Assembly (NCBI GenBank): GCA_929200535.1 | Contig: CAKMZV010000002.1 | Span: 11,537-75,536 of the forward strand | DNA from: an uncultured Gammaproteobacteria bacterium | GTDB taxonomy: Bacteria; Pseudomonadota; Gammaproteobacteria; CAKMZV01 | Direction: 5' to 3' | DNA length: 64,000 nucleotides | Shown: piece by piece, positions 1 through 64,000 of the stretch | Position numbering within the stretch: position 1 is the first letter of the stretch | How the letters are laid out: the number at the start of each line of letters is the position of its first letter | Translations under genes and position numbers: made by a program | The notes under the pieces: generated by a model | Told to the model about the DNA's origin: nothing | Database searches by the model: none | The model's input: the letters and a program-made list of their open reading frames with translations, nothing else

Positions 1-640
1 TCGTTAGCGTTTCTTGAACCGTTGCTTGCTGATTTGGGGTAATAACGGGCGCATTGTCGTTCACATCGGTGATGGCAATAATCACATCTTCGCTTGTCGG
101 TGGGTTTACCCCGCCATCATTCACTTCAATCGTTAGTGTATATGCCGTGCGTGTTTCAAAATCTAAAGCTGAATTTATCGAAATCCGACCGGTATTTGAA
201 ATCGCAAAAACATTGCCTATATTACCTGCTGTGATACTAAAGCCCGTGATAATATCTGTTGCATCAGCATCCGTTGCGATCAGGTCAATAACATTTGAGC
301 CAACCGATAGCGACTCAGAAACAGTACTTGCTTGACCTGCTGTGATAATCGGCGCATTATCGTTCTCATCAGTAACAGCAATAATCACATTTTCCGTTGT
401 CGATGTGTTTGCTCCGCCATCACCCACTTCAAGCGTTAATGTATAGGAAGTGCGTGTTTCAAAATCTAAATTCGATAAAAGCGTAATTGTTCCTGTATTA
501 GAAATCGCAAAAACATTTCCTATATTGCCTGCTTTGATGCTAAAGCCTGTTATCACATCGGGCACATCGGCATCCGTTACGGCAACTTCAAGAACACTTG
601 AGCCAACAGAGTGTGATTCAGAAACCGTACTTGCTTGACC
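1..640 (-). repeat. Tandem cadherin-like repeats, ~303 bp (101 aa) period
   Basis: The block gtgcgtgtttcaaaatctaaa recurs at ~147 and ~450 (offset 303), with similar flanking sequence (cgcattRtcgttc...catcRgtRaYRgcaataatcacat). Confidence 0.85.
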
Positions 641-2008
641 TGCGGTGATAACTGGGGCATTTTCATTTATAACATCGATGACCTGTACTATTACTTGAGC
701 AGTGCTGACGTTGCCCCCCTCGGTTGCTTGTACAACGAGGGCATAGATATTCTGTGTTTCAAAATCAAGCGACTTGCCTGTAGCTATTGAAAGACCAGAA
801 GCACTAATACTAAAAACGTCATTGGTATTACCTGAAAGAATAGAAACAGTAGCCGCAGGCAGGGTTGGCCACATACCCGTACCACCACTATCATAAACAG
901 TCCAAGCTGCCACTTGAGAACCAGGCGCTAAATTCTCTGCCACCTCAACAATAGACTCGCGCGAATATAATTGACGAACCTCAATTGCTGTCAGTGCTCG
1001 ATTGAACCAATGTATATCATCTATATCTCCTCTCAAACTTTGACCCCCATTACCAAAGCCTCCGTCAAGAGCATCTTGCTCTTGACCCCATACTATATGG
1101 GCAATACTAGTAAATGCTCCGGTACTAAGACTACTCCTTGAAGCATCGAACACACCATCAGTGTAAACAGAGGCGGTATTCCCATTTCTCACATAAACAT
1201 AATGCGTCCAGCGATTGGTCACTAGGAGTGTAAACTGGTCTATGGATCGACTAACACCCAGCAACCAATGATCCACAAACTGGTTATTTTTTGGACCGAA
1301 TAACAAATAATTATCTCGGGACTGGGGACCACCTGAAACACTTAATACAGTATTTAAACCCGCAACAGCAGAATACCTTACCCAGACACTAAAGGAGAAG
1401 TTTGTTGCACCATTCATTATATTAACATTTGTCTTTAAACGACTCGCTGCAGCACTTTCTGCGTCTTTTTCTGCTTGCGTCCAACCAGAATAACGTCCTG
1501 TACCTCCTGCAGAGAAAGAGCCGGGCAGATTATAAGCACGATTCGCCGCCCCAAAGCGATTGGAGGTACCTGTAACTGCCCCAAAAGTTTGATTATTAGT
1601 TGAAAAGTTTCCAGTTGCTTCTACCATCGTGCTGTTAAGATGAAACACGGCATGAGGAGTAGAAACCGTCGTTGTGTATGTGCTTTGAGTAGGATTAAAT
1701 ATGATATAAGGCGCAGCAATTGCTTTGCTGGCACCAAAAGATAGCAACCCAGCAAAAACTAACCTAAAGAGGCTTTGGCGAGCAAAATTTCGGGATTTGA
1801 TAACATTAGCGTCACCTTTGCGAACAACGCTTGTTTTTATAAAAGAAGAAAATAACTTTGTAACTTCGTTATTTTTGTTAGTTGATTGAGATGACGGCGT
1901 AGGTAATTGCGAATGCGAATCTGAAAGTGGCACAGAAAAAATATCTGAACGATAAAACGCCCGAGATACAAGCCGAGAAAATTTGAAAATACTATTTTTA
2001 AATCGCAT
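1..2008 (-). CDS. Large surface protein, partial (C-terminus off the left edge): signal peptide, LamG/concanavalin-like domain, then cadherin-type tandem repeats
   Basis: Manual minus-strand translation is open from ATG at 2008 to the window edge: MRFKNSIFKFSRLVSRAFYR...LVFAGLLSFGASKAIAAPYIIF..., LamG-like HAVFHLNSTMVEATGNFS...WTHYVYVRNGNTASVYTDG...GDIDDIHWFNRALTAIEV, then repeats with DENDNAPIITAGQASTVSES and LDFETRTSYTLTLEVGDGG. Absent from the supplied ORF track because it has no stop in the window. Confidence 0.88.
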   Translation of the reverse strand, partial: MRFKNSIFKFSRLVSRAFYRSDIFSVPLSDSHSQLPTPSSQSTNKNNEVTKLFSSFIKTSVVRKGDANVIKSRNFARQSLFRLVFAGLLSFGASKAIAAPYIIFNPTQSTYTTTVSTPHAVFHLNSTMVEATGNFSTNNQTFGAVTGTSNRFGAANRAYNLPGSFSAGGTGRYSGWTQAEKDAESAAASRLKTNVNIMNGATNFSFSVWVRYSAVAGLNTVLSVSGGPQSRDNYLLFGPKNNQFVDHWLLGVSRSIDQFTLLVTNRWTHYVYVRNGNTASVYTDGVFDASRSSLSTGAFTSIAHIVWGQEQDALDGGFGNGGQSLRGDIDDIHWFNRALTAIEVRQLYSRESIVEVAENLAPGSQVAAWTVYDSGGTGMWPTLPAATVSILSGNTNDVFSISASGLSIATGKSLDFETQNIYALVVQATEGGNVSTAQVIVQVIDVINENAPVITAGQASTVSESHSVGSSVLEVAVTDADVPDVITGFSIKAGNIGNVFAISNTGTITLLSNLDFETRTSYTLTLEVGDGGANTSTTENVIIAVTDENDNAPIITAGQASTVSESLSVGSNVIDLIATDADATDIITGFSITAGNIGNVFAISNTGRISINSALDFETRTAYTLTIEVNDGGVNPPTSEDVIIAITDVNDNAPVITPNQQATVQETLT

Positions 2009-2637
2009 TAACCATTAACTAATATAAAATACTTTGATTTCTATTATTTACCCTACTTTGAGACCTTTGCACAAAAGATATGACAAGGTCTCACTTTTTA
2101 TAAATACATTTACTCAAAACATCATCAAGAAGAGCGACCTTATATAAATTCAGCAAATTTCTCTACATTTTACAAGATTTACTACCTAAATTCCTCTAAA
2201 ATCCTCTATCTAAAATCCGAACAAAATATTTATTTCACTGTTTTGATGCTTTTAAATTCCCCTTTCCTTTTAATGTATCTAATGTATGGCTATTTTTCTC
2301 TTAATTTCAATATATTCTATTTTAAACCATTATTTGCAAAAAATACTTAATAAAACACTTTAATTTTATTTTTTTTATAATTGAAAACCAAACAAAAAAT
2401 TATAAAAGTTGTTATTATGCTTACAAAATAAAATAACAAAAATTGTCGCTACTTGTCGCTAAAAGTCAATTTGACAATTTATAAAAACTTAAATTTGCTT
2501 AATAAACGTAAAAGAAGAAGAAAGCAGATTAAAATTGATAAGGTCATCTCGAATGATAAAGAGAAAACTTCTGCTTTATGGATTATCTAACTCTTTGATA
2601 ATCGCTTCTGCCTCATTTTTCCAACATTAACAACACT

Positions 2638-3852
2638 ATGCAAACATTTCAAGAAATGGCTCTACCCGAGTCACTCAATCATACATTAATTGATATGGGG
2701 TTTAATAACCCAACTCCGGTTCAACAAGAAGCCATTCCTTCTGCTTTACAAGGAAGGGATATCTTAGGTTCTGCACAAACGGGTACTGGAAAAACGGGTG
2801 CCTTTGGAATTCCATTAGTTAACCATCTACTAACCAATACAGAGGGAGCAGCTTTGGTAATGACACCAACACGCGAGTTGGCAACACAGGTGATGAGCCA
2901 GTTACAAAAGATGCTTGGGAAAAAATCAAAAATTAAAGTCGCTTTGTTGATTGGTGGCGAACCAATGCCAAAACAGTTTCGTCAATTACGTAATAGTCCA
3001 AGATTGATAGTTGGTACGCCCGGTAGAATCAATGATCATCTTAAACGTAGAAGTTTACAGTTAAATACAACTGATTTTCTCGTTCTTGATGAAACAGACC
3101 GAATGTTGGATATAGGCTTTACTGTTCAAATCGAAAATGTTATGGCACACTTATCTCCCGAGCGACAAACATTATTATTTTCTGCAACGCTTCCGAAAAA
3201 TATTACACGTATTGCTGGGAAGTATTTAAATGAACCAGTGAGAGTGGCAGTTGGTGCTCCTTCTTCTCCCGTAGAAAAAATTAAACAAACGTGTTTAAGA
3301 CTCAAGGAAGCAGACAAACATTCCACTTTACTGACCCAATTGGATGAATGTGAGGGGACAATTCTTATTTTTGTAAAAACCAAATTTGGCACCGAAAAAT
3401 TAGCAAAAAAACTCCGCCAAGAGGAGCATTTTGCAGATGCTATTCATGGAGACTTGAGGCAGCATAAGCGCGATCGAGTGATTGCAAAGTTTAGAAATAA
3501 AACGTTTCGTATTTTAGTTGCCACTGATGTCGCTGCTCGAGGCTTGGATATACCTCATATTGAATATGTGATCAATTATGATCTACCTCAATGCCCTGAA
3601 GATTATATTCACCGCATCGGTAGAACTGGACGAGCTGGGGCTTTGGGTAATGCATTGAATTTTATCACTCCAGCAGATAATAAAAAATGGCAAGCCATTG
3701 ATCGCTTGTTAAATCCCAATAACAAGCAAAAAGAATCTTTCAAGCCAAAAAAACCAAAAAATAAAAAATGGGGTTTCAAAAAAAAGTTTAAAACTCCCTC
3801 TTCAAGCAACTCACACAAAAAGAAAACGTTTAAAACGAAGGCTAAAGCATAA
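2638..3852 (+). CDS. DEAD-box ATP-dependent RNA helicase (RhlE-like)
   Basis: Q motif (FNNPTPVQQEAIP), AQTGTGKTGA, PTRELA, DETD (DEAD variant), SAT, ARGLDIP, HRIGRTGR; basic C-terminal tail. Confidence 0.93.
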   Translation: MQTFQEMALPESLNHTLIDMGFNNPTPVQQEAIPSALQGRDILGSAQTGTGKTGAFGIPLVNHLLTNTEGAALVMTPTRELATQVMSQLQKMLGKKSKIKVALLIGGEPMPKQFRQLRNSPRLIVGTPGRINDHLKRRSLQLNTTDFLVLDETDRMLDIGFTVQIENVMAHLSPERQTLLFSATLPKNITRIAGKYLNEPVRVAVGAPSSPVEKIKQTCLRLKEADKHSTLLTQLDECEGTILIFVKTKFGTEKLAKKLRQEEHFADAIHGDLRQHKRDRVIAKFRNKTFRILVATDVAARGLDIPHIEYVINYDLPQCPEDYIHRIGRTGRAGALGNALNFITPADNKKWQAIDRLLNPNNKQKESFKPKKPKNKKWGFKKKFKTPSSSNSHKKKTFKTKAKA

Positions 3853-3861
3853 GGTTTGTTG

Positions 3862-4055
3862 ATAATGGTTAGTTGTTAATTGTTAATGATTAATTATTCA
3901 CTCTGAAACAAGTTTCAGGATGACAGGAAAAGGAATGACATTGTTCAGTAGGGGCAGACCTACGTGTCTGCCCGCATGTGAGGACGCATGCGATATGCAT
4001 TCCCACGCAGGAGCGTGGGAACCATTAACAATCAATCATTATTAACTATCCATTA
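3862..4055. repeat. Composite REP-like palindromic cluster with AT-rich inverted borders
   Basis: Hairpins CTGAAACaaGTTTCAG (3903-3918), GGGCAGAC..GTCTGCCC (3952-3973), TTCCCACGC..GCGTGGGAA (4000-4021), bordered by imperfectly inverted aatggttagttgttaattgttaatg / cattattaactatccatt. Confidence 0.65.
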
Positions 4056-4057
4056 AC

Positions 4058-5542
4058 TTACGAGCGATCTAATTGGCGGTAATTGATGGCTTGGCTAATG
4101 TCGGAGGTGATTATTTTTTTACGTTTGTAACCATCGGCTATAGTGCGAGATAGGCGAAGTATTCTATGATAAGAGCGTGCTGAGAGTTTGAGTTTGTCTA
4201 TGGCTTGCTCTAATAGCTGTTTTTGGGCGGTGTCGAGGCGGATGTATTGTTCTATTTCTTTAACCGATAAGCGGCTATTGAGTTTGCCTTGGCGTTGGTA
4301 TTGCATGTCCCGTGTTTGTTGTACATGGGCACGAACTTTTTCGCTGGTGTGGGTGGATTTGGGTAAGTTAATAAGCTCGTTGGTATTAATAGGGTGCATT
4401 TCAATATGCATATCAATCCTATCGAGCAAAGGACCAGATAATTTGCTACGATAGCGTTTAATATGTTCTTCATTACATTGGCAACGTGGTTCGCCAAGAT
4501 AGCCACAAGGGCAGGGGTTCATTGCAGCAATGAGTTGGGTATCGGCAGGGAATATTACTTTACTATGGGCACGAGATACACTAACTTGTCGGCTTTCTAA
4601 GGGTTCGCGTAGGGATTCTAATACTTCTCGTTTAAATTCGGGAAGTTCATCGAGAAATAAAACGCCATTGTGAGCAAGTGAGATTTCTCCTGGTTGTGGT
4701 ATGCTACTACCACCAATAAGAGCCACTGCAGAGCTACTGTGATGAGGATGGCGAAAGGGTGGAAATGGACTCCAGTTGGTGTGGTTAATATGGCGACTAA
4801 GGGAGTGAATGGCTGCCACATTAAGTTGTTCGGTGGTGGTAAGTGGTGGCAAAATTCCAGGGAGAGCTTGAGCTAACATACTTTTACCACAGCCCGGAGG
4901 ACCAAACATTAGAGCACTATGCCCTCCACTTGCGGCATAAACAATTGCTCGGCGTGCTAATTCTTGCCCTCGTATGGCACTCCAGTCAATTTCTGGTTGG
5001 TAGATGGGTGGGTTCGGGTTTGGTTGGGGTTTAGAGAGTTTGGTTTCTCCACGTAAAAATTGCACAACTTCGATAAGGTTTTGTGCAACTCGAATATCAA
5101 CATTTTCGATCATACTGTAAATATGCTCTTCTTGTTTGGGAACAATTAAGGTCTTTTTTTGTCCTTGCATTAAGGCAGGAAGTAATCCTTTTGCCGCTCT
5201 AATTTCTCCGCTTAGGGCGAGCTCTCCATAAAATTCATAGTTGCTTAAATCGGCATTGAGTTGATTGCTAACGCTTAGAATGCCAAGGGCAATAGATAAA
5301 TCATAATGCGTGCCTATTTTGGGTAGGTCAGCTGGTGCAAGGTTGATGATATAACGCTTTGAGGGAACAGAAAAACCACTTTGAAGAAGGGCGCTACGAA
5401 CTCGATCACGACTTTCTTTGACTGCCGTTTCCGGTAGTCCGATAATAATTATTGCCGGTATTCCGTTTTGTTGGTGAACTTCAACCGCAATTTCAGGGGC
5501 GAATAAGTCTCCTTGAAGCCTTGTGTAGCAGGTGCCTAACAC
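4058..5542 (-). CDS. comM: YifB family Mg chelatase-like AAA ATPase (ComM)
   Basis: MLGTCYTRLQGDLFAPEIAVEVHQQNGIPAIIIIGLPETAVKESRDRVRSAL, GPPGCGKSMLA, MNPCPCGYLG. Confidence 0.95.
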   Translation of the reverse strand: MLGTCYTRLQGDLFAPEIAVEVHQQNGIPAIIIIGLPETAVKESRDRVRSALLQSGFSVPSKRYIINLAPADLPKIGTHYDLSIALGILSVSNQLNADLSNYEFYGELALSGEIRAAKGLLPALMQGQKKTLIVPKQEEHIYSMIENVDIRVAQNLIEVVQFLRGETKLSKPQPNPNPPIYQPEIDWSAIRGQELARRAIVYAASGGHSALMFGPPGCGKSMLAQALPGILPPLTTTEQLNVAAIHSLSRHINHTNWSPFPPFRHPHHSSSAVALIGGSSIPQPGEISLAHNGVLFLDELPEFKREVLESLREPLESRQVSVSRAHSKVIFPADTQLIAAMNPCPCGYLGEPRCQCNEEHIKRYRSKLSGPLLDRIDMHIEMHPINTNELINLPKSTHTSEKVRAHVQQTRDMQYQRQGKLNSRLSVKEIEQYIRLDTAQKQLLEQAIDKLKLSARSYHRILRLSRTIADGYKRKKIITSDISQAINYRQLDRS

Positions 5543-5584
5543 TTTTTGTTCTCTTTATTCATTGCTCGGAGCCTAGTATTTGTC

Positions 5585-5607
5585 ATTCTGAGGCTTGCCC
5601 TCAGAAT
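5585..5607. repeat. REP-like hairpin ATTCTGAGG-cttgc-CCTCAGAAT
   Basis: Perfect 9-bp inverted repeat with 5-nt loop; followed by the AT-rich motif ccattattaataatccattaac also seen on the other side of comM. Confidence 0.7.
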
Positions 5608-5656
5608 AACAGAAAGAGGGATGACAGGGTGGGAACGAGTAAACAATTAACCATTA

Positions 5657-6451
5657 TTAATAATCCATTAACAATATGAGTACTATACCAAGTAGTAGTC
5701 GATAGATAACAAAGGGGAGGACGCCTATTTTTTCGATAAATGAGAGGAGTAGGTGAATAACTAACCAAGCTGTAATTGCCGATAGCACAAAGGCAAGAAG
5801 AAAGCTGAACCAGTCAACTGGATTGGGTTGTTGTATTAATTCTGCTGTTTTGAGTAGGCTGGCAGCGAGAATTAGTGGAACAGCAAGAAGAAAGCAGTAT
5901 TTTGTTGCCGCTTGTCTTGTCATTCCAATAAGTAGGGCTGCCGTTAAGGTGATACCTGAACGCGAGGTGCCGGGAATAAGTGCAAGGGCTTGCATTAGTC
6001 CGATAAATAGGGCGTGGTGGGAGTTTAGTTGGTAGAGGTCTTTATTGCCTCGAAATCGATCGGCATAGGCAAGAAGAAGCGCAAAAATAATCGTCGTGGT
6101 GGCAATAACGATGGTGGATCGTAAGTTTTGCTCTATCCAGTCGTCAAAAAGTACGCCGAATAGCCCAGCAGGAATAGTGGAGATAATAATAAACCATGCT
6201 AATCGACTGTCGGAATTGTGTTGTCCAAGCAGGGATTGAAGTCCGCTAATGGTTAGTGTGGTGAGTTGTTTACGAAAATAATGGCAAACGGCAACTAAGG
6301 TGCCACAGTGTACGGTAACATCAAATGCCAGCCCTTGATCTTGCCAACCCCCAAATATTGGAACTAATATGAGGTGAGCCGAGCTGGAAATGGGTAAAAA
6401 TTCGGTGATACCTTGAACAAGAGATAAAACAATGGTTTGGATAATATCCAT
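5657..6451 (-). CDS. uppP: Undecaprenyl-diphosphatase
   Basis: MDIIQTIVLSLVQGITEFLPISSSAHLIL and PGTSRSG motifs; 264 aa polytopic. Confidence 0.95.
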   Translation of the reverse strand: MDIIQTIVLSLVQGITEFLPISSSAHLILVPIFGGWQDQGLAFDVTVHCGTLVAVCHYFRKQLTTLTISGLQSLLGQHNSDSRLAWFIIISTIPAGLFGVLFDDWIEQNLRSTIVIATTTIIFALLLAYADRFRGNKDLYQLNSHHALFIGLMQALALIPGTSRSGITLTAALLIGMTRQAATKYCFLLAVPLILAASLLKTAELIQQPNPVDWFSFLLAFVLSAITAWLVIHLLLSFIEKIGVLPFVIYRLLLGIVLILLMDY

Positions 6452-6466
6452 AGTATCAAGTGCAGT

Positions 6467-9067
6467 CTAAAATATCTTTTTAATTAGCGATTCGATGGGT
6501 TTTTCTTGTTGTTCAAGAATAAGTTTTCTTTCTTGTGTTTTAGATTTTTTGGTTTTCGTTGGTGCGTATTGCGAGCGAAATATTTCTAATGTTGTATTAT
6601 TTGCAGCGTCTGCATTTAGCACTGATTTTCCGCTTTTTTTAGAAACTCTAAGTTCTATAATGTTGTTGCTTCTTGGGAAGTCTATAACAGGGGTGTCTTT
6701 TAAGACTTCCTGCATATAGTCTATCCATACAGGGAGGGCAGCTCTACTACCCGTTTCCTCATTTCCCATAGGTTGAGGATTATCATAGCCAACCCAAACC
6801 GTGGTAACAATAGAGCGATTAAATCCGGAGAACCAAGCATCGTATTGATCATTGGTAGTGCCCGTTTTTCCAGCAATATCAGGGCGGTTGAGTACGCGAG
6901 CACGACGACCCGTTCCATATTTGATAACATCTTTTAAAATATTGGTGATAATATAGCTCACATCAGCATCTAAGGTTCTTGGAGGGGAGGGGGGTATAAA
7001 TTTTTCTAAAGAGTCGCATTCTTCATAGCATACCACTGGTGGTTGGTGTTTATAAATTGTGTTGCCTTGACTATCTTGTATTTCAGCAACAATGTAGGGG
7101 GTTACTAAGTAGCCTCCATTGGCAAAAACGGCATAGCCTCGTGCTATTTCCATTGGTGTTAAGGCTGCACTTCCAAGCGATATAGATAGGTTTCTATTTT
7201 GCACAAAGGGTTTCCGCTTAAAACCAAATTTTTTCATATAGTCTATGGTGTATTCGGTGCCTATTTGAGCTTGTAGTTGTACGGAGACTAAATTTCTTGA
7301 TTTTGTTAATGCTTCACGTAAACGAGTGGCACCAAAATATTTTCCCGAGTAGTTGCTTGGTGTCCAAATAAATCCGGTTGATTTATCTTCAAAGGACATT
7401 GGAATATCTTCAATGATTGATGCTGCTGTGAAGCCTTTATTAAAGGCAGCTGCATATAAAAAAGGCTTGAAGTTTGATCCGGGTTGACGATTGGATTGAG
7501 TTACTCGATTAAATTTGTAGTTTTGATAATTAAAACCTCCAATCAATGAGTTAATCGCTCCCGTACGAACATCAAGGCTAACCAACGCTACTTGTGCTTT
7601 AGGTTTAGTCACAAGAGTATAAGTTTTGCTTGTGCCATCTGTTTCTGTTTTTTCTTTTACATAAATAATCCCCCCTGTGGGTAGTGCTTTACTTTGGCGA
7701 CGATTACTCTGTTTTGAGCTTATTAGTTTGGGGTGAAAGTAAACGCCAGATGCTTCATTTAATAGTAGATATTCTATATCCTCTTTGATTTTTTTTGAAA
7801 TTATTTTGATTTTTGTGGCTTCTGCAGTTTCTCGAGTCCAGGTATTTCTTGCCCATGAAATATCTTTTAAGGGTAGTTTGGTAATTTGGTTGTCTTCTAA
7901 TATGGCAACAATTTGATTGTCTTTAGAGTGGTAAATAATTCCTCGGGTTAAACCGAGAATTTCTGGTATTTGCTGAGTTAATCCAATTAAATAGTTTCTA
8001 TTTTTTTCTGATTTAATGATTGTGTTTTTTTGTATGAGATTTAATTCTTCCCAATTTTTCTCATTTTCAAATTCTATCGCTACTTTTTTCTCAGCACCAC
8101 TCCAAGAGTGTCGGCGAATGTAGTTTAAAACTCCTCGTTGAACTGCTTTGTTAGCAACTCTTTGGTTTTTGCCAGAAAGCGTGGTAATTACCTTGTAGCC
8201 TTTTTCATAGATGCCTTCTTTTATCCCTTGCTGTTTTAAAATTTTGACCGCTTTATGATGTGCCATACTTGCAGCATGTCCGGCATCAAGCTCAACCGAC
8301 GCCCCAAAGTTTTTGGCTTTAATCGGTTCGGAAACGGCAAGTAAATAGCGTTCTTCTGTGATGATGCCTTCTTGGAATAATCTCAGTAAAATGTAATCTC
8401 TACGTTGTTTGGCTCGTGTTGGATTGGATAGCGGATTGTAAGCCGATGGTGCCTTTGGTAGCCCTGCAAGCATTGCTTGTTCAGAAAGCGTTAGTTGTGT
8501 GAGTTTTTTTCCAAAATAAGTTCTCGCAGCAGCCTGAAAACCATAGGATCGATGCCCAAGAAAAACTCGATTGATATAAAGTGTTAAAATCTCATTTTTA
8601 CTGTAAACATTTTCCAAACGAAAGGCTAAAAAAATCTCTCTAAATTTGCGGATAAAACTTTTTTCTCTTGTGAGAAATAAGTTACGAGCTAATTGCATTG
8701 TTAGAGTGCTTGCCCCTTGATTTTTTTGACCCGTTTTAACCAGTTCTATAAACGCACGAAATAAACCCAAAAAATCTACTCCAAAATGATCGTAAAAACG
8801 ATTGTCCTCAATAATTAAAAGAGAGTTTATTAGATCTTTTGGAATTTCATCAAACTCAACCAAATATCTTCGCCTAATGCCTATTTCTGAAAGCACTAAG
8901 CCTTCTTTTGAGTAAATTTTCATTGGTTCGCTCAAGGAGACTTCTCTGATGCTAGAAGTATTTGGCAAGTATGGCTCAATAATACGAAAGTAAGCAACGA
9001 TAGAAAAGCCTATGAATAGAATAAAGCTAATCAATAAGCTAAAACCTATAATTTTTAATTTCTTCAT
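6467..9067 (-). CDS. mrcA: Penicillin-binding protein 1A (transglycosylase/transpeptidase)
   Basis: GT51 motifs (EDNRFYDHFGVD, GASTLTMQLARNLFL), transpeptidase SRNL/GKTGTTNDQYDAWFSG. The ORF track starts at TTG 9130; the ATG at 9067 (MKKLKIIGFSLLISFILFIGFSIVAYF) is preferred because the extension runs into repeat-derived DNA. Confidence 0.94.
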   Translation of the reverse strand: MKKLKIIGFSLLISFILFIGFSIVAYFRIIEPYLPNTSSIREVSLSEPMKIYSKEGLVLSEIGIRRRYLVEFDEIPKDLINSLLIIEDNRFYDHFGVDFLGLFRAFIELVKTGQKNQGASTLTMQLARNLFLTREKSFIRKFREIFLAFRLENVYSKNEILTLYINRVFLGHRSYGFQAAARTYFGKKLTQLTLSEQAMLAGLPKAPSAYNPLSNPTRAKQRRDYILLRLFQEGIITEERYLLAVSEPIKAKNFGASVELDAGHAASMAHHKAVKILKQQGIKEGIYEKGYKVITTLSGKNQRVANKAVQRGVLNYIRRHSWSGAEKKVAIEFENEKNWEELNLIQKNTIIKSEKNRNYLIGLTQQIPEILGLTRGIIYHSKDNQIVAILEDNQITKLPLKDISWARNTWTRETAEATKIKIISKKIKEDIEYLLLNEASGVYFHPKLISSKQSNRRQSKALPTGGIIYVKEKTETDGTSKTYTLVTKPKAQVALVSLDVRTGAINSLIGGFNYQNYKFNRVTQSNRQPGSNFKPFLYAAAFNKGFTAASIIEDIPMSFEDKSTGFIWTPSNYSGKYFGATRLREALTKSRNLVSVQLQAQIGTEYTIDYMKKFGFKRKPFVQNRNLSISLGSAALTPMEIARGYAVFANGGYLVTPYIVAEIQDSQGNTIYKHQPPVVCYEECDSLEKFIPPSPPRTLDADVSYIITNILKDVIKYGTGRRARVLNRPDIAGKTGTTNDQYDAWFSGFNRSIVTTVWVGYDNPQPMGNEETGSRAALPVWIDYMQEVLKDTPVIDFPRSNNIIELRVSKKSGKSVLNADAANNTTLEIFRSQYAPTKTKKSKTQERKLILEQQEKPIESLIKKIF

Positions 9068-9122
9068 TGTCGTTATGCTAATCTTTTTTTTGCATAAAAT
9101 GGAAATAAATATGTTGTAAACT

Positions 9123-9224
9123 GAGACCAAATTTGCTAAGACGGACGTATTCGCTTCATTTCACGCCTTGATTAGAATTGTTTTTTTTCAGTTTTTTTTG
9201 TCCATTTCCACTCTGCAACGGTCT
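9123..9224. repeat. Degenerate/mosaic MITE remnant
   Basis: GAGACC at 9123-9128, internal block aatttgctaagacggacgtattcgcttcatttcacgcc (reverse complement of ggcgtgaaatgaagctaatacgtccgtctttgcaaatt in the full copy at 30571), ending gcaacggtct. Confidence 0.7.
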
Positions 9225-9283
9225 TTATTATTACGTATTCGCTATTTATGACCATTGTATAAAAGTATGCGATGTCCAAGTAA

Positions 9284-9371
9284 TGGCGGTGAGAGAGGGA
9301 TTCGAACCCTCGATAAGTTTCCCTATACACACTTTCCAGGCGTGCGCCTTCGACCACTCGGCCACCTCACC
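9284..9371 (-). tRNA. tRNA-Ser (anticodon GGA)
   Basis: Reverse complement GGTGAGGTGGCCGAGTGGTCGAAGGCGCACGCCTGGAAAGTGTGTATAGGGAAACTTATCGAGGGTTCGAATCCCTCTCTCACCGCCA; long variable arm, GGTTCGAATCC T-arm, encoded CCA. Confidence 0.96.
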
Positions 9372-9464
9372 GTTATCAAAACTATCGGAAAGAGTGCAAA
9401 TGTCGCGCCCTTCCTTTTAAGATTATACCCATTTGCGATGGGTATATATTACAATCAATAGTAT

Positions 9465-9552
9465 ACTGCATAAAAGATATGACTTACCTGCAAGCAGTGC
9501 AAACACTTCTACTTAATGCACTTCATAAAGATTTTGTACAAAAGCCTTTTTA
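9465..9552. repeat. Degenerate MITE copy upstream of thiC
   Basis: gcataaaagatatgac (terminal motif) directly followed by ttacctgcaagcagtgcaaacacttctactta (reverse complement of the internal block tagagtaacagtgtttgaactgcttgcaggtaa), then gattttgtacaaaagcc. Confidence 0.6.
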
Positions 9553-9560
9553 CCTTTTAA

Positions 9561-11992
<2,432 letters not shown>

Positions 11993-12031
11993 AGGTTTTT
12001 GTACTTAGGATGTTTCTATACAGATGCGATG

Positions 12032-12376
12032 CTATTTGTCTTTAAGAGAGGTGGGATTAGCTTCAATGTTGTGTTTTTTCATCGCGATTACTTTTCCTTG
12101 AGAGTCAAATGTTAAGATAAAATGTTTGCGGAAAAATTTACCAGAGGATAGCCTACGTTGATAAACATAGATCCATTGGTTAGGATCAGTAGGGTGAAGC
12201 AGCAAGGGGGCTCCCATATATGACTTTACTTGGGCTTGAGAGGTGCCTATTTTTATTTTATCAACTTGCTCTTTTTCGATAATATTGCCTTGTTGGCGTT
12301 CAGAGCGGTGTAAGCAACCACTTGCGGTTAGTAGTGCACAAATTAGGAAAAATATGCCATAAGGCTTTAATCTCAT
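12032..12376 (-). CDS. bamE: Outer membrane assembly lipoprotein BamE (SmpA/OmlA family)
   Basis: Lipobox LTASGC; KIKIGTSQAQVKSYMGAPLLLHPTDPNQWIYVYQRR. Confidence 0.85.
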   Translation of the reverse strand: MRLKPYGIFFLICALLTASGCLHRSERQQGNIIEKEQVDKIKIGTSQAQVKSYMGAPLLLHPTDPNQWIYVYQRRLSSGKFFRKHFILTFDSQGKVIAMKKHNIEANPTSLKDK

Positions 12377-13398
12377 AAGTAATTACTAATGAGTTCTTCA
12401 GCAATTTGAATAGCGTTAGTTGCCGCACCTTTGCGTATATTATCAGCAACTACCCACATATTTAATTCGTTAGGATGACTTAGACCTTGGCGGATACGAC
12501 CAACAAAAACTTGATCTTCATGGGCTGCATCAAGAACAGTGGGGTAGGTGTTTGTGGAGGGATCGTCCATTAAAATTACACCTTCAGCTTGTGATATTAG
12601 TTGCTTTGCTTGTGATGCAGAAATGGGTTCTTTGGTTTGAATATGTAGTGCTTCACTGTGCCCATAAACAACCGGGACTCTAACGGTTGTAGGATTAACT
12701 TGAATAGAGTCATCTGAGAAAATTTTCTTTGTTTCATTGACCATTTTCATCTCTTCTTTAGTAAATCCATTTTCAAGAAAAACATCAATGTGTGGTAAGC
12801 AGTTAAAGGCAATTTGCTTGGCATATACTTGGGGTTTACTCAATGGTTGAGATTGAGTAATTTGATGAACTTGTTGGTCAAGTTCATCAATTGCTTTCTT
12901 TCCTGAACCAGAAACTGCTTGATAGGTTGCCACATTAACACGCTCAATTCCTACCGCATCATAAATCGGCTTTAAAGCCACAACCATTTGAATAGTGGAG
13001 CAGTTCGGGTTTGCAATAATTCCCGTTTTTTGATAGTCTACAATATTCTTTTTATTTACTTCTGGAACAATTAGGGGAACATCTGGGTGCATCCGAAAGT
13101 GAGAGGTGTTATCTACCACGATGCAACCAGCACGAGCAGCCTTAGGGGCATATTCTGCCGAAACACTGCCTCCTGCAGAAAATAAACCAATTTTCGCTTG
13201 TGAAAAATCAAAGTTTGCTATGTTTAAAACTTCTATTTTATTCTTTCCATAAGGGATTTTTTGACCTGCTGAGCGACTACTGGCAAGTGCATAGATGTTT
13301 TCAACAGGAAAACCTTTTGAGTATAGGATAGAGAGCAGCGCTTTTCCAACAGCTCCGGTCGCTCCGGCAACACATAGTCTAATACTTTTATTTTTCAT
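12373..13398 (-). CDS. asd: Aspartate-semialdehyde dehydrogenase
   Basis: VAGATGAVGKALLSIL, GIIANPNCSTIQMVVALKPI, TYQAVSGSGKKAIDEL. Confidence 0.96.
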   Translation of the reverse strand: MKNKSIRLCVAGATGAVGKALLSILYSKGFPVENIYALASSRSAGQKIPYGKNKIEVLNIANFDFSQAKIGLFSAGGSVSAEYAPKAARAGCIVVDNTSHFRMHPDVPLIVPEVNKKNIVDYQKTGIIANPNCSTIQMVVALKPIYDAVGIERVNVATYQAVSGSGKKAIDELDQQVHQITQSQPLSKPQVYAKQIAFNCLPHIDVFLENGFTKEEMKMVNETKKIFSDDSIQVNPTTVRVPVVYGHSEALHIQTKEPISASQAKQLISQAEGVILMDDPSTNTYPTVLDAAHEDQVFVGRIRQGLSHPNELNMWVVADNIRKGAATNAIQIAEELISNYL

Positions 13399-13885
13399 TA
13401 TTTTTTTTGATTTCTCCTAAATCTTCTTCACTATCTTCTACTTCCTCAACCTCCTCAGTAGGCGTTAAATCCATCAGCTGGTGAGATTCTAAATACTCAA
13501 AAACTTCTTTAGGAAGTATATTGTAAAAATCTCTGCTTTCTGGTTTGTGACTGTAACCACTAAATTGGCATCCTGTTTCAAGTCTCTTATAATTTGAACG
13601 AATGTCCGCATTTATTTCTCCTGTCGATAGTAGCTCTAACGAATCACAGTTAATTTGACCTGTGAATTTTCCACTCACAATAAGAGATTGGGCAGAAATA
13701 AACCCTTTGACGCTACCGTTCACGCCAATTGATACGGTTTGTTGTGAGAAAATATTTCCCTCTACGAAACCATCTATATGACAATTTCCCTCTATTTCAA
13801 AGTTTCCTTTGACAGAGCATCCTGCTGTGATGAGGCTTGTTTCTGTATGTTTTTGAATTTTATCACGTTGATTAAAAATACCCAT
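13388..13885 (-). CDS. Bactofilin (polymer-forming cytoskeletal protein)
   Basis: TSLITAGCSVKGNFEIEGNCHIDGFVEGNIFSQQTVSIGVNGSVKGFISAQSLIVSGKFTGQINCDSLELLSTGEINADI beta-helical repeats. Confidence 0.88.
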   Translation of the reverse strand: MGIFNQRDKIQKHTETSLITAGCSVKGNFEIEGNCHIDGFVEGNIFSQQTVSIGVNGSVKGFISAQSLIVSGKFTGQINCDSLELLSTGEINADIRSNYKRLETGCQFSGYSHKPESRDFYNILPKEVFEYLESHQLMDLTPTEEVEEVEDSEEDLGEIKKNNEK

Positions 13886-14763
13886 GGTACCGCCTTGTTT
13901 TTTTTAAATAAATGTTTATAGTTACTGCTATTCCAACGAAGAAAATCTCGCGGATCAATCGCTTTTTTATTGAATAAAATTTCGTAGTGTAAGTGTGCGG
14001 CAGTCACTTGCCCTGTCGCTCCAGATAAACCAACGAGTTGCCCTTTTTTAACCTTGGTTCCTTTTTTGACCTTAAGCTGGCTTAAGTGCGAAAGTAATGT
14101 CTCAAAACCATATTCGTGAGAAATTTTTATAGTCGTGCCAAAACCGTTTAGAACCCCTGAAAATTTTACCACACCATCTGCCGTAGCATATAGAGGCGTT
14201 CCGAGAGGCATTGCTAAGTCTATTCCTTTATGGAAATCCTTTTTTTTGCGAATAGGGTGTATTCGCGGTCCATAATGGCTGGATATGCGATATTTTTTCT
14301 TCGCTGGTAGCCCAAGCGGTAACACTCTTGAGATATAGGCAAGCTCCTTTTTTGAAAGAGGACCAATTGAACTAAAAACAGATTTTTCATCAAAAACTTT
14401 TATCCCTTCATTTAAGTTAATCTTTTCTAATTTTTGATGTATTTGTGTATATACCTCTTTCAATTTTTTAGTTTTTTCTGCTAATTCTGCTAAGGCAACT
14501 TGTTGGTGTTTCTCCCCGTTTTGACTGGTTTGCAGAGCAATATGGGCTTGTTTTTTGGCTTCTATTTCTTGGTTAAGTTGTTTGTTTTTTTCATTGAAAT
14601 AATAAGAAGCCACTGCCCAGCTTAACAATAGGAGTGCCAATCCACCAATAAGTATCACTTTTATCACTCTAAGGTGCAATGTCGATAAGGTAAAGTGGCG
14701 GGAGTTACTTACTCCCGTAATGATAACGCTTAGAGCTTTTTTATCTAAAACGGGGGCGGACAT
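13792..14763 (-). CDS. M23 family metallopeptidase (LytM domain)
   Basis: N-terminal TM, coiled coil, YRISSHYGPRIHPIRKKKDFHKGIDLAMPLGTPLYATADGVV ... LSGATGQVTAAHLHYEI. Confidence 0.93.
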   Translation of the reverse strand: MSAPVLDKKALSVIITGVSNSRHFTLSTLHLRVIKVILIGGLALLLLSWAVASYYFNEKNKQLNQEIEAKKQAHIALQTSQNGEKHQQVALAELAEKTKKLKEVYTQIHQKLEKINLNEGIKVFDEKSVFSSIGPLSKKELAYISRVLPLGLPAKKKYRISSHYGPRIHPIRKKKDFHKGIDLAMPLGTPLYATADGVVKFSGVLNGFGTTIKISHEYGFETLLSHLSQLKVKKGTKVKKGQLVGLSGATGQVTAAHLHYEILFNKKAIDPRDFLRWNSSNYKHLFKKNKAVPWVFLINVIKFKNIQKQASSQQDALSKETLK

Positions 14764-14788
14764 AATAAAAAGTCTAAAATATTAAAGG

Positions 14789-15868
14789 TTATTTTGCATA
14801 GAGTTGAGCGTTTATATAGTCGCCCATTTTTTGCGTACCTATTGCTAACCCTTCATTAGCTATGTCTGCTGTTCTGTGCCCTTGGTTTATAACCTCTCGC
14901 ACAGCAGCTTCCAATCTGTTAGCTGGTTGCTCTAAATCTAAAGAGGTTCTCAATGCCATCGATAAAGAAAGAATTGTTGCTATAGGGTTTGCTTTATCTT
15001 GCCCGGCAATGTCTGGTGCTGATCCGTGCACTGGCTCATATAGGCCTTGCTTGTGCTCATTAAGTGATGCTGAGGGTAGCATTCCGATTGAGCCTGTTAA
15101 CATCGCAGCAATGTCTGATAGAATATCTCCAAACATATTGCCGGTAAGAATAACATCAAATTGTTTGGGACGAGAAACCAGTTGCATCGCCGCATTATCA
15201 ACATACATATGGCTTAATTCTACTTGTGGATATTCGCTGGCAACTTCATCAACAATTTCACGCCACAGGCGCGTCACTTCTAATACATTTGCTTTATCAA
15301 CCGAACATAGTTTTTTATTACGTTGCATTGATAACTCAAACGCTACCCGAGCTACTCGGCGAATTTCTGTTTCATTATAACGATAGGTGTTATAGCCTTC
15401 TCTTTCACCATTTACATCCTTCTGAATTCCTCTTGGTTCACCAAAGTAAAGCCCTCCTGTCAGTTCACGAACAATCAAAATGTCTAAGTTCTTTACGAGT
15501 TCTAATTTTAAAGATGAGGAGTCAGCAAGTTGCTCATAAAGAATGGCTGGGCGAAGGTTTGCAAATAGCCCTAAAGATTTTCGTAAACCCAGTAAGCCAG
15601 CCTCGGGTCGTTTGGCTAATTCGAGGTGATCCCATTTATCACCACCTACTGCACCGAATAAAATTGCATCTGCTTGTTTGCATAAAGAGAGGGTTTCTTG
15701 AGGCAGGGGGGTGCCACAAGAGTCAATAGCAGCTCCACCAATTAGGGCTGTTTGCGTTTCTATATCGTGCCCCTCTTGTATTAGAGTCTGTACGATTTTT
15801 TCTGCTTGTGCAGTCACTTCAGGACCAATCCCATCTCCTGGTAAAAACACTATTTTTTTTGCTTGCAT
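14789..15868 (-). CDS. leuB: 3-isopropylmalate dehydrogenase
   Basis: [64 protein letters not shown]. Confidence 0.97.
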
Positions 15869-15901
15869 ATTATTTTATCAAAAAATATTTTAGATTGTGG
15901 T

Positions 15902-15941
15902 TTCTTTGCTTAAAAGAAAAATTCTTTGCTTAAAAGAAAAA
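15902..15941. repeat. Exact 20-bp tandem duplication TTCTTTGCTTAAAAGAAAAA x2
   Basis: Direct reading; each unit contains TTCTTT...AAAGAA inverted repeat; just upstream of the leuB start. Confidence 0.85.
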
Positions 15942-16373
15942 AATAGCCATATATCCCAATCCTTTTCGTCTTATTTATTTGAGAAAAGCCTCTATTCTAT
16001 AATAAATGATATAATCTATATATAAAGAGAGTGTAGATGTCCTTTTAATTTAATATGTTCGCATCTGCCACACATAAAGTATAACTATCTTGGGTCGCTT
16101 TTGCCTTCTATTTGCCTTCTAAATAGTTGGAGATAAAAAGTCCATAAATCATTTTTAATGATCAAGAATAGAAGAAAAAGGTAACTGGTCTTTTTTGTAT
16201 CACAGACTCTAAGCTTGATTTATTTTTTAAGCTCTTTCACTTGTTAATTGTACTGCCTCTCCTTTGAGTTTTATATTTGATTTGTAAGATTTTTGCGGTA
16301 CTTTATACAAAAGTTTCTTTATTTGTGTAAAGTATGTTTATTTAAAAATGATTATTAAATAGTGCCCCACTAA

Positions 16374-17312
16374 GTGACTATTTCACGACTTAATTCTTTC
16401 TTTTCTGCACTTATTTTTTTAGGTGTTGTTGTCCTTTTGGCTCACGTGTGCTCATTGTTACTTTGGCAAATTTTTGACCCAAAACCAACCTATTCAAAAC
16501 CACTTCTTAATCCGGCTATTTTACAAAACAATGACACCGTGAATGAAGGGGAAGTTTTCGCAAAATACCCTTTGTTCGGAAAGCCACCCAAAGTAAAAAA
16601 AATCAAAAAACTCGCTGAAAAGAAGACAAAAAAAGTAACTGCCGTTGCTCCTAAGGTCACCCTAAAGCTAAGAGGAATACTCTCTGGGGCACAGAATTAT
16701 GCCATTATAGAGGTAAAAAAAGAGCAAGATGTCTATGCAGAGAAAGAAAGCGTGTCGTACTTGTATATCGAAAAAATTGCCGATGATTATGTTATTTTCA
16801 GTGATGATGGAATTGAACACAAAATCTTTGTTAGCGACGAGAGTGTTGCTATTGGAGGCGGAACTGCCAGTGATTTTTCTTCTCAACCAAAATCACAAAA
16901 TGATACTAAAAATACTGCCGCTGCAAAAGATAATGCTGCACGAGATAATAATGCTATTCCCACTTATACGCCTAATTTAGCATTTAAGGACCAGCAACGT
17001 CTGAGTAATATAAAAAAAACAATTCGCAAAAACCCTCTAAAAATTATTGGAAAAATAAATACTTTTCCTTATCGTTTAGAAGGAAGGCTCGTTGGCTACC
17101 AAGTGACCCCTGGTTCAGAGCGTTCACTATTTAAAAATGTGGGGCTAAAAGCAGGGGATATTATTGTCAGTGCCAATGGTAGGGAGTTAGGTAATGTAAA
17201 TACATTTACCGAAGGTATGAAGTTTTTAGAGACTTTAGGTAATGCAAAGACCTTAGATTTAATTGTTAATCGAAAGGGAAAAGAGCAAAGAATTTATGTG
17301 ACTTTAGATTAA
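16374..17312 (+). CDS. gspC: Type II secretion system protein GspC (PDZ domain)
   Basis: N-terminal TM, LRGILSGAQNYAIIE inner-membrane platform region, C-terminal PDZ YQVTPGSERSLFKNVGLKAGDIIVSANGREL; followed by gspD. Confidence 0.88.
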   Translation: MTISRLNSFFSALIFLGVVVLLAHVCSLLLWQIFDPKPTYSKPLLNPAILQNNDTVNEGEVFAKYPLFGKPPKVKKIKKLAEKKTKKVTAVAPKVTLKLRGILSGAQNYAIIEVKKEQDVYAEKESVSYLYIEKIADDYVIFSDDGIEHKIFVSDESVAIGGGTASDFSSQPKSQNDTKNTAAAKDNAARDNNAIPTYTPNLAFKDQQRLSNIKKTIRKNPLKIIGKINTFPYRLEGRLVGYQVTPGSERSLFKNVGLKAGDIIVSANGRELGNVNTFTEGMKFLETLGNAKTLDLIVNRKGKEQRIYVTLD

Positions 17313-17314
17313 CT

Positions 17315-17410
17315 GAGACCTTTACACAAAAGATATGACAAGTAAAAAAGTAAAAAATCGCTCTGATTTTTATTCGCAAGTGCTTCAAACGCTGTTACTC
17401 TATGGTTCGT
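17315..17410. repeat. Truncated MITE copy between gspC and gspD
   Basis: GAGACCTTTACACAAAAGATATGACAAGTAAAAAAGTAAAAAATCGCTCTGATTTTTATTCGCAAGTGCTTCAAACGCTGTTACTCTATGGTTCGT matches one end plus internal block (reverse orientation) of the full copies. Confidence 0.88.
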
Positions 17411-19360
17411 GCAAAAATCAAAAATATAGGTAATAATCAATTAGGTATGTTAATTTTTTCTAATCTTTTTTTACGAAAAGTTTGTGCTCTTTTCGTGCTT
17501 TTTTCAATGCTTATTGGAATGAGTGCGCCTGCTCTTTCTGCCGAAAAGGATACCACATCGCTTAACCTAAAAAACGCGAGTTTGCGTACCTTTATCAGCA
17601 CAGTATCACGTGCCACGGGAAAGAATTTTTTAATCGATCCACGAGTTAAAGGGTCGGTTACCGTTATTATCTCTACTCCTCTTAACTCAAAAGCACTTTA
17701 TCAGGTATTTTTATCTATATTGAGAGTACATAATTTTATTGCGGTTGAAGGAGAGCATTTAACTAAAATTCTGCCAGCAAATAAAAGTAAAACAAGCAGT
17801 GCCTATGTGTCCTCTCGCAACCCTGATTCGTTAGTAACTACGGTGGTTCCGATTAATTATATTAATGCTCAACAAATTATTCCTGTACTTAGACCTTTTG
17901 TTTCTCCTAATTCCTTTCTATCTGCATACGCACCAACAAATGTGCTTATCATACATGATACAGAGGCAAATCTTAATCGCTTAAAAAGATTGATTGACGC
18001 TGCCGACAAGCCAATTAACCAGGGTTTTGAAATTATTCCGGTTCGACATGCCAATGCCGTGGAACTGGCAAAAATCGTAACGACTTTTCTTTCAAAAGAT
18101 AAAAATACTCCAGCTAAACAAAAAGTTCAGCTTGTTGCTGAAGTCCGAACCAATCGTATCATTGTCAAAGCCGATGCCGAACAACGCTTAAAAATTCGAA
18201 CTCTTATCAGCGAGTTAGATATTGAAGATGCACGTGGAAACACCAGTGTTATTTACTTAAAATATGCCAACGCTAAACAAATATTACCTATTTTGCAGGG
18301 TGTTCTCGGTAGCACTGGAGCCGATGGCAAGGCAAAAGCGGGTCCTGTAAATATACAAGCTGATGAAGAAACTAACGCCATCATCCTTACAGCATCTCAG
18401 GATATTGTTGTCTCAGTAAAAAGTATAATCCGTCGTTTGGATATTCGTCGTGCTCAAGTTCTTATTCAGGCAATTATTGCTGAGGTCTCTTCCGATATCA
18501 GAGATACGGTCGGAGTTCAATGGGTCTCGAATGCACGCTTAAATGGTGGTAATACTGGTGCTCTTGTTGGGGCTATTAATTTTGATAACTCTTTACCGAC
18601 AGCCGTTCTTAATCCGACTCAAGCCGCCGCTTCTATACCACTTGGTGCTGGACTTGTGGTTGGAGAAATTCAAGATGAATCAAATAATACTGGGTGGGGG
18701 GCTTTAGTTAATTTACTTAATTCAAATGGACAAGTTAACCTTTTATCCGCACCTTCAATCGTCACCTTAGACAATGAGGAGGCAAGTATTTTGGTTGGAC
18801 AAGAAGTACCTTTTATTACCAATACTCAATTATCTGCAAGTAATACTAATCCTTTCCAAAATTTTGAGCGTAAAGATGTTGGTTTATCACTTAAGGTTAA
18901 GCCGCAAATTAACGAGGGCGATGCCATTAAATTAGAGATTGAACAAGAAATATCGAATATTATTGCGACCGCACGAGCTGCCGATACAGTGACCTCAAAA
19001 CGTACATTAAAAACCTCTGTACTAATCGATGATGGCAAAATTATCGTGCTTGGAGGATTGATGGATGAAGCTGATAACTCCTCTCAACTAAAAGTGCCTC
19101 TTCTCGGTGATATTCCATTGTTAGGCTTTTTCTTTAGCTACAATACTAACTCTTCCGCTAAACGCAATTTAATGCTTTTTATTCGCCCACAAATTATCCG
19201 TGATAGCAAAACCTTAAATGTGCTTTCTCTTGGTAAATACAACGAAATTAGAGCACAGCAATTACAACTTAAAGAAGACGGTGAGCTCGCTCCCATAAAC
19301 TTGAATATAGACGAACTCACTTCAACCAAAACCGATTTAACGCCTCCAAAAAACCAATAA
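17402..19360 (+). CDS. gspD: Type II secretion system secretin GspD
   Basis: SLNLKNASLRTFISTVSRATGKNFLIDPRVKGSVTV; secretin domain LLSAPSIVTLDNEEASILVGQEVPF, VPLLGDIPLLGFFF. Start uncertain: 17402 lies in MITE DNA; the alternative MLIFSNLFLRK at 17447 precedes the signal peptide. Confidence 0.95.
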   Translation: MVRAKIKNIGNNQLGMLIFSNLFLRKVCALFVLFSMLIGMSAPALSAEKDTTSLNLKNASLRTFISTVSRATGKNFLIDPRVKGSVTVIISTPLNSKALYQVFLSILRVHNFIAVEGEHLTKILPANKSKTSSAYVSSRNPDSLVTTVVPINYINAQQIIPVLRPFVSPNSFLSAYAPTNVLIIHDTEANLNRLKRLIDAADKPINQGFEIIPVRHANAVELAKIVTTFLSKDKNTPAKQKVQLVAEVRTNRIIVKADAEQRLKIRTLISELDIEDARGNTSVIYLKYANAKQILPILQGVLGSTGADGKAKAGPVNIQADEETNAIILTASQDIVVSVKSIIRRLDIRRAQVLIQAIIAEVSSDIRDTVGVQWVSNARLNGGNTGALVGAINFDNSLPTAVLNPTQAAASIPLGAGLVVGEIQDESNNTGWGALVNLLNSNGQVNLLSAPSIVTLDNEEASILVGQEVPFITNTQLSASNTNPFQNFERKDVGLSLKVKPQINEGDAIKLEIEQEISNIIATARAADTVTSKRTLKTSVLIDDGKIIVLGGLMDEADNSSQLKVPLLGDIPLLGFFFSYNTNSSAKRNLMLFIRPQIIRDSKTLNVLSLGKYNEIRAQQLQLKEDGELAPINLNIDELTSTKTDLTPPKNQ

Positions 19361-19369
19361 AAAAAGATT

Positions 19370-20827
19370 ATGTTGAGTTTTAGCTTTGCGCGTAAAAATC
19401 AAATACTTGCTGAACAAAACAATGAGGGGTGGGCTATCAGTTATAGTGGCGAATTTAATTTATCTATCTTTACTGAGGCTCAGCGTTCGCTCGGCATTAT
19501 TACCGATATTCATTTTTTAGAAAGCGACTCCTTTGATCAAAAGCTACAAACCCTCTATAGCGGACAAACAGAAGGTTTAGGTGAGTTGAATGCTAGCTTA
19601 GATGATTCTGTAGATTTAGATGAGCTAATACATCAATTAGACGAGCCTGAAGATTTGCTTGAGTCAGATGAAGACGCCCCTATTATTCGCCTATTAAATG
19701 CCTTGTTTTCAGAAGCGATTCGTGCAAATGCTTCGGATATTCATGTTGAATCTTATGAGTCTCGTAATCGTGTACGCTTTCGAGTGGATGGCGTAATGAA
19801 AGAGATGATGACGTTGCAAAAACACATTGCACCGCTGTTAATTTCAAGAATTAAGGTAATGTCTAAACTGGATATTGCTGAAAAACGTATTCCACAAGAT
19901 GGGCGAATTGCACTGCGTCTTGGAGGACGTTCGGTTGATCTAAGGGTCTCTACTCTGCCCTCAGCTCAGGGAGAAAGAGTGGTTATGCGACTGCTTGATA
20001 AGCAGGCAGGACGTCTTAATTTAGATAACCTTGGATTGCCGAAAAAAAACGCCGAATTAGTACACAAACTCATCAACAGCCCCTATGGGATTATTTTGGT
20101 AACTGGACCAACAGGATCGGGAAAAACCACCTCGCTTTATGCCACTCTCACCCAACTTAATGATAATAAACGTAATATTATGACCGTTGAGGATCCCATC
20201 GAATACAATATCGATGGCATCAACCAGACTCAAATCAATGAAAAAATTGATATGACTTTTGCCCGTGGTATTCGAGCAATTTTACGGCAAGATCCAGATG
20301 TGGTGATGGTGGGGGAAATTCGCGATACAGAAACCGCACAAATCTCTGTGCAGGCTTCTTTAACTGGACATTTGGTATTATCTACCCTGCATACCAATAC
20401 CGCCGTGGGAGCAATTACCCGCCTACGTGATATGGGGATTGAATCTTTTTTAATTGCCTCAAGCTTAATAGGCGTTATTGCTCAACGCCTCACCAGACGT
20501 CTATGTAAACATTGCAGAGAACCTTATACTCCCAGCGAAGAGCAGAAAAAAGTAATGGAAATTCCAGCTGAAGAAAATGTATATTTTTATAAAGCAGTCG
20601 GATGTGAAGAATGTTCAAAAACCGGTTATTCAGGACGTATTGGGTTATATGAATTATTAATGATTGATGATACTGTGCGTCAATATATTCATGAAAATGC
20701 CAGTGAGCAAAAAGTGACTGACTATGCTCGCCAACACACGCTGAGCTTACAACAAGAAGCAGTCACACATCTCTTAGACGGTACCACTTCCTTTGAAGAG
20801 GTGGTGCGGGTTATTCATAATCTCTGA
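19370..20827 (+). CDS. gspE: Type II secretion system ATPase GspE
   Basis: GPTGSGKTTSLYATL, EDPIEYNIDGINQTQ, DPDVVMVGEIRDTETAQ, C-x2-C...C-x2-C zinc motif. Confidence 0.96.
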   Translation: MLSFSFARKNQILAEQNNEGWAISYSGEFNLSIFTEAQRSLGIITDIHFLESDSFDQKLQTLYSGQTEGLGELNASLDDSVDLDELIHQLDEPEDLLESDEDAPIIRLLNALFSEAIRANASDIHVESYESRNRVRFRVDGVMKEMMTLQKHIAPLLISRIKVMSKLDIAEKRIPQDGRIALRLGGRSVDLRVSTLPSAQGERVVMRLLDKQAGRLNLDNLGLPKKNAELVHKLINSPYGIILVTGPTGSGKTTSLYATLTQLNDNKRNIMTVEDPIEYNIDGINQTQINEKIDMTFARGIRAILRQDPDVVMVGEIRDTETAQISVQASLTGHLVLSTLHTNTAVGAITRLRDMGIESFLIASSLIGVIAQRLTRRLCKHCREPYTPSEEQKKVMEIPAEENVYFYKAVGCEECSKTGYSGRIGLYELLMIDDTVRQYIHENASEQKVTDYARQHTLSLQQEAVTHLLDGTTSFEEVVRVIHNL

Positions 20828-20841
20828 TAGGATTTATATCG

Positions 20842-22056
20842 ATGCCTGCCTTTGAATACCTCGCTCTTAATAGCAAAAATAAACAGATTAAAGGTATTAT
20901 AGAAGCCGATTCAGAACGTCATTTGCGTCAGCAATTACGTGAAAAATCACTGATTCCGCTAAATGTAAAAAATCTTAAAAATAAAAAAAAATCTGCAGCC
21001 GGGAAAAAGTTTAGCCTAAGCACCAGCAAAAAATTAAAAAGTGCAGATTTGGTTATTATTACCAGACAGCTTGCTAATTTAATTCGTGCCGCCTTACCTA
21101 TTGATGAGGCTATTAGAACCATTGCTGAACATAATAATACCACTATCCGCAAAGTGCTTTCAGAAACTCGCTCAAGAGTTGTGGAGGGAACGCCTTTAAG
21201 TAAATCGCTTAAAGAACAAGGGGTTTTTTCAGAAGAATACAGCTCAACCATTGCCGCTGGGGAACGCTCAGGTGATTTGGCAAAAATTTTAGAAAAACTG
21301 GCAGATGATATTGAGAGAAAAGATAAATTCTTAGGCAGAATGAAAACCGCAATGATTTATCCTGCGGTGATTGCCTTTGTCTCAATCACTGCGGTGATTG
21401 CTCTTTTGACCTATGTTGTGCCTCAAGTGGTTGAGGTCTTTACCTCCTCCAATCGCCAGCTACCGGTGCTGACTATTCTAATGATCAATATCAGTGATTT
21501 TTTACGACAATACGGACAAGCTCTATTATTTTTACTTATTATTTCACTGATTGCTTTCCGCCTTTCCTTACGAGTTAAATCTATCCACCTAAAGTGGCAT
21601 TCTTTACTAATGAAGTTTCCACTGATTGGAAAAATGTTTGTCGGCTCGAATAACTCACAATTTGCACGCAATTTTAGCCTGATGCAATCAGCTGGCGTAC
21701 CTGTTTTAGATTCCCTAAGAATTACGGCTAATACACTCTCCTGCCTACCAATGCAACAGGCTATCTATTCAGCAACTGAAATGGTTAGAGAAGGAAGCAC
21801 TATCTTTAATGCCCTACAAAAATTTAACGCCTTGCCACCAATGACCTTATATATGTTAGCCAGTGGGGAGGCTAGTGGGAAATTATCCGATATGATGGAA
21901 CGAGCTGCAATCAATCAAGAACACGAATTAGAGCAATTTACAACGAGTATGCTCGCCGTCTTAGAGCCTGCAATTATGTTGGTAATGGGTGGCTTTGTAT
22001 TGCTTATCGTACTCTCAATACTTCTACCCATTTTCGAGCTTAATCAAGCCATTTAA
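20842..22056 (+). CDS. gspF: Type II secretion system inner membrane protein GspF
   Basis: MPAFEYLALNSKNKQIKGIIEADSERHLRQQLREK, GERSGDL, FARNFSLMQSAGVPVLDSL, ASGEASGKL. Confidence 0.95.
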   Translation: MPAFEYLALNSKNKQIKGIIEADSERHLRQQLREKSLIPLNVKNLKNKKKSAAGKKFSLSTSKKLKSADLVIITRQLANLIRAALPIDEAIRTIAEHNNTTIRKVLSETRSRVVEGTPLSKSLKEQGVFSEEYSSTIAAGERSGDLAKILEKLADDIERKDKFLGRMKTAMIYPAVIAFVSITAVIALLTYVVPQVVEVFTSSNRQLPVLTILMINISDFLRQYGQALLFLLIISLIAFRLSLRVKSIHLKWHSLLMKFPLIGKMFVGSNNSQFARNFSLMQSAGVPVLDSLRITANTLSCLPMQQAIYSATEMVREGSTIFNALQKFNALPPMTLYMLASGEASGKLSDMMERAAINQEHELEQFTTSMLAVLEPAIMLVMGGFVLLIVLSILLPIFELNQAI

Positions 22057-22074
22057 TTACATTCTTAAAATGTA

Positions 22075-24177
22075 TTAGCCTTGATTTTTCTTGATGACTT
22101 GCTCTGTAATGTTATTTGGCGCATCACTGTATTTTTCAAACTGCATAACATAAGATGCCCGTCCTTGACTCATAGAGCGTAGGTCTGTTGCATAACCAAA
22201 CATTTCAGCAAGAGGGACCATTGCTGTAATTTGTTTGCCTGTGGCAATATCTTCCATATTACCAACAATGCCTCGGCGACGATTTAAATCACCCATTACA
22301 TCACCCATAAAATCTTCAGGTGTAGTTACTTCGACTTTCATCATTGGTTCAAGTAATACCGGGCTGGCTTTTTTAACACCTTCTTTAAGTGCCATTGAAC
22401 CAGCAACCTTAAAAGCGACTTCACTTGAGTCAACATCGTGAAAGGAGCCATCATAAAGGGCTACACGTAAGCCTAAGAGAGGGTACCCAGCAAGCACCCC
22501 TTGTTCCATTTGTTGTTGGATTCCTTTATTAACGGCAGGAATGTATTCCTTAGGAATAACACCACCGACAATTTCATCCAAGAATTCATACGTTTCTTCT
22601 CCGTCAACAGGTATCGGCTCAATACGTAGCCAGACATGACCATATTGTCCTCGTCCACCACTTTGACGCACAAATTTACCTTCAATTTCGACTGAAGAAC
22701 GGATGGTTTCACGATAAGCCACTTGTGGTTCACCGACATTACATTCAACGCTAAATTCTCGACGCATACGATCAACCAGAATATCTAAATGAAGCTCGCC
22801 CATTCCAGAAATAACCGTTTGTCCACTTTCTTCATCTGTGTGTACACGAAAAGATGGATCTTCATCGGCTAATTTAGACAGAGCCAATCCCATTTTTTCC
22901 TGATCTGCTTTTGATTTAGGTTCTACAGCAACAGATATTACCGGCTCAGGAAACTCCATTCTCTCAAGAGTAACGAGATGATTCTGATCACAAAAAGTAT
23001 CTCCTGTCGTCACTTTTTTTATGCCTACGGCTGCGGCAATATCTCCAGCATAGACTTCTTTAATCTCATTACGAGAATTAGAATGCATCTGTAATATTCG
23101 CCCAATTCTTTCTTTACGACCTTTAACTGGGTTATAAACAAAATCACCCGATTTTAATACCCCAGAATACACTCTAAAGAACACCAACGTTCCAACATAA
23201 GGATCGGTCATTATCTTAAATGCTAACGCTGAGAAAGGCTCATCATCTGAAGATTTTCTGACCACTTCTTGTTCTTTCTCATCAATACCTGTAATCGCTT
23301 TTACCTCTTCTGGAGAGGGCATATATTCAATGAACGCATCTAACATTGCTTGTACGCCTTTGTTCTTAAATGCAGAACCACATAACATAGGCACAATTTC
23401 ACCAGCAATACAGCGTTCTCTTAACCCTTGTTTTATTTGCTCTTCGCTAAGTTCTCCGCCTTCAAGATAGACTTCCATTAATTCTTCGTTAGCTTCAGCT
23501 GCCGATTCAACCATTTGCTCACGATAGGATTGGCATTCATCCAATAGGTCGGCAGGAATTTCTTCATAAGTAAATTCCATTCCCATATTTTCTTCTTTCC
23601 AGTTGATGGCTTTCATTTTCACCAAATCAACAATCCCTTTGAAGCCCTCTTCTGCCCCAATCGGTATTTGAATCGGGACGGGGTTTCCTCCAAGGCGCGA
23701 TTTTACTTGATCAACAACACGCAAAAAATTTGCCCCAGCACGATCCATCTTGTTAACAAAGCCAATTCGTGGCACTTGATATTTATCCGCCTGACGCCAA
23801 ACAGTTTCTGATTGTGGCTCTACACCACCAACGGCACAAAATACCGCACAAGCACCATCTAAAACACGCAAAGATCTTTCCACTTCAATAGTGAAATCAA
23901 CGTGCCCAGGAGTGTCGATAATATTAATGCGATGCTCTGGGAAATTTTTATCCATACCACTCCAAAAACAAGTGGTTGCTGCAGAGGTGATTGTTATTCC
24001 TCTCTCTTGTTCTTGTTCCATCCAATCCATTGTGGCAGCACCATCATGAACCTCACCAATTTTGTGAGACATTCCAGTGTAATATAAAACACGTTCTGTC
24101 GTTGTTGTTTTACCGGCATCAATATGAGCCATAATACCAACATTGCGATAGCGATTCAGGGGAGTTTTTCTTGCCAC
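22075..24177 (-). CDS. fusA: Elongation factor G
   Basis: [46 protein letters not shown]; 700 aa. Confidence 0.98.
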
Positions 24178-24204
24178 AGTCGAAAATAAAAGTTATGAAT
24201 TGAT

Positions 24205-24226
24205 AAAAAAGCTGGCAATTGCCAGC
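24205..24226 (-). terminator. Rho-independent terminator/attenuator between rpsG and fusA
   Basis: Palindrome GCTGGC-AATT-GCCAGC followed on the minus strand by TTTTTTATC. Confidence 0.65.
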
Positions 24227-24281
24227 AATGAATAGAATGAATAATAAGAGGGGTAAGCGTAGGAAGTAGCTGCTCGTAATC

Positions 24282-24752
24282 CTACCAACGAAAATGTGAA
24301 AATGCTTTGTTCGCTTCTGCCATACGGTAAACATCTTCTTTCTTTTTAACCGCGGATCCACGACCTTCATACGCTTCAGACATTTCTGCTGCAAGGCGTA
24401 AACGCATTCCTTTTTCTGATCTTTTTCGTGATGCTTCAATTAGCCAACGCATAGCCAAGGCTTCTTGTCTTTCTGGACGTACCGGTGCTGGAACTTGATA
24501 AGTTGCACCACCTACGCGGCGAGAACGAACCTCTACAACAGGACCGATATTTTCCATTACTTTATCAAAGGCTTCTAAAGGGTCTTGTTTACGTTTATCC
24601 GAAACAATATCTAACGCACCATAAATGATTTTTTCTGCTACAGACTTTTTACCATCTAACATTAGCGTGTTTACAAACTTAGCAAGTTTTTTGCTCTGAA
24701 ACTTTGGGTCGGGAAGGATTTCTCGCTTCTCAGGTTTTCTTCTTCGTGCCAT
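24282..24752 (-). CDS. rpsG: 30S ribosomal protein S7
   Basis: [47 protein letters not shown]. Confidence 0.98.
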
Positions 24753-24781
24753 AATCTAAATCGTTTTATTATAATATAACT

Positions 24782-25156
24782 TTACTCTTTCGGTTTCTTT
24801 GCTCCATAGCGAGAACGTGCTTGACGACGCTTCTCAACGCCTGCACAGTCCAAAGTGCCACGGATTGTATGATATCGCACACCTGGTAAATCTTTCACCC
24901 TACCGCCTTGTATCAAGATAACAGAATGTTCTTGTAAGTTATGCCCTTCTCCACCAATATAAGTGGTTACTTCATAGCCACTTGTCAAACGAACGCGAGC
25001 TACTTTACGCATTGCTGAATTAGGCTTCTTGGGTGTTGTGGTATAAACACGAGTACAAACGCCTCGTCTCTGAGGACAGCTTTTTAAAGCCGCTGTTTTG
25101 CTCAAACGACGCTTTGATACTCGCGGTTTGCGAACTAATTGATTGACCGTTGCCAT
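24782..25156 (-). CDS. rpsL: 30S ribosomal protein S12
   Basis: [47 protein letters not shown]. Confidence 0.99.
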
Positions 25157-25327
25157 ATAAAATATCTACTTTCTATTAATTTTTTGTATATTGATATTAA
25201 GGAAGAGATCTCCAGAAATAAAAATCTCACCAAAAAGGGTAAATTTTAACACATTTGCTCATTTTATTCAAATGAAAACGTTTTTTTATATTTAATTACT
25301 ACCACTCCCACTTTTTTTCAGGTTCGT

Positions 25328-25933
25328 TTACTGACAATTTCTTAAAAAATGACTCAATGTAATCAATGGCAGACCCATCAACGCTCCTGGCTCTTGTTCG
25401 CTTATTTGCTCACAGAGCGATACGCTCAACCCCTCAGAGCGAAAAGCTCCGGCACAAGATAATGGATTGTCTATCTCTACAACTCTTTTTACCTCTGTTT
25501 TACAAAAATCTCGAAACTTTACCTTGGTGGGAATAACGTCACTATGTAGCGCTCCCTCCCCACTATTGTCATAATCATACACACATAGGCTGGTATAAAA
25601 ACAGAGTAAACAATCCCTTGATTCCATTAGTTGAGAAATGGCTCTTTCTTTGGTGTTTGGTTTGCCCATTGTTTTACTTGGATCTTTGCTTAGGTTGACC
25701 AATAGTTCATCGGAGCTAATAATAATGGCGGATGATTGAGAGATTTTTTCAGCTACTCTATAGGCTTTTTGCCGAGCTAATCGCAATACTAACTCTTGGG
25801 GGGGTTCATCAGGCAATGGGCTTTCATCAATGTCCGGGGAAACAACTGAAAACGGCAAACCTAATCTGGATAATAAATCAAAACGTGTTTGCGAGGAAGA
25901 GCCAAGAATTATTGGCTTAGTCAATTTATTCAT
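25328..25933 (-). CDS. Maf family nucleoside triphosphate pyrophosphatase
   Basis: IILGSSSQTRFDLLSRLGLPFSVVSPDIDES, SSDELLVNL, GLPLITLSHFL. Confidence 0.9.
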   Translation of the reverse strand: MNKLTKPIILGSSSQTRFDLLSRLGLPFSVVSPDIDESPLPDEPPQELVLRLARQKAYRVAEKISQSSAIIISSDELLVNLSKDPSKTMGKPNTKERAISQLMESRDCLLCFYTSLCVYDYDNSGEGALHSDVIPTKVKFRDFCKTEVKRVVEIDNPLSCAGAFRSEGLSVSLCEQISEQEPGALMGLPLITLSHFLRNCQ

Positions 25934-26384
25934 GGGAAAGGTGATATGGGTGGTTTTGTAGAATACTAAAAGCCCTATATAGCTGTTCGCTAAAAATCAT
26001 TTGTGCAATCAAGTGCGAAAAGGTTAGTTTAGAAAAAGACCAACTCCATTGGCATTGTGTGGTTAAGCTTTCATCTAAACCGTCAGCACCGCCAATATAA
26101 AAAATCAAATCATTGCCTATTTGTTGCCAGTGCTGTATTTTTTTTGCCAATACCTCACTAGAGGTTTGCTCCCCCGTAATGGTTAGTGCAATTTTTACTG
26201 CTCCTTTAATTTTTGTTTGTTTGGTTAGTTTTTCCAGAGCCTGAGCTTCTTGTTTTTTATTTGAGGGAGAAATATGCTGCAAAACTATTTGAACATAGGG
26301 AGGCAGACGCTTATGATATTCCTGTTGCACTTCTTGTAACCAAGAGGGTTTTTTATGGTTCACTGTAAAAAGAAATATTTTCAT
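25926..26384 (-). CDS. rlmH: 23S rRNA (pseudouridine1915-N3)-methyltransferase RlmH
   Basis: FYIGGADGLDESL and KLTFSHLIAQMIFSEQLYRAFSILQNHPYHLSHE signature. Confidence 0.93.
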   Translation of the reverse strand: MKIFLFTVNHKKPSWLQEVQQEYHKRLPPYVQIVLQHISPSNKKQEAQALEKLTKQTKIKGAVKIALTITGEQTSSEVLAKKIQHWQQIGNDLIFYIGGADGLDESLTTQCQWSWSFSKLTFSHLIAQMIFSEQLYRAFSILQNHPYHLSHE

Positions 26385-26440
26385 TTTTTAATTTGCCTTA
26401 GATTACAATTTTATTGTAGTAAACATAACATTTTTATAAA

Positions 26441-27154
26441 ATGCCTATTTCAAATTACCTTCCTGTTGAATGGGATGCCCCCCAAAATATAAAGGCTTTT
26501 TATACCGATAACCAATGCGGAGATTTCTCTCCCAAAAACCTGACTGGACAAACTAACTGGAAAATTTTTGCAGAAACATTCCAGCTCTCTTATCCAAGAC
26601 CTTGGATTAACCAAGTACATAGCAACCGCACCGTTTCTGCTCCTCAGCACTATGAAGAGGATGCCGATGCCATTATCACCAATCAAACTCAAACGCCTTG
26701 CTGTGTTTTAACCGCAGATTGTGTTCCCATTCTTCTATGCGACAAAAAAGGACAATGGGTTGCCGCAATACATGCGGGCTGGCGAGGGCTGGTTAAACAA
26801 ATTCTACACCATTGCTGTCAAAAATTCCCTAACTATACTGAAGCTATTGCTTGGATTGGTCCATGTATTTGTCAAAATCATTATGAAGTAGGCGAAGAAA
26901 CAAAGCTCGCCTTCGATGCGTTGCCTATTGACTGTGGTGCTTTTTTTCAACCCTCTAACACTTCTGCCCATAAAGCCGCCGAAGAAAAAAAGTTTTTATT
27001 AAACTTAAAAGGGGTCGCCCAAGCCCAACTTAATGATCTTGGCATTCAGGCTGTTTTCACAAATAATCGTTGTACCTATGGAGATAGCCGTTTATATTCT
27101 TACCGTCAAAATCCAGAAACGGGTAGAATTGCTAATGTAATTTGGAAAATTTGA
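26441..27154 (+). CDS. pgeF: Peptidoglycan editing factor PgeF (YfiH, laccase-domain) family
   Basis: QVHSNRTV, DADAIITNQTQTPCCVLTADCVPILLCDKKGQWVAAIHAGWRGL, WIGPCICQNHYEVG. Confidence 0.93.
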   Translation: MPISNYLPVEWDAPQNIKAFYTDNQCGDFSPKNLTGQTNWKIFAETFQLSYPRPWINQVHSNRTVSAPQHYEEDADAIITNQTQTPCCVLTADCVPILLCDKKGQWVAAIHAGWRGLVKQILHHCCQKFPNYTEAIAWIGPCICQNHYEVGEETKLAFDALPIDCGAFFQPSNTSAHKAAEEKKFLLNLKGVAQAQLNDLGIQAVFTNNRCTYGDSRLYSYRQNPETGRIANVIWKI

Positions 27155-27180
27155 GACGTTTATAAAATTAATAACATAAA

Positions 27181-27771
27181 ATGAAACGAACTGCCTCTAT
27201 TCAAAGAAAAACAAAAGAAACCAATATCGCCGTTAGCATCAATCTTGATGGTAGTGGCACAAGCAAACTACAATCCGGCATCGGTTTTCTGGATCATATG
27301 TTAGAGCAAATTGCCAAACATGGCATAGTTGATCTTGAAATATTGTGTAAGGGAGACAATCATATCGACGATCATCATAGCGTCGAAGATATTGGCATTG
27401 CCCTTGGTCAAGCACTTCAACAAGCTCTTGGCGATAAAATGGGTATTTGTCGTTATGGTTATAGTTATGCTCCTCTTGATGAGGCTTTGTCACGCACAGT
27501 GATTGATTTAAGTGGGCGTGCCTGTATTGAATTTTCTGCGAACTTTCCTACAGAAAAAATTGGCAATTTTCAAGTCGAACTTTTTCGGGAATTTTTTACT
27601 GCATTTGCACATAATGCAAAAATGACTTTACATATTGATAGCATTAGAGGTATTAACAGCCATCATATTGCCGAAAGCATTTTTAAATCTTTTGCCATCG
27701 CATTGCGTCAAGCTATTTCTGTCGATGCCAAACGCCAAGGGGTGGTGCCATCCTCTAAAGGCGTACTATAA
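27181..27771 (+). CDS. hisB: Imidazoleglycerol-phosphate dehydratase
   Basis: GIGFLDHMLEQIAKHG, DDHHSVEDIGIALG, SHHIAESIFKSFAIALRQA. Confidence 0.97.
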   Translation: MKRTASIQRKTKETNIAVSINLDGSGTSKLQSGIGFLDHMLEQIAKHGIVDLEILCKGDNHIDDHHSVEDIGIALGQALQQALGDKMGICRYGYSYAPLDEALSRTVIDLSGRACIEFSANFPTEKIGNFQVELFREFFTAFAHNAKMTLHIDSIRGINSHHIAESIFKSFAIALRQAISVDAKRQGVVPSSKGVL

Positions 27772-27785
27772 CGTCATAATAAGCA

Positions 27786-28439
27786 GTGCAGACAAAAAAA
27801 AGTATTGCCGTCGTAGGTATGGGCAACCTTCATTCGGTTACTCGTGCTCTTGAGTATGTTTGCCCGAGTTTTGTTAGCATTGAGCTTACGCACAATGTAC
27901 AAACCATCGCTGATGCCGATGCGGTTCTCTTCCCTGGGCAAGGAGCCGCCGCCAGTTGTATGACAAATTTACAAAGTTATGAGGGGCTAACTCATCAGCT
28001 ATTACAAGCAAGCGAACAAAAACCTTTTCTCGGAATTTGTATGGGAATGCAAGTCCTATTCACAAAGAGCGAAGAAAATGAGGGTGTTGATTGTTTAAAT
28101 AAAGTGGCTGGCACCGTTAAGCCTTTTGATTTTAAAGCGAGAACTGCCTCTTCCCAAGATATGCCACCCCTTAAAATCCCCCATATGGGATGGAATTCCA
28201 TAGAACAAACAAAACAGCATCCCTTATGGCATAACATCCCGGACCACAGCAATTTTTATTTTGTGCATAGCTATTATTGTGAGTGCCAACAACCACAAAA
28301 TATTTATGGAACTACCCAATACGGGCATCCATTCACCAGCGTTATTGCCAATAAAAATTATTTTGCCATCCAAGCCCACCCAGAAAAAAGTGGCGATGTT
28401 GGCTTACAACTTCTGAGAAATTTTGTTGAAACGGTATAA
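27786..28439 (+). CDS. hisH: Imidazole glycerol phosphate synthase subunit HisH
   Basis: GMGNLHSVTRALE, LFPGQGAAASCM, PFLGICMGMQVL, FAIQAHPEKSGDVGLQLLRNFVE. Confidence 0.96.
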   Translation: MQTKKSIAVVGMGNLHSVTRALEYVCPSFVSIELTHNVQTIADADAVLFPGQGAAASCMTNLQSYEGLTHQLLQASEQKPFLGICMGMQVLFTKSEENEGVDCLNKVAGTVKPFDFKARTASSQDMPPLKIPHMGWNSIEQTKQHPLWHNIPDHSNFYFVHSYYCECQQPQNIYGTTQYGHPFTSVIANKNYFAIQAHPEKSGDVGLQLLRNFVETV

Positions 28440-28442
28440 AAA

Positions 28443-29750
28443 ATGATGACAAATCATACTATCATAGAAGGCGATAGCCGTAAAATGACGAAGGTAAACA
28501 ACAACTCCGTTAACTTAGTTATTACTTCCCCTCCTTATTGGCAATTAAAAGATTATGGGACGGACAATCAAATAGGTTTCAATCAAAGTTACGAAGATTA
28601 CATCAATAACCTTAATTTGGTATGGAAAGAATGTCATAGAGTACTAACTAACGGTGGTAAATTATGCGTTAATATAGGAGATCAATTTGCTCGAGCCGTT
28701 TATTATGGTCGTTATAAAGTTATACCTATTCGTACAGAAATTATAAAATTTTGTGAAAGCCTTGGCTTTGATTATATGGGAGCGATTATTTGGCAAAAAA
28801 AGACAACATCTAATACCACAGGAGGAGCATCCCTGATGGGTAGTTATCCTTACCCAAATAACGGTATTATTTCTATTGATTACGAGTTTATCCTTATTTT
28901 TAAAAAATTAGGCTCTTCCACAAAACCAAATCCAGTATACAAAGAACAGTCCAAAATGACAAAAGAAGAATGGAAGACTTTTTTTTCTGGACACTGGCAT
29001 TTTTCTGGGATCAAACAGGATAAACACCTTGCTATGTTTCCTCCTGAGCTTCCAAGACGTCTAATTAAGATGTATTCTTTTGTTAACGATACTGTACTAG
29101 ACCCTTTTTGTGGGAGTGGGACGACAATAAAAATTGCTCGTGATCTTAATCGAAACTCCATTGGTTACGAAATCAATCCTGACTTTATCCCAATTATCAA
29201 AGAAAAAATAAGCCCTACCCAGAAAAGCCTTTTCGATGCACAATATCATTTCATTCGTCAAAAACCCCTTAAAGACAATATTCTTAACAAAGAAATTGAA
29301 GAGCATTCCTATATTTTTAAAGATTTCCATCAATTCAATAAAAAAATTGATCCTCAGCTTTTACACTTTGGCTCAAAAATCAACCACAATACTCCAATAC
29401 CTCGGGAAGAGTTTTTTTCAGTCAAGGAAATTCTCAGCCCAACGCTTCTTCGTTTAGAAAATAATCTTACTGTCAAACTTCTTGGAATTAAGGAAAAGTC
29501 ACAAACAGTCGATGATGCTTGTTATTTTCTTCGCAATAAAACGAAAGGACAAAAAGTTTTTCTAAAATATGATTCTATCAAATATGATGAAGAAAACTAT
29601 CTCCTAGTCTATATGTACTTAAAAAATAAAACTTTTCTCAATGCTCACCTTATTAAACAAGGTTTTGTATTAAGTGACCGAAATCTAAACTATAAAAACA
29701 AGGATAAATTTATCAAATTAGAAGAAAACTATGAGCAAAAAACAAGCTAA
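28443..29750 (+). CDS. DNA methyltransferase (beta class, SPPY motif; probably N4-cytosine) with C-terminal SNase-like extension
   Basis: Motif IV VNLVITSPPYWQLKDYG N-terminal, motif I DPFCGSGTT C-terminal to it. Residues ~340-430 (TVKLLGIKEKSQ..ACYFLRNKTKGQKVFLKYD..NYLLVYMYLKNKTFLNAHLIKQGFVLSD) resemble the staphylococcal nuclease fold. Confidence 0.9.
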   Translation: MMTNHTIIEGDSRKMTKVNNNSVNLVITSPPYWQLKDYGTDNQIGFNQSYEDYINNLNLVWKECHRVLTNGGKLCVNIGDQFARAVYYGRYKVIPIRTEIIKFCESLGFDYMGAIIWQKKTTSNTTGGASLMGSYPYPNNGIISIDYEFILIFKKLGSSTKPNPVYKEQSKMTKEEWKTFFSGHWHFSGIKQDKHLAMFPPELPRRLIKMYSFVNDTVLDPFCGSGTTIKIARDLNRNSIGYEINPDFIPIIKEKISPTQKSLFDAQYHFIRQKPLKDNILNKEIEEHSYIFKDFHQFNKKIDPQLLHFGSKINHNTPIPREEFFSVKEILSPTLLRLENNLTVKLLGIKEKSQTVDDACYFLRNKTKGQKVFLKYDSIKYDEENYLLVYMYLKNKTFLNAHLIKQGFVLSDRNLNYKNKDKFIKLEENYEQKTS

Positions 29751-30447
29751 AGATTTTGGAAAAAAAGAAAAGGTGTTGAACTTCGCCAGTAATAACTACC
29801 AACTAACCAGACCCCGAAAAGTGGGTGCAGTTATGGAATTGATAAGAGAGTGCCAACCAAAATCGTTACGGGATTGGGAAAAGTTTTACTTTAAAAAAGC
29901 TTTCTCTAAAAGAAAAAACCCGTACAAAATGACTCCTCAAATTTTGGATGAACTTGGAGAAAGGCTTTTTGCTAAAATTACAGAAATCGTAATACCAGAC
30001 TGGACTTCTGCATTTAATGACTTAACAGAACAAGACTGTAGGGACTATATCTACGAGGTAACACTAGTGCGTACATTTGATGGTTTTCTAACAGAAAAAT
30101 CGGTAGTCAATGACAAACTTGCTAAGCAGTTTCCAAAAGTTGTTTTTGAAGAAAGTGATAGTGAATTAGATCACTCCGGAGATGTTGATTACCTTGGTAA
30201 AGTTGGCGACAAAGCTTTTGGACTACAAATAAAACCTATAACTGCTAATGCAAATTTTGGAAACTATAAACCTACCGATCGAATGAAATCACATTTTGAA
30301 GACTTCAAAAAAATATATGGAGGAAATGTTTTTGTCGTTTTTTCAAAACGTGAAGGAGATAAAAAACAAATCGAGAATGAAAAAGAACTTCTTAACGAGA
30401 TAGAAACCGAAATTAAACGATTAGAAGAATTACAAAATGAACTTTGA
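29731..30447 (+). CDS. Putative type II restriction endonuclease (MjaI-like, PD-(D/E)XK variant)
   Basis: Overlaps the methyltransferase 3' end; SELDHSGDVDYLGKVGDKAFGLQIKPITANANFGNYKP contains D-x(n)-Q-x-K; overall resembles the MjaI restriction-enzyme family from memory. Confidence 0.72.
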   Translation: MSKKQAKDFGKKEKVLNFASNNYQLTRPRKVGAVMELIRECQPKSLRDWEKFYFKKAFSKRKNPYKMTPQILDELGERLFAKITEIVIPDWTSAFNDLTEQDCRDYIYEVTLVRTFDGFLTEKSVVNDKLAKQFPKVVFEESDSELDHSGDVDYLGKVGDKAFGLQIKPITANANFGNYKPTDRMKSHFEDFKKIYGGNVFVVFSKREGDKKQIENEKELLNEIETEIKRLEELQNEL

Positions 30448-30524
30448 TATTATCTCAGCGATTGACCTAAAAGAAGAGCGATGTTGGTTTACAACTTCTT
30501 AAAAACTTTGTTGAAACAATTTAA
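30437..30524 (+). pseudogene. Chimeric scar: hisA 5' fragment fused to hisH 3' fragment
   Basis: 30437-~30477 matches the start of hisA at 31994 (one mismatch in the first 40 nt); 30478-30524 matches the hisH 3' end 28393-28439 (7 mismatches in 47 nt, both ending in TAA). Confidence 0.9.
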
Positions 30525-30570
30525 CTCTTAAGAATATTACATAGAAAGAATACTATTCTTAAAACATATT

Positions 30571-30866
30571 GAGGCCTTTTGTAAAAGTATGGCACAAAAA
30601 ACGTTTTTACTCTTGGCGAGTTTACGAGCCTTAGAGTAACAGTGTTTGAACTGCTTGCAGGTAAAAGAAAAAAGATAAAAAATTGTTCTGATTGAGGCGT
30701 GAAATGAAGCTAATACGTCCGTCTTTGCAAATTTCACAACACAAAAAGCGTTTTTACTCTTGGCGAGTTTACGAACCTTAGAGTAACAGCGTTTGAGCCG
30801 CTTGCGGATAAAAATCAGGGCAATTTTTTACTTTTTTACTTGTCATATCTTTTGTGCAAAGGTCTC
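30571..30866. mobile_element. Full-length MITE-like element copy 1 (296 bp), TSD ATATT
   Basis: GAGGCC...GGTCTC ends; subterminal inverted motifs ttttgtaaaagtatggca / tgtcatatcttttgtgcaaa; flanks catatt|GAGGCC and GGTCTC|atattg; >90% similar by eye to 43239-43535. Confidence 0.88.
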
Positions 30867-30889
30867 ATATTGTTAAGTTGGTGTAAAAA

Positions 30890-30908
30890 TTATCATAATT
30901 TGTGATAA
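30890..30908. promoter_or_regulatory. Candidate autoregulatory operator of the toxin-antitoxin module
   Basis: TTATCA-taatttg-TGATAA perfect 6-bp inverted repeat ~50 bp upstream of the HTH-antitoxin start. Confidence 0.4.
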
Positions 30909-30954
30909 AATTTACATTCAATGTTTAAAATAACGACTTTACGTTGTTCTCCCT

Positions 30955-31644
30955 ATGATGAAAATACAACAAAAAATCCAAAACACGCCTCAAAAAGAAT
31001 TGATGGCAGTCTTAGGATTATCTCGGCCTTTAATTTCTGACATCCAGAACGGAAGGAGGGAGCTTACCCCAGAGCAAGAAGAAAAGTTAACAGATTATTT
31101 CACTTTTGTGATTGATGAATCATCAATCAGAGTTAATATCCCTCAAAAAAACAGTCAAAAATTTAAACAAGTTTTCCTCTATATTCTGCACCAAGTCGGA
31201 GCGAAGCCCAATGTTGGTCAGACGGTCTTATATAAACTGTTATATTTTATTGACTTTGATTATTATGAGCTCTATGAAGCCCAGCTTATGGGACTCACCT
31301 ATATTAAAAATAATTATGGTCCAACACCCAGAGAATTTAAAACGATTATTGATGAAATGGTTAAACAAGAATCAATCGATATTGTTCAAACCAAACATTT
31401 TTCTCATACTCAAACAAAATATTTACCCGTTATCAAGCCCGATTTAAGCCTCCTGTCGGCACAAGAATTAACGGTGATTGATCATGTTTTAGCACGTTTA
31501 AGCGATTACTCTGCCACCCAACTTTCAAATCTTTCCCACACAGATACTCCTTGGTGCTTAGCAAAAAAAAAGGGAAATCTTGAATATGAACATGTTTTCT
31601 ATCGTAACGATCAACTTTCTGTGAGAGATTATGAAACCTTATGA
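30955..31644 (+). CDS. Panacea-domain (DUF4065/SocA-like) antitoxin with N-terminal HTH
   Basis: N-terminal HTH (LMAVLGLSRPLISDIQNGRRELTPEQEEKL); Panacea domain VGQTVLYKLLYFIDFDYYELYEAQLMGLTYIKNNYGPTPREF ... LSHTDTPWCLAKKKGNLEYEHVFYR. Confidence 0.85.
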   Translation: MMKIQQKIQNTPQKELMAVLGLSRPLISDIQNGRRELTPEQEEKLTDYFTFVIDESSIRVNIPQKNSQKFKQVFLYILHQVGAKPNVGQTVLYKLLYFIDFDYYELYEAQLMGLTYIKNNYGPTPREFKTIIDEMVKQESIDIVQTKHFSHTQTKYLPVIKPDLSLLSAQELTVIDHVLARLSDYSATQLSNLSHTDTPWCLAKKKGNLEYEHVFYRNDQLSVRDYETL

Positions 31645-31988
31645 GTTTTATCTTTATTGAAGAATCAACGTTTACAAGAGAATTTAAGAAACTACAAAGA
31701 AATTACCCTTCTTTACCCGAAGACTTTAAAATTTTAAAAACGGTTCTATGCAACAATCCAACCGCAAAAAATGCCTCAAAGCATGCCGCGACGTTATATC
31801 AAAACGAACAAACCTTTATTATAAAAATTCGTATGATGTGTCGCTCGCTAAGAGGACGTTCTTTACGTGTTATTTATTGCTATAACGGCGAACGCATCGA
31901 ATTTGTCTTTCTTGAAATTTATTACAAAGGAAAAAAGGAAAACGAGGATACGAAACGTATTGAAAATTTTTTACAAAACAAAAAATAG
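31641..31988 (+). CDS. RelE/ParE-superfamily-like toxin partner
   Basis: ATGA overlap with the antitoxin; 115 aa; FTREFKKLQRNYPSLPEDF ... IIKIRMMCRSLRGRSLRVIYCYNGERIEFVFLEIYYKGKKENEDTKRI matches a RelE-fold pattern. Confidence 0.78.
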   Translation: MSFIFIEESTFTREFKKLQRNYPSLPEDFKILKTVLCNNPTAKNASKHAATLYQNEQTFIIKIRMMCRSLRGRSLRVIYCYNGERIEFVFLEIYYKGKKENEDTKRIENFLQNKK

Positions 31989-31993
31989 AAAAA

Positions 31994-32740
31994 ATGAACT
32001 TTGATATTATCCCAGCGATTGACCTAAAAGAAGGGCAATGTGTTCGTCTGAAACAAGGGCGGATGGAGGATGCTACGGTTTATCATAAAGACCCCACCGT
32101 TGCCGCAAAAAAATGGTTAGAAGCAGGTAGCCGAAGATTGCATATCGTCGATCTTGATGGTGCTTTTGCCGGCAAGCCTGTCAATCTTGATATTATCTAT
32201 CAAATATGTCGGGAATGCCCCAGCCTCGAGATTCAAATTGGTGGCGGTATTCGCCAAATGCAAACAATCAAGGATTATCTTTCGGTGGGAGTGAAATACT
32301 GTATTCTCGGAACCAGTGCAGTTAAGGAACCCGATTTTGTTGCTCAAGCAAGCGAAGATTATCCTCAACAAATTATTCTTGGGGTTGATGCTAAAGATGG
32401 CTGGGTTGCCCTTGAGGGATGGGATGAGGCAAGCAGCCTTAAAGCCAGTGAGTTGATTTTACGCTTTGCCAAGCAACCTATCGCCGCGGTGATTTACACT
32501 GATATTCAACGAGATGGAATGCTTCAAGGGGTGAATTTAGAGGCAACCATTGAACTTGCCCAACAAAGCTCTTTTCCAATTATTGCCTCTGGTGGCGTTA
32601 AGGATAGTGAAGATATAAGGCAACTACTCACGGCTCACCCTAATATTCAAGGGGTTATTGCCGGTCGTGCATTATACAGCGGTGATTTGGTGCTTTCGGA
32701 TACTCTTGAGCTTGTTTCCAATACCGCAAATACAAAATAA
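31994..32740 (+). CDS. hisA: Phosphoribosylformimino-5-aminoimidazole carboxamide ribotide isomerase
   Basis: [65 protein letters not shown]. Confidence 0.97.
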
Positions 32741-33504
32741 TGCCTTACACATATCGAATTATTCCTTGCCTTGATGTTGATAATGGGCGTGTTGTTAAGG
32801 GTACTAATTTTGTCGGCTTAAAAGATGCTGGCGATCCAGTGGAAATTGCCAAACGCTATAACCAAGAAGGTGCCGATGAATTAACCTTTTTGGATATTAG
32901 TGCGTCTCATCAAGGACGAGAAACCACTATTCAAATGGTGCAAGAGGTGGCAAAGCAACTTTTTATTCCTCTTACCGTTGGCGGAGGCATCCGCGAACTC
33001 TCCGATATTGAGCAAATGCTGCATTCAGGAGCGGATAAAGTTTCTATTAACACGGCAGCTATAAAAAACCCAGAATTAGTTAAGAGAGCTGCGCAACATT
33101 TTGGTAATCAATGCATCGTTGTTGCTATTGATGCCAAAAAAACTGCTGATGAAAAATGGGAAATTTTTACCCACGGAGGCAGGAATCCCACTGGTTTGGA
33201 TGCCATTGAATGGGCAAAAAAAATGGCAGATTATGGTGCCGGAGAAATTCTACTCACCTCTATGGATAGAGATGGCACAAAAGAAGGCTTTGATTTATTA
33301 TTAACACAGGCGATTAGCGAATCAATCTCCGTCCCGGTCATTGCCTCCGGAGGCGTTGGCAATCTTCAACACCTTGCCGATGGTATTAAAAAAGGAAAAG
33401 CACAGGCGGTGCTGGCTGCCAGTATTTTTCATTTTGGCGAATATACTATTGGGCAAGCCAAACAGTACTTACAGAAACAAAATATTCCTATGAGGTTGGC
33501 TTAA
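32740..33504 (+). CDS. hisF: Imidazole glycerol phosphate synthase subunit HisF
   Basis: [78 protein letters not shown]. Confidence 0.98.
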
Positions 33505-33609
33505 TAAAGCTGACTCCATCCAATGTTGTAAAACACCAAAAATTCCTCGTTTAACGAACCCAAAACAAAGTTCTTGTCTATAAGGTTCTCTCTAATTTTT
33601 GTTATTGGA

Positions 33610-34056
33610 TTATTGATTATTTTCGCAAGCACGCTTGGATAAAGAAAAGCCATCAAGGCTGACACGTGCACCACATGAAAATAGGCGTGAACAATGATGG
33701 TTTTTATCATCCATTTTTAGTTGTTTTTCAGTTAATGTTAGGGCAAGCTGACAGTTCATATTAAAACGACTGTCTTTGAAACTAAAAATGAGTTGGTCTT
33801 CCTTTCGAACTGAGTCAAGCTGAGCTCCTTCTTCTGGAACCAAATGGCAAACATGAAGGTTTGCACCTGTAATCTGTCCAGCAATTTTATATTTTCCTAT
33901 GTTATTTACGGAAATTTGAACCCAACTGGTTGCTGATGAGTTTTTTTCAGTGGCGGCAGTTGCAATATTTTCAGTCGCAAAATAACAACCTTCAAGCTCA
34001 GTTTTTGCACAGGCTGATATCAAGAGCACAAAAAAAATTAGGATTAGTTTTCTCAT
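33610..34056 (-). CDS. Hypothetical lipoprotein
   Basis: Lipobox LLISAC; 148 aa, no family recognised. Confidence 0.6.
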   Translation of the reverse strand: MRKLILIFFVLLISACAKTELEGCYFATENIATAATEKNSSATSWVQISVNNIGKYKIAGQITGANLHVCHLVPEEGAQLDSVRKEDQLIFSFKDSRFNMNCQLALTLTEKQLKMDDKNHHCSRLFSCGARVSLDGFSLSKRACENNQ

Positions 34057-34224
34057 CGATTTACTCTAACCTCTTAATATTTTCGATGAGTATGTGATTT
34101 CTGCACAAACCGACAAGAGCTCGACACAATCGCATTTCAGCCGGTTATAGCAAAAAAAAACAGCTCTTTTTGAGAGTAATTGATTTTGGTTTGATTCAAG
34201 TTTTTTAACCGGTACAGCAATCAA

Positions 34225-34560
34225 TTACTTAAAACTAAAACTCTCGCCACAGCCACAAGCCTCTGCTACATTCGGATTGATAAACTCAAAACCATAATTG
34301 AGAATATTTTGTTTCACATAGTCCACCGTAGTGCCTTCTAACTTAAGCAAACTTTTTGCATCAACGACAACGTTTATCCCCTGAGAAATAAAAATATGGT
34401 CCTCTTCTTTAGCTTCATCGACATAATCAACCGTATAAGCATAGCCGGTGCAACCACTAACACGCATACCAACCCGCAAACCAAACCCTTCACCTCTTTT
34501 TTCAAGCATTTTGCGTATATGATCCGCAGCTCTTTCCGTTAACTCTATTGACTGACTCAC
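34225..34560 (-). CDS. HesB/IscA/ErpA-family iron-sulfur cluster insertion protein
   Basis: VGMRVSGCTGYAYTVDYVDEAKEEDHIF ... FINPNVAEACGCGESF (C-x64-66-CGC type cysteines). Confidence 0.93.
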   Translation of the reverse strand: MSQSIELTERAADHIRKMLEKRGEGFGLRVGMRVSGCTGYAYTVDYVDEAKEEDHIFISQGINVVVDAKSLLKLEGTTVDYVKQNILNYGFEFINPNVAEACGCGESFSFK

Positions 34561-34678
34561 AAAAACCTCTCCAATTAAAAAACAAATATATCTCTAAGAC
34601 TTTATATTGTAACGCTTACCTAACTTTTCAAGAGGACAACCGCCAAACATTTTCTATTTTTCATCATTATCCCCTCTC

Positions 34679-35356
34679 TTAGGTCAAAAGCCATGCATTT
34701 TCTGTCACCTCTTTGACTGCTTTTATTCCATTAGGAATAAAGCTCCCTTTATTTTGTAATCCACCAGGAATAAGAATTTTTTCAATATGGGTTAATTGGT
34801 AATGGTGCCCATAGTGGGCTTGTATTTCCTGAGGTGGGATAGCGAAGGGTGGACCTGCCATTTCTTGTTGATCGTAATTTAAAGTAATAAGCAATTGTTT
34901 GGTCTGGTTGCTGATTTCGATTAAATGTTGAGCATATCTTTCGCGCATCAAACCAGGTAATGCAATTAAGGCGGCACGATCATAAATAGCATCTACCAAG
35001 CCCAAATCATTATCAGAAAAGTGAAAAATATCCCCAACCCAAACCTCTAAAGGTATATTTTCATCTGTGCTAAAATAACACAAGAAATTCTTTTTCTGGG
35101 TTATCTTAGGTGTAATCGACAATTCACGAAATAATTGCTGTACGGCTATTTCCACTAATTCTAAACCAATAACTCGATAACCTTGAGAAAGCAGCCAAGC
35201 AACATCTAAAGATTTTCCACACAATGGTACAAAAACCTTATCTCCACGGGATAATTTTAATTTCTCAAGGTGTTTAAGCAATAGAGGGTTCGGGGCATTC
35301 TCGTGAAACCCTATTTGATTCTCTTGCCAGCGTTTTTTCCAGAAAGTTGCTTCCAT
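34679..35356 (-). CDS. tpm: Thiopurine S-methyltransferase
   Basis: MEATFWKKRWQENQIGFHENAPNPLLLKHLEKL, VFVPLCGKSLDVAWLLSQGYRVIGLELVEIAVQQLF. Confidence 0.94.
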   Translation of the reverse strand: MEATFWKKRWQENQIGFHENAPNPLLLKHLEKLKLSRGDKVFVPLCGKSLDVAWLLSQGYRVIGLELVEIAVQQLFRELSITPKITQKKNFLCYFSTDENIPLEVWVGDIFHFSDNDLGLVDAIYDRAALIALPGLMRERYAQHLIEISNQTKQLLITLNYDQQEMAGPPFAIPPQEIQAHYGHHYQLTHIEKILIPGGLQNKGSFIPNGIKAVKEVTENAWLLT

Positions 35357-35492
35357 AAATTAAATTTTAATCTTTTTCGTGGGTTTTTTCTTTGTGCTGC
35401 GTATTATGTATTAAGCCAAGCAATTTTTTGCTTTTTTTAAAACCGAAAGCATTTGAGTTTTTAAGTGTTTTCATTTATTTTGGAGTTTAATT

Positions 35493-36032
35493 ATGAAAAA
35501 AAATGTTTATTTAACTAGCCTAGCCCTTCTTACAACTACCGTTGTTTTTTCACCAGCATCTGCTGATGATCAAGGAAAGGGGCATTATGACCATCAATAT
35601 TCAGAAGGTGGTGATTATCATGGTAAAAGAAAGCATCATCGTAAAGGTCATTTTTTTAAACGTTTAGATGATAACAAGGATGGCTTTATTAGCTTAGAAG
35701 AGCATAAGAAGGTCGTGGAGCATATTTTTAAACGTTTAGATGATAATAAAGATAACATTATCAGCAAAGATGAACGACCCAAACGCCATAAAAATAGACT
35801 TATGATGTTTGGTTTTACCGCGGATGATGAACCCACCAAAGAAGCCGTTCTTGAAAAGTTAACAAAACACCATAAAGAAGCAGATACAAATAATGATGGG
35901 AAATTAACTCGAGATGAACTACAATCACATTACAAAAACCAGCGTTTTAAGCGTATCGATGCAAATCAAGATGGTAGCATTAGCAAAGAAGAGTTTTTAA
36001 ACTTTAAAGCAAATAAAAAAGCAAAAAAATAA
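35493..36032 (+). CDS. Secreted EF-hand protein
   Basis: Signal peptide (ALLTTTVVFSPASA); EF-hand loops DDNKDGFISLEE, DDNKDNIISKDE, DTNNDGKLTRDE, DANQDGSISKEE. Confidence 0.88.
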   Translation: MKKNVYLTSLALLTTTVVFSPASADDQGKGHYDHQYSEGGDYHGKRKHHRKGHFFKRLDDNKDGFISLEEHKKVVEHIFKRLDDNKDNIISKDERPKRHKNRLMMFGFTADDEPTKEAVLEKLTKHHKEADTNNDGKLTRDELQSHYKNQRFKRIDANQDGSISKEEFLNFKANKKAKK

Positions 36033-36061
36033 TTGATGTATGTCCACGCCCCCTTGTTCCT

Positions 36062-36094
36062 GAGATCTTTGCAAAAAAGATATGCCAAGGTCTC
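36062..36094. repeat. 33-bp minimal MITE copy
   Basis: GAGATCTTTGCAAAAAAGATATGCCAAGGTCTC. Confidence 0.8.
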
Positions 36095-36151
36095 TGCTTA
36101 TGAACAAAGGGGCGTTTGTTTTTATGAGATTTCTACCTAAAAGGATATATT

Positions 36152-36733
36152 ATGAGCAACCCCCCTCCCTCTATACCACTAAAAAGAAAAAAAGTAGCCC
36201 TATATCTTTTCTTGAGCTTTTCGGTTGGTTTAATCCTTGGTGGAACAATTGTCGGCACCTCTTTTTATCATCATTTTTTTAACGAAAAACCCTGGAAGAA
36301 AGGGCATCAAAAACGCCCTCATCATTCTCTAAGATTGTTTAAACACATTGATAAAAAACCTCAAGATGGTGTGCTTAGGTTAGAAGAGATAGTAACCTTT
36401 GGCGAAAAACTTTTTATTCGTTTGGATGATAATGACGATGGCTATATCTCGCCTTCAGAAGCACCCAATCGCCCCCCCAAACATTGGCAAAAAGAATTTT
36501 TAGAAATCTTTAAACCAGGAGAGCAAACTTCTAAAAAAAAGTTTCTAAGCAGTATTCAAAATCTATTTAATAACAATGATATCAACCAAGATAAGCAAAT
36601 TACACCACGAGAAATGCAACAAAGTTTTAAGAATCGCTTATTTTCTAAAATAGATACCAATCAAGATGGTGTGCTTTCTAAAGAGGAGTTTTTAAATCAT
36701 CGCCCTCGATTCCGTAGAAAGCGCTCAAAATAA
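36152..36733 (+). CDS. Membrane-anchored EF-hand protein
   Basis: N-terminal TM (VALYLFLSFSVGLILGGTIVGTSFY); EF-hand loops DDNDDGYISPSE, DINQDKQITPRE, DTNQDGVLSKEE. Confidence 0.86.
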   Translation: MSNPPPSIPLKRKKVALYLFLSFSVGLILGGTIVGTSFYHHFFNEKPWKKGHQKRPHHSLRLFKHIDKKPQDGVLRLEEIVTFGEKLFIRLDDNDDGYISPSEAPNRPPKHWQKEFLEIFKPGEQTSKKKFLSSIQNLFNNNDINQDKQITPREMQQSFKNRLFSKIDTNQDGVLSKEEFLNHRPRFRRKRSK

Positions 36734-36750
36734 CAAAAGCACGATTACTT

Positions 36751-37322
36751 ATGCTAACCCCCCTCCTCTCTGACAATCGTCTAATAGAGAGGATTACCAA
36801 TGGAAATGCAAAGGCTTTTGATGAATTGGTAAAACGTTATGAAAAAAGGTTGTATTATTTTTGCTTTCATCTTTTACAAAACAGAGAAAATGCCGAAGAT
36901 ATTGTACAGCACACCTTTTTAAAATTTTGGCAAAATCCTGATGCTTTTGATACCAATCAAAAGACCCTTTTTTCTACTTGGATTTACCAAGTCGCAAAAA
37001 ATAAATGCACCGATCATTTTAGAAAAAATAATCGAATGCTCCTCGGAGAAGACAATGATTTAGCAGAAAATATAGAAAAAACCCATACGGCAACAGAAAA
37101 ATCTCAGCCCGATATACACTATGAACAGCAAGAACAGTATAAAATACTTCAAAAGGCAATAAATACTTTGGAGGAAGATGCACGCACAATTGTTATTCTT
37201 TTTCATTTGCAAAACAAAAGCCAAGAAGAGGTGGCACAAATTATGCAAATGAACAAACGAATGGTTGAGGGACATCTATACAGAGCAAGAGCCAAAATGA
37301 AATTATTTTTGCAAGAGGATTT

Positions 37323-37326
<4 letters not shown>
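36751..37326 (+). CDS. ECF-type RNA polymerase sigma factor
   Basis: Sigma70 r2 (FDELVKRYEKRLYYFCFHLLQNRENAEDIVQHTFLKFWQ...STWIYQVAKNKCTDHFRK) and r4 (INTLEEDARTIVILFHLQNKSQEEVAQIMQMNKRMVEGHLYRARAKMK). Confidence 0.93.
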
Positions 37327-38637
<1,311 letters not shown>

Positions 38638-38663
38638 ATCGTGATAATCATAGGAAATTTTAA

Positions 38664-39959
38664 TTGGACATCCCAACTTGGTTATTGTTTATAGCCTTAA
38701 TCTTTAATCTTATGCTCTCGGCTTTTTTTTCAAGCTCTGAAACGGCTATGATGAGCTTGGAACGCTATCGCCTCAAACAACACGTAGCACTAAATAAAGG
38801 TTGGGCTATTATTGCTGAACAGTTATTAAAAAAACCAGATCGCCTCATTGGGGTTATCTTGTTGGGAAATAACTTTGTTAATATTCTTGCCTCTGCTATT
38901 AGCACACTTATCGCCTTAAGGTTGGGTGGTAATTATGGCTTAGCTGTTGCTACCGGGCTGCTTACCTTAATCGTGCTAATTTTCTGTGAAGTTGCCCCCA
39001 AAACTTTTGCCGCAAAGAACCCAGAGTTGGTCGTTAGTTTTGTCGCAAGAATTCTTGCTGTATTAAAAAAGTTACTCTTCCCTATCACAATTATTGTGAA
39101 TAGTATTGCCAATTTTACTTTGTGGATTTTTGGTGAAAAGCCTAATCAAACATCACAAAATTTGAGTAGCGAACAACTACGAATTATGCTCCAAGATGGA
39201 GAACACTCTAATGAGGAGTCTGTTCAAAAAATGATTCTTAATTTATTGGAATTAGAAAAACTAAGCATTCAATCTATTATGCGTCCAATAAATGAAATTA
39301 TCGGCATAAACACGCACGACTCAGAAGAACAAATTTTACAACTTCTTAATAATAGCCCATACGATCGCCTGCCTCTATATGAAGAAACTTTTGATCAACT
39401 CATTGGTATTATCCATATCAGAGATACCGTAAAACTCTTGCAAAACTTTAACCTCTCACAGCTTATTGAGATGGTCGAGCCGTGCCATTATGTTCCAGAA
39501 AACGCCTCGCTCTCTTCTCAACTTATCCAATTTCAACAACGCCGACACCCGATGGCTTTTGTAATTGATGAATATGGCAATATTAAAGGTTTAATAACGA
39601 TTGAAGATATTCTTGGAGAAATTGTGGGCGATTACACCACCGATATTACAGATGAAGTCGTAGAATATGAGCACCTCAATGATGGTAGCTTAAACGTAAA
39701 TGGTGAATATTCTTTGCGTGATTTACAAACCGAGCATAAAATTATATTAGAGAGCCAGATGGAAACGACGGTTAATGGTTTTATTTTAGAGATTTATGGT
39801 GAGATTCCGCCGGCAAAAATTAGTATAAAATATCGTGATTATGTATTGGAGGTGCGAGAAGTTAACGATGGTTTTATTTCCCTTGTTAACATCTCAAAAT
39901 TCTCTAAAAACGTTTTTAAAGAGCCCACAACAAAAAGAATAAATAATGATAAATCTTGA
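38664..39959 (+). CDS. CNNM/CorC-family membrane transporter (DUF21 + CBS + CorC_HlyC domains)
   Basis: AFFSSSETAMMSLERYRLKQ, CBS pairs SIMRPINEIIGINTHDSEEQ, FVIDEYGNIKGLITIEDILGEIVGD. TTG start. Confidence 0.93.
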   Translation: MDIPTWLLFIALIFNLMLSAFFSSSETAMMSLERYRLKQHVALNKGWAIIAEQLLKKPDRLIGVILLGNNFVNILASAISTLIALRLGGNYGLAVATGLLTLIVLIFCEVAPKTFAAKNPELVVSFVARILAVLKKLLFPITIIVNSIANFTLWIFGEKPNQTSQNLSSEQLRIMLQDGEHSNEESVQKMILNLLELEKLSIQSIMRPINEIIGINTHDSEEQILQLLNNSPYDRLPLYEETFDQLIGIIHIRDTVKLLQNFNLSQLIEMVEPCHYVPENASLSSQLIQFQQRRHPMAFVIDEYGNIKGLITIEDILGEIVGDYTTDITDEVVEYEHLNDGSLNVNGEYSLRDLQTEHKIILESQMETTVNGFILEIYGEIPPAKISIKYRDYVLEVREVNDGFISLVNISKFSKNVFKEPTTKRINNDKS

Positions 39960-40758
39960 CCCTTTACTCAAAACTCTTCCTGAATATATACACGCGGCTT
40001 TAAATCCGTTTACCCAGTCTCGCCCAGCCTCCAGTACAATAATTACTAAGGAAGATGCTAGTAAAACAACCTCCTTTGATCTTGAACTACAAGAAAGGCT
40101 TCAAGAACTTTTAGTGAGGCTTTTTCCCTCTTTTTCAGCGTGGGGTGAAGAAAGCTTTATACAAAACTGCAAACTTGAAGACCAAGATATTAACCAAGGA
40201 ATACACTGGGTTATTGATCCAATTGACGGAACCACCAATTTTATACACAATATACCCGCTTTTTGCACAACCCTCAGTCTTATCTCAGAGGGTGAAGTGA
40301 TTGCTGGTGTCACTTATGACCCAAATCGCAAAGAACTCTTCCACGCCATAAAATCTCAGGGTGCTTTTTTTAATCACGAAAAAATCCCCCATAAGCAAGG
40401 ACCGGTGGAACTAAAAGAAAGCATCGCTTCTGTTGATTTTAAACGCCTTGGAACCAATCTAAGAAGTCATATTGCCCAACAGCAACCCTATTATTCACAA
40501 AGAAATTTTGGCTCTTCGGGTATAGAGTGGAGTTGGCTATCAATTAATCGTGTTGATATCTATTTACATGGCTCCCAAAGCCTCTGGGATTATGCTGGTG
40601 GATTACTTGCTATTCGAGAATTAGGCGGTGTTGCCAGCGACCTAAATGGTAACCCCATAGATAAACTAAGTTTAGAGAAAACTTCAATCCTCGCAAGTCA
40701 ATCAGCATCACTACACCAGGAGTGGTTAAAAATCATACGAACCGCAAATATAAAATGA
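39946..40758 (+). CDS. Inositol-monophosphatase family protein
   Basis: WGEES, WVIDPIDGTTNFIHNIPAFCTTLSL, LWDYAGGLLAIRELGG. Confidence 0.94.
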   Translation: MINLDPLLKTLPEYIHAALNPFTQSRPASSTIITKEDASKTTSFDLELQERLQELLVRLFPSFSAWGEESFIQNCKLEDQDINQGIHWVIDPIDGTTNFIHNIPAFCTTLSLISEGEVIAGVTYDPNRKELFHAIKSQGAFFNHEKIPHKQGPVELKESIASVDFKRLGTNLRSHIAQQQPYYSQRNFGSSGIEWSWLSINRVDIYLHGSQSLWDYAGGLLAIRELGGVASDLNGNPIDKLSLEKTSILASQSASLHQEWLKIIRTANIK

Positions 40759-41954
40759 CATCTACTTTTAAACTTTTTAGGGGGCTTTGTATTTTTCTCG
40801 CGTTTTACGGCACCCAATCATTTACCCAACCTAAGCTTCATTTTGAAAAAGAAAAAAATCGTTTTAATTTTGCCCAAATGCATCTTGGCTATGAGTATAG
40901 CCAAATGAATTTAAAAATACCCACAATAACGAACCCTATTGAGGAACAGGCAGAAATCCATAATATTGTTTTTGGAGGATGGCACTTTTGGGGGATGGCT
41001 GATTTTTATCTCGCGTTTCCAGTGCAAACACACGAAGAAAAAGGCCGCACTTTTTCTCCCGGAGTAGAAACCGCTTTTCGTTGGTATCCAACCCCTATCT
41101 CTGTCGATAAACTTAGACCTTTTCTCGGTATTGGTTTCAATTTTACAAAATACCAACAAGACCCAAACGCACCAAATAAAACAAATATTGGCTATCCAAT
41201 AAATGCAGGGTTAAGTCTTGCCAATAGAAATTTTCAATTAGAGCTCGGGGTTCGCTATCAACAAGATCCATCATTTAACTACTTTATATCAACCTCTCAA
41301 CAGCGCACATTTGAAGCAGAAAACACCTCTTTTTTCGTTGCTATTAAACGAATTGTTGATACCACGGTTCGAGCAAAACGCCATGGACAAATCAACCAAA
41401 AAACAGGATTTTACCCCTTTGTCGGTGTGGGACCCTCTGCCGCTTGGATTACCGCTGGAGAAAACTCCTATTTCAAGCAAAACACCCCCTGGATAGATGG
41501 CGATGTTGCAATTAATATCTTTCCCGAAATTTCTGCCGGCGTTCACTGGAAAAACAGTGCCACATTAAGCCATCGAACAATTTTTCAGGTGGCTTGGAGA
41601 CAATTTAACTACACCCTAAAAGGATATGAAAGTCACTACAATTTAGGCTATAACAGTTTCGCTTTTGAAATCGCACAAACCCTTTTTGACTACCACGGGT
41701 TTGTCCCCTTTGTTGGATTAAGTTATAACAACGTTAAGACGTCCATTTCTGGCGATATTTCCAGCAAGGAAAATCTTTCGCTTATTGGTGCCCTTTTTGG
41801 ATGGGATATTTTACCAATAGGTACTCGCTCTCCTTGGGCTTTGCGCACCAATTTGCGATGGTACCCAAAAGTTGAACTGACTCTTGAAGACGATCAAACC
41901 GTTGCTTTTCCAAACTTTGAATTCAACTTTATACAGTGGATTTATCAGTTTTAA
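40755..41954 (+). CDS. Putative outer-membrane beta-barrel protein
   Basis: Signal peptide MTSTFKLFRGLCIFLAFYGTQSFTQ; alternating aromatic/hydrophobic strands and C-terminal FEFNFIQWIYQF. ATG at 40755 preferred over 40722 (which overlaps the upstream gene). Confidence 0.65.
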   Translation: MTSTFKLFRGLCIFLAFYGTQSFTQPKLHFEKEKNRFNFAQMHLGYEYSQMNLKIPTITNPIEEQAEIHNIVFGGWHFWGMADFYLAFPVQTHEEKGRTFSPGVETAFRWYPTPISVDKLRPFLGIGFNFTKYQQDPNAPNKTNIGYPINAGLSLANRNFQLELGVRYQQDPSFNYFISTSQQRTFEAENTSFFVAIKRIVDTTVRAKRHGQINQKTGFYPFVGVGPSAAWITAGENSYFKQNTPWIDGDVAINIFPEISAGVHWKNSATLSHRTIFQVAWRQFNYTLKGYESHYNLGYNSFAFEIAQTLFDYHGFVPFVGLSYNNVKTSISGDISSKENLSLIGALFGWDILPIGTRSPWALRTNLRWYPKVELTLEDDQTVAFPNFEFNFIQWIYQF

Positions 41955-43212
41955 CCCACCGTATTTCCACTTCCTTATTAGAGGATGGAAAATCAAACAA
42001 AATCAAACCAAGCACCCCTATTAGTTTATCACCAGCATAAAGAAGAGGGAGCTTTCGCCAACTTCTTGGCAACATTTGCTTTTTATACCAAGATTTCAAA
42101 CGCTGAGGATGGCCGTTGATTGTGATTATTTCCCCACCAGTTCGAGTACGTATAGAAAGGGGGTTGTCGAGCAACCAGTCATCCTGCTCACCGTTCTTTT
42201 TCGGCTGATAAAGGGGCTCTACGGCAGAAACCTTATCTACCGAATCATAGAGACTTAAAACCCCTTTTTGAAAAAACAATATCTCTGTTGGATGTTTAAG
42301 CTCTTCATCTCTGCCGACCACAAACTCACCACAACTGGCATCCTTTAATTGCCTTAAAATTTCGTGTAAAAATGGTTGTAGTAATTGAATTTGGTGCTCT
42401 GATAACCATTGTTTTAATAATAAAAAACGCGTACTTTCAGGCAACAAATTTAGACTCTCCAAAGAAAGGCTTTGTTTAGCAAACGGGCGAGGGTCAAGAA
42501 TATGGTTTTGGATTTCTTGTTGTAAAAAACGAGTTAAAACGACCGTTTCTCGATTAATTTGTTGAACACTGTTTGACAACCTTTTAATTGTTTTCGGCCA
42601 CTTTTGTTCGAGCTTTGGAAAAATTTTATGCCTGAGATAATTTCTAGACAGGCTGACATCTGTGTTTGAGTCATCCTCTACCCAAGTTAAGTGGTTTTTT
42701 TCAGCATACTTGGTAATTTCTTCTTGGCTTATGCTAAGCATAGGGCGCCATAAAAAAAAGTGTTTGTAGGGCGTTAAATTGCTCATTCCTTTCAACGCAT
42801 TTAAACCCCCTCCTCGTAATAATTTAAGAAAAATGGTTTCTGCTTGATCTTGTTGATGATGGGCTAAAGCAAGAATTGCTTGCTTTGGCAGAATATTAGA
42901 GAAAGCATCCAAGCGAGCCTCTCTTGCTCGCCTTTCCAGCCCTTTTCTTGTTGCTTGCGAAAGAGTGATTTTTTGGGAATAAAAGATTACTCCGATTGAT
43001 TCACAAAAATCTTTACAATGAGCTTCCCATTGATTAGCATTAATGTTTAATTGATGGTTTATATGCAGGGCAACGATTTCTACATCTAATAATTGAAATT
43101 GTTGGACCGCCTTGTGCAACAATACAGAGGAGTCTTTTCCGCCACTAAACGCAACAAAAATTTTATTTGGTTGAGGAAAAGGTAGTTCTATTTGCTCAGA
43201 AAGAGAGCACAT
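41929..43212 (-). CDS. tilS: tRNA(Ile)-lysidine synthase
   Basis: FVAFSGGKDSSVLLHKAVQQF PP-loop; ALAHHQQDQAETIFLKLLRGGGLNALKGM. Confidence 0.95.
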   Translation of the reverse strand: MCSLSEQIELPFPQPNKIFVAFSGGKDSSVLLHKAVQQFQLLDVEIVALHINHQLNINANQWEAHCKDFCESIGVIFYSQKITLSQATRKGLERRAREARLDAFSNILPKQAILALAHHQQDQAETIFLKLLRGGGLNALKGMSNLTPYKHFFLWRPMLSISQEEITKYAEKNHLTWVEDDSNTDVSLSRNYLRHKIFPKLEQKWPKTIKRLSNSVQQINRETVVLTRFLQQEIQNHILDPRPFAKQSLSLESLNLLPESTRFLLLKQWLSEHQIQLLQPFLHEILRQLKDASCGEFVVGRDEELKHPTEILFFQKGVLSLYDSVDKVSAVEPLYQPKKNGEQDDWLLDNPLSIRTRTGGEIITINGHPQRLKSWYKKQMLPRSWRKLPLLYAGDKLIGVLGLILFDFPSSNKEVEIRWVKTDKSTV

Positions 43213-43238
43213 TTATTCTCGGGCTTCGCTAATAATTA

Positions 43239-43535
43239 GAGACCTTTGCATAAAAGTATGGCACAAAAAACGTTTTTACTCTTGGCGAGTTTACGAGCCT
43301 TAGAGTAACAGTGTTTGAACTGCTTGCAGGTAAAAGAAAAAAGATAAAAAATTGTTCTGATTGAGGCGTGAAACGTAGCCAATACGTCCGTCTTCGCAAG
43401 TTTCACAACACAAAAAGCGTTTTTACTCTTGGTGAGTTTACGAACCATAGAGTAACAGCGTTTGAAGCGCTTGCGAATAAAAATCAGGGCAATTTTTTGC
43501 TTTTCTACTTGTCATATCTTTTGTGCAAAGGTCTC
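43239..43535. mobile_element. Full-length MITE-like element copy 2 (297 bp), TSD AATTA
   Basis: GAGACCTTTGCATAAAAGTATGGCA...TGTCATATCTTTTGTGCAAAGGTCTC; flanks aatta|GAGACC and GGTCTC|aatta. Confidence 0.92.
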
Positions 43536-43537
43536 AA

Positions 43538-43831
43538 TTAGCCTAACCAATTTTTATAAGATTCTAAGTCGTATAATTCGGTGTAGCCTAAGCCGCGCAA
43601 TAAAGATGCCGCTTTTTTGCTTCGACTACCACTACGACAAAATAAAACGATTGGCGTAGCTTTATCCTCAGATAAAACTAAAGAAAAATCCTCTAAAACA
43701 CGATCTAAAGGAAGATTTAATCCGCCCACTTTTGTTTCATTATATTCTTCTGGAGTTCGCACATCGATAAGCTGTGCACCCTCTGCCACCAATTTTTTTG
43801 CTTCTGTGTAATTAATAATTTTTGCATCCAT
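43538..43831 (-). CDS. Rhodanese-domain protein
   Basis: AQLIDVRTPEEYNETKVGGLNLPLDR, IVLFCRSGSRSKKAASLLRGLGYTELYDL. Confidence 0.9.
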   Translation of the reverse strand: MDAKIINYTEAKKLVAEGAQLIDVRTPEEYNETKVGGLNLPLDRVLEDFSLVLSEDKATPIVLFCRSGSRSKKAASLLRGLGYTELYDLESYKNWLG

Positions 43832-43845
43832 CGGCTTTCTCCAAA

Positions 43846-43876
43846 AAAAAACCACCCCCAAAGAGGTGGTTTTTTT
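43846..43876 (-). terminator. Rho-independent terminator downstream of the HU gene
   Basis: AAAAACCACC-cccaaagag-GGTGGTTTTTTT; A-run/T-run on both sides. Confidence 0.8.
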
Positions 43877-43896
43877 AATTAAATAAAATCTTACAA

Positions 43897-44169
43897 CTAA
43901 CGAACCGCATCTTTTAAGGATTTTCCAGCAACAAAGCGTGGTACACGCGCTGCTTTTATCTGAATGGTTTCTCCTGTTTTTGGATTTCTGCCAGCTCTGG
44001 CGGCTCTGTTACTTGTTTTGAAAGTTCCAAAACCAACGATGCTTACTGAATCACCTTTAGCAAGAGCTTGAGTGATTCCTTCGGTTGTTGCATTCAATGC
44101 TCGGGCGGCATCGGCTTGGGTTAATCCGCTTGCTGCGGCGATTCCTGCTACTAAATCTGTTTTTGTCAT
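43897..44169 (-). CDS. hup: HU-family DNA-binding protein
   Basis: MTKTDLVAGIAAASGLTQADAARALNATTEGITQALAKGDSVSIVGFGTFKTSNRAARAGRNPKTGETIQIKAARVPRFVAGKSLKDAV. Confidence 0.97.
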   Translation of the reverse strand: MTKTDLVAGIAAASGLTQADAARALNATTEGITQALAKGDSVSIVGFGTFKTSNRAARAGRNPKTGETIQIKAARVPRFVAGKSLKDAVR

Positions 44170-44302
44170 AAAATGCCTCTTTTTTACATATTATTATTAA
44201 AAACAATCCGTCAACTAGATAACATAAATGCTCCTAATGTTCTATTTCTGGACTCCTTATTCTAAAAAACTACAATGTAATTTTACCCCAAACCCCATAT
44301 TA

Positions 44303-45277
44303 TTAGGGGTCTTTTTTGTTTTCATCTTCAAAAAATTCTGCTTTAGGGCTTCTTTTCAGTAAATCTTCGGCAATTTTCTTGGGCGAAGATTGGGTATGAG
44401 TCAGCTGATAAACCGCCTCACAAATTGGCAAATCTATTTGGTTTTTTTGTGTAATTTGATGAACAACGGCCGCCGCCTCTTTGCCTTCAACCAGTTCGTC
44501 AAAGGGTTTGTTTTGGGTTAATAATATCCCATAACGGCGATTTCTAGATAGGTTATTTGTACTTGTAAGGACGACGTCGCCCAACCCAGATAGCCCATAA
44601 AGGGTTTGTGATTTTCCCCCCAAAAAAAAGTTTAGTGTGTTGATTTCTTTTAATCCCCGAGTAATAACCGCGGCTTGTGCATTTGAGCCAAAGTTTAATC
44701 CATCACAAACCCCTACCGCAATAGCGATTATGTTTTTCAAAGCAGCACCAACCTGTGCTCCTAAAACGTCTTCTGAAGTGTATGGTCTAAATTCTTGAGT
44801 GTGTAGGGCGTCTTTCCAAAAGGTTGTTTTTGTTGGGGGACCGGCAAGTAAAATAGCCGTTGGCTTATCTTGTACAACATCATTAGCAAAAGACGGTCCA
44901 GTAATAAAAACACCCTCTTGATTAAAGCGTTTTTTTATTTGATCGCTAAAAAAATCACCCTCTTTAGAAAACCCCTTTGTTGCCCAAGCTAAAAAAGAGG
45001 GGGGCAAAGAAATTTGATCTAAAACCTCCGAAAAGGCATTACTGGGAACACAAAGCAAAACGCCTTCTGCCCGGTCAAGAGCAGTAGAAAGGGAGGTCGT
45101 TGCTTGTATAGAGTCCGAGAAAGTAACATTAGGATGCTTTGGGTGTTTGTGATGGTTTATTTGCTCAACGGTTTTGGGGTTGCGACTCCAAACAACCGCC
45201 TGTTTTGCTTTTTTGGCTATTCTTGAAGCAAGGGCAATTCCCCACGCCCCTCCTCCTAAAACAGCAATATGAGACAT
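44303..45277 (-). CDS. gpsA: Glycerol-3-phosphate dehydrogenase [NAD(P)+]
   Basis: IAVLGGGAWGIALASRIA, GPSFANDV, ALKNIIAIAVGVCDGLNFGSNAQAAVITRGLKEI, GLSGLGDVVLTSTNNLSRNRRYG. Confidence 0.97.
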   Translation of the reverse strand: MSHIAVLGGGAWGIALASRIAKKAKQAVVWSRNPKTVEQINHHKHPKHPNVTFSDSIQATTSLSTALDRAEGVLLCVPSNAFSEVLDQISLPPSFLAWATKGFSKEGDFFSDQIKKRFNQEGVFITGPSFANDVVQDKPTAILLAGPPTKTTFWKDALHTQEFRPYTSEDVLGAQVGAALKNIIAIAVGVCDGLNFGSNAQAAVITRGLKEINTLNFFLGGKSQTLYGLSGLGDVVLTSTNNLSRNRRYGILLTQNKPFDELVEGKEAAAVVHQITQKNQIDLPICEAVYQLTHTQSSPKKIAEDLLKRSPKAEFFEDENKKDP

Positions 45278-45279
45278 TT

Positions 45280-45534
45280 TTATGATGCGAGCTTATCTAA
45301 CTCGCCGCTCTCTTCTAATGCGGTCATCTCGCTAAACCCTCCGATACAAACATCGCCGAAAAAAATCTGAGGAGCGGTGTTTCCCCCTCCGCTTTTTTCC
45401 ATCATTTCCTTCCACAGGTCAGGAGAGTTGTCAACCACGGTTTCTGTATAGTCCCACTTTTTTTCTTCTAAAAATGCCTTCGCCGCCACACAAAAGGGGC
45501 ACTGGCTTAAAGTATATAAGTGTATTTTTTTCAT
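45280..45534 (-). CDS. grxC: Glutaredoxin 3
   Basis: IHLYTLSQCPFCVAAKAFLEEKKW, TAPQIFFGDVCIGGFSEM. Confidence 0.94.
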   Translation of the reverse strand: MKKIHLYTLSQCPFCVAAKAFLEEKKWDYTETVVDNSPDLWKEMMEKSGGGNTAPQIFFGDVCIGGFSEMTALEESGELDKLAS

Positions 45535-46004
45535 TTTTTATTCTCCTTTATTGGGTGTTTTTTTTTGCTTTTTTTAACCTCCTTAGAAACGGGATAACTT
45601 GCCGCCTTCCAAGCATTAAAGCCGCCTTGTATATAGTGAACCTTTGCTTCCAAAGAAAGCGGTTTTAATTTTTTAATTGTTGGTATCGAGCGAGCTCCAT
45701 TTAAACAATATAACAAAATATCGGCTGGGGTTTTTTGTTTTTTTATCTCCTCTGCCAAGGTTTTGTTTAAATTCGATGCTGGGTGGTTTTTTGCTCCGCC
45801 GATATGCTCTCGGCGAAAATCTTCAATTTCGCGTGTATCTATAACCCACGCTCCATCGTTAATATAACGAATTGCTTGTTCGGGGGATAATGCAGAAAAT
45901 CGAGAGGAAATAAAGCTGATGTAAGTCATAATTGTGGCTAAGAAAAGGCCCGCAAAAAGAATCCAGTTTTCGTTTAAAAAATAGAATAAAAGCTCTTTGT
46001 TCAT
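45531..46004 (-). CDS. Membrane-anchored rhodanese-like protein (YibN-like)
   Basis: N-terminal TM; GAWVIDTREIEDFRREHIGGAKNHPASNL, ILLYCLNGARSIPTIKKLK; adjacent to grxC. Confidence 0.88.
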   Translation of the reverse strand: MNKELLFYFLNENWILFAGLFLATIMTYISFISSRFSALSPEQAIRYINDGAWVIDTREIEDFRREHIGGAKNHPASNLNKTLAEEIKKQKTPADILLYCLNGARSIPTIKKLKPLSLEAKVHYIQGGFNAWKAASYPVSKEVKKSKKKHPIKENKK

Positions 46005-46031
46005 TTGAAAAAAATTAGATGTTTATATTAT

Positions 46032-46064
46032 GAGTCCTTTGCACAAAAGATATGACAAGGTCTT
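46032..46064. repeat. 33-bp minimal MITE copy, TSD ATTAT
   Basis: GAGTCCTTTGCACAAAAGATATGACAAGGTCTT; flanks attat on both sides. Confidence 0.88.
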
Positions 46065-46122
46065 ATTATGTGTTGGGTTACTTCTAAATTATATACCGCT
46101 TGATTAAGAGGTTGTTTTTTGG

Positions 46123-48756
46123 CTAATGAGCTTCTGCCCAATTTTTTGCTACCCCAACATCTACTTTGAGGGGGATAGAAAGGGGAACAATCTCTTGCAT
46201 TATCTTTTTTATAAGAGGCTTATAGTGATCTGTTCTGTTTTCTTCAACCTCAAAGAGTAATTCATCGTGTATTTGTAGAACCATATCTATCTCTGAGTTT
46301 CCTTGGGTGATCTTGTGTACTTCTATCATCGCTAATTTAATAATATCCGCCGCAGCTCCTTGAATTGGAGCATTAATTGCCGCTCTTTCTGCATAGGTAC
46401 GTAATTTATGGTTGCGGTTATTAATATCTGGGGTATGTATTCTCCTACCCATAAAAGTGCTTACCCACCCGTTTTGTTTTGCTTGGTTTTTTACCTCTTC
46501 CATATAACCTTCAATTTTAGGAAATTGTTTAAAATAAGCCTCCATCCAATTTTTTGCCTCTTGTACTGTTATTTTTAGTTGATTGCTTAATGAAAAAGCA
46601 GACATTCCGTAAATAAGACCAAAATTAATGGTTTTAGCATAACGCCTTTGCTCTGAAGATATTTGTTCTGCTGATAAATTAAATACCTTTTGTGCGGTAA
46701 CTTTGTGAATATCTAAGTCTTGATTAAATGCTGCCATAAGTTGTTCATCTTGAGTTTGGTGTGCTAAGATGCGTAATTCAATTTGAGAATAGTCTATTGC
46801 CATCAAAACTCGCCCCGGGGGAGCACAAAAAGCCTCACGAATAAGCCTCCCGTTTTCTGTTTTAATCGGGATGTTTTGGAGGTTGGGGTCGCTTGAAGAG
46901 AGGCGACCGGTATTGGTGATTATTTGATTGAGTTTTGTGTGAATTCGGTTTTGTGGGGTTATGTGTTTTAATAAACCCTGGGTATAGGTGGATTGAAGCT
47001 TTGATAGACCTCGGTATTGAATTATTTTTTTGGCAATCTTGTGTCCATCAAAAGCTAATTTTTGCAGTGTTTCTTCATTGGTAGATGGGTTTCCTGTTGG
47101 GGTCTTTTGTAGCACCGGTAATTTAAGCTTTTGATAAAGAATTTCTCCCACTTGTTTAGGCGAATCAATATTAAATGGTTCTTGAGATCCTTGATATACC
47201 TCTTTTTGAACTTCTCCTATTTGTTGAGAAAAAATCACATCTATTTCTTGTAGTTTTAAGGGGTTAATAAACACCCCGCATTCTTCTATATCACTTAAAA
47301 CGTTTATTAATGGTTGTTCTATTTTAGTAAAAACTTCTGATATTTTTGGGTTTTTAGCAAGTTCGTCTAAAAGTTGTTTTTGTAAAAAATCATATTGCTT
47401 TGCGCGAGCAATAACCTCCTCTACAAACTCAATCTTTTCAGAATCTGGAGGCGGCAAATCAGGCTGCGTTCTTTCGATTTCTTTTTCTATATTTTTCCAT
47501 TGTGGTGAGGCTTTTCCAGCATTTAAAACATAGTATAAAACCATTAAGTCAATGGTTTGTTGAGTGTTTGGGTTTATGTTTGTTTTATGTTTTAGCTCTT
47601 TGCTGTCGTAAACAACGATTCTTTGTTGGGTGCTTTCGATTTTTTTATTGATTTTGTTTGGGGCTTCTTTTTTTATGTTGATTGTTTTTATCCCTATAAC
47701 TTTTTTTTCATTTAATAAGCATCCGTATAAAACGTCTCCTTCTTGAATAAAAAATATTGGGTTTTTGTTAGGGGTGTTTGCTTGCGGTCTTTGTAGCTGT
47801 TCAAACCAACCATAAAAATCTTTAATTATTTCTATTGGGGTTTTGATTATTTGGTGTATTGGTGTTTGCAATGAGGCTGTTTTTCTTTTGTTGAGCTTTC
47901 CAAGCTCACTAACAAAGCCCATTTTGGTGTAATGCCTTTCTAATTCTTCAAAATCCTCTTCACTATTATCAATAATTTTTAAATCATCTAACTGTAATGG
48001 CACAGAAATGTTGTAATTTATCTCGGTAAGCCTTAAATACAAAGGAATGTTTTCCGTTTGTTGTTGTATAGCTTGCCCTACTTTTCCAGAAATTAAATGG
48101 GCATTTTTTATAATTGAGTTTAAGTCTTGATATTGGTTTATGAGTTTTACTGCCGTTTTCGCTCCAACCCCAGGAACGCCAGGAATATTATCCACAGAGT
48201 CTCCTGTTAAAGCTAAAAAGTCAGCAACTTGATTGGGATAGATTCCCATTTTATTTTTAACCCCCTCACTATCAAGAACCTCTATTTCTCCATTTTTAAT
48301 ATTGGTTAAAATAATATTTGGGCTAACTATTTGAGCTAAGTCTTTATCTCCTGTAGCGATTACAATTAAATTTCCTTGCTTTTCTAAGGTTTTTGATAGG
48401 GAGCCTATAACATCATCAGCCTCTTCTTTTTCTATTTGAATTTGGGCTGTTTTTTTAACTGATAGTAGTTCTTGTATCTGTTGGTAAGCGATCACAATTT
48501 CTGGTGGCGTTGGTGGGCGATTCGCTTTGTATTGCGGAAAAAAAGTATGTCTTTGTGTTTTCCCTTGAGGATCAAAAACCACACAACAGTGGGTTGGTTG
48601 ATGATAATCTAAAAGTAGGCTTAAACTTCTATTAAAACCAAACACGGTGCCACTAGGCTCACCACTTGGGGTGGTAAGACGACTTAATGATGGTGTGTGA
48701 TGTGCCCGATAGAGATACGATGAACCATCTATTATTAATATTTTATTTTTACTCAC
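46123..48756 (-). CDS. polA: DNA polymerase I
   Basis: 5'-nuclease domain (GDKDLAQIV, GDSVDNIPGVPGVGAKTA) and polymerase motifs (AIDYSQIELRILAH, RRYAKTINFGLIYGMSAFSLS, LQIHDELLFEV). Confidence 0.97.
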   Translation of the reverse strand: MSKNKILIIDGSSYLYRAHHTPSLSRLTTPSGEPSGTVFGFNRSLSLLLDYHQPTHCCVVFDPQGKTQRHTFFPQYKANRPPTPPEIVIAYQQIQELLSVKKTAQIQIEKEEADDVIGSLSKTLEKQGNLIVIATGDKDLAQIVSPNIILTNIKNGEIEVLDSEGVKNKMGIYPNQVADFLALTGDSVDNIPGVPGVGAKTAVKLINQYQDLNSIIKNAHLISGKVGQAIQQQTENIPLYLRLTEINYNISVPLQLDDLKIIDNSEEDFEELERHYTKMGFVSELGKLNKRKTASLQTPIHQIIKTPIEIIKDFYGWFEQLQRPQANTPNKNPIFFIQEGDVLYGCLLNEKKVIGIKTINIKKEAPNKINKKIESTQQRIVVYDSKELKHKTNINPNTQQTIDLMVLYYVLNAGKASPQWKNIEKEIERTQPDLPPPDSEKIEFVEEVIARAKQYDFLQKQLLDELAKNPKISEVFTKIEQPLINVLSDIEECGVFINPLKLQEIDVIFSQQIGEVQKEVYQGSQEPFNIDSPKQVGEILYQKLKLPVLQKTPTGNPSTNEETLQKLAFDGHKIAKKIIQYRGLSKLQSTYTQGLLKHITPQNRIHTKLNQIITNTGRLSSSDPNLQNIPIKTENGRLIREAFCAPPGRVLMAIDYSQIELRILAHQTQDEQLMAAFNQDLDIHKVTAQKVFNLSAEQISSEQRRYAKTINFGLIYGMSAFSLSNQLKITVQEAKNWMEAYFKQFPKIEGYMEEVKNQAKQNGWVSTFMGRRIHTPDINNRNHKLRTYAERAAINAPIQGAAADIIKLAMIEVHKITQGNSEIDMVLQIHDELLFEVEENRTDHYKPLIKKIMQEIVPLSIPLKVDVGVAKNWAEAH

Positions 48757-48757
48757 A

Positions 48758-49336
48758 TTGAAAAATCTTACGGTTTGGAAAATTTATTGTCGATCTTTAA
48801 AAAAAAGAGAGATAGAAAAACGGGTTTTAGTTTACCCAAGTGAAAGTGTTTTCGCTCTTGGGGGAAACCCTTTTTGTCCTAAAGTTCTATCCTCTATTGA
48901 ATTATATAAGCACACCAAAAACTCAACAAGAAAAGCTTTTATTTTGCTTGTTAATTCTTTTGAGGAGGCTTTGTTATTGGGAGATTTTTGTGTTGAAGAA
49001 TATCAAAAATTGATAAAAGAATTGCCACCCAATACTCCCTTAACCCTGATAGGAAAAGCAAATTCTTTGGTCCCAAAAAAATTATGTTACCAATCAAAGG
49101 TCGCTATTCGCATCGTGCGAGATCCTTTTTTAAAAATATTACTCAATATTTTTCCTTTCCCTCTTATTTCTACCAGTCTAAATCCACCAAAAAAACATCC
49201 TACAACTCTAAATATTAAAGCTAAGGTTTTTGCAAAAAGAAGAAATTTAGATGCTTTCTTTGTTGCTAAAAATAATTTTACTAGTAAAAAAACCAGTCGA
49301 ATTTATGATATTGTTGAAAAAAAATGGTTAAGGTAA
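48758..49336 (+). CDS. tsaC: Threonylcarbamoyl-AMP synthase-like (Sua5/YciO/YrdC family)
   Basis: VLVYPSESVFALGGNPF, KAFILLVNSFEEAL, TPLTLIGKANSLVPKKL, VAIRIVRDPF, PLISTSLNPPKK. Confidence 0.85.
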   Translation: MKNLTVWKIYCRSLKKREIEKRVLVYPSESVFALGGNPFCPKVLSSIELYKHTKNSTRKAFILLVNSFEEALLLGDFCVEEYQKLIKELPPNTPLTLIGKANSLVPKKLCYQSKVAIRIVRDPFLKILLNIFPFPLISTSLNPPKKHPTTLNIKAKVFAKRRNLDAFFVAKNNFTSKKTSRIYDIVEKKWLR

Positions 49337-49376
49337 TTCCCTGCAAAAAAAAATAAGATAAAGCAAATATTCTATA

Positions 49377-50336
49377 TTAAGTTTTTTTACTTAACAAGTC
49401 TTTTTCATCAGGCGGTTTAGAGTCTTTTAAAGATTCATTAAGCTCTAAGGTTCTCGTTGGAAAAGCCATATCGGCATTATTTCTTTTTACTATGTCGATA
49501 ATGCTTAACATTACTTCTTGCCTTGCTTCTCTATAAACTTCCCAATCAGATGATTCAGTAAAACAATAAACCTGACAATCTAAAGAGGATGGAGCAAAGC
49601 GTGTTAAGTGTACCATTAGAGTTTGATTCGTCGCAATAGCTGAATTATTTTTTAAATATTCTTCAATTTCATACACAATTTTTCTCACCTGTTCAGCATC
49701 TTTATATCTTAATGAAAACTCTTCACAAATACGACGATTTTTCATCCTGTTTGGGTTTTCTATAATAATACTCATAAAAGTTGAATTAGGAACATATATC
49801 GGTCTTTTATCAAAAGTTTCTATCTCCGTTAATCGTAGATTAATTTTTTTTACCGTTCCCTCTATATTTCTGTCTGGAGAAGATATCCATTCTCCCTCAA
49901 CAAAAGGTTTATCCATAAAAAGGACTATTCCTCCAAAAATATTAGTAATAAATTCTTTAGAAGCAAAACCTATAGCAAGCCCAGCTATCCCCCCTGCTGC
50001 AAGAAAATGATTAATGTTTATCCCAAAAAAATCTAAACTATAAAGGAAAAATAAAACAAAAAAAACAATCCTAAAAATTGTTTTTATTAAGCTAGAATTT
50101 TGTTTTATTGCTTTATTTTTAAGGGTTTGCTTTTCTAACTTTTTATTTATTAATTTTAGTAAAAAGGTGTAAGAAAAAAAATAAAGACCAAGTATAAACA
50201 CATATAACAACAAATTCTTTGCTATATTCCATGCTTTTGTATTTTCTTTACTTATTAACCCAAACTCTTCTAAAAAAAGACTACTTGTCAATATAAAAAG
50301 ACCTAAGCAACTTACAACAAAAATTGTTTTTTTCAT
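49377..50336 (-). CDS. Small-conductance mechanosensitive (MscS-family) channel
   Basis: HFLAAGGIAGLAIGFASKEFITNIFGGIVLFMDKPFVEGEWI, RPIYVPNSTFMSIIIENPNRMKNRR. Confidence 0.93.
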   Translation of the reverse strand: MKKTIFVVSCLGLFILTSSLFLEEFGLISKENTKAWNIAKNLLLYVFILGLYFFSYTFLLKLINKKLEKQTLKNKAIKQNSSLIKTIFRIVFFVLFFLYSLDFFGININHFLAAGGIAGLAIGFASKEFITNIFGGIVLFMDKPFVEGEWISSPDRNIEGTVKKINLRLTEIETFDKRPIYVPNSTFMSIIIENPNRMKNRRICEEFSLRYKDAEQVRKIVYEIEEYLKNNSAIATNQTLMVHLTRFAPSSLDCQVYCFTESSDWEVYREARQEVMLSIIDIVKRNNADMAFPTRTLELNESLKDSKPPDEKDLLSKKT

Positions 50337-50401
50337 TTTTAATTTACAAAGGAAAGGGATTAAATAAAAGCTTTTAATTTATTTTTTATTTTGCAACTAT
50401 T

Positions 50402-51268
50402 TTATTCAAGTAACTCCTCTAAATCTTCATCTTCATACTCTTCTAAATTTTCTAATTCAGGTACATTCCCATCGTAAATTTGATATTTTAGATTTTGAAA
50501 ATAAATTCTACGAAAAAAACTATATTTATCGTTAGCTCCTGAAAGTATAGCGGCTTCTCTATCTAAAAAAGATGCTCTTCTATCAATAATTTTTAATACT
50601 TGTAAAAAACTGGAAGCTTTAGCTTCTTTATTGGTGTACGCTGTATAGGGGTCAGCAATTCCATCATCTCCTCGTTGATAGTGATTTAATGGCTCTATGA
50701 GGTTATCTCCCAAAAGACTGAAACCCCCTCTTACCGTACTTGAACCAAAAAAGGGCAAAACAATATAGTTTCCTGACTCAACTCCCCAAACGGCTAACGT
50801 TTGATTAAAATTTTCATTAAATCTTTCTAATCCTATTTCTCCAGCAACGTCTAAAATACCACCTAATCCCAAAGTTGAATTTATAAGAAAGCGTGTTAAA
50901 GATACTCCCGATACATTTCCTTTTCCTTGAAGTAAAGCATTTACTGACGTTATAGGTTCTTTAATATTTTTGTAAAAATTGCTTACTCCTTGTTGTATAA
51001 AATCAGGTGTTATTGCGTCATAAACTTGGGAGATTGGTTTTAATAAATAAGTATCCAAAAAGTCATTAAAGGCAAAAACTTTCCTGTTAACTCCTTCCCA
51101 AGGATCAGACACTTCTTCTTGACAATCACTAAAGGTATAACATTCTTCAGGTACTTCAGCTAACTTTTCAGAATCAGAGAATACCTTATTACTATTAAAT
51201 AATATAAAAAAGAATAGTAGTAGTAATAGGGTACTACTTTTTTGTTGAAAACAGTTGATAGAAAACAT
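50402..51268 (-). CDS. mlaA: MlaA (VacJ) family protein
   Basis: DPWEGVNRKVFAFNDFLDTYLLKPISQVYDAITPDFIQQGVSNFYKNIKEPITSVNALLQG, FLINSTLGLGGILDVA. Confidence 0.92.
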   Translation of the reverse strand: MFSINCFQQKSSTLLLLLFFFILFNSNKVFSDSEKLAEVPEECYTFSDCQEEVSDPWEGVNRKVFAFNDFLDTYLLKPISQVYDAITPDFIQQGVSNFYKNIKEPITSVNALLQGKGNVSGVSLTRFLINSTLGLGGILDVAGEIGLERFNENFNQTLAVWGVESGNYIVLPFFGSSTVRGGFSLLGDNLIEPLNHYQRGDDGIADPYTAYTNKEAKASSFLQVLKIIDRRASFLDREAAILSGANDKYSFFRRIYFQNLKYQIYDGNVPELENLEEYEDEDLEELLE

Positions 51269-51433
51269 ATTTATTGGGTTTTAGAAAAAAAAATAAACTT
51301 GAAAACTTGGTAAATAAGTATAAAAGTTGTGAGAAACTTTTAGAGCATTCGTTTTTTAATAACAATTGTAAAACCATTATCCATTGATATTAACATTTAA
51401 TTGTTAATAACTTTAATTAGATTTAAAAAGGTA

Positions 51434-51814
51434 TTATTTTTTAGGAACAAAATCTAAAGAAGCTGAATTAATACAAAATCTCTTAAAAAAAGGTTCTGGA
51501 CCATCATCAAAAACATGCCCTAAATGAGAGTTGCATTGATAACAACAAACTTCGATTCTTTTTTGAAATAAACTATTATCTTCAATAAAAACAACAGACT
51601 TTTCTGAAGATGGATTTTTGAAACTTGGCCATCCAGAAAATGAATTATATTTATCTTGGCTGTTAAAGAGTAAATTGTCACAACAAACACATTTGAAGCT
51701 CCCCTCTTCATAAAAATCATTGTATTTTCCACTAAAAGGAGCCTCTGTTGATTTTTCTTGAGTGATAGAGTGCTGTAAAGGTGTTAATTTTTTTAGATTA
51801 GGATTTTTTTTCAT
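51434..51814 (-). CDS. msrB: Peptide-methionine (R)-S-oxide reductase
   Basis: TPLQHSITQEKSTEAPFSGKYNDFYEEGSFKCVCCDNLLF, SGWPSF, SHLGHVFDDGPEP, RFCINSASLDF. Confidence 0.96.
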   Translation of the reverse strand: MKKNPNLKKLTPLQHSITQEKSTEAPFSGKYNDFYEEGSFKCVCCDNLLFNSQDKYNSFSGWPSFKNPSSEKSVVFIEDNSLFQKRIEVCCYQCNSHLGHVFDDGPEPFFKRFCINSASLDFVPKK

Positions 51815-52004
51815 TAGTAAAATTATAAGAGATTAAACCTTTACTTAAAAAAATAAAAAGTTTTAATCCCTTTTAGATTATAAATAAGATTATGAATATA
51901 TTTAAAGAGAGAATAAAAGTCTTATAGTAGATTATGTGAAAATTATATTTTATTAAAGAAATTAAATAAATATAATTTTTATCTTTTTTTACTGTCTATA
52001 GTAT

Positions 52005-52037
52005 GAGACTTTGTCATATCTTTTGTTCAAAATTCTC
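52005..52037. repeat. 33-bp minimal MITE copy, inverted and degenerate
   Basis: GAGACTTTGTCATATCTTTTGTTCAAAATTCTC; flanks agtat / agcat. Confidence 0.78.
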
Positions 52038-52088
52038 AGCATACATATTAATATAAGAAGTAGTAAAAAACAACAAAAAATATAAAAA

Positions 52089-53507
52089 ATGAAAAAATAC
52101 GATTGGATTGTTATTGGTGGAGGAAGTGGAGGTTTATCTGTTATTGAAACGGCTATTCAGTTTGGAAAAAAATGTCTTTTAATTGATCCTAATCCACTTG
52201 GAGGAACCTGTGTAAATGTTGGTTGTGTTCCTAAAAAAATGATGTGGTTTCTTACTGATGTTTATGAAAAATCCACTCTATTAAAGGACTATGAAATAAA
52301 AGAAAATATTGAAAATAAAAGAGATTTTCTTTTTTCTGAATTTGTCGAAAAAAGACAAAAATCAATCAAAAATATTAATACTTGGTATGAAGCACAAATA
52401 TCGAATAAAGCAACGTATATTAAAGGAACCGCAAACTTTATTTCTGCAAACAAAATAAGAGTGGGAAAGGATGTTTTTGAAGGGGAAAGAATTGTTGTGT
52501 CAACCGGCTCTACCCCCGTTTATCCAGAAGATATAGAAGGAGCAGAACATGGAATCACTTCAGATGGCTTTTTTGAATTGAGAGAAATTCCTAAAAGTGT
52601 TTGTATTGTTGGCAGCGGTTATATTGCTCTTGAATTAGCATCTTTAATTGCAACATTACAAAAAATAAAATATAACAAACCTCAAGTGACTGTTCTTGTA
52701 AGGTCTAATCAGATTCTTAAAAATATAGATAAAGAAACGGCTTGCTTTTTGCAAAAACAAATAACCCTTAAAGGTATTAATTTTTTATTTCAAAGCCAAA
52801 TAAAAAAAATAACCAGAAAAAACAAAGAGTTACATATAAAATTAAAATCAATAGAAGCCTCTTCCTCTGTAAAAAATATGCCATCTTTTAACCCTTCTGA
52901 TTTTTTAAAAGCCGAAACCTTAATTTGGGCAACAGGACGAAAACCAAAAATTACAAGTTTGGACCTAAATAAAACAAAAATAAAAACAGACTCAAGGGGA
53001 TATATACAAATAGATGAGTTTTTTGAAACACAAGAACCCAATCATTTTGCTTTAGGGGATGTCATTGATAAACCTCAACTGACTCCAGTAGCCGTTCAAT
53101 CTGGGAGAAGGCTGGTTAGGCAAATTTATGAGGATAAACAAGAACATAAAGTTAGCTTTGATTTTATACCGACGGCAATCTTTACCCACCCACCCCTTTC
53201 AACCATTGGCATGAGCTCAGAAAAAGCAAAAGAAGAAGGGATTGAAACAGAAGAGTTTTTTTCTAAATTTACCCCAATGCTTTACAACTTTTCCTCATCA
53301 GCCCCAGAAACCTTTATTAAACTCGTTTGTGAGAAACAAAGCCAAAAGGTTTTGGGTTTACATATGGTGGGGGAGGGAGTTGATGAGATTTTACAAGGCT
53401 TTGCCGTCGCTATTAAAATGGGAGCAACCAAAAAGGATTTTGACCGCACCATGGCGATTCACCCAACCTCGGCAGAAGAAATCGTTACGTTAAAGCCGAT
53501 CTCTTAA
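52089..53507 (+). CDS. gor: Glutathione-disulfide reductase family flavoprotein
   Basis: WIVIGGGSGGLSVIETAIQFGKKCLLIDPNPLGGTCVNVGCVPKKMMW, VVSTGSTPVYPEDIEGAEHGITSDGFFEL, IHPTSAEEIVTL. Confidence 0.9.
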   Translation: MKKYDWIVIGGGSGGLSVIETAIQFGKKCLLIDPNPLGGTCVNVGCVPKKMMWFLTDVYEKSTLLKDYEIKENIENKRDFLFSEFVEKRQKSIKNINTWYEAQISNKATYIKGTANFISANKIRVGKDVFEGERIVVSTGSTPVYPEDIEGAEHGITSDGFFELREIPKSVCIVGSGYIALELASLIATLQKIKYNKPQVTVLVRSNQILKNIDKETACFLQKQITLKGINFLFQSQIKKITRKNKELHIKLKSIEASSSVKNMPSFNPSDFLKAETLIWATGRKPKITSLDLNKTKIKTDSRGYIQIDEFFETQEPNHFALGDVIDKPQLTPVAVQSGRRLVRQIYEDKQEHKVSFDFIPTAIFTHPPLSTIGMSSEKAKEEGIETEEFFSKFTPMLYNFSSSAPETFIKLVCEKQSQKVLGLHMVGEGVDEILQGFAVAIKMGATKKDFDRTMAIHPTSAEEIVTLKPIS

Positions 53508-53544
53508 TCAAACAAAAAGCTCGATTTCACTCACAGCAAAAAAG

Positions 53545-53558
53545 GTTTCACGTGAAAC
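53545..53558. promoter_or_regulatory. Candidate parS (ParB-binding) site
   Basis: GTTTCACGTGAAAC, a perfect 14-bp palindrome identical to the core of the consensus TGTTTCACGTGAAACA. Confidence 0.7.
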
Positions 53559-53565
53559 TCTTGTT

Positions 53566-54555
53566 TCATATGAAACGATGGTTTTTGGCAAACTCTTTTG
53601 AAAAATAAGATACGACGATGTTTGCTCCCGCTCTTCTAAAAGACAGGAGGATTTCATAGATGGTGTCTTCAGGTATAAACCCGTTGTTTATGGCTGTTTT
53701 TTGCATAGAGTACTCTCCGCTTGTGTGGTAGGCTGCAAGAGGGAGGTTGGTGTGCTCTCTTAGTTTTGAAAGAATATCCAAATAGGGGAGACCGGGCTTA
53801 ACCATCAATATGTCAGCCCCCTCGTTGATGTCAAGATCCGCCTCAATAAATATTTCATTTATATTGTGAGGGTTGATTTGATAACCTTTTTTATCTTTCT
53901 TTTTTAATGTTGAGCCGCTCCCGACACCCTCTCTAAAAGGTGCGTATAGTGAAGACGCAAATTTTATACAATAGGAAAGAATTATAGTGTTTTTAAATCC
54001 GCCCTGTTCTAAAGCGTTTCTAATGACGCCAATCCTTCCATCCATCATATCAGAGGGGGCAACAATGTCGGCTCCAGCTTGTGCCAAAGAGGATGCCTGC
54101 ATAGACAGGACCTCTAAGGTTTGATCGTTTAAAACCTCTTGGTTTTTACCAAGCAGTCCGTCGTGACCGTGTGTTGTAAAGGGGTCTAAAGCAACGTCGG
54201 CCATAATACATATTTCGGGAAAAGCGTCTTTAATTCTTTTTATTGTTTGTTGTGTTAAGCCGTTGGGACTATGAGCCTCTCTTCCGTCCTCTGTTCTTTT
54301 TTCTATAGGGGTGTCGGGAAAAAGGGCTATTGTAGAAATCCCAACCTTTAACAATTCCTCAACTTCTTTAAGCACGCTTTTTGATGAAAACCGAAAAATA
54401 CCCGGCATTGAGTTAATGGGGGTTCGGGGTGAGGCTTTTTCTGTTATAAAAAGGGGCTGGATTAAATTTTCAACGCCAACCGTTGTTTCTCTTACCATTT
54501 CCCTTATGGTATGGTTTTGTCTAAGTCTTCTGGGTCGGGTAAGCGGGTGCTTCAT
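53566..54555 (-). CDS. hemB: Delta-aminolevulinic acid dehydratase
   Basis: TRPRRLRQNHTIREMVRET, IMADVALDPFTTHGHDGLL, ADIVAPSDMMDGRIGVIR, ILMVKPGLPYLDIL. Confidence 0.97.
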   Translation of the reverse strand: MKHPLTRPRRLRQNHTIREMVRETTVGVENLIQPLFITEKASPRTPINSMPGIFRFSSKSVLKEVEELLKVGISTIALFPDTPIEKRTEDGREAHSPNGLTQQTIKRIKDAFPEICIMADVALDPFTTHGHDGLLGKNQEVLNDQTLEVLSMQASSLAQAGADIVAPSDMMDGRIGVIRNALEQGGFKNTIILSYCIKFASSLYAPFREGVGSGSTLKKKDKKGYQINPHNINEIFIEADLDINEGADILMVKPGLPYLDILSKLREHTNLPLAAYHTSGEYSMQKTAINNGFIPEDTIYEILLSFRRAGANIVVSYFSKEFAKNHRFI

Positions 54556-55115
54556 TTTTTGTTGTTCTTTTGGTTTGTCGTATTAGTGCTTTTTTCTTCA
54601 ATGCTCTTTTCTTTTTTTTGAGGGTTTTTAATGTTGTCTAAAATAAGCAAACCGATACCAACGGAAATGCAGATGTCGGCAACATTAAATACTGGCCAGT
54701 GGTATTGCTCCCAATGAAAGTCTAAAAAATCAAAAACATAGCCGTAAACAGATCGGTCAATCAGGTTTCCAATAGCACCACCGAGAACAAAGCTTAGAGA
54801 AAAACCAAAGAGGGGTCGTTTTCTTACATTTATTGTAAGCAACCAGATGAAAATTCCCAAGCTGATGACAGAAGATAGAAAAATAAAAAAAGGTCTTTGC
54901 CACCCTCCGGCATCGGAAAGAAAACTAAAGGCAGCACCATGATTGAAAATTAGTCGAATGTTGAAGATAGAGTTTACATAAACGCCCCCGCCTTCACTAA
55001 ACAAAAAGCCGACAAGAGACTTGCTGCTTTGGTCAAGGATGATCAAAACAAGCACCAGGGGTAAAAGCTGCCAGCCTGTACGAGGGTCTTTGTTTGATGT
55101 AAGCGAGTTTTTCAT
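54552..55115 (-). CDS. lspA: Lipoprotein signal peptidase (signal peptidase II)
   Basis: LILDQSSKSLV, FNIRLIFNHGAAFSFLSDAGGWQR, GAIGNLIDRSVYGYVFDFLDFHW, PVFNVADICISVGIGLLIL. Start set to MKNSLTSN at 55115. Confidence 0.94.
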   Translation of the reverse strand: MKNSLTSNKDPRTGWQLLPLVLVLIILDQSSKSLVGFLFSEGGGVYVNSIFNIRLIFNHGAAFSFLSDAGGWQRPFFIFLSSVISLGIFIWLLTINVRKRPLFGFSLSFVLGGAIGNLIDRSVYGYVFDFLDFHWEQYHWPVFNVADICISVGIGLLILDNIKNPQKKEKSIEEKSTNTTNQKNNKK

Positions 55116-55125
55116 TGTTCTTTTT

Positions 55126-57951
55126 TTAAACAAATTGACGAAGTTCTCCATTCCCATAAACATTCAGAATGGAGCGTGAATCAAGGTCTGGGTGTTTCGG
55201 GTTGCTGCCGACATCGGCACGACGGTGCCAACTACGCTCACAACGCTTAAAAGGACACGTCTCTGCTAAAATCTTTAACCCCTCCATGCTTTCCTCTAAT
55301 CCTTTGGGCGCCTCTTCGATTTTTTTAATTTCGGCATACGAGGTGATAAAAACAAACCGGAGTTCATCGCCTAACAAAAGCAGGTTTTGAGCGAGAGCAG
55401 GGCTTGCATAAAGAGTAATTTGAGCGTCTAAAGAACCTCCAATTTTTCTATCGTTACGCAAGGTTTCTAATTTTTTATCAACAAGAGACTTTATCTCTTG
55501 GAGGGTTTTCCAATAACCAACATTGAGCGTTTCTTTTTCTGGAAGAGTGCTTAAGCCTGAATACCAAGTTTGTAATAGAATGCTTTTTTTGTTCTCCCCT
55601 ATGTGTTGCCATATTTCCTCACTGGTGAACGAAAGGATTGGACACAGCCAACGAACAATTGCCTGACAAAGGTGATAAAGAGATGTTTGGGCGGAACGTC
55701 TTGGCAGGCTATTTGTTTGGCAGGTGTATAAGCGATCTTTAAGAATGTCCAAATAAAAAGCACCCATCTCAACCGCACAAAAATGTTGAATTTTTTTACA
55801 AATAGTATGAAATTCGTAGTCCTTATAGGCAATAATAATCTCTTCTTGTAATCGTCGAGCTTGATTTATTGCCCAACGATCAAGGCTTAATTGTTGAGAA
55901 AAGTCCACCCCATTTTCTTGATAGTTAAAGTCCTCAAGGTTTCCGAGGAAATAGCGAACGGTATTTCGGATTCGACGATAGGAATCACCCACTCGCTTAA
56001 AGATTTCATCTGAAACAGACATTTCTTGTCGGTAATCGCTGGAAGCAATCCATAAGCGCAAAATATCGGCGCCAAGAGTTTGACATACTTTTTGTGGTTC
56101 AACAATATTGCCCTCTGATTTAGACATTTTTTTACCGTGTTGGTCAACGGTAAAGCCGTGGGTTAGGACGGCCTTGTAAGGGGGTGCACCATTAAGAGCG
56201 ATGCCCGTTAGTAGAGCAGACTGAAACCACCCTCGATGTTGATCCGAGCCCTCAAGATAAAGGTCTGCAGGAAAGGTTAATCCCTCTTCTTTTCTGTCAA
56301 GTGTGGCGTGAGTCATTCCAGAATCAAACCAGACATCGAGTACATCGTTGCACTTTTCATAATTTTGAGAATCGGCTTCCCCAACCAATTCCTCAAGGCT
56401 CAAATCAAACCAAGCGTCAGCACCCTTTTCTTTAATTTTAAGGGCTACCTCGTCTATAATTTGCAGAATATTCGGGTGCATTTCCCCTGTTTTTTTATGT
56501 GTGATAAAAGGAATTGGAACGCCCCAAAACCGTTGGCGAGAAATACACCAGTCGGGTCGGTTATTTAACATTCCCTTCATTCTTTCTTTTCCAGATTGGG
56601 GGAAAAACGCAACCTCTTCTAAGGCGTTTAACGCATCCTCAGAAATGTTTTTCAAGTTAATAAACCACTGGGTCGTCGCACGAAAAATAAGTGGTGTTTT
56701 GGTGCGCCAACAGTGAGGATAGCTGTGTTTAAACTTTTCACAAGCGAGTAGGCGGTTGGTTTCAGTTAATTTGTCAACAATCAACTTTTCGGCTTTACCG
56801 ACAAACATTCCTCCAAAGAGGGGGAGGTCTTCATAAAAACACCCCTTTTCATTGACGGGACAAGAGGAATCTAATTGATACTTTAATCCAACAACAAAAT
56901 CCTCTGGACCGTGTGCGGGAGCGGTATGTACACAGCCCGTTCCTGAATCTAAAGTTACATGGTCTCCGAGAACGATGGGTATGTCTCTTTCATAGAAAGG
57001 GTGAGAAAAAAGCAAGCCTTCAAGTTTTTTTCCGACGGTTGTTGATAAGACCTTAAACGATGCTTTATAGCGTTTTGCACACTCCTCTATTAATTCTTTG
57101 GCAATAAGCATTGCCCTTTTTTTGTTATCTGCCTCAATGCCCACAAGTGCGTACTCATAGTCTGGGTGAACAGAGATTGCCTGACTGGCAGGAAGGGTCC
57201 AGGGTGTTGTTGTCCAGATAACCGCTTCTACCTCCATAGAATCAAGCGTAGATTCTTCAACCTCAAAAAGAGCACAAAGCTTTTCCGTGTTTTTTGTGGG
57301 ATAAGCGACATCAATTGCTAAGGATGTTTTTTCGTGATATTCTATCTCTGCCTCCGCAAGGGCAGACTCACATCCCGTGCTCCAATGCACTGGTTTTAGC
57401 CCACTTCGGATAAAGCCTTTTTGGTAGAGTTTTTTTAATGCAAGAACCTCGTTTGCCTCAACATAAAAGTCCTTTGTTTTATAGGGGGAAACCCAATCAC
57501 CGATGATACCAAGGCGAAGAAAGTCTTCTTTTTGTTGATTAATTTGTTGTTCAGCAAAATCTCGACAGTGTTGACGAAACTCCGAAGCGTTGTACTTTCC
57601 ACCGACCTTACCGTGTTTTTTTTCTATTTGCATTTCAATAGGCAAACCATGACAATCCCAACCAGGAATGTAGTTAATTGCTTGATTGTCCATTAAGCGA
57701 GACTTAATGATGATGTCTTTTAGGATTTTATTGACAGCATGCCCAATATGAATCTTCCCATTAGCATAAGGTGGACCATCGTGTAAAACAAAAGTAGATG
57801 GACGGGGGTTTGTTTTTACATCCTCCTGAATGGTCTGATAAATATTTTGTTTTTTCCAGTTTTCAAAAAGCTCAGGCTCGCGCGAAGCCAGGCTGGCTCT
57901 CATAGGAAAAGAGGTTTTTGGAAGATTAAGAGTATCGGAATATTTATTCAT
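55126..57951 (-). CDS. ileS: Isoleucyl-tRNA synthetase
   Basis: LHDGPPYANGKIHIGHAVNKILKDIIIKS, PGWDCHGLPIE, KMSKSEGNIV, C-terminal zinc cysteines. Confidence 0.98.
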   Translation of the reverse strand: MNKYSDTLNLPKTSFPMRASLASREPELFENWKKQNIYQTIQEDVKTNPRPSTFVLHDGPPYANGKIHIGHAVNKILKDIIIKSRLMDNQAINYIPGWDCHGLPIEMQIEKKHGKVGGKYNASEFRQHCRDFAEQQINQQKEDFLRLGIIGDWVSPYKTKDFYVEANEVLALKKLYQKGFIRSGLKPVHWSTGCESALAEAEIEYHEKTSLAIDVAYPTKNTEKLCALFEVEESTLDSMEVEAVIWTTTPWTLPASQAISVHPDYEYALVGIEADNKKRAMLIAKELIEECAKRYKASFKVLSTTVGKKLEGLLFSHPFYERDIPIVLGDHVTLDSGTGCVHTAPAHGPEDFVVGLKYQLDSSCPVNEKGCFYEDLPLFGGMFVGKAEKLIVDKLTETNRLLACEKFKHSYPHCWRTKTPLIFRATTQWFINLKNISEDALNALEEVAFFPQSGKERMKGMLNNRPDWCISRQRFWGVPIPFITHKKTGEMHPNILQIIDEVALKIKEKGADAWFDLSLEELVGEADSQNYEKCNDVLDVWFDSGMTHATLDRKEEGLTFPADLYLEGSDQHRGWFQSALLTGIALNGAPPYKAVLTHGFTVDQHGKKMSKSEGNIVEPQKVCQTLGADILRLWIASSDYRQEMSVSDEIFKRVGDSYRRIRNTVRYFLGNLEDFNYQENGVDFSQQLSLDRWAINQARRLQEEIIIAYKDYEFHTICKKIQHFCAVEMGAFYLDILKDRLYTCQTNSLPRRSAQTSLYHLCQAIVRWLCPILSFTSEEIWQHIGENKKSILLQTWYSGLSTLPEKETLNVGYWKTLQEIKSLVDKKLETLRNDRKIGGSLDAQITLYASPALAQNLLLLGDELRFVFITSYAEIKKIEEAPKGLEESMEGLKILAETCPFKRCERSWHRRADVGSNPKHPDLDSRSILNVYGNGELRQFV

Positions 57952-58016
57952 AGAGGTTGTTTAGTATAGTAATAGGGACTTTTTAATTATAAAACACAGA
58001 CGGGTTTAATTTATTG

Positions 58017-59147
58017 TTAATCATCACAGAAACGAGGTACCCGATCGGCAATTTGAGTTAATAATTCATAGGCAATCGTGTCGGCTTTTTCTGCAACCTG
58101 ACGGATATCAAGATTTTTCCCCCAAAGTTCAACTCTATCGCCGATTTTTATTTTTGGAAAGGCGTTTGGCTGATAGGAGCTCGGGTGAAGATAGATTGCC
58201 ATCAAGTCCATAGAAACACGTCCAACAACCGGATAATATTGACCTTCAAAAAACACTTGTGCCTTATCTCCCAAGGCTCTGGGGTATCCGTCTGCATAGC
58301 CAGCTTTGAGCGTAGCAATATACCCATCTTCAGGAGCCACCCAATCAGCCCCATAACCCACTGTCATTCCTTTATGGGCTTTTTTTAGGGATATAACGGG
58401 AGCCTCAAAGGACATTGTTGGAAGAAGAGTGTTTATGATGCTGTTTTTTTGTGACATATTATTGGGAAAACCTCCATATAGCATAATTCCAGGGCGAATA
58501 TATTGCGTAGAATCCGAATCCATCGGGGTTAATTGATGTAGAATGGCGGCAGAGTTGGCGAGGCTACTATAAGGAATTTTTGAAAGGCGTTTTTTAAATG
58601 AGGCAAAGCTCTTTTTTTGTTTTTCATTTAACGGGCTAAGCGGCTCATCCGCACATGCAAAGTGAGACATTAAACAATGGGGTTTAAGAGCCTTAATTTT
58701 ATCGATGAGCGATTCAACCTGAAGAGAACTAAACCCCAATCGCCCCATACCGCTATCGACTTTTAACCATAAGAGTGGAAGAGATTTTTGAGGGAGGGAA
58801 GAGAGTAAATCAATTTGATTGGGACAATGTACCACCATTTCGATATTATTGTTAATACAACTCGTTAGCTCTTGTTGATTAAACACCCCATGCAACAAAA
58901 GCAACCGACGGTGCTTAAATAACGATCTTAGTTTTTCGGCACTTGGTAAATCCGTAACACCTAAAACATCATCATCAAGAAGATTTTTCTCAATTGTTTC
59001 AACAACCTGATTAATGCGGTGCCCATAAAGCTCCGCTTTAACAATGGCAAGCACACGAGCTTGGGGAGCTTGTTGGCGAGCAATCTGTAGATTGTGAATG
59101 ATGTTTTTTGTGTGAACTCGCACACAGGCTTGAAGAAAAGAAGCCAC
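58017..59147 (-). CDS. alr: Alanine racemase
   Basis: VLAIVKAELYGH (PLP-Lys context), LWLKVDSGMGRLGF, RPGIMLYGGFP, VSMDLMAIYL. Confidence 0.95.
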   Translation of the reverse strand: MASFLQACVRVHTKNIIHNLQIARQQAPQARVLAIVKAELYGHRINQVVETIEKNLLDDDVLGVTDLPSAEKLRSLFKHRRLLLLHGVFNQQELTSCINNNIEMVVHCPNQIDLLSSLPQKSLPLLWLKVDSGMGRLGFSSLQVESLIDKIKALKPHCLMSHFACADEPLSPLNEKQKKSFASFKKRLSKIPYSSLANSAAILHQLTPMDSDSTQYIRPGIMLYGGFPNNMSQKNSIINTLLPTMSFEAPVISLKKAHKGMTVGYGADWVAPEDGYIATLKAGYADGYPRALGDKAQVFFEGQYYPVVGRVSMDLMAIYLHPSSYQPNAFPKIKIGDRVELWGKNLDIRQVAEKADTIAYELLTQIADRVPRFCDD

Positions 59148-59155
59148 TTTAATTT

Positions 59156-60589
59156 TTATTCTATTGGAATAGCTTGGGTTTCTAAATCAGAATCGAGGCT
59201 GTCATCCCTAAAAGGGTTGCTAAAACGAGAGTATTGACCTTCAAAGTTAAGCTTTATTATGCCCGTTTCGCCATTTCTATGTTTAGAAAGAAAGGCTTCC
59301 GCTCGCCCTTTAAGGTTTTCATTTTCAGGCTCATAAACTTCTGGACGATGAATAAATAAGACAATGTCTGCATCCTGCTCTATTGACCCAGATTCGCGTA
59401 AATCGGACATCATCGGACGACGATCTTTGCGATTCTCAACCATACGGTTAAGTTGCGATAAAACAATCACGGGGACGTCTAATTCGCGAGCCATCTCTTT
59501 TAAAATGCGAGATATTTCAGTAACTTCCGCAGTTCTATTATCAAGACGACGATCGATATTAAGAAGCTGTAAATAATCAATAACAATTAAGCCTAATGTG
59601 GGGTTGTCTTTTTTTAAGCGTCGGGCTCGCCCCCTTAATGTGTGGACCGAGATGCCGCTGCTATCATCAATAAAAATGTTTGATTTTTCCTTTAATTGTG
59701 CTCCCGAGCTCAAAAGGGACTCCCATTCTTCGTTGCTTATTTTTCCAGTGCGAATATTTTTTAATGGGATACTTCCTTTTGCTGAAAGTATCCGCATTAC
59801 CAACTGGTCTGCCCCCATTTCCATACTAAAAACCCCGACAACACACTTTTGTTCTCCATATTTTTCTGTGTGTAAATAATCACCATTATGATTAGCAACA
59901 TATTCAGCGATATTGACAGCAAGAGTTGTTTTCCCCATTGATGGACGCCCAGCAATAATAATCAAATCACCTCTTTGTAATCCACTTGTAATATCGTCAA
60001 AACGACTATAACCCGTGGCAAACCCCGTTATGTAGGAATCTATATTTGACAAATTATCCACTTTTAAAGTTATTTTCTCTAATAGTGGAGCAATGGCAGA
60101 GAATGTTTTTTTGTGGGATTGTTGTTGTGACAACTCAAATAATGTTTTTTCTGCCTCTTCGATTAGTTCAGCGATATTACGGGCTTGTGGATCAGACCCC
60201 AATCGTCCAATTTGAGAGCCAACCTCCATCAGTGAGCGGTGAACCGCCCTCTCCCGCACGAGATTCGCATAAACTAACGAATTTATGGCGACAGGGGCGT
60301 TAGAAGCTAATTCCCCAAGGTAAGAGGTGCCTCCCGTCTCTTTGTCTAATTTTGTGCGTTTTAGATGCTCTCCAACGGTTAAAACATCGATTGTTGAGCC
60401 TTTCTGGTGTAAAGCACCAATTGCCTCATAAATTTTTTGATGATCTTGGCGATAAAAATCTTTAGCCTTTAACTTTTCAAAAACCTCATCTAAGGAATTT
60501 TCGTCAGTAGTACCAACCAATAGTCCACCCAGAACCGCCTGTTCTGATTCAATCGAGTTGGGCTGTAGTTGATCTTCAGGAGACATCAA
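59156..60589 (-). CDS. dnaB: Replicative DNA helicase
   Basis: PNSIESEQAVLGGLL, GDLIIIAGRPSMGKTTLAVNIAEYVA, VIVLSQLNR, SDLRESGSIEQDADIVLFIHR. Confidence 0.98.
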   Translation of the reverse strand: MMSPEDQLQPNSIESEQAVLGGLLVGTTDENSLDEVFEKLKAKDFYRQDHQKIYEAIGALHQKGSTIDVLTVGEHLKRTKLDKETGGTSYLGELASNAPVAINSLVYANLVRERAVHRSLMEVGSQIGRLGSDPQARNIAELIEEAEKTLFELSQQQSHKKTFSAIAPLLEKITLKVDNLSNIDSYITGFATGYSRFDDITSGLQRGDLIIIAGRPSMGKTTLAVNIAEYVANHNGDYLHTEKYGEQKCVVGVFSMEMGADQLVMRILSAKGSIPLKNIRTGKISNEEWESLLSSGAQLKEKSNIFIDDSSGISVHTLRGRARRLKKDNPTLGLIVIDYLQLLNIDRRLDNRTAEVTEISRILKEMARELDVPVIVLSQLNRMVENRKDRRPMMSDLRESGSIEQDADIVLFIHRPEVYEPENENLKGRAEAFLSKHRNGETGIIKLNFEGQYSRFSNPFRDDSLDSDLETQAIPIE

Positions 60590-60598
60590 AAAAAGAAC

Positions 60599-61063
60599 TT
60601 AAGAGGAGCTTTCCGCCTTTTCCTTTGTTATATTGATATTTACGACAATGTTTACTTCTGGGTGAAGAAGAATCTGGGCTTGGTGGATACCGACAGTTTT
60701 AAACGCACCCTCAGCTAAGGCGACATTTTTCTTTTCAAGTGCAAAATCATTTGCGACTAGAAAGTCAACAATTTCCTTAATTCCAACAGATCCATAAAGA
60801 TGCCCCTCATCATCTGCCGCAGCGAGAATTTCAATGGACAATTTGGATAATTTTTTAGCCAGCGTTTGTGCTTGCTTCAGCTTTTGTTCCGCACTTTTTA
60901 GAAGCTCAGCATTTCGATCTTGTGCTTCTTTAATATTTTCTGGCGTGGCAACTTGAGCCTTATGCGTTGGTAATAAATAATTTCTAGCATAACCAGCCTT
61001 AACTTTAACCACAGTGCCAATCTCTCCGAGATTAGGAAGTTTTTCTAATAGTATTACGTTCAT
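60599..61063 (-). CDS. rplI: 50S ribosomal protein L9
   Basis: MNVILLEKLPNLGEIGTVVKVKAGYARNYLLPTHKAQVAT. Confidence 0.98.
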   Translation of the reverse strand: MNVILLEKLPNLGEIGTVVKVKAGYARNYLLPTHKAQVATPENIKEAQDRNAELLKSAEQKLKQAQTLAKKLSKLSIEILAAADDEGHLYGSVGIKEIVDFLVANDFALEKKNVALAEGAFKTVGIHQAQILLHPEVNIVVNINITKEKAESSS

Positions 61064-61133
61064 TTTCCTCTTAAATTTATAATAATTAAACTCAAACTAC
61101 CTACATCCATTATGGGAATGAATATAGAGTATG

Positions 61134-62033
61134 TTATTCAGCTTGCACTTCGAATCGATAGCGCAAATTAAACCAACCATCTATAATGGCTGAAATAATT
61201 AATAAAGAAACCAAAAAAAGCCAACCCCAAACAAATATCAACGGTAAAACAATAAACAACATTAAATAAAAAACGATGATAACCGCTCTGTGCCACTGTT
61301 TTTTCTGATAAAAAAAGTGTACTAAGGAAAGCCCTTGTAGGCTTAACAACAAACAAACCACGACAAAGCTTTGTTCGGCAAACTCAAAACCCAAAAAGGC
61401 TAAAACCATTATTCCTAACAAAACCAAATTTAACGTTTTCCCTAATTGAAACTGGCGAAACTCCTCCCCAAAGCCCTTTGGTTTATAAACACAACTTTGC
61501 CAATATCGCCCCAAAAACAAAGACCCCGTCAAAGATATAAAAACTGAAACCCCTAAAGCTGGAACAATGGCATCAACCATGGCTTTTAACGCCTCTTGTC
61601 TAACTGGAGTGTTGGTTTGTTCAAAAGCTAACTGCAATATGTTTTTTAGCTCCAGCAGATACGGGTCTCCCCAGACGGTCAAAACCAAGACAACCATTAT
61701 TGCTAATATGGCAAGAAAAAAAACCGAAAGAGCCTGGTTGGAGGTTTGACCTAAAATCAGAGAACCTAAAATCAATGGGACATAGTAAAAAGCAACTAAC
61801 CAAACCCACGAGTGAGAGCTTTCTTGCCCCTCAAAAAAGTAAAACACCAACCAAAGAGTCAGTGTCGATACAAGAAATAACGACAACACCTGTTTATAAG
61901 ACTGCAATAGAGAAAACAAAGCCAATCCGCCACCCACAAAGACAAATAAGGGCTGAAAAGCAGCCCCTAAAAGGCTAAAAATTACAACTAACAGATGTGC
62001 AATAACTGGGTTTTTTAAATAAAGTTTTCCCAT
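61134..62033 (-). CDS. DUF2232-like polytopic membrane protein
   Basis: Multi-TM protein in the conserved position between rpsR and rplI. Confidence 0.7.
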   Translation of the reverse strand: MGKLYLKNPVIAHLLVVIFSLLGAAFQPLFVFVGGGLALFSLLQSYKQVLSLFLVSTLTLWLVFYFFEGQESSHSWVWLVAFYYVPLILGSLILGQTSNQALSVFFLAILAIMVVLVLTVWGDPYLLELKNILQLAFEQTNTPVRQEALKAMVDAIVPALGVSVFISLTGSLFLGRYWQSCVYKPKGFGEEFRQFQLGKTLNLVLLGIMVLAFLGFEFAEQSFVVVCLLLSLQGLSLVHFFYQKKQWHRAVIIVFYLMLFIVLPLIFVWGWLFLVSLLIISAIIDGWFNLRYRFEVQAE

Positions 62034-62136
62034 TTTTTAGAGACTATATGGATGTAATAGGTGATTCATTCTTCTCTTTTCGCAGAGTTAGGCTCTTCTT
62101 TTTTCTCACAAACAACTGAAAAATAGATGGATAGGG

Positions 62137-62391
62137 TTAAGACATATGTCTATGACTATAAGGCAATAACGCTAAATAGCGCGCTCTTTTTATAGCGGCG
62201 GAGATTTGACGCTGTTTTTTTGCTGTGATTTTTGTCATTCTTCCACATAAAATGCCACCTGTTTCAGAAGTGTAACCCTTGAGCAAAGATATATTCTTGT
62301 AATCTATATTGCTATCTGTTGCCCTTGGGGGCTCGGGGATACGATTGCGGAAATTATTGTGTTTACGACGATTATTTTGTTTGTTTTTCAT
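62137..62391 (-). CDS. rpsR: 30S ribosomal protein S18
   Basis: [51 protein letters not shown]. Confidence 0.97.
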
Positions 62392-62463
62392 AAGTATTAA
62401 TTTTTGTTTAATGCTATAAAAATAGAAATAGCTTAGTTATGGTGTGCTTATTGCAAAGAAAAC

Positions 62464-62874
62464 CTATTCCTTAGGTTTTTTTGGTGTGGCACTTTCGTTA
62501 ACAGGGGTCTCCTTAGCGGGTGTAGCAACAGGCTTTTCGCTCTCTGTAGCCTCTTTTTTCTCTAACAACACAAAAGAAGGCTCTGTTTCTGCCGCATCTT
62601 TCTTAATGACAAGATTCCGCAAGATATGATCGCTAAAACGAAATGCTTTTTCTATTTGACGTAAAGCCTCTAAGGAACTTTCTATGTTCATCAAAACATA
62701 GTAAGCCTGATTATAATTTTGAATTGGGTAAGCAAGCTCTCTACGACCCCACTCCTCTAAACGATGAACCTTTCCTCCATCTTCTTCAACAAGCTGTGTA
62801 TATTTTTCAATCATTGAAGAAACTTGCTCTCCTCGGTTTGGAACAACCAAGAATACGATTTCATAATGTCTCAT
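62464..62874 (-). CDS. rpsF: 30S ribosomal protein S6
   Basis: [65 protein letters not shown]. Confidence 0.97.
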
Positions 62875-63006
62875 GAACGTTTTTACTCCTATTTATTTCC
62901 TTATGGTTTATTAAAAGCCCCCCAATAAACGACTCGATAAATTATTGGTGGAGCAAGGACAGGCAAAAAACTAAAAATAATGCCTTAACCGATGAATTAT
63001 AATCTA

Positions 63007-63092
63007 GAGACCGTTGCAAAATGTAAAAAAACGAGAAAAAAGTAAAAAATTTCTCTTTTTTCTTTCGCTTCCTTGCATTTTGCAACGGTCTC
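63007..63092. repeat. Second palindromic MITE-like element (86 bp, 17-bp perfect TIRs)
   Basis: GAGACCGTTGCAAAATG...CATTTTGCAACGGTCTC; flanks atcta / gtcta. Confidence 0.85.
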
Positions 63093-63186
63093 GTCTAATC
63101 CTCTAAGTGAAAATCTCAACAAATTAATCTACTCTGTGTAGTTTGTGTCATAATATAAAAAAAGCAATTTAAGTAAAACATAAAAA

Positions 63187-64000
63187 ATGACCTCACTTCT
63201 TTGGTACGATTTAGAAACTTGGAACAGCAACGTACGCTCCGCGCGCATTGCTCAGTTTGCAGCAATCAAAACGGATTTAGATTTTAACCCCATCGCGGAT
63301 CCAATTGTTTACTATTGTGCCCCAGCAAAAGACTGTATTCCAAGCCCTAATGCGGTTTTAGTTCACCAACTACTGCCTTCAAAGCTTCCACCACAAAACA
63401 CCCTTAGTGAATTAGAGATGTTGCAACGTATCCAGCAAGTGATGCAACAACCTAACACGGTTATCTGTGGGTATAACAACACACGTTTTGACAATGAAGT
63501 GCTTCGTTTTTCATGGTTTAGAAGTGCTCTTGATGCTTACGCTATTGACTATCAAGAAGAAAACCGCTGGGACATTATTGATACGGTTCGAGCCTGCCAT
63601 GCTCTCAGACCAGAGGGCATTTACTGGCAAAAAAATGAAAATAATGCAACATCTTTTAGGTTAGAAATTCTTGCTAAGGCAAACCAAATTGACCAAAAAC
63701 AAGCCCATAATGCCCTTTCAGACGTTTATGCCACCATTGCAATGGCGAAACTTTTACAAACCAAGCAACCCAAGCTATACGACTTTTTTTTCTCCCATCG
63801 TACTAAAAGCAAACAGCTGAAACTATTTCGCTTAGAACAAAACGCAGATTACCACATCCAAACAGCACCGCCGCCTATGCTGGTGCATATTTCTGGTATG
63901 ATTTCTGATCAACAAAACCGTGCAGAAATTATTGTTCCTATTGCCTTTCACCCAACCTATAAAAACGAAATTATTGCGTTTGGCATTAAGCAAAACCCTC
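63187..64000 (+). CDS. sbcB: Exodeoxyribonuclease I, partial (C-terminus off the right edge)
   Basis: Manual translation MTSLLWYDLETWNSNVRSARIAQFAAIKTDLDFNPIADPIVYYCAPAKDCIPSPNAVLVHQ...CGYNNTRFDNEVLRFSWFR...ENRWDIIDTVRACHALRPEGIYWQ...AHNALSDVYATIAMAKL; DEDD exonuclease motifs. Not in the supplied ORF track. Confidence 0.93.
   Translation, partial: MTSLLWYDLETWNSNVRSARIAQFAAIKTDLDFNPIADPIVYYCAPAKDCIPSPNAVLVHQLLPSKLPPQNTLSELEMLQRIQQVMQQPNTVICGYNNTRFDNEVLRFSWFRSALDAYAIDYQEENRWDIIDTVRACHALRPEGIYWQKNENNATSFRLEILAKANQIDQKQAHNALSDVYATIAMAKLLQTKQPKLYDFFFSHRTKSKQLKLFRLEQNADYHIQTAPPPMLVHISGMISDQQNRAEIIVPIAFHPTYKNEIIAFGIKQNP

Follow-up and report, generated by a model that had tools for sequence, protein, structure and literature searches.

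Introduction

A 64-kb stretch of DNA of an uncultured gammaproteobacterium, referred to here as the window, is part of contig C2 in a genome of 1.97 Mb and 50 contigs, and contains two long non-coding repeats together with several much shorter relatives. These repeats raise the question of what kind of element they are, how they were inserted, and which transposase moved them. We hold with high confidence that they are copies of a non-autonomous IS5-type MITE of the ISAba23/ISNme1 group; the elements comprise 33–298 bp, are non-coding, and contain no transposase frame. The family is new as a family and ordinary in kind.

Copies in the Window

The coordinates of the copies are collected in Table 1. 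The two copies of about 297 bp (30571–30866 and 43239–43535), described in a preliminary account as nearly identical, share 96% identity over 286 nt; both are indeed non-coding, with inverted ends and the perfect 5-bp repeats ATATT/ATATT and AATTA/AATTA, respectively. The exact duplications ascribed to the minimal 33-bp copies at 2060–2092 (ACTTT/ACTTT) and 46032–46064 (ATTAT/ATTAT) are likewise present, and of the three near-match duplications reported, those at 38605–38637 and 52005–52037 stand, whereas the element at 63007–63092 belongs to a different family with GAGACCGTTGCA ends. Two copies are added to the earlier list: a truncated one, from 17315, and one of 33 bp at 36062–36094. The micro form at 38605–38637 contains the stop codon of the open reading frame (ORF) that precedes it (37669–38628). 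With at most two mismatches, GAGACCTTTGCA occurs 17 times in the window, versus 5.2 expected and 12 in the largest shuffle.

Table 1. Repeat copies and associated features in the 64-kb window.
Feature	Position	Strand	Basis
297-bp composite MITE copy, BAB form	43239..43535	+	sequence, BLAST against own genome, class typing
Target-site duplication AATTA, left	43234..43238	.	sequence
Target-site duplication AATTA, right	43536..43540	.	sequence
Left 69-bp module B in the 297-bp copy	43260..43328 (approximate limits)	+	alignment with 159-bp copies
Right 69-bp module B in the 297-bp copy	43410..43478 (approximate limits)	+	alignment with 159-bp copies
296-bp composite MITE copy, mutated left end (GAGGCCTTTTGT)	30571..30866	+	sequence, direct repeat
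Target-site duplication ATATT, left	30566..30570	.	sequence
Target-site duplication ATATT, right	30867..30871	.	sequence
33-bp micro form, duplication ACTTT	2060..2092	-	
33-bp micro form, diverged, without duplication	36062..36094	-	
33-bp micro form, duplication ATCTT/ATCGT (1 mismatch)	38605..38637	-	
33-bp micro form, duplication ATTAT	46032..46064	-	
33-bp micro form, diverged, duplication AGTAT/AGCAT (1 mismatch)	52005..52037	+	
Truncated copy lacking the left end, with the right end and a portion of module B	17315..17410	-	
86-bp palindrome, second related MITE-like family, ends GAGACCGTTGCA	63007..63092	.	

The second MITE-like family, with ends GAGACCGTTGCAAAA, is represented by the window element at 63007–63092 and by C9:25844–26004 in the same genome, and an IS5 element on a Desulfolutivibrio plasmid (L199) has GAGACCGTTGCA ends, as in this second family, and a 5-bp duplication. 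Elsewhere in the window, the beginning of a hisA-like ORF (31991–32041) recurs at 30434–30484 as a 51-bp copy (94%) that lies shortly before the MITE at 30571 and may mark a rearrangement; positions 2–604 contain two tandem units of about 300 nt that are 75% alike.

Composite Architecture

Alignment of the 297-bp copy with the 159-bp copies reveals two 69-bp insertions at fixed places. The commonest form is a 159-bp core, termed A, and a 69-bp hairpin module, termed B, is found at one or two fixed sites within it; the 297-bp element of the preliminary description is thus the largest composite, and the basic unit is the 159-bp A. A 150-bp unit B with the same ends as A also occurs, and the forms measure 159 bp (A), 150 bp (B), 228 bp (AB or BA), and 297 bp (BAB). 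Among the typed copies, 25 are A (159 bp and near), 5 are B (150 bp and near), 9 are AB, 10 are BA, and 6 are BAB, with a few of odd length. A folds as one long, near-perfect hairpin, and the B modules fold as separate hairpins. Module B was also considered as an independent repeat and rejected: 39 of its matches are located in paired elements, and the other 17, which include two short ones at C6:772 and C5:85055, belong for the most part to copies whose ends are mutated or missing. Recombination between A and B, or template switching, at short homologies would yield the 228- and 297-bp composites, the order of whose formation we infer. At the end of contig C28 (L024:1501–1836), tandem truncated MITE units of about 94 bp, each starting with GAGACCTTTGCATAAAAG, run off the contig end.

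Abundance, Target Duplications, and Siting

The exact 12-mer GAGACCTTTGCA occurs 203 times in the genome, and whole ends with at most three mismatches are found genome-wide 122 times for the left end (GAGACCTTTGCATAAAAGTATGG) and 129 times for the right end (GAGACCTTTGCACAAAAGATATGACAAG); the reversed controls gave 0 in both searches. The family comprises about 125 copies, roughly 1% of the 2-Mb genome. Duplications and siting were scored in stretches of this genome totaling about 375 kb, chosen around elements, in which the ends of 70 elements were paired. Exact 5-bp duplications flank 31 of these 70 copies, versus 1.2 on average and 6 at most when right flanks were dealt at random, and no exact duplication of 6–9 bp was found among them; the matching of flanking 5-mers thus persists in a larger sample. 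Mutation or recombination could be the cause in the 39 copies without an exact duplication. The duplicated 5-mers are A/T-rich, with A as the first base in 27 and T as the last base in 24 of the 31, and the target consensus is roughly A-W-N-W-T. Because the element begins with GAG, a preceding T and a following A complete a TGA stop at both borders. When scored in the rejoined empty site, 65 of 68 copies with enough flank are located outside ORFs of at least 120 aa, compared with 26% of random positions (74% fall inside such ORFs), and the copies are tolerated mainly between genes.

Furthermore, a filled and empty site can be compared in the Thiotrichaceae metagenome-assembled genome (MAG) M17 (L126), in which one MITE is nested in another with TATTC on both sides, and sister copies without the nested MITE read CCTGATTCTTCGTATATT, with a single copy of the target, as the preliminary description had anticipated for empty sites. 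Together with the 5-bp duplications in the larger sample, this pair bears out its proposal of transposition-like insertion of an element with inverted ends. Within the approximately 375 kb of this genome, the search for a paralogous empty site returned one weak candidate only (C13:46490 versus C5). No MITE copies were found in 55 class-level relatives or in a DNA search of a plasmid collection; the 18-mer is present in seven viral contigs.

Probable Parent Element and Transposase

An IS5-family transposase resembling that of ISAba23 very probably mobilized the copies. ISAba23 belongs to the IS5 family and has a length of 1249 bp, 16-bp inverted repeats, and a 5-bp duplication (PMC4110982), and ISNme1, with ends GAGACCTTTGCAAAA, has been proposed as the parent of the ATR MITE (PMC4596501). 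The MITE ends, GAGACCTTTGCACAAA, match the terminal inverted repeats of ISAba23 and of an IS in the Thiotrichaceae T2 MAG, which read GAGACCTTTGCACGAA, and the 5-bp length of the duplication is common to the MITE (31 of 70 exact) and ISAba23, two plasmid copies of which are flanked by TAATA and TATGA. The T2 IS is 1193 bp long, with perfect GAGACCTTTGCA ends extending to GAGACCTTTGCACGAAAG and an open 328-aa transposase. Exactly the same 12-bp ends are found in a 1196-bp IS of H. haemolyticus (L112), which contains a transposase fragment (DUF772, 1e-17; IS5_4, 1e-25), and Thiomicrorhabdus has two 1254-bp IS copies with matching ends. Intact IS5 transposases with these ends thus coexist with a 159-bp MITE in two genomes, T2 and Thiomicrorhabdus; matching flanking 5-mers are absent from the three IS copies in these two genomes.

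The type of the donor transposase is one that we infer from other genomes, none having been found in the assembly of this organism. A genome-wide search with three IS5 models returned no IS5 transposase above the cut-off, and the repeats themselves have no coding capacity, so that an autonomous IS5 element was rejected. PF01609 had no match in the genome, NF033581 had a single chance-level match (0.1), and PF05598 matched only by chance and in the N-terminal stretch of a protease; tblastn with the T2 and Thiomicrorhabdus transposases against about 375 kb of the genome found no transposase. A 1636-bp pair of ends on C11 was rejected as the parent IS because it encloses ordinary genes and no transposase. 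Several contigs of the 50-contig draft end within these repeats, and a multi-copy IS could therefore be missing from the assembly. The protease mentioned above is the CPBP protease of a JDVT-CTERM system (MrtJ; L175:865–1953 on C28), the N-terminal part of which resembles an IS5_1 transposase (NF033578, 5e-16) and is possibly a domesticated transposase fragment fused to the protease.

The following course of events is proposed. An ISAba23/ISNme1-type IS5 transposase (NCBI model transpos_IS5_4) would recognize the ends GAGACCTTTGCA(Y)AAA over approximately 12–16 bp, excise the element, and insert it at A/T-rich 5-bp targets, and gap repair at the insertion would generate the 5-bp duplication. 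The transposase would have acted in trans, and may now be gone or missing from the draft.

Comparison with Known Families

The ends of ISAba23 differ from those of the MITE at one or two positions over the first 15–16 bp and its duplication is likewise of 5 bp, although it is 1249 bp long with a transposase gene, whereas the MITE is non-coding and 33–298 bp long. ATR of Neisseria, for which ISNme1 is the suggested parent (PMC4596501, Table 2), is likened by its GAGACCTTTGCA ends and short non-coding derivatives, although about 19 copies are reported (PMC4596501) compared with about 125 here. BrickBuilt of Porphyromonas gingivalis also has GAGACCTTTGCA-type ends and is tied to IS5 elements, but it is characterized by a 23-nt minisatellite and irregular duplications (PMC4596501), in contrast to the hairpin, 69-bp modules, and regular 5-bp duplications of the present MITE; membership in BrickBuilt was rejected since the 23-nt minisatellite is absent and the internal repeats are two 69-bp modules. 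A further likeness in form is found in the 159-bp MITEs of Thiomicrorhabdus and Thiotrichaceae MAGs (L122, L132, L136, L156), which share the ends, the hairpin, and the length to the base (one is 158 bp), but show 56–70% identity and have their own inserted modules of 52 to about 130 bp. The papers found do not describe these MITEs, and a literature search for the end sequences returned only BrickBuilt and a Kingella primer.

Origin of the 33-bp Forms

Eleven 33-bp copies share the same AAG junction, and five are identical to the last base; a perfect 5-bp duplication is found at 7 of the 11 and a 4-bp duplication at one. Other micro forms are single ones of 38, 40, 23, and 21 bp, with an AGAAT duplication at the 38-bp form and an ATAAA duplication at the 23-bp remnant, and micro forms of 23–41 bp, some with duplications, occur in other genomes. 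In a Desulfobacteraceae MAG (L202, L208), two 37-bp palindromes have the same arms and different 5-bp centers, and both are flanked by AATAT.

The 33-bp copies may be deletion products rather than independent insertions, and repeated internal deletion after insertion is slightly more likely than movement of a 33-bp unit. We lean toward regarding them as footprints of inserted full elements whose interior would have been deleted through slippage from one short direct repeat to another at the hairpin base, for which the nearly precise excision of Tn10 is an analog. The retained target duplications, the 23-bp (ATAAA) and 38-bp (AGAAT) remnants, the assorted one-off micro forms of other genomes, and the folding of full copies into very long hairpins are all consistent with such footprints, although the same 33-bp product would then have arisen 11 times with other short homologies available. 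Alternatively, and as a more tentative proposal, a single internal deletion at AAG (ACAAG/CAAAG) could have produced a mobile 33-bp unit that was then spread by the transposase. This would account for one junction in 11 copies against single forms of the other lengths, for perfect duplications of different targets in 7 of the 11, for the single, mutated occurrence of the 23-bp product that a longer microhomology would predict, and for the 36–37-bp micro forms with duplications in the Desulfobacteraceae MAG. However, one end of the unit retains just 8 of 12 end bases, 33 bp seems too short for bringing two ends into synapse, and repeated internal deletions in inserted elements would also account for these facts.

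Hairpin Conservation and Strand Preference

The 159-bp copies of this genome, Thiomicrorhabdus, T2, and M17 form an almost gapless alignment at 56–70% identity. In the hairpin common to the four genomes, 95.5% of cells are paired and 24 of 52 pairs have changes on both sides, far above column-shuffled and slid controls, although kinship among the sequences inflates such counts, and any structure built from the very rows on which it is scored will outperform its slid versions on that account. Furthermore, one strand folds better in 32 of 32 copies, a preference seen in the 159-bp copies of this genome and of L122, L132, L136, L156, L149, and L126. One-sided departures from pairing in the genome's own copies comprise 14 G.T versus 4 A.C (one-sided sign test, 0.015); each of the four genomes shows symmetric mismatches rich in G.T, Thiomicrorhabdus weakly so, and some G.T sites are inherited because they are shared.

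Length, compensatory pairs, and the bias of G.T over A.C have been kept through 30–44% divergence in the four genomes, and selection of the 159-bp unit as a single-stranded hairpin, fixed in both length and strand, is conceivable, if unlikely. The orientation of the copies shows no bias relative to genes, which argues against a role as read-through RNA and would place such selection in the life cycle of the element itself; a terminator role was rejected, as the copies are not enriched between convergent genes. That the repeats are instead a structural RNA or DNA repeat used by the host, REP- or NEMIS-like and spread without transposition, is highly improbable: the 24 compensated pairs, the consistently more stable strand, and the strong intergenic bias would suit it, but the 5-bp duplications at unrelated sites and the nested pair in M17 demonstrate transposition, and gene-orientation bias, convergent-gene enrichment, and any Rfam match at the element are all lacking. 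Copies of the transposed MITE may nevertheless have a secondary host use.

Perspective

The family is a clean high-copy example of an IS5-type MITE, the parent type of which can be named from the ends, the duplication length, and neighboring genomes although no parent was found in the assembly. Three of its features deserve to be retained: the strand-biased hairpin, the record of composites, and the 33-bp forms. How composite MITEs form can be read from the series A, B, AB, BA, and BAB, and the repeated 33-bp forms pose a testable choice: either palindromic elements were shortened by deletion after insertion, or an element this small was transposed. The hairpin is constant in length and strand-biased across genera, and its selection, if true, would point, for example, to a role of the folded strand in excision, replication, or transposition of the 159-bp unit.
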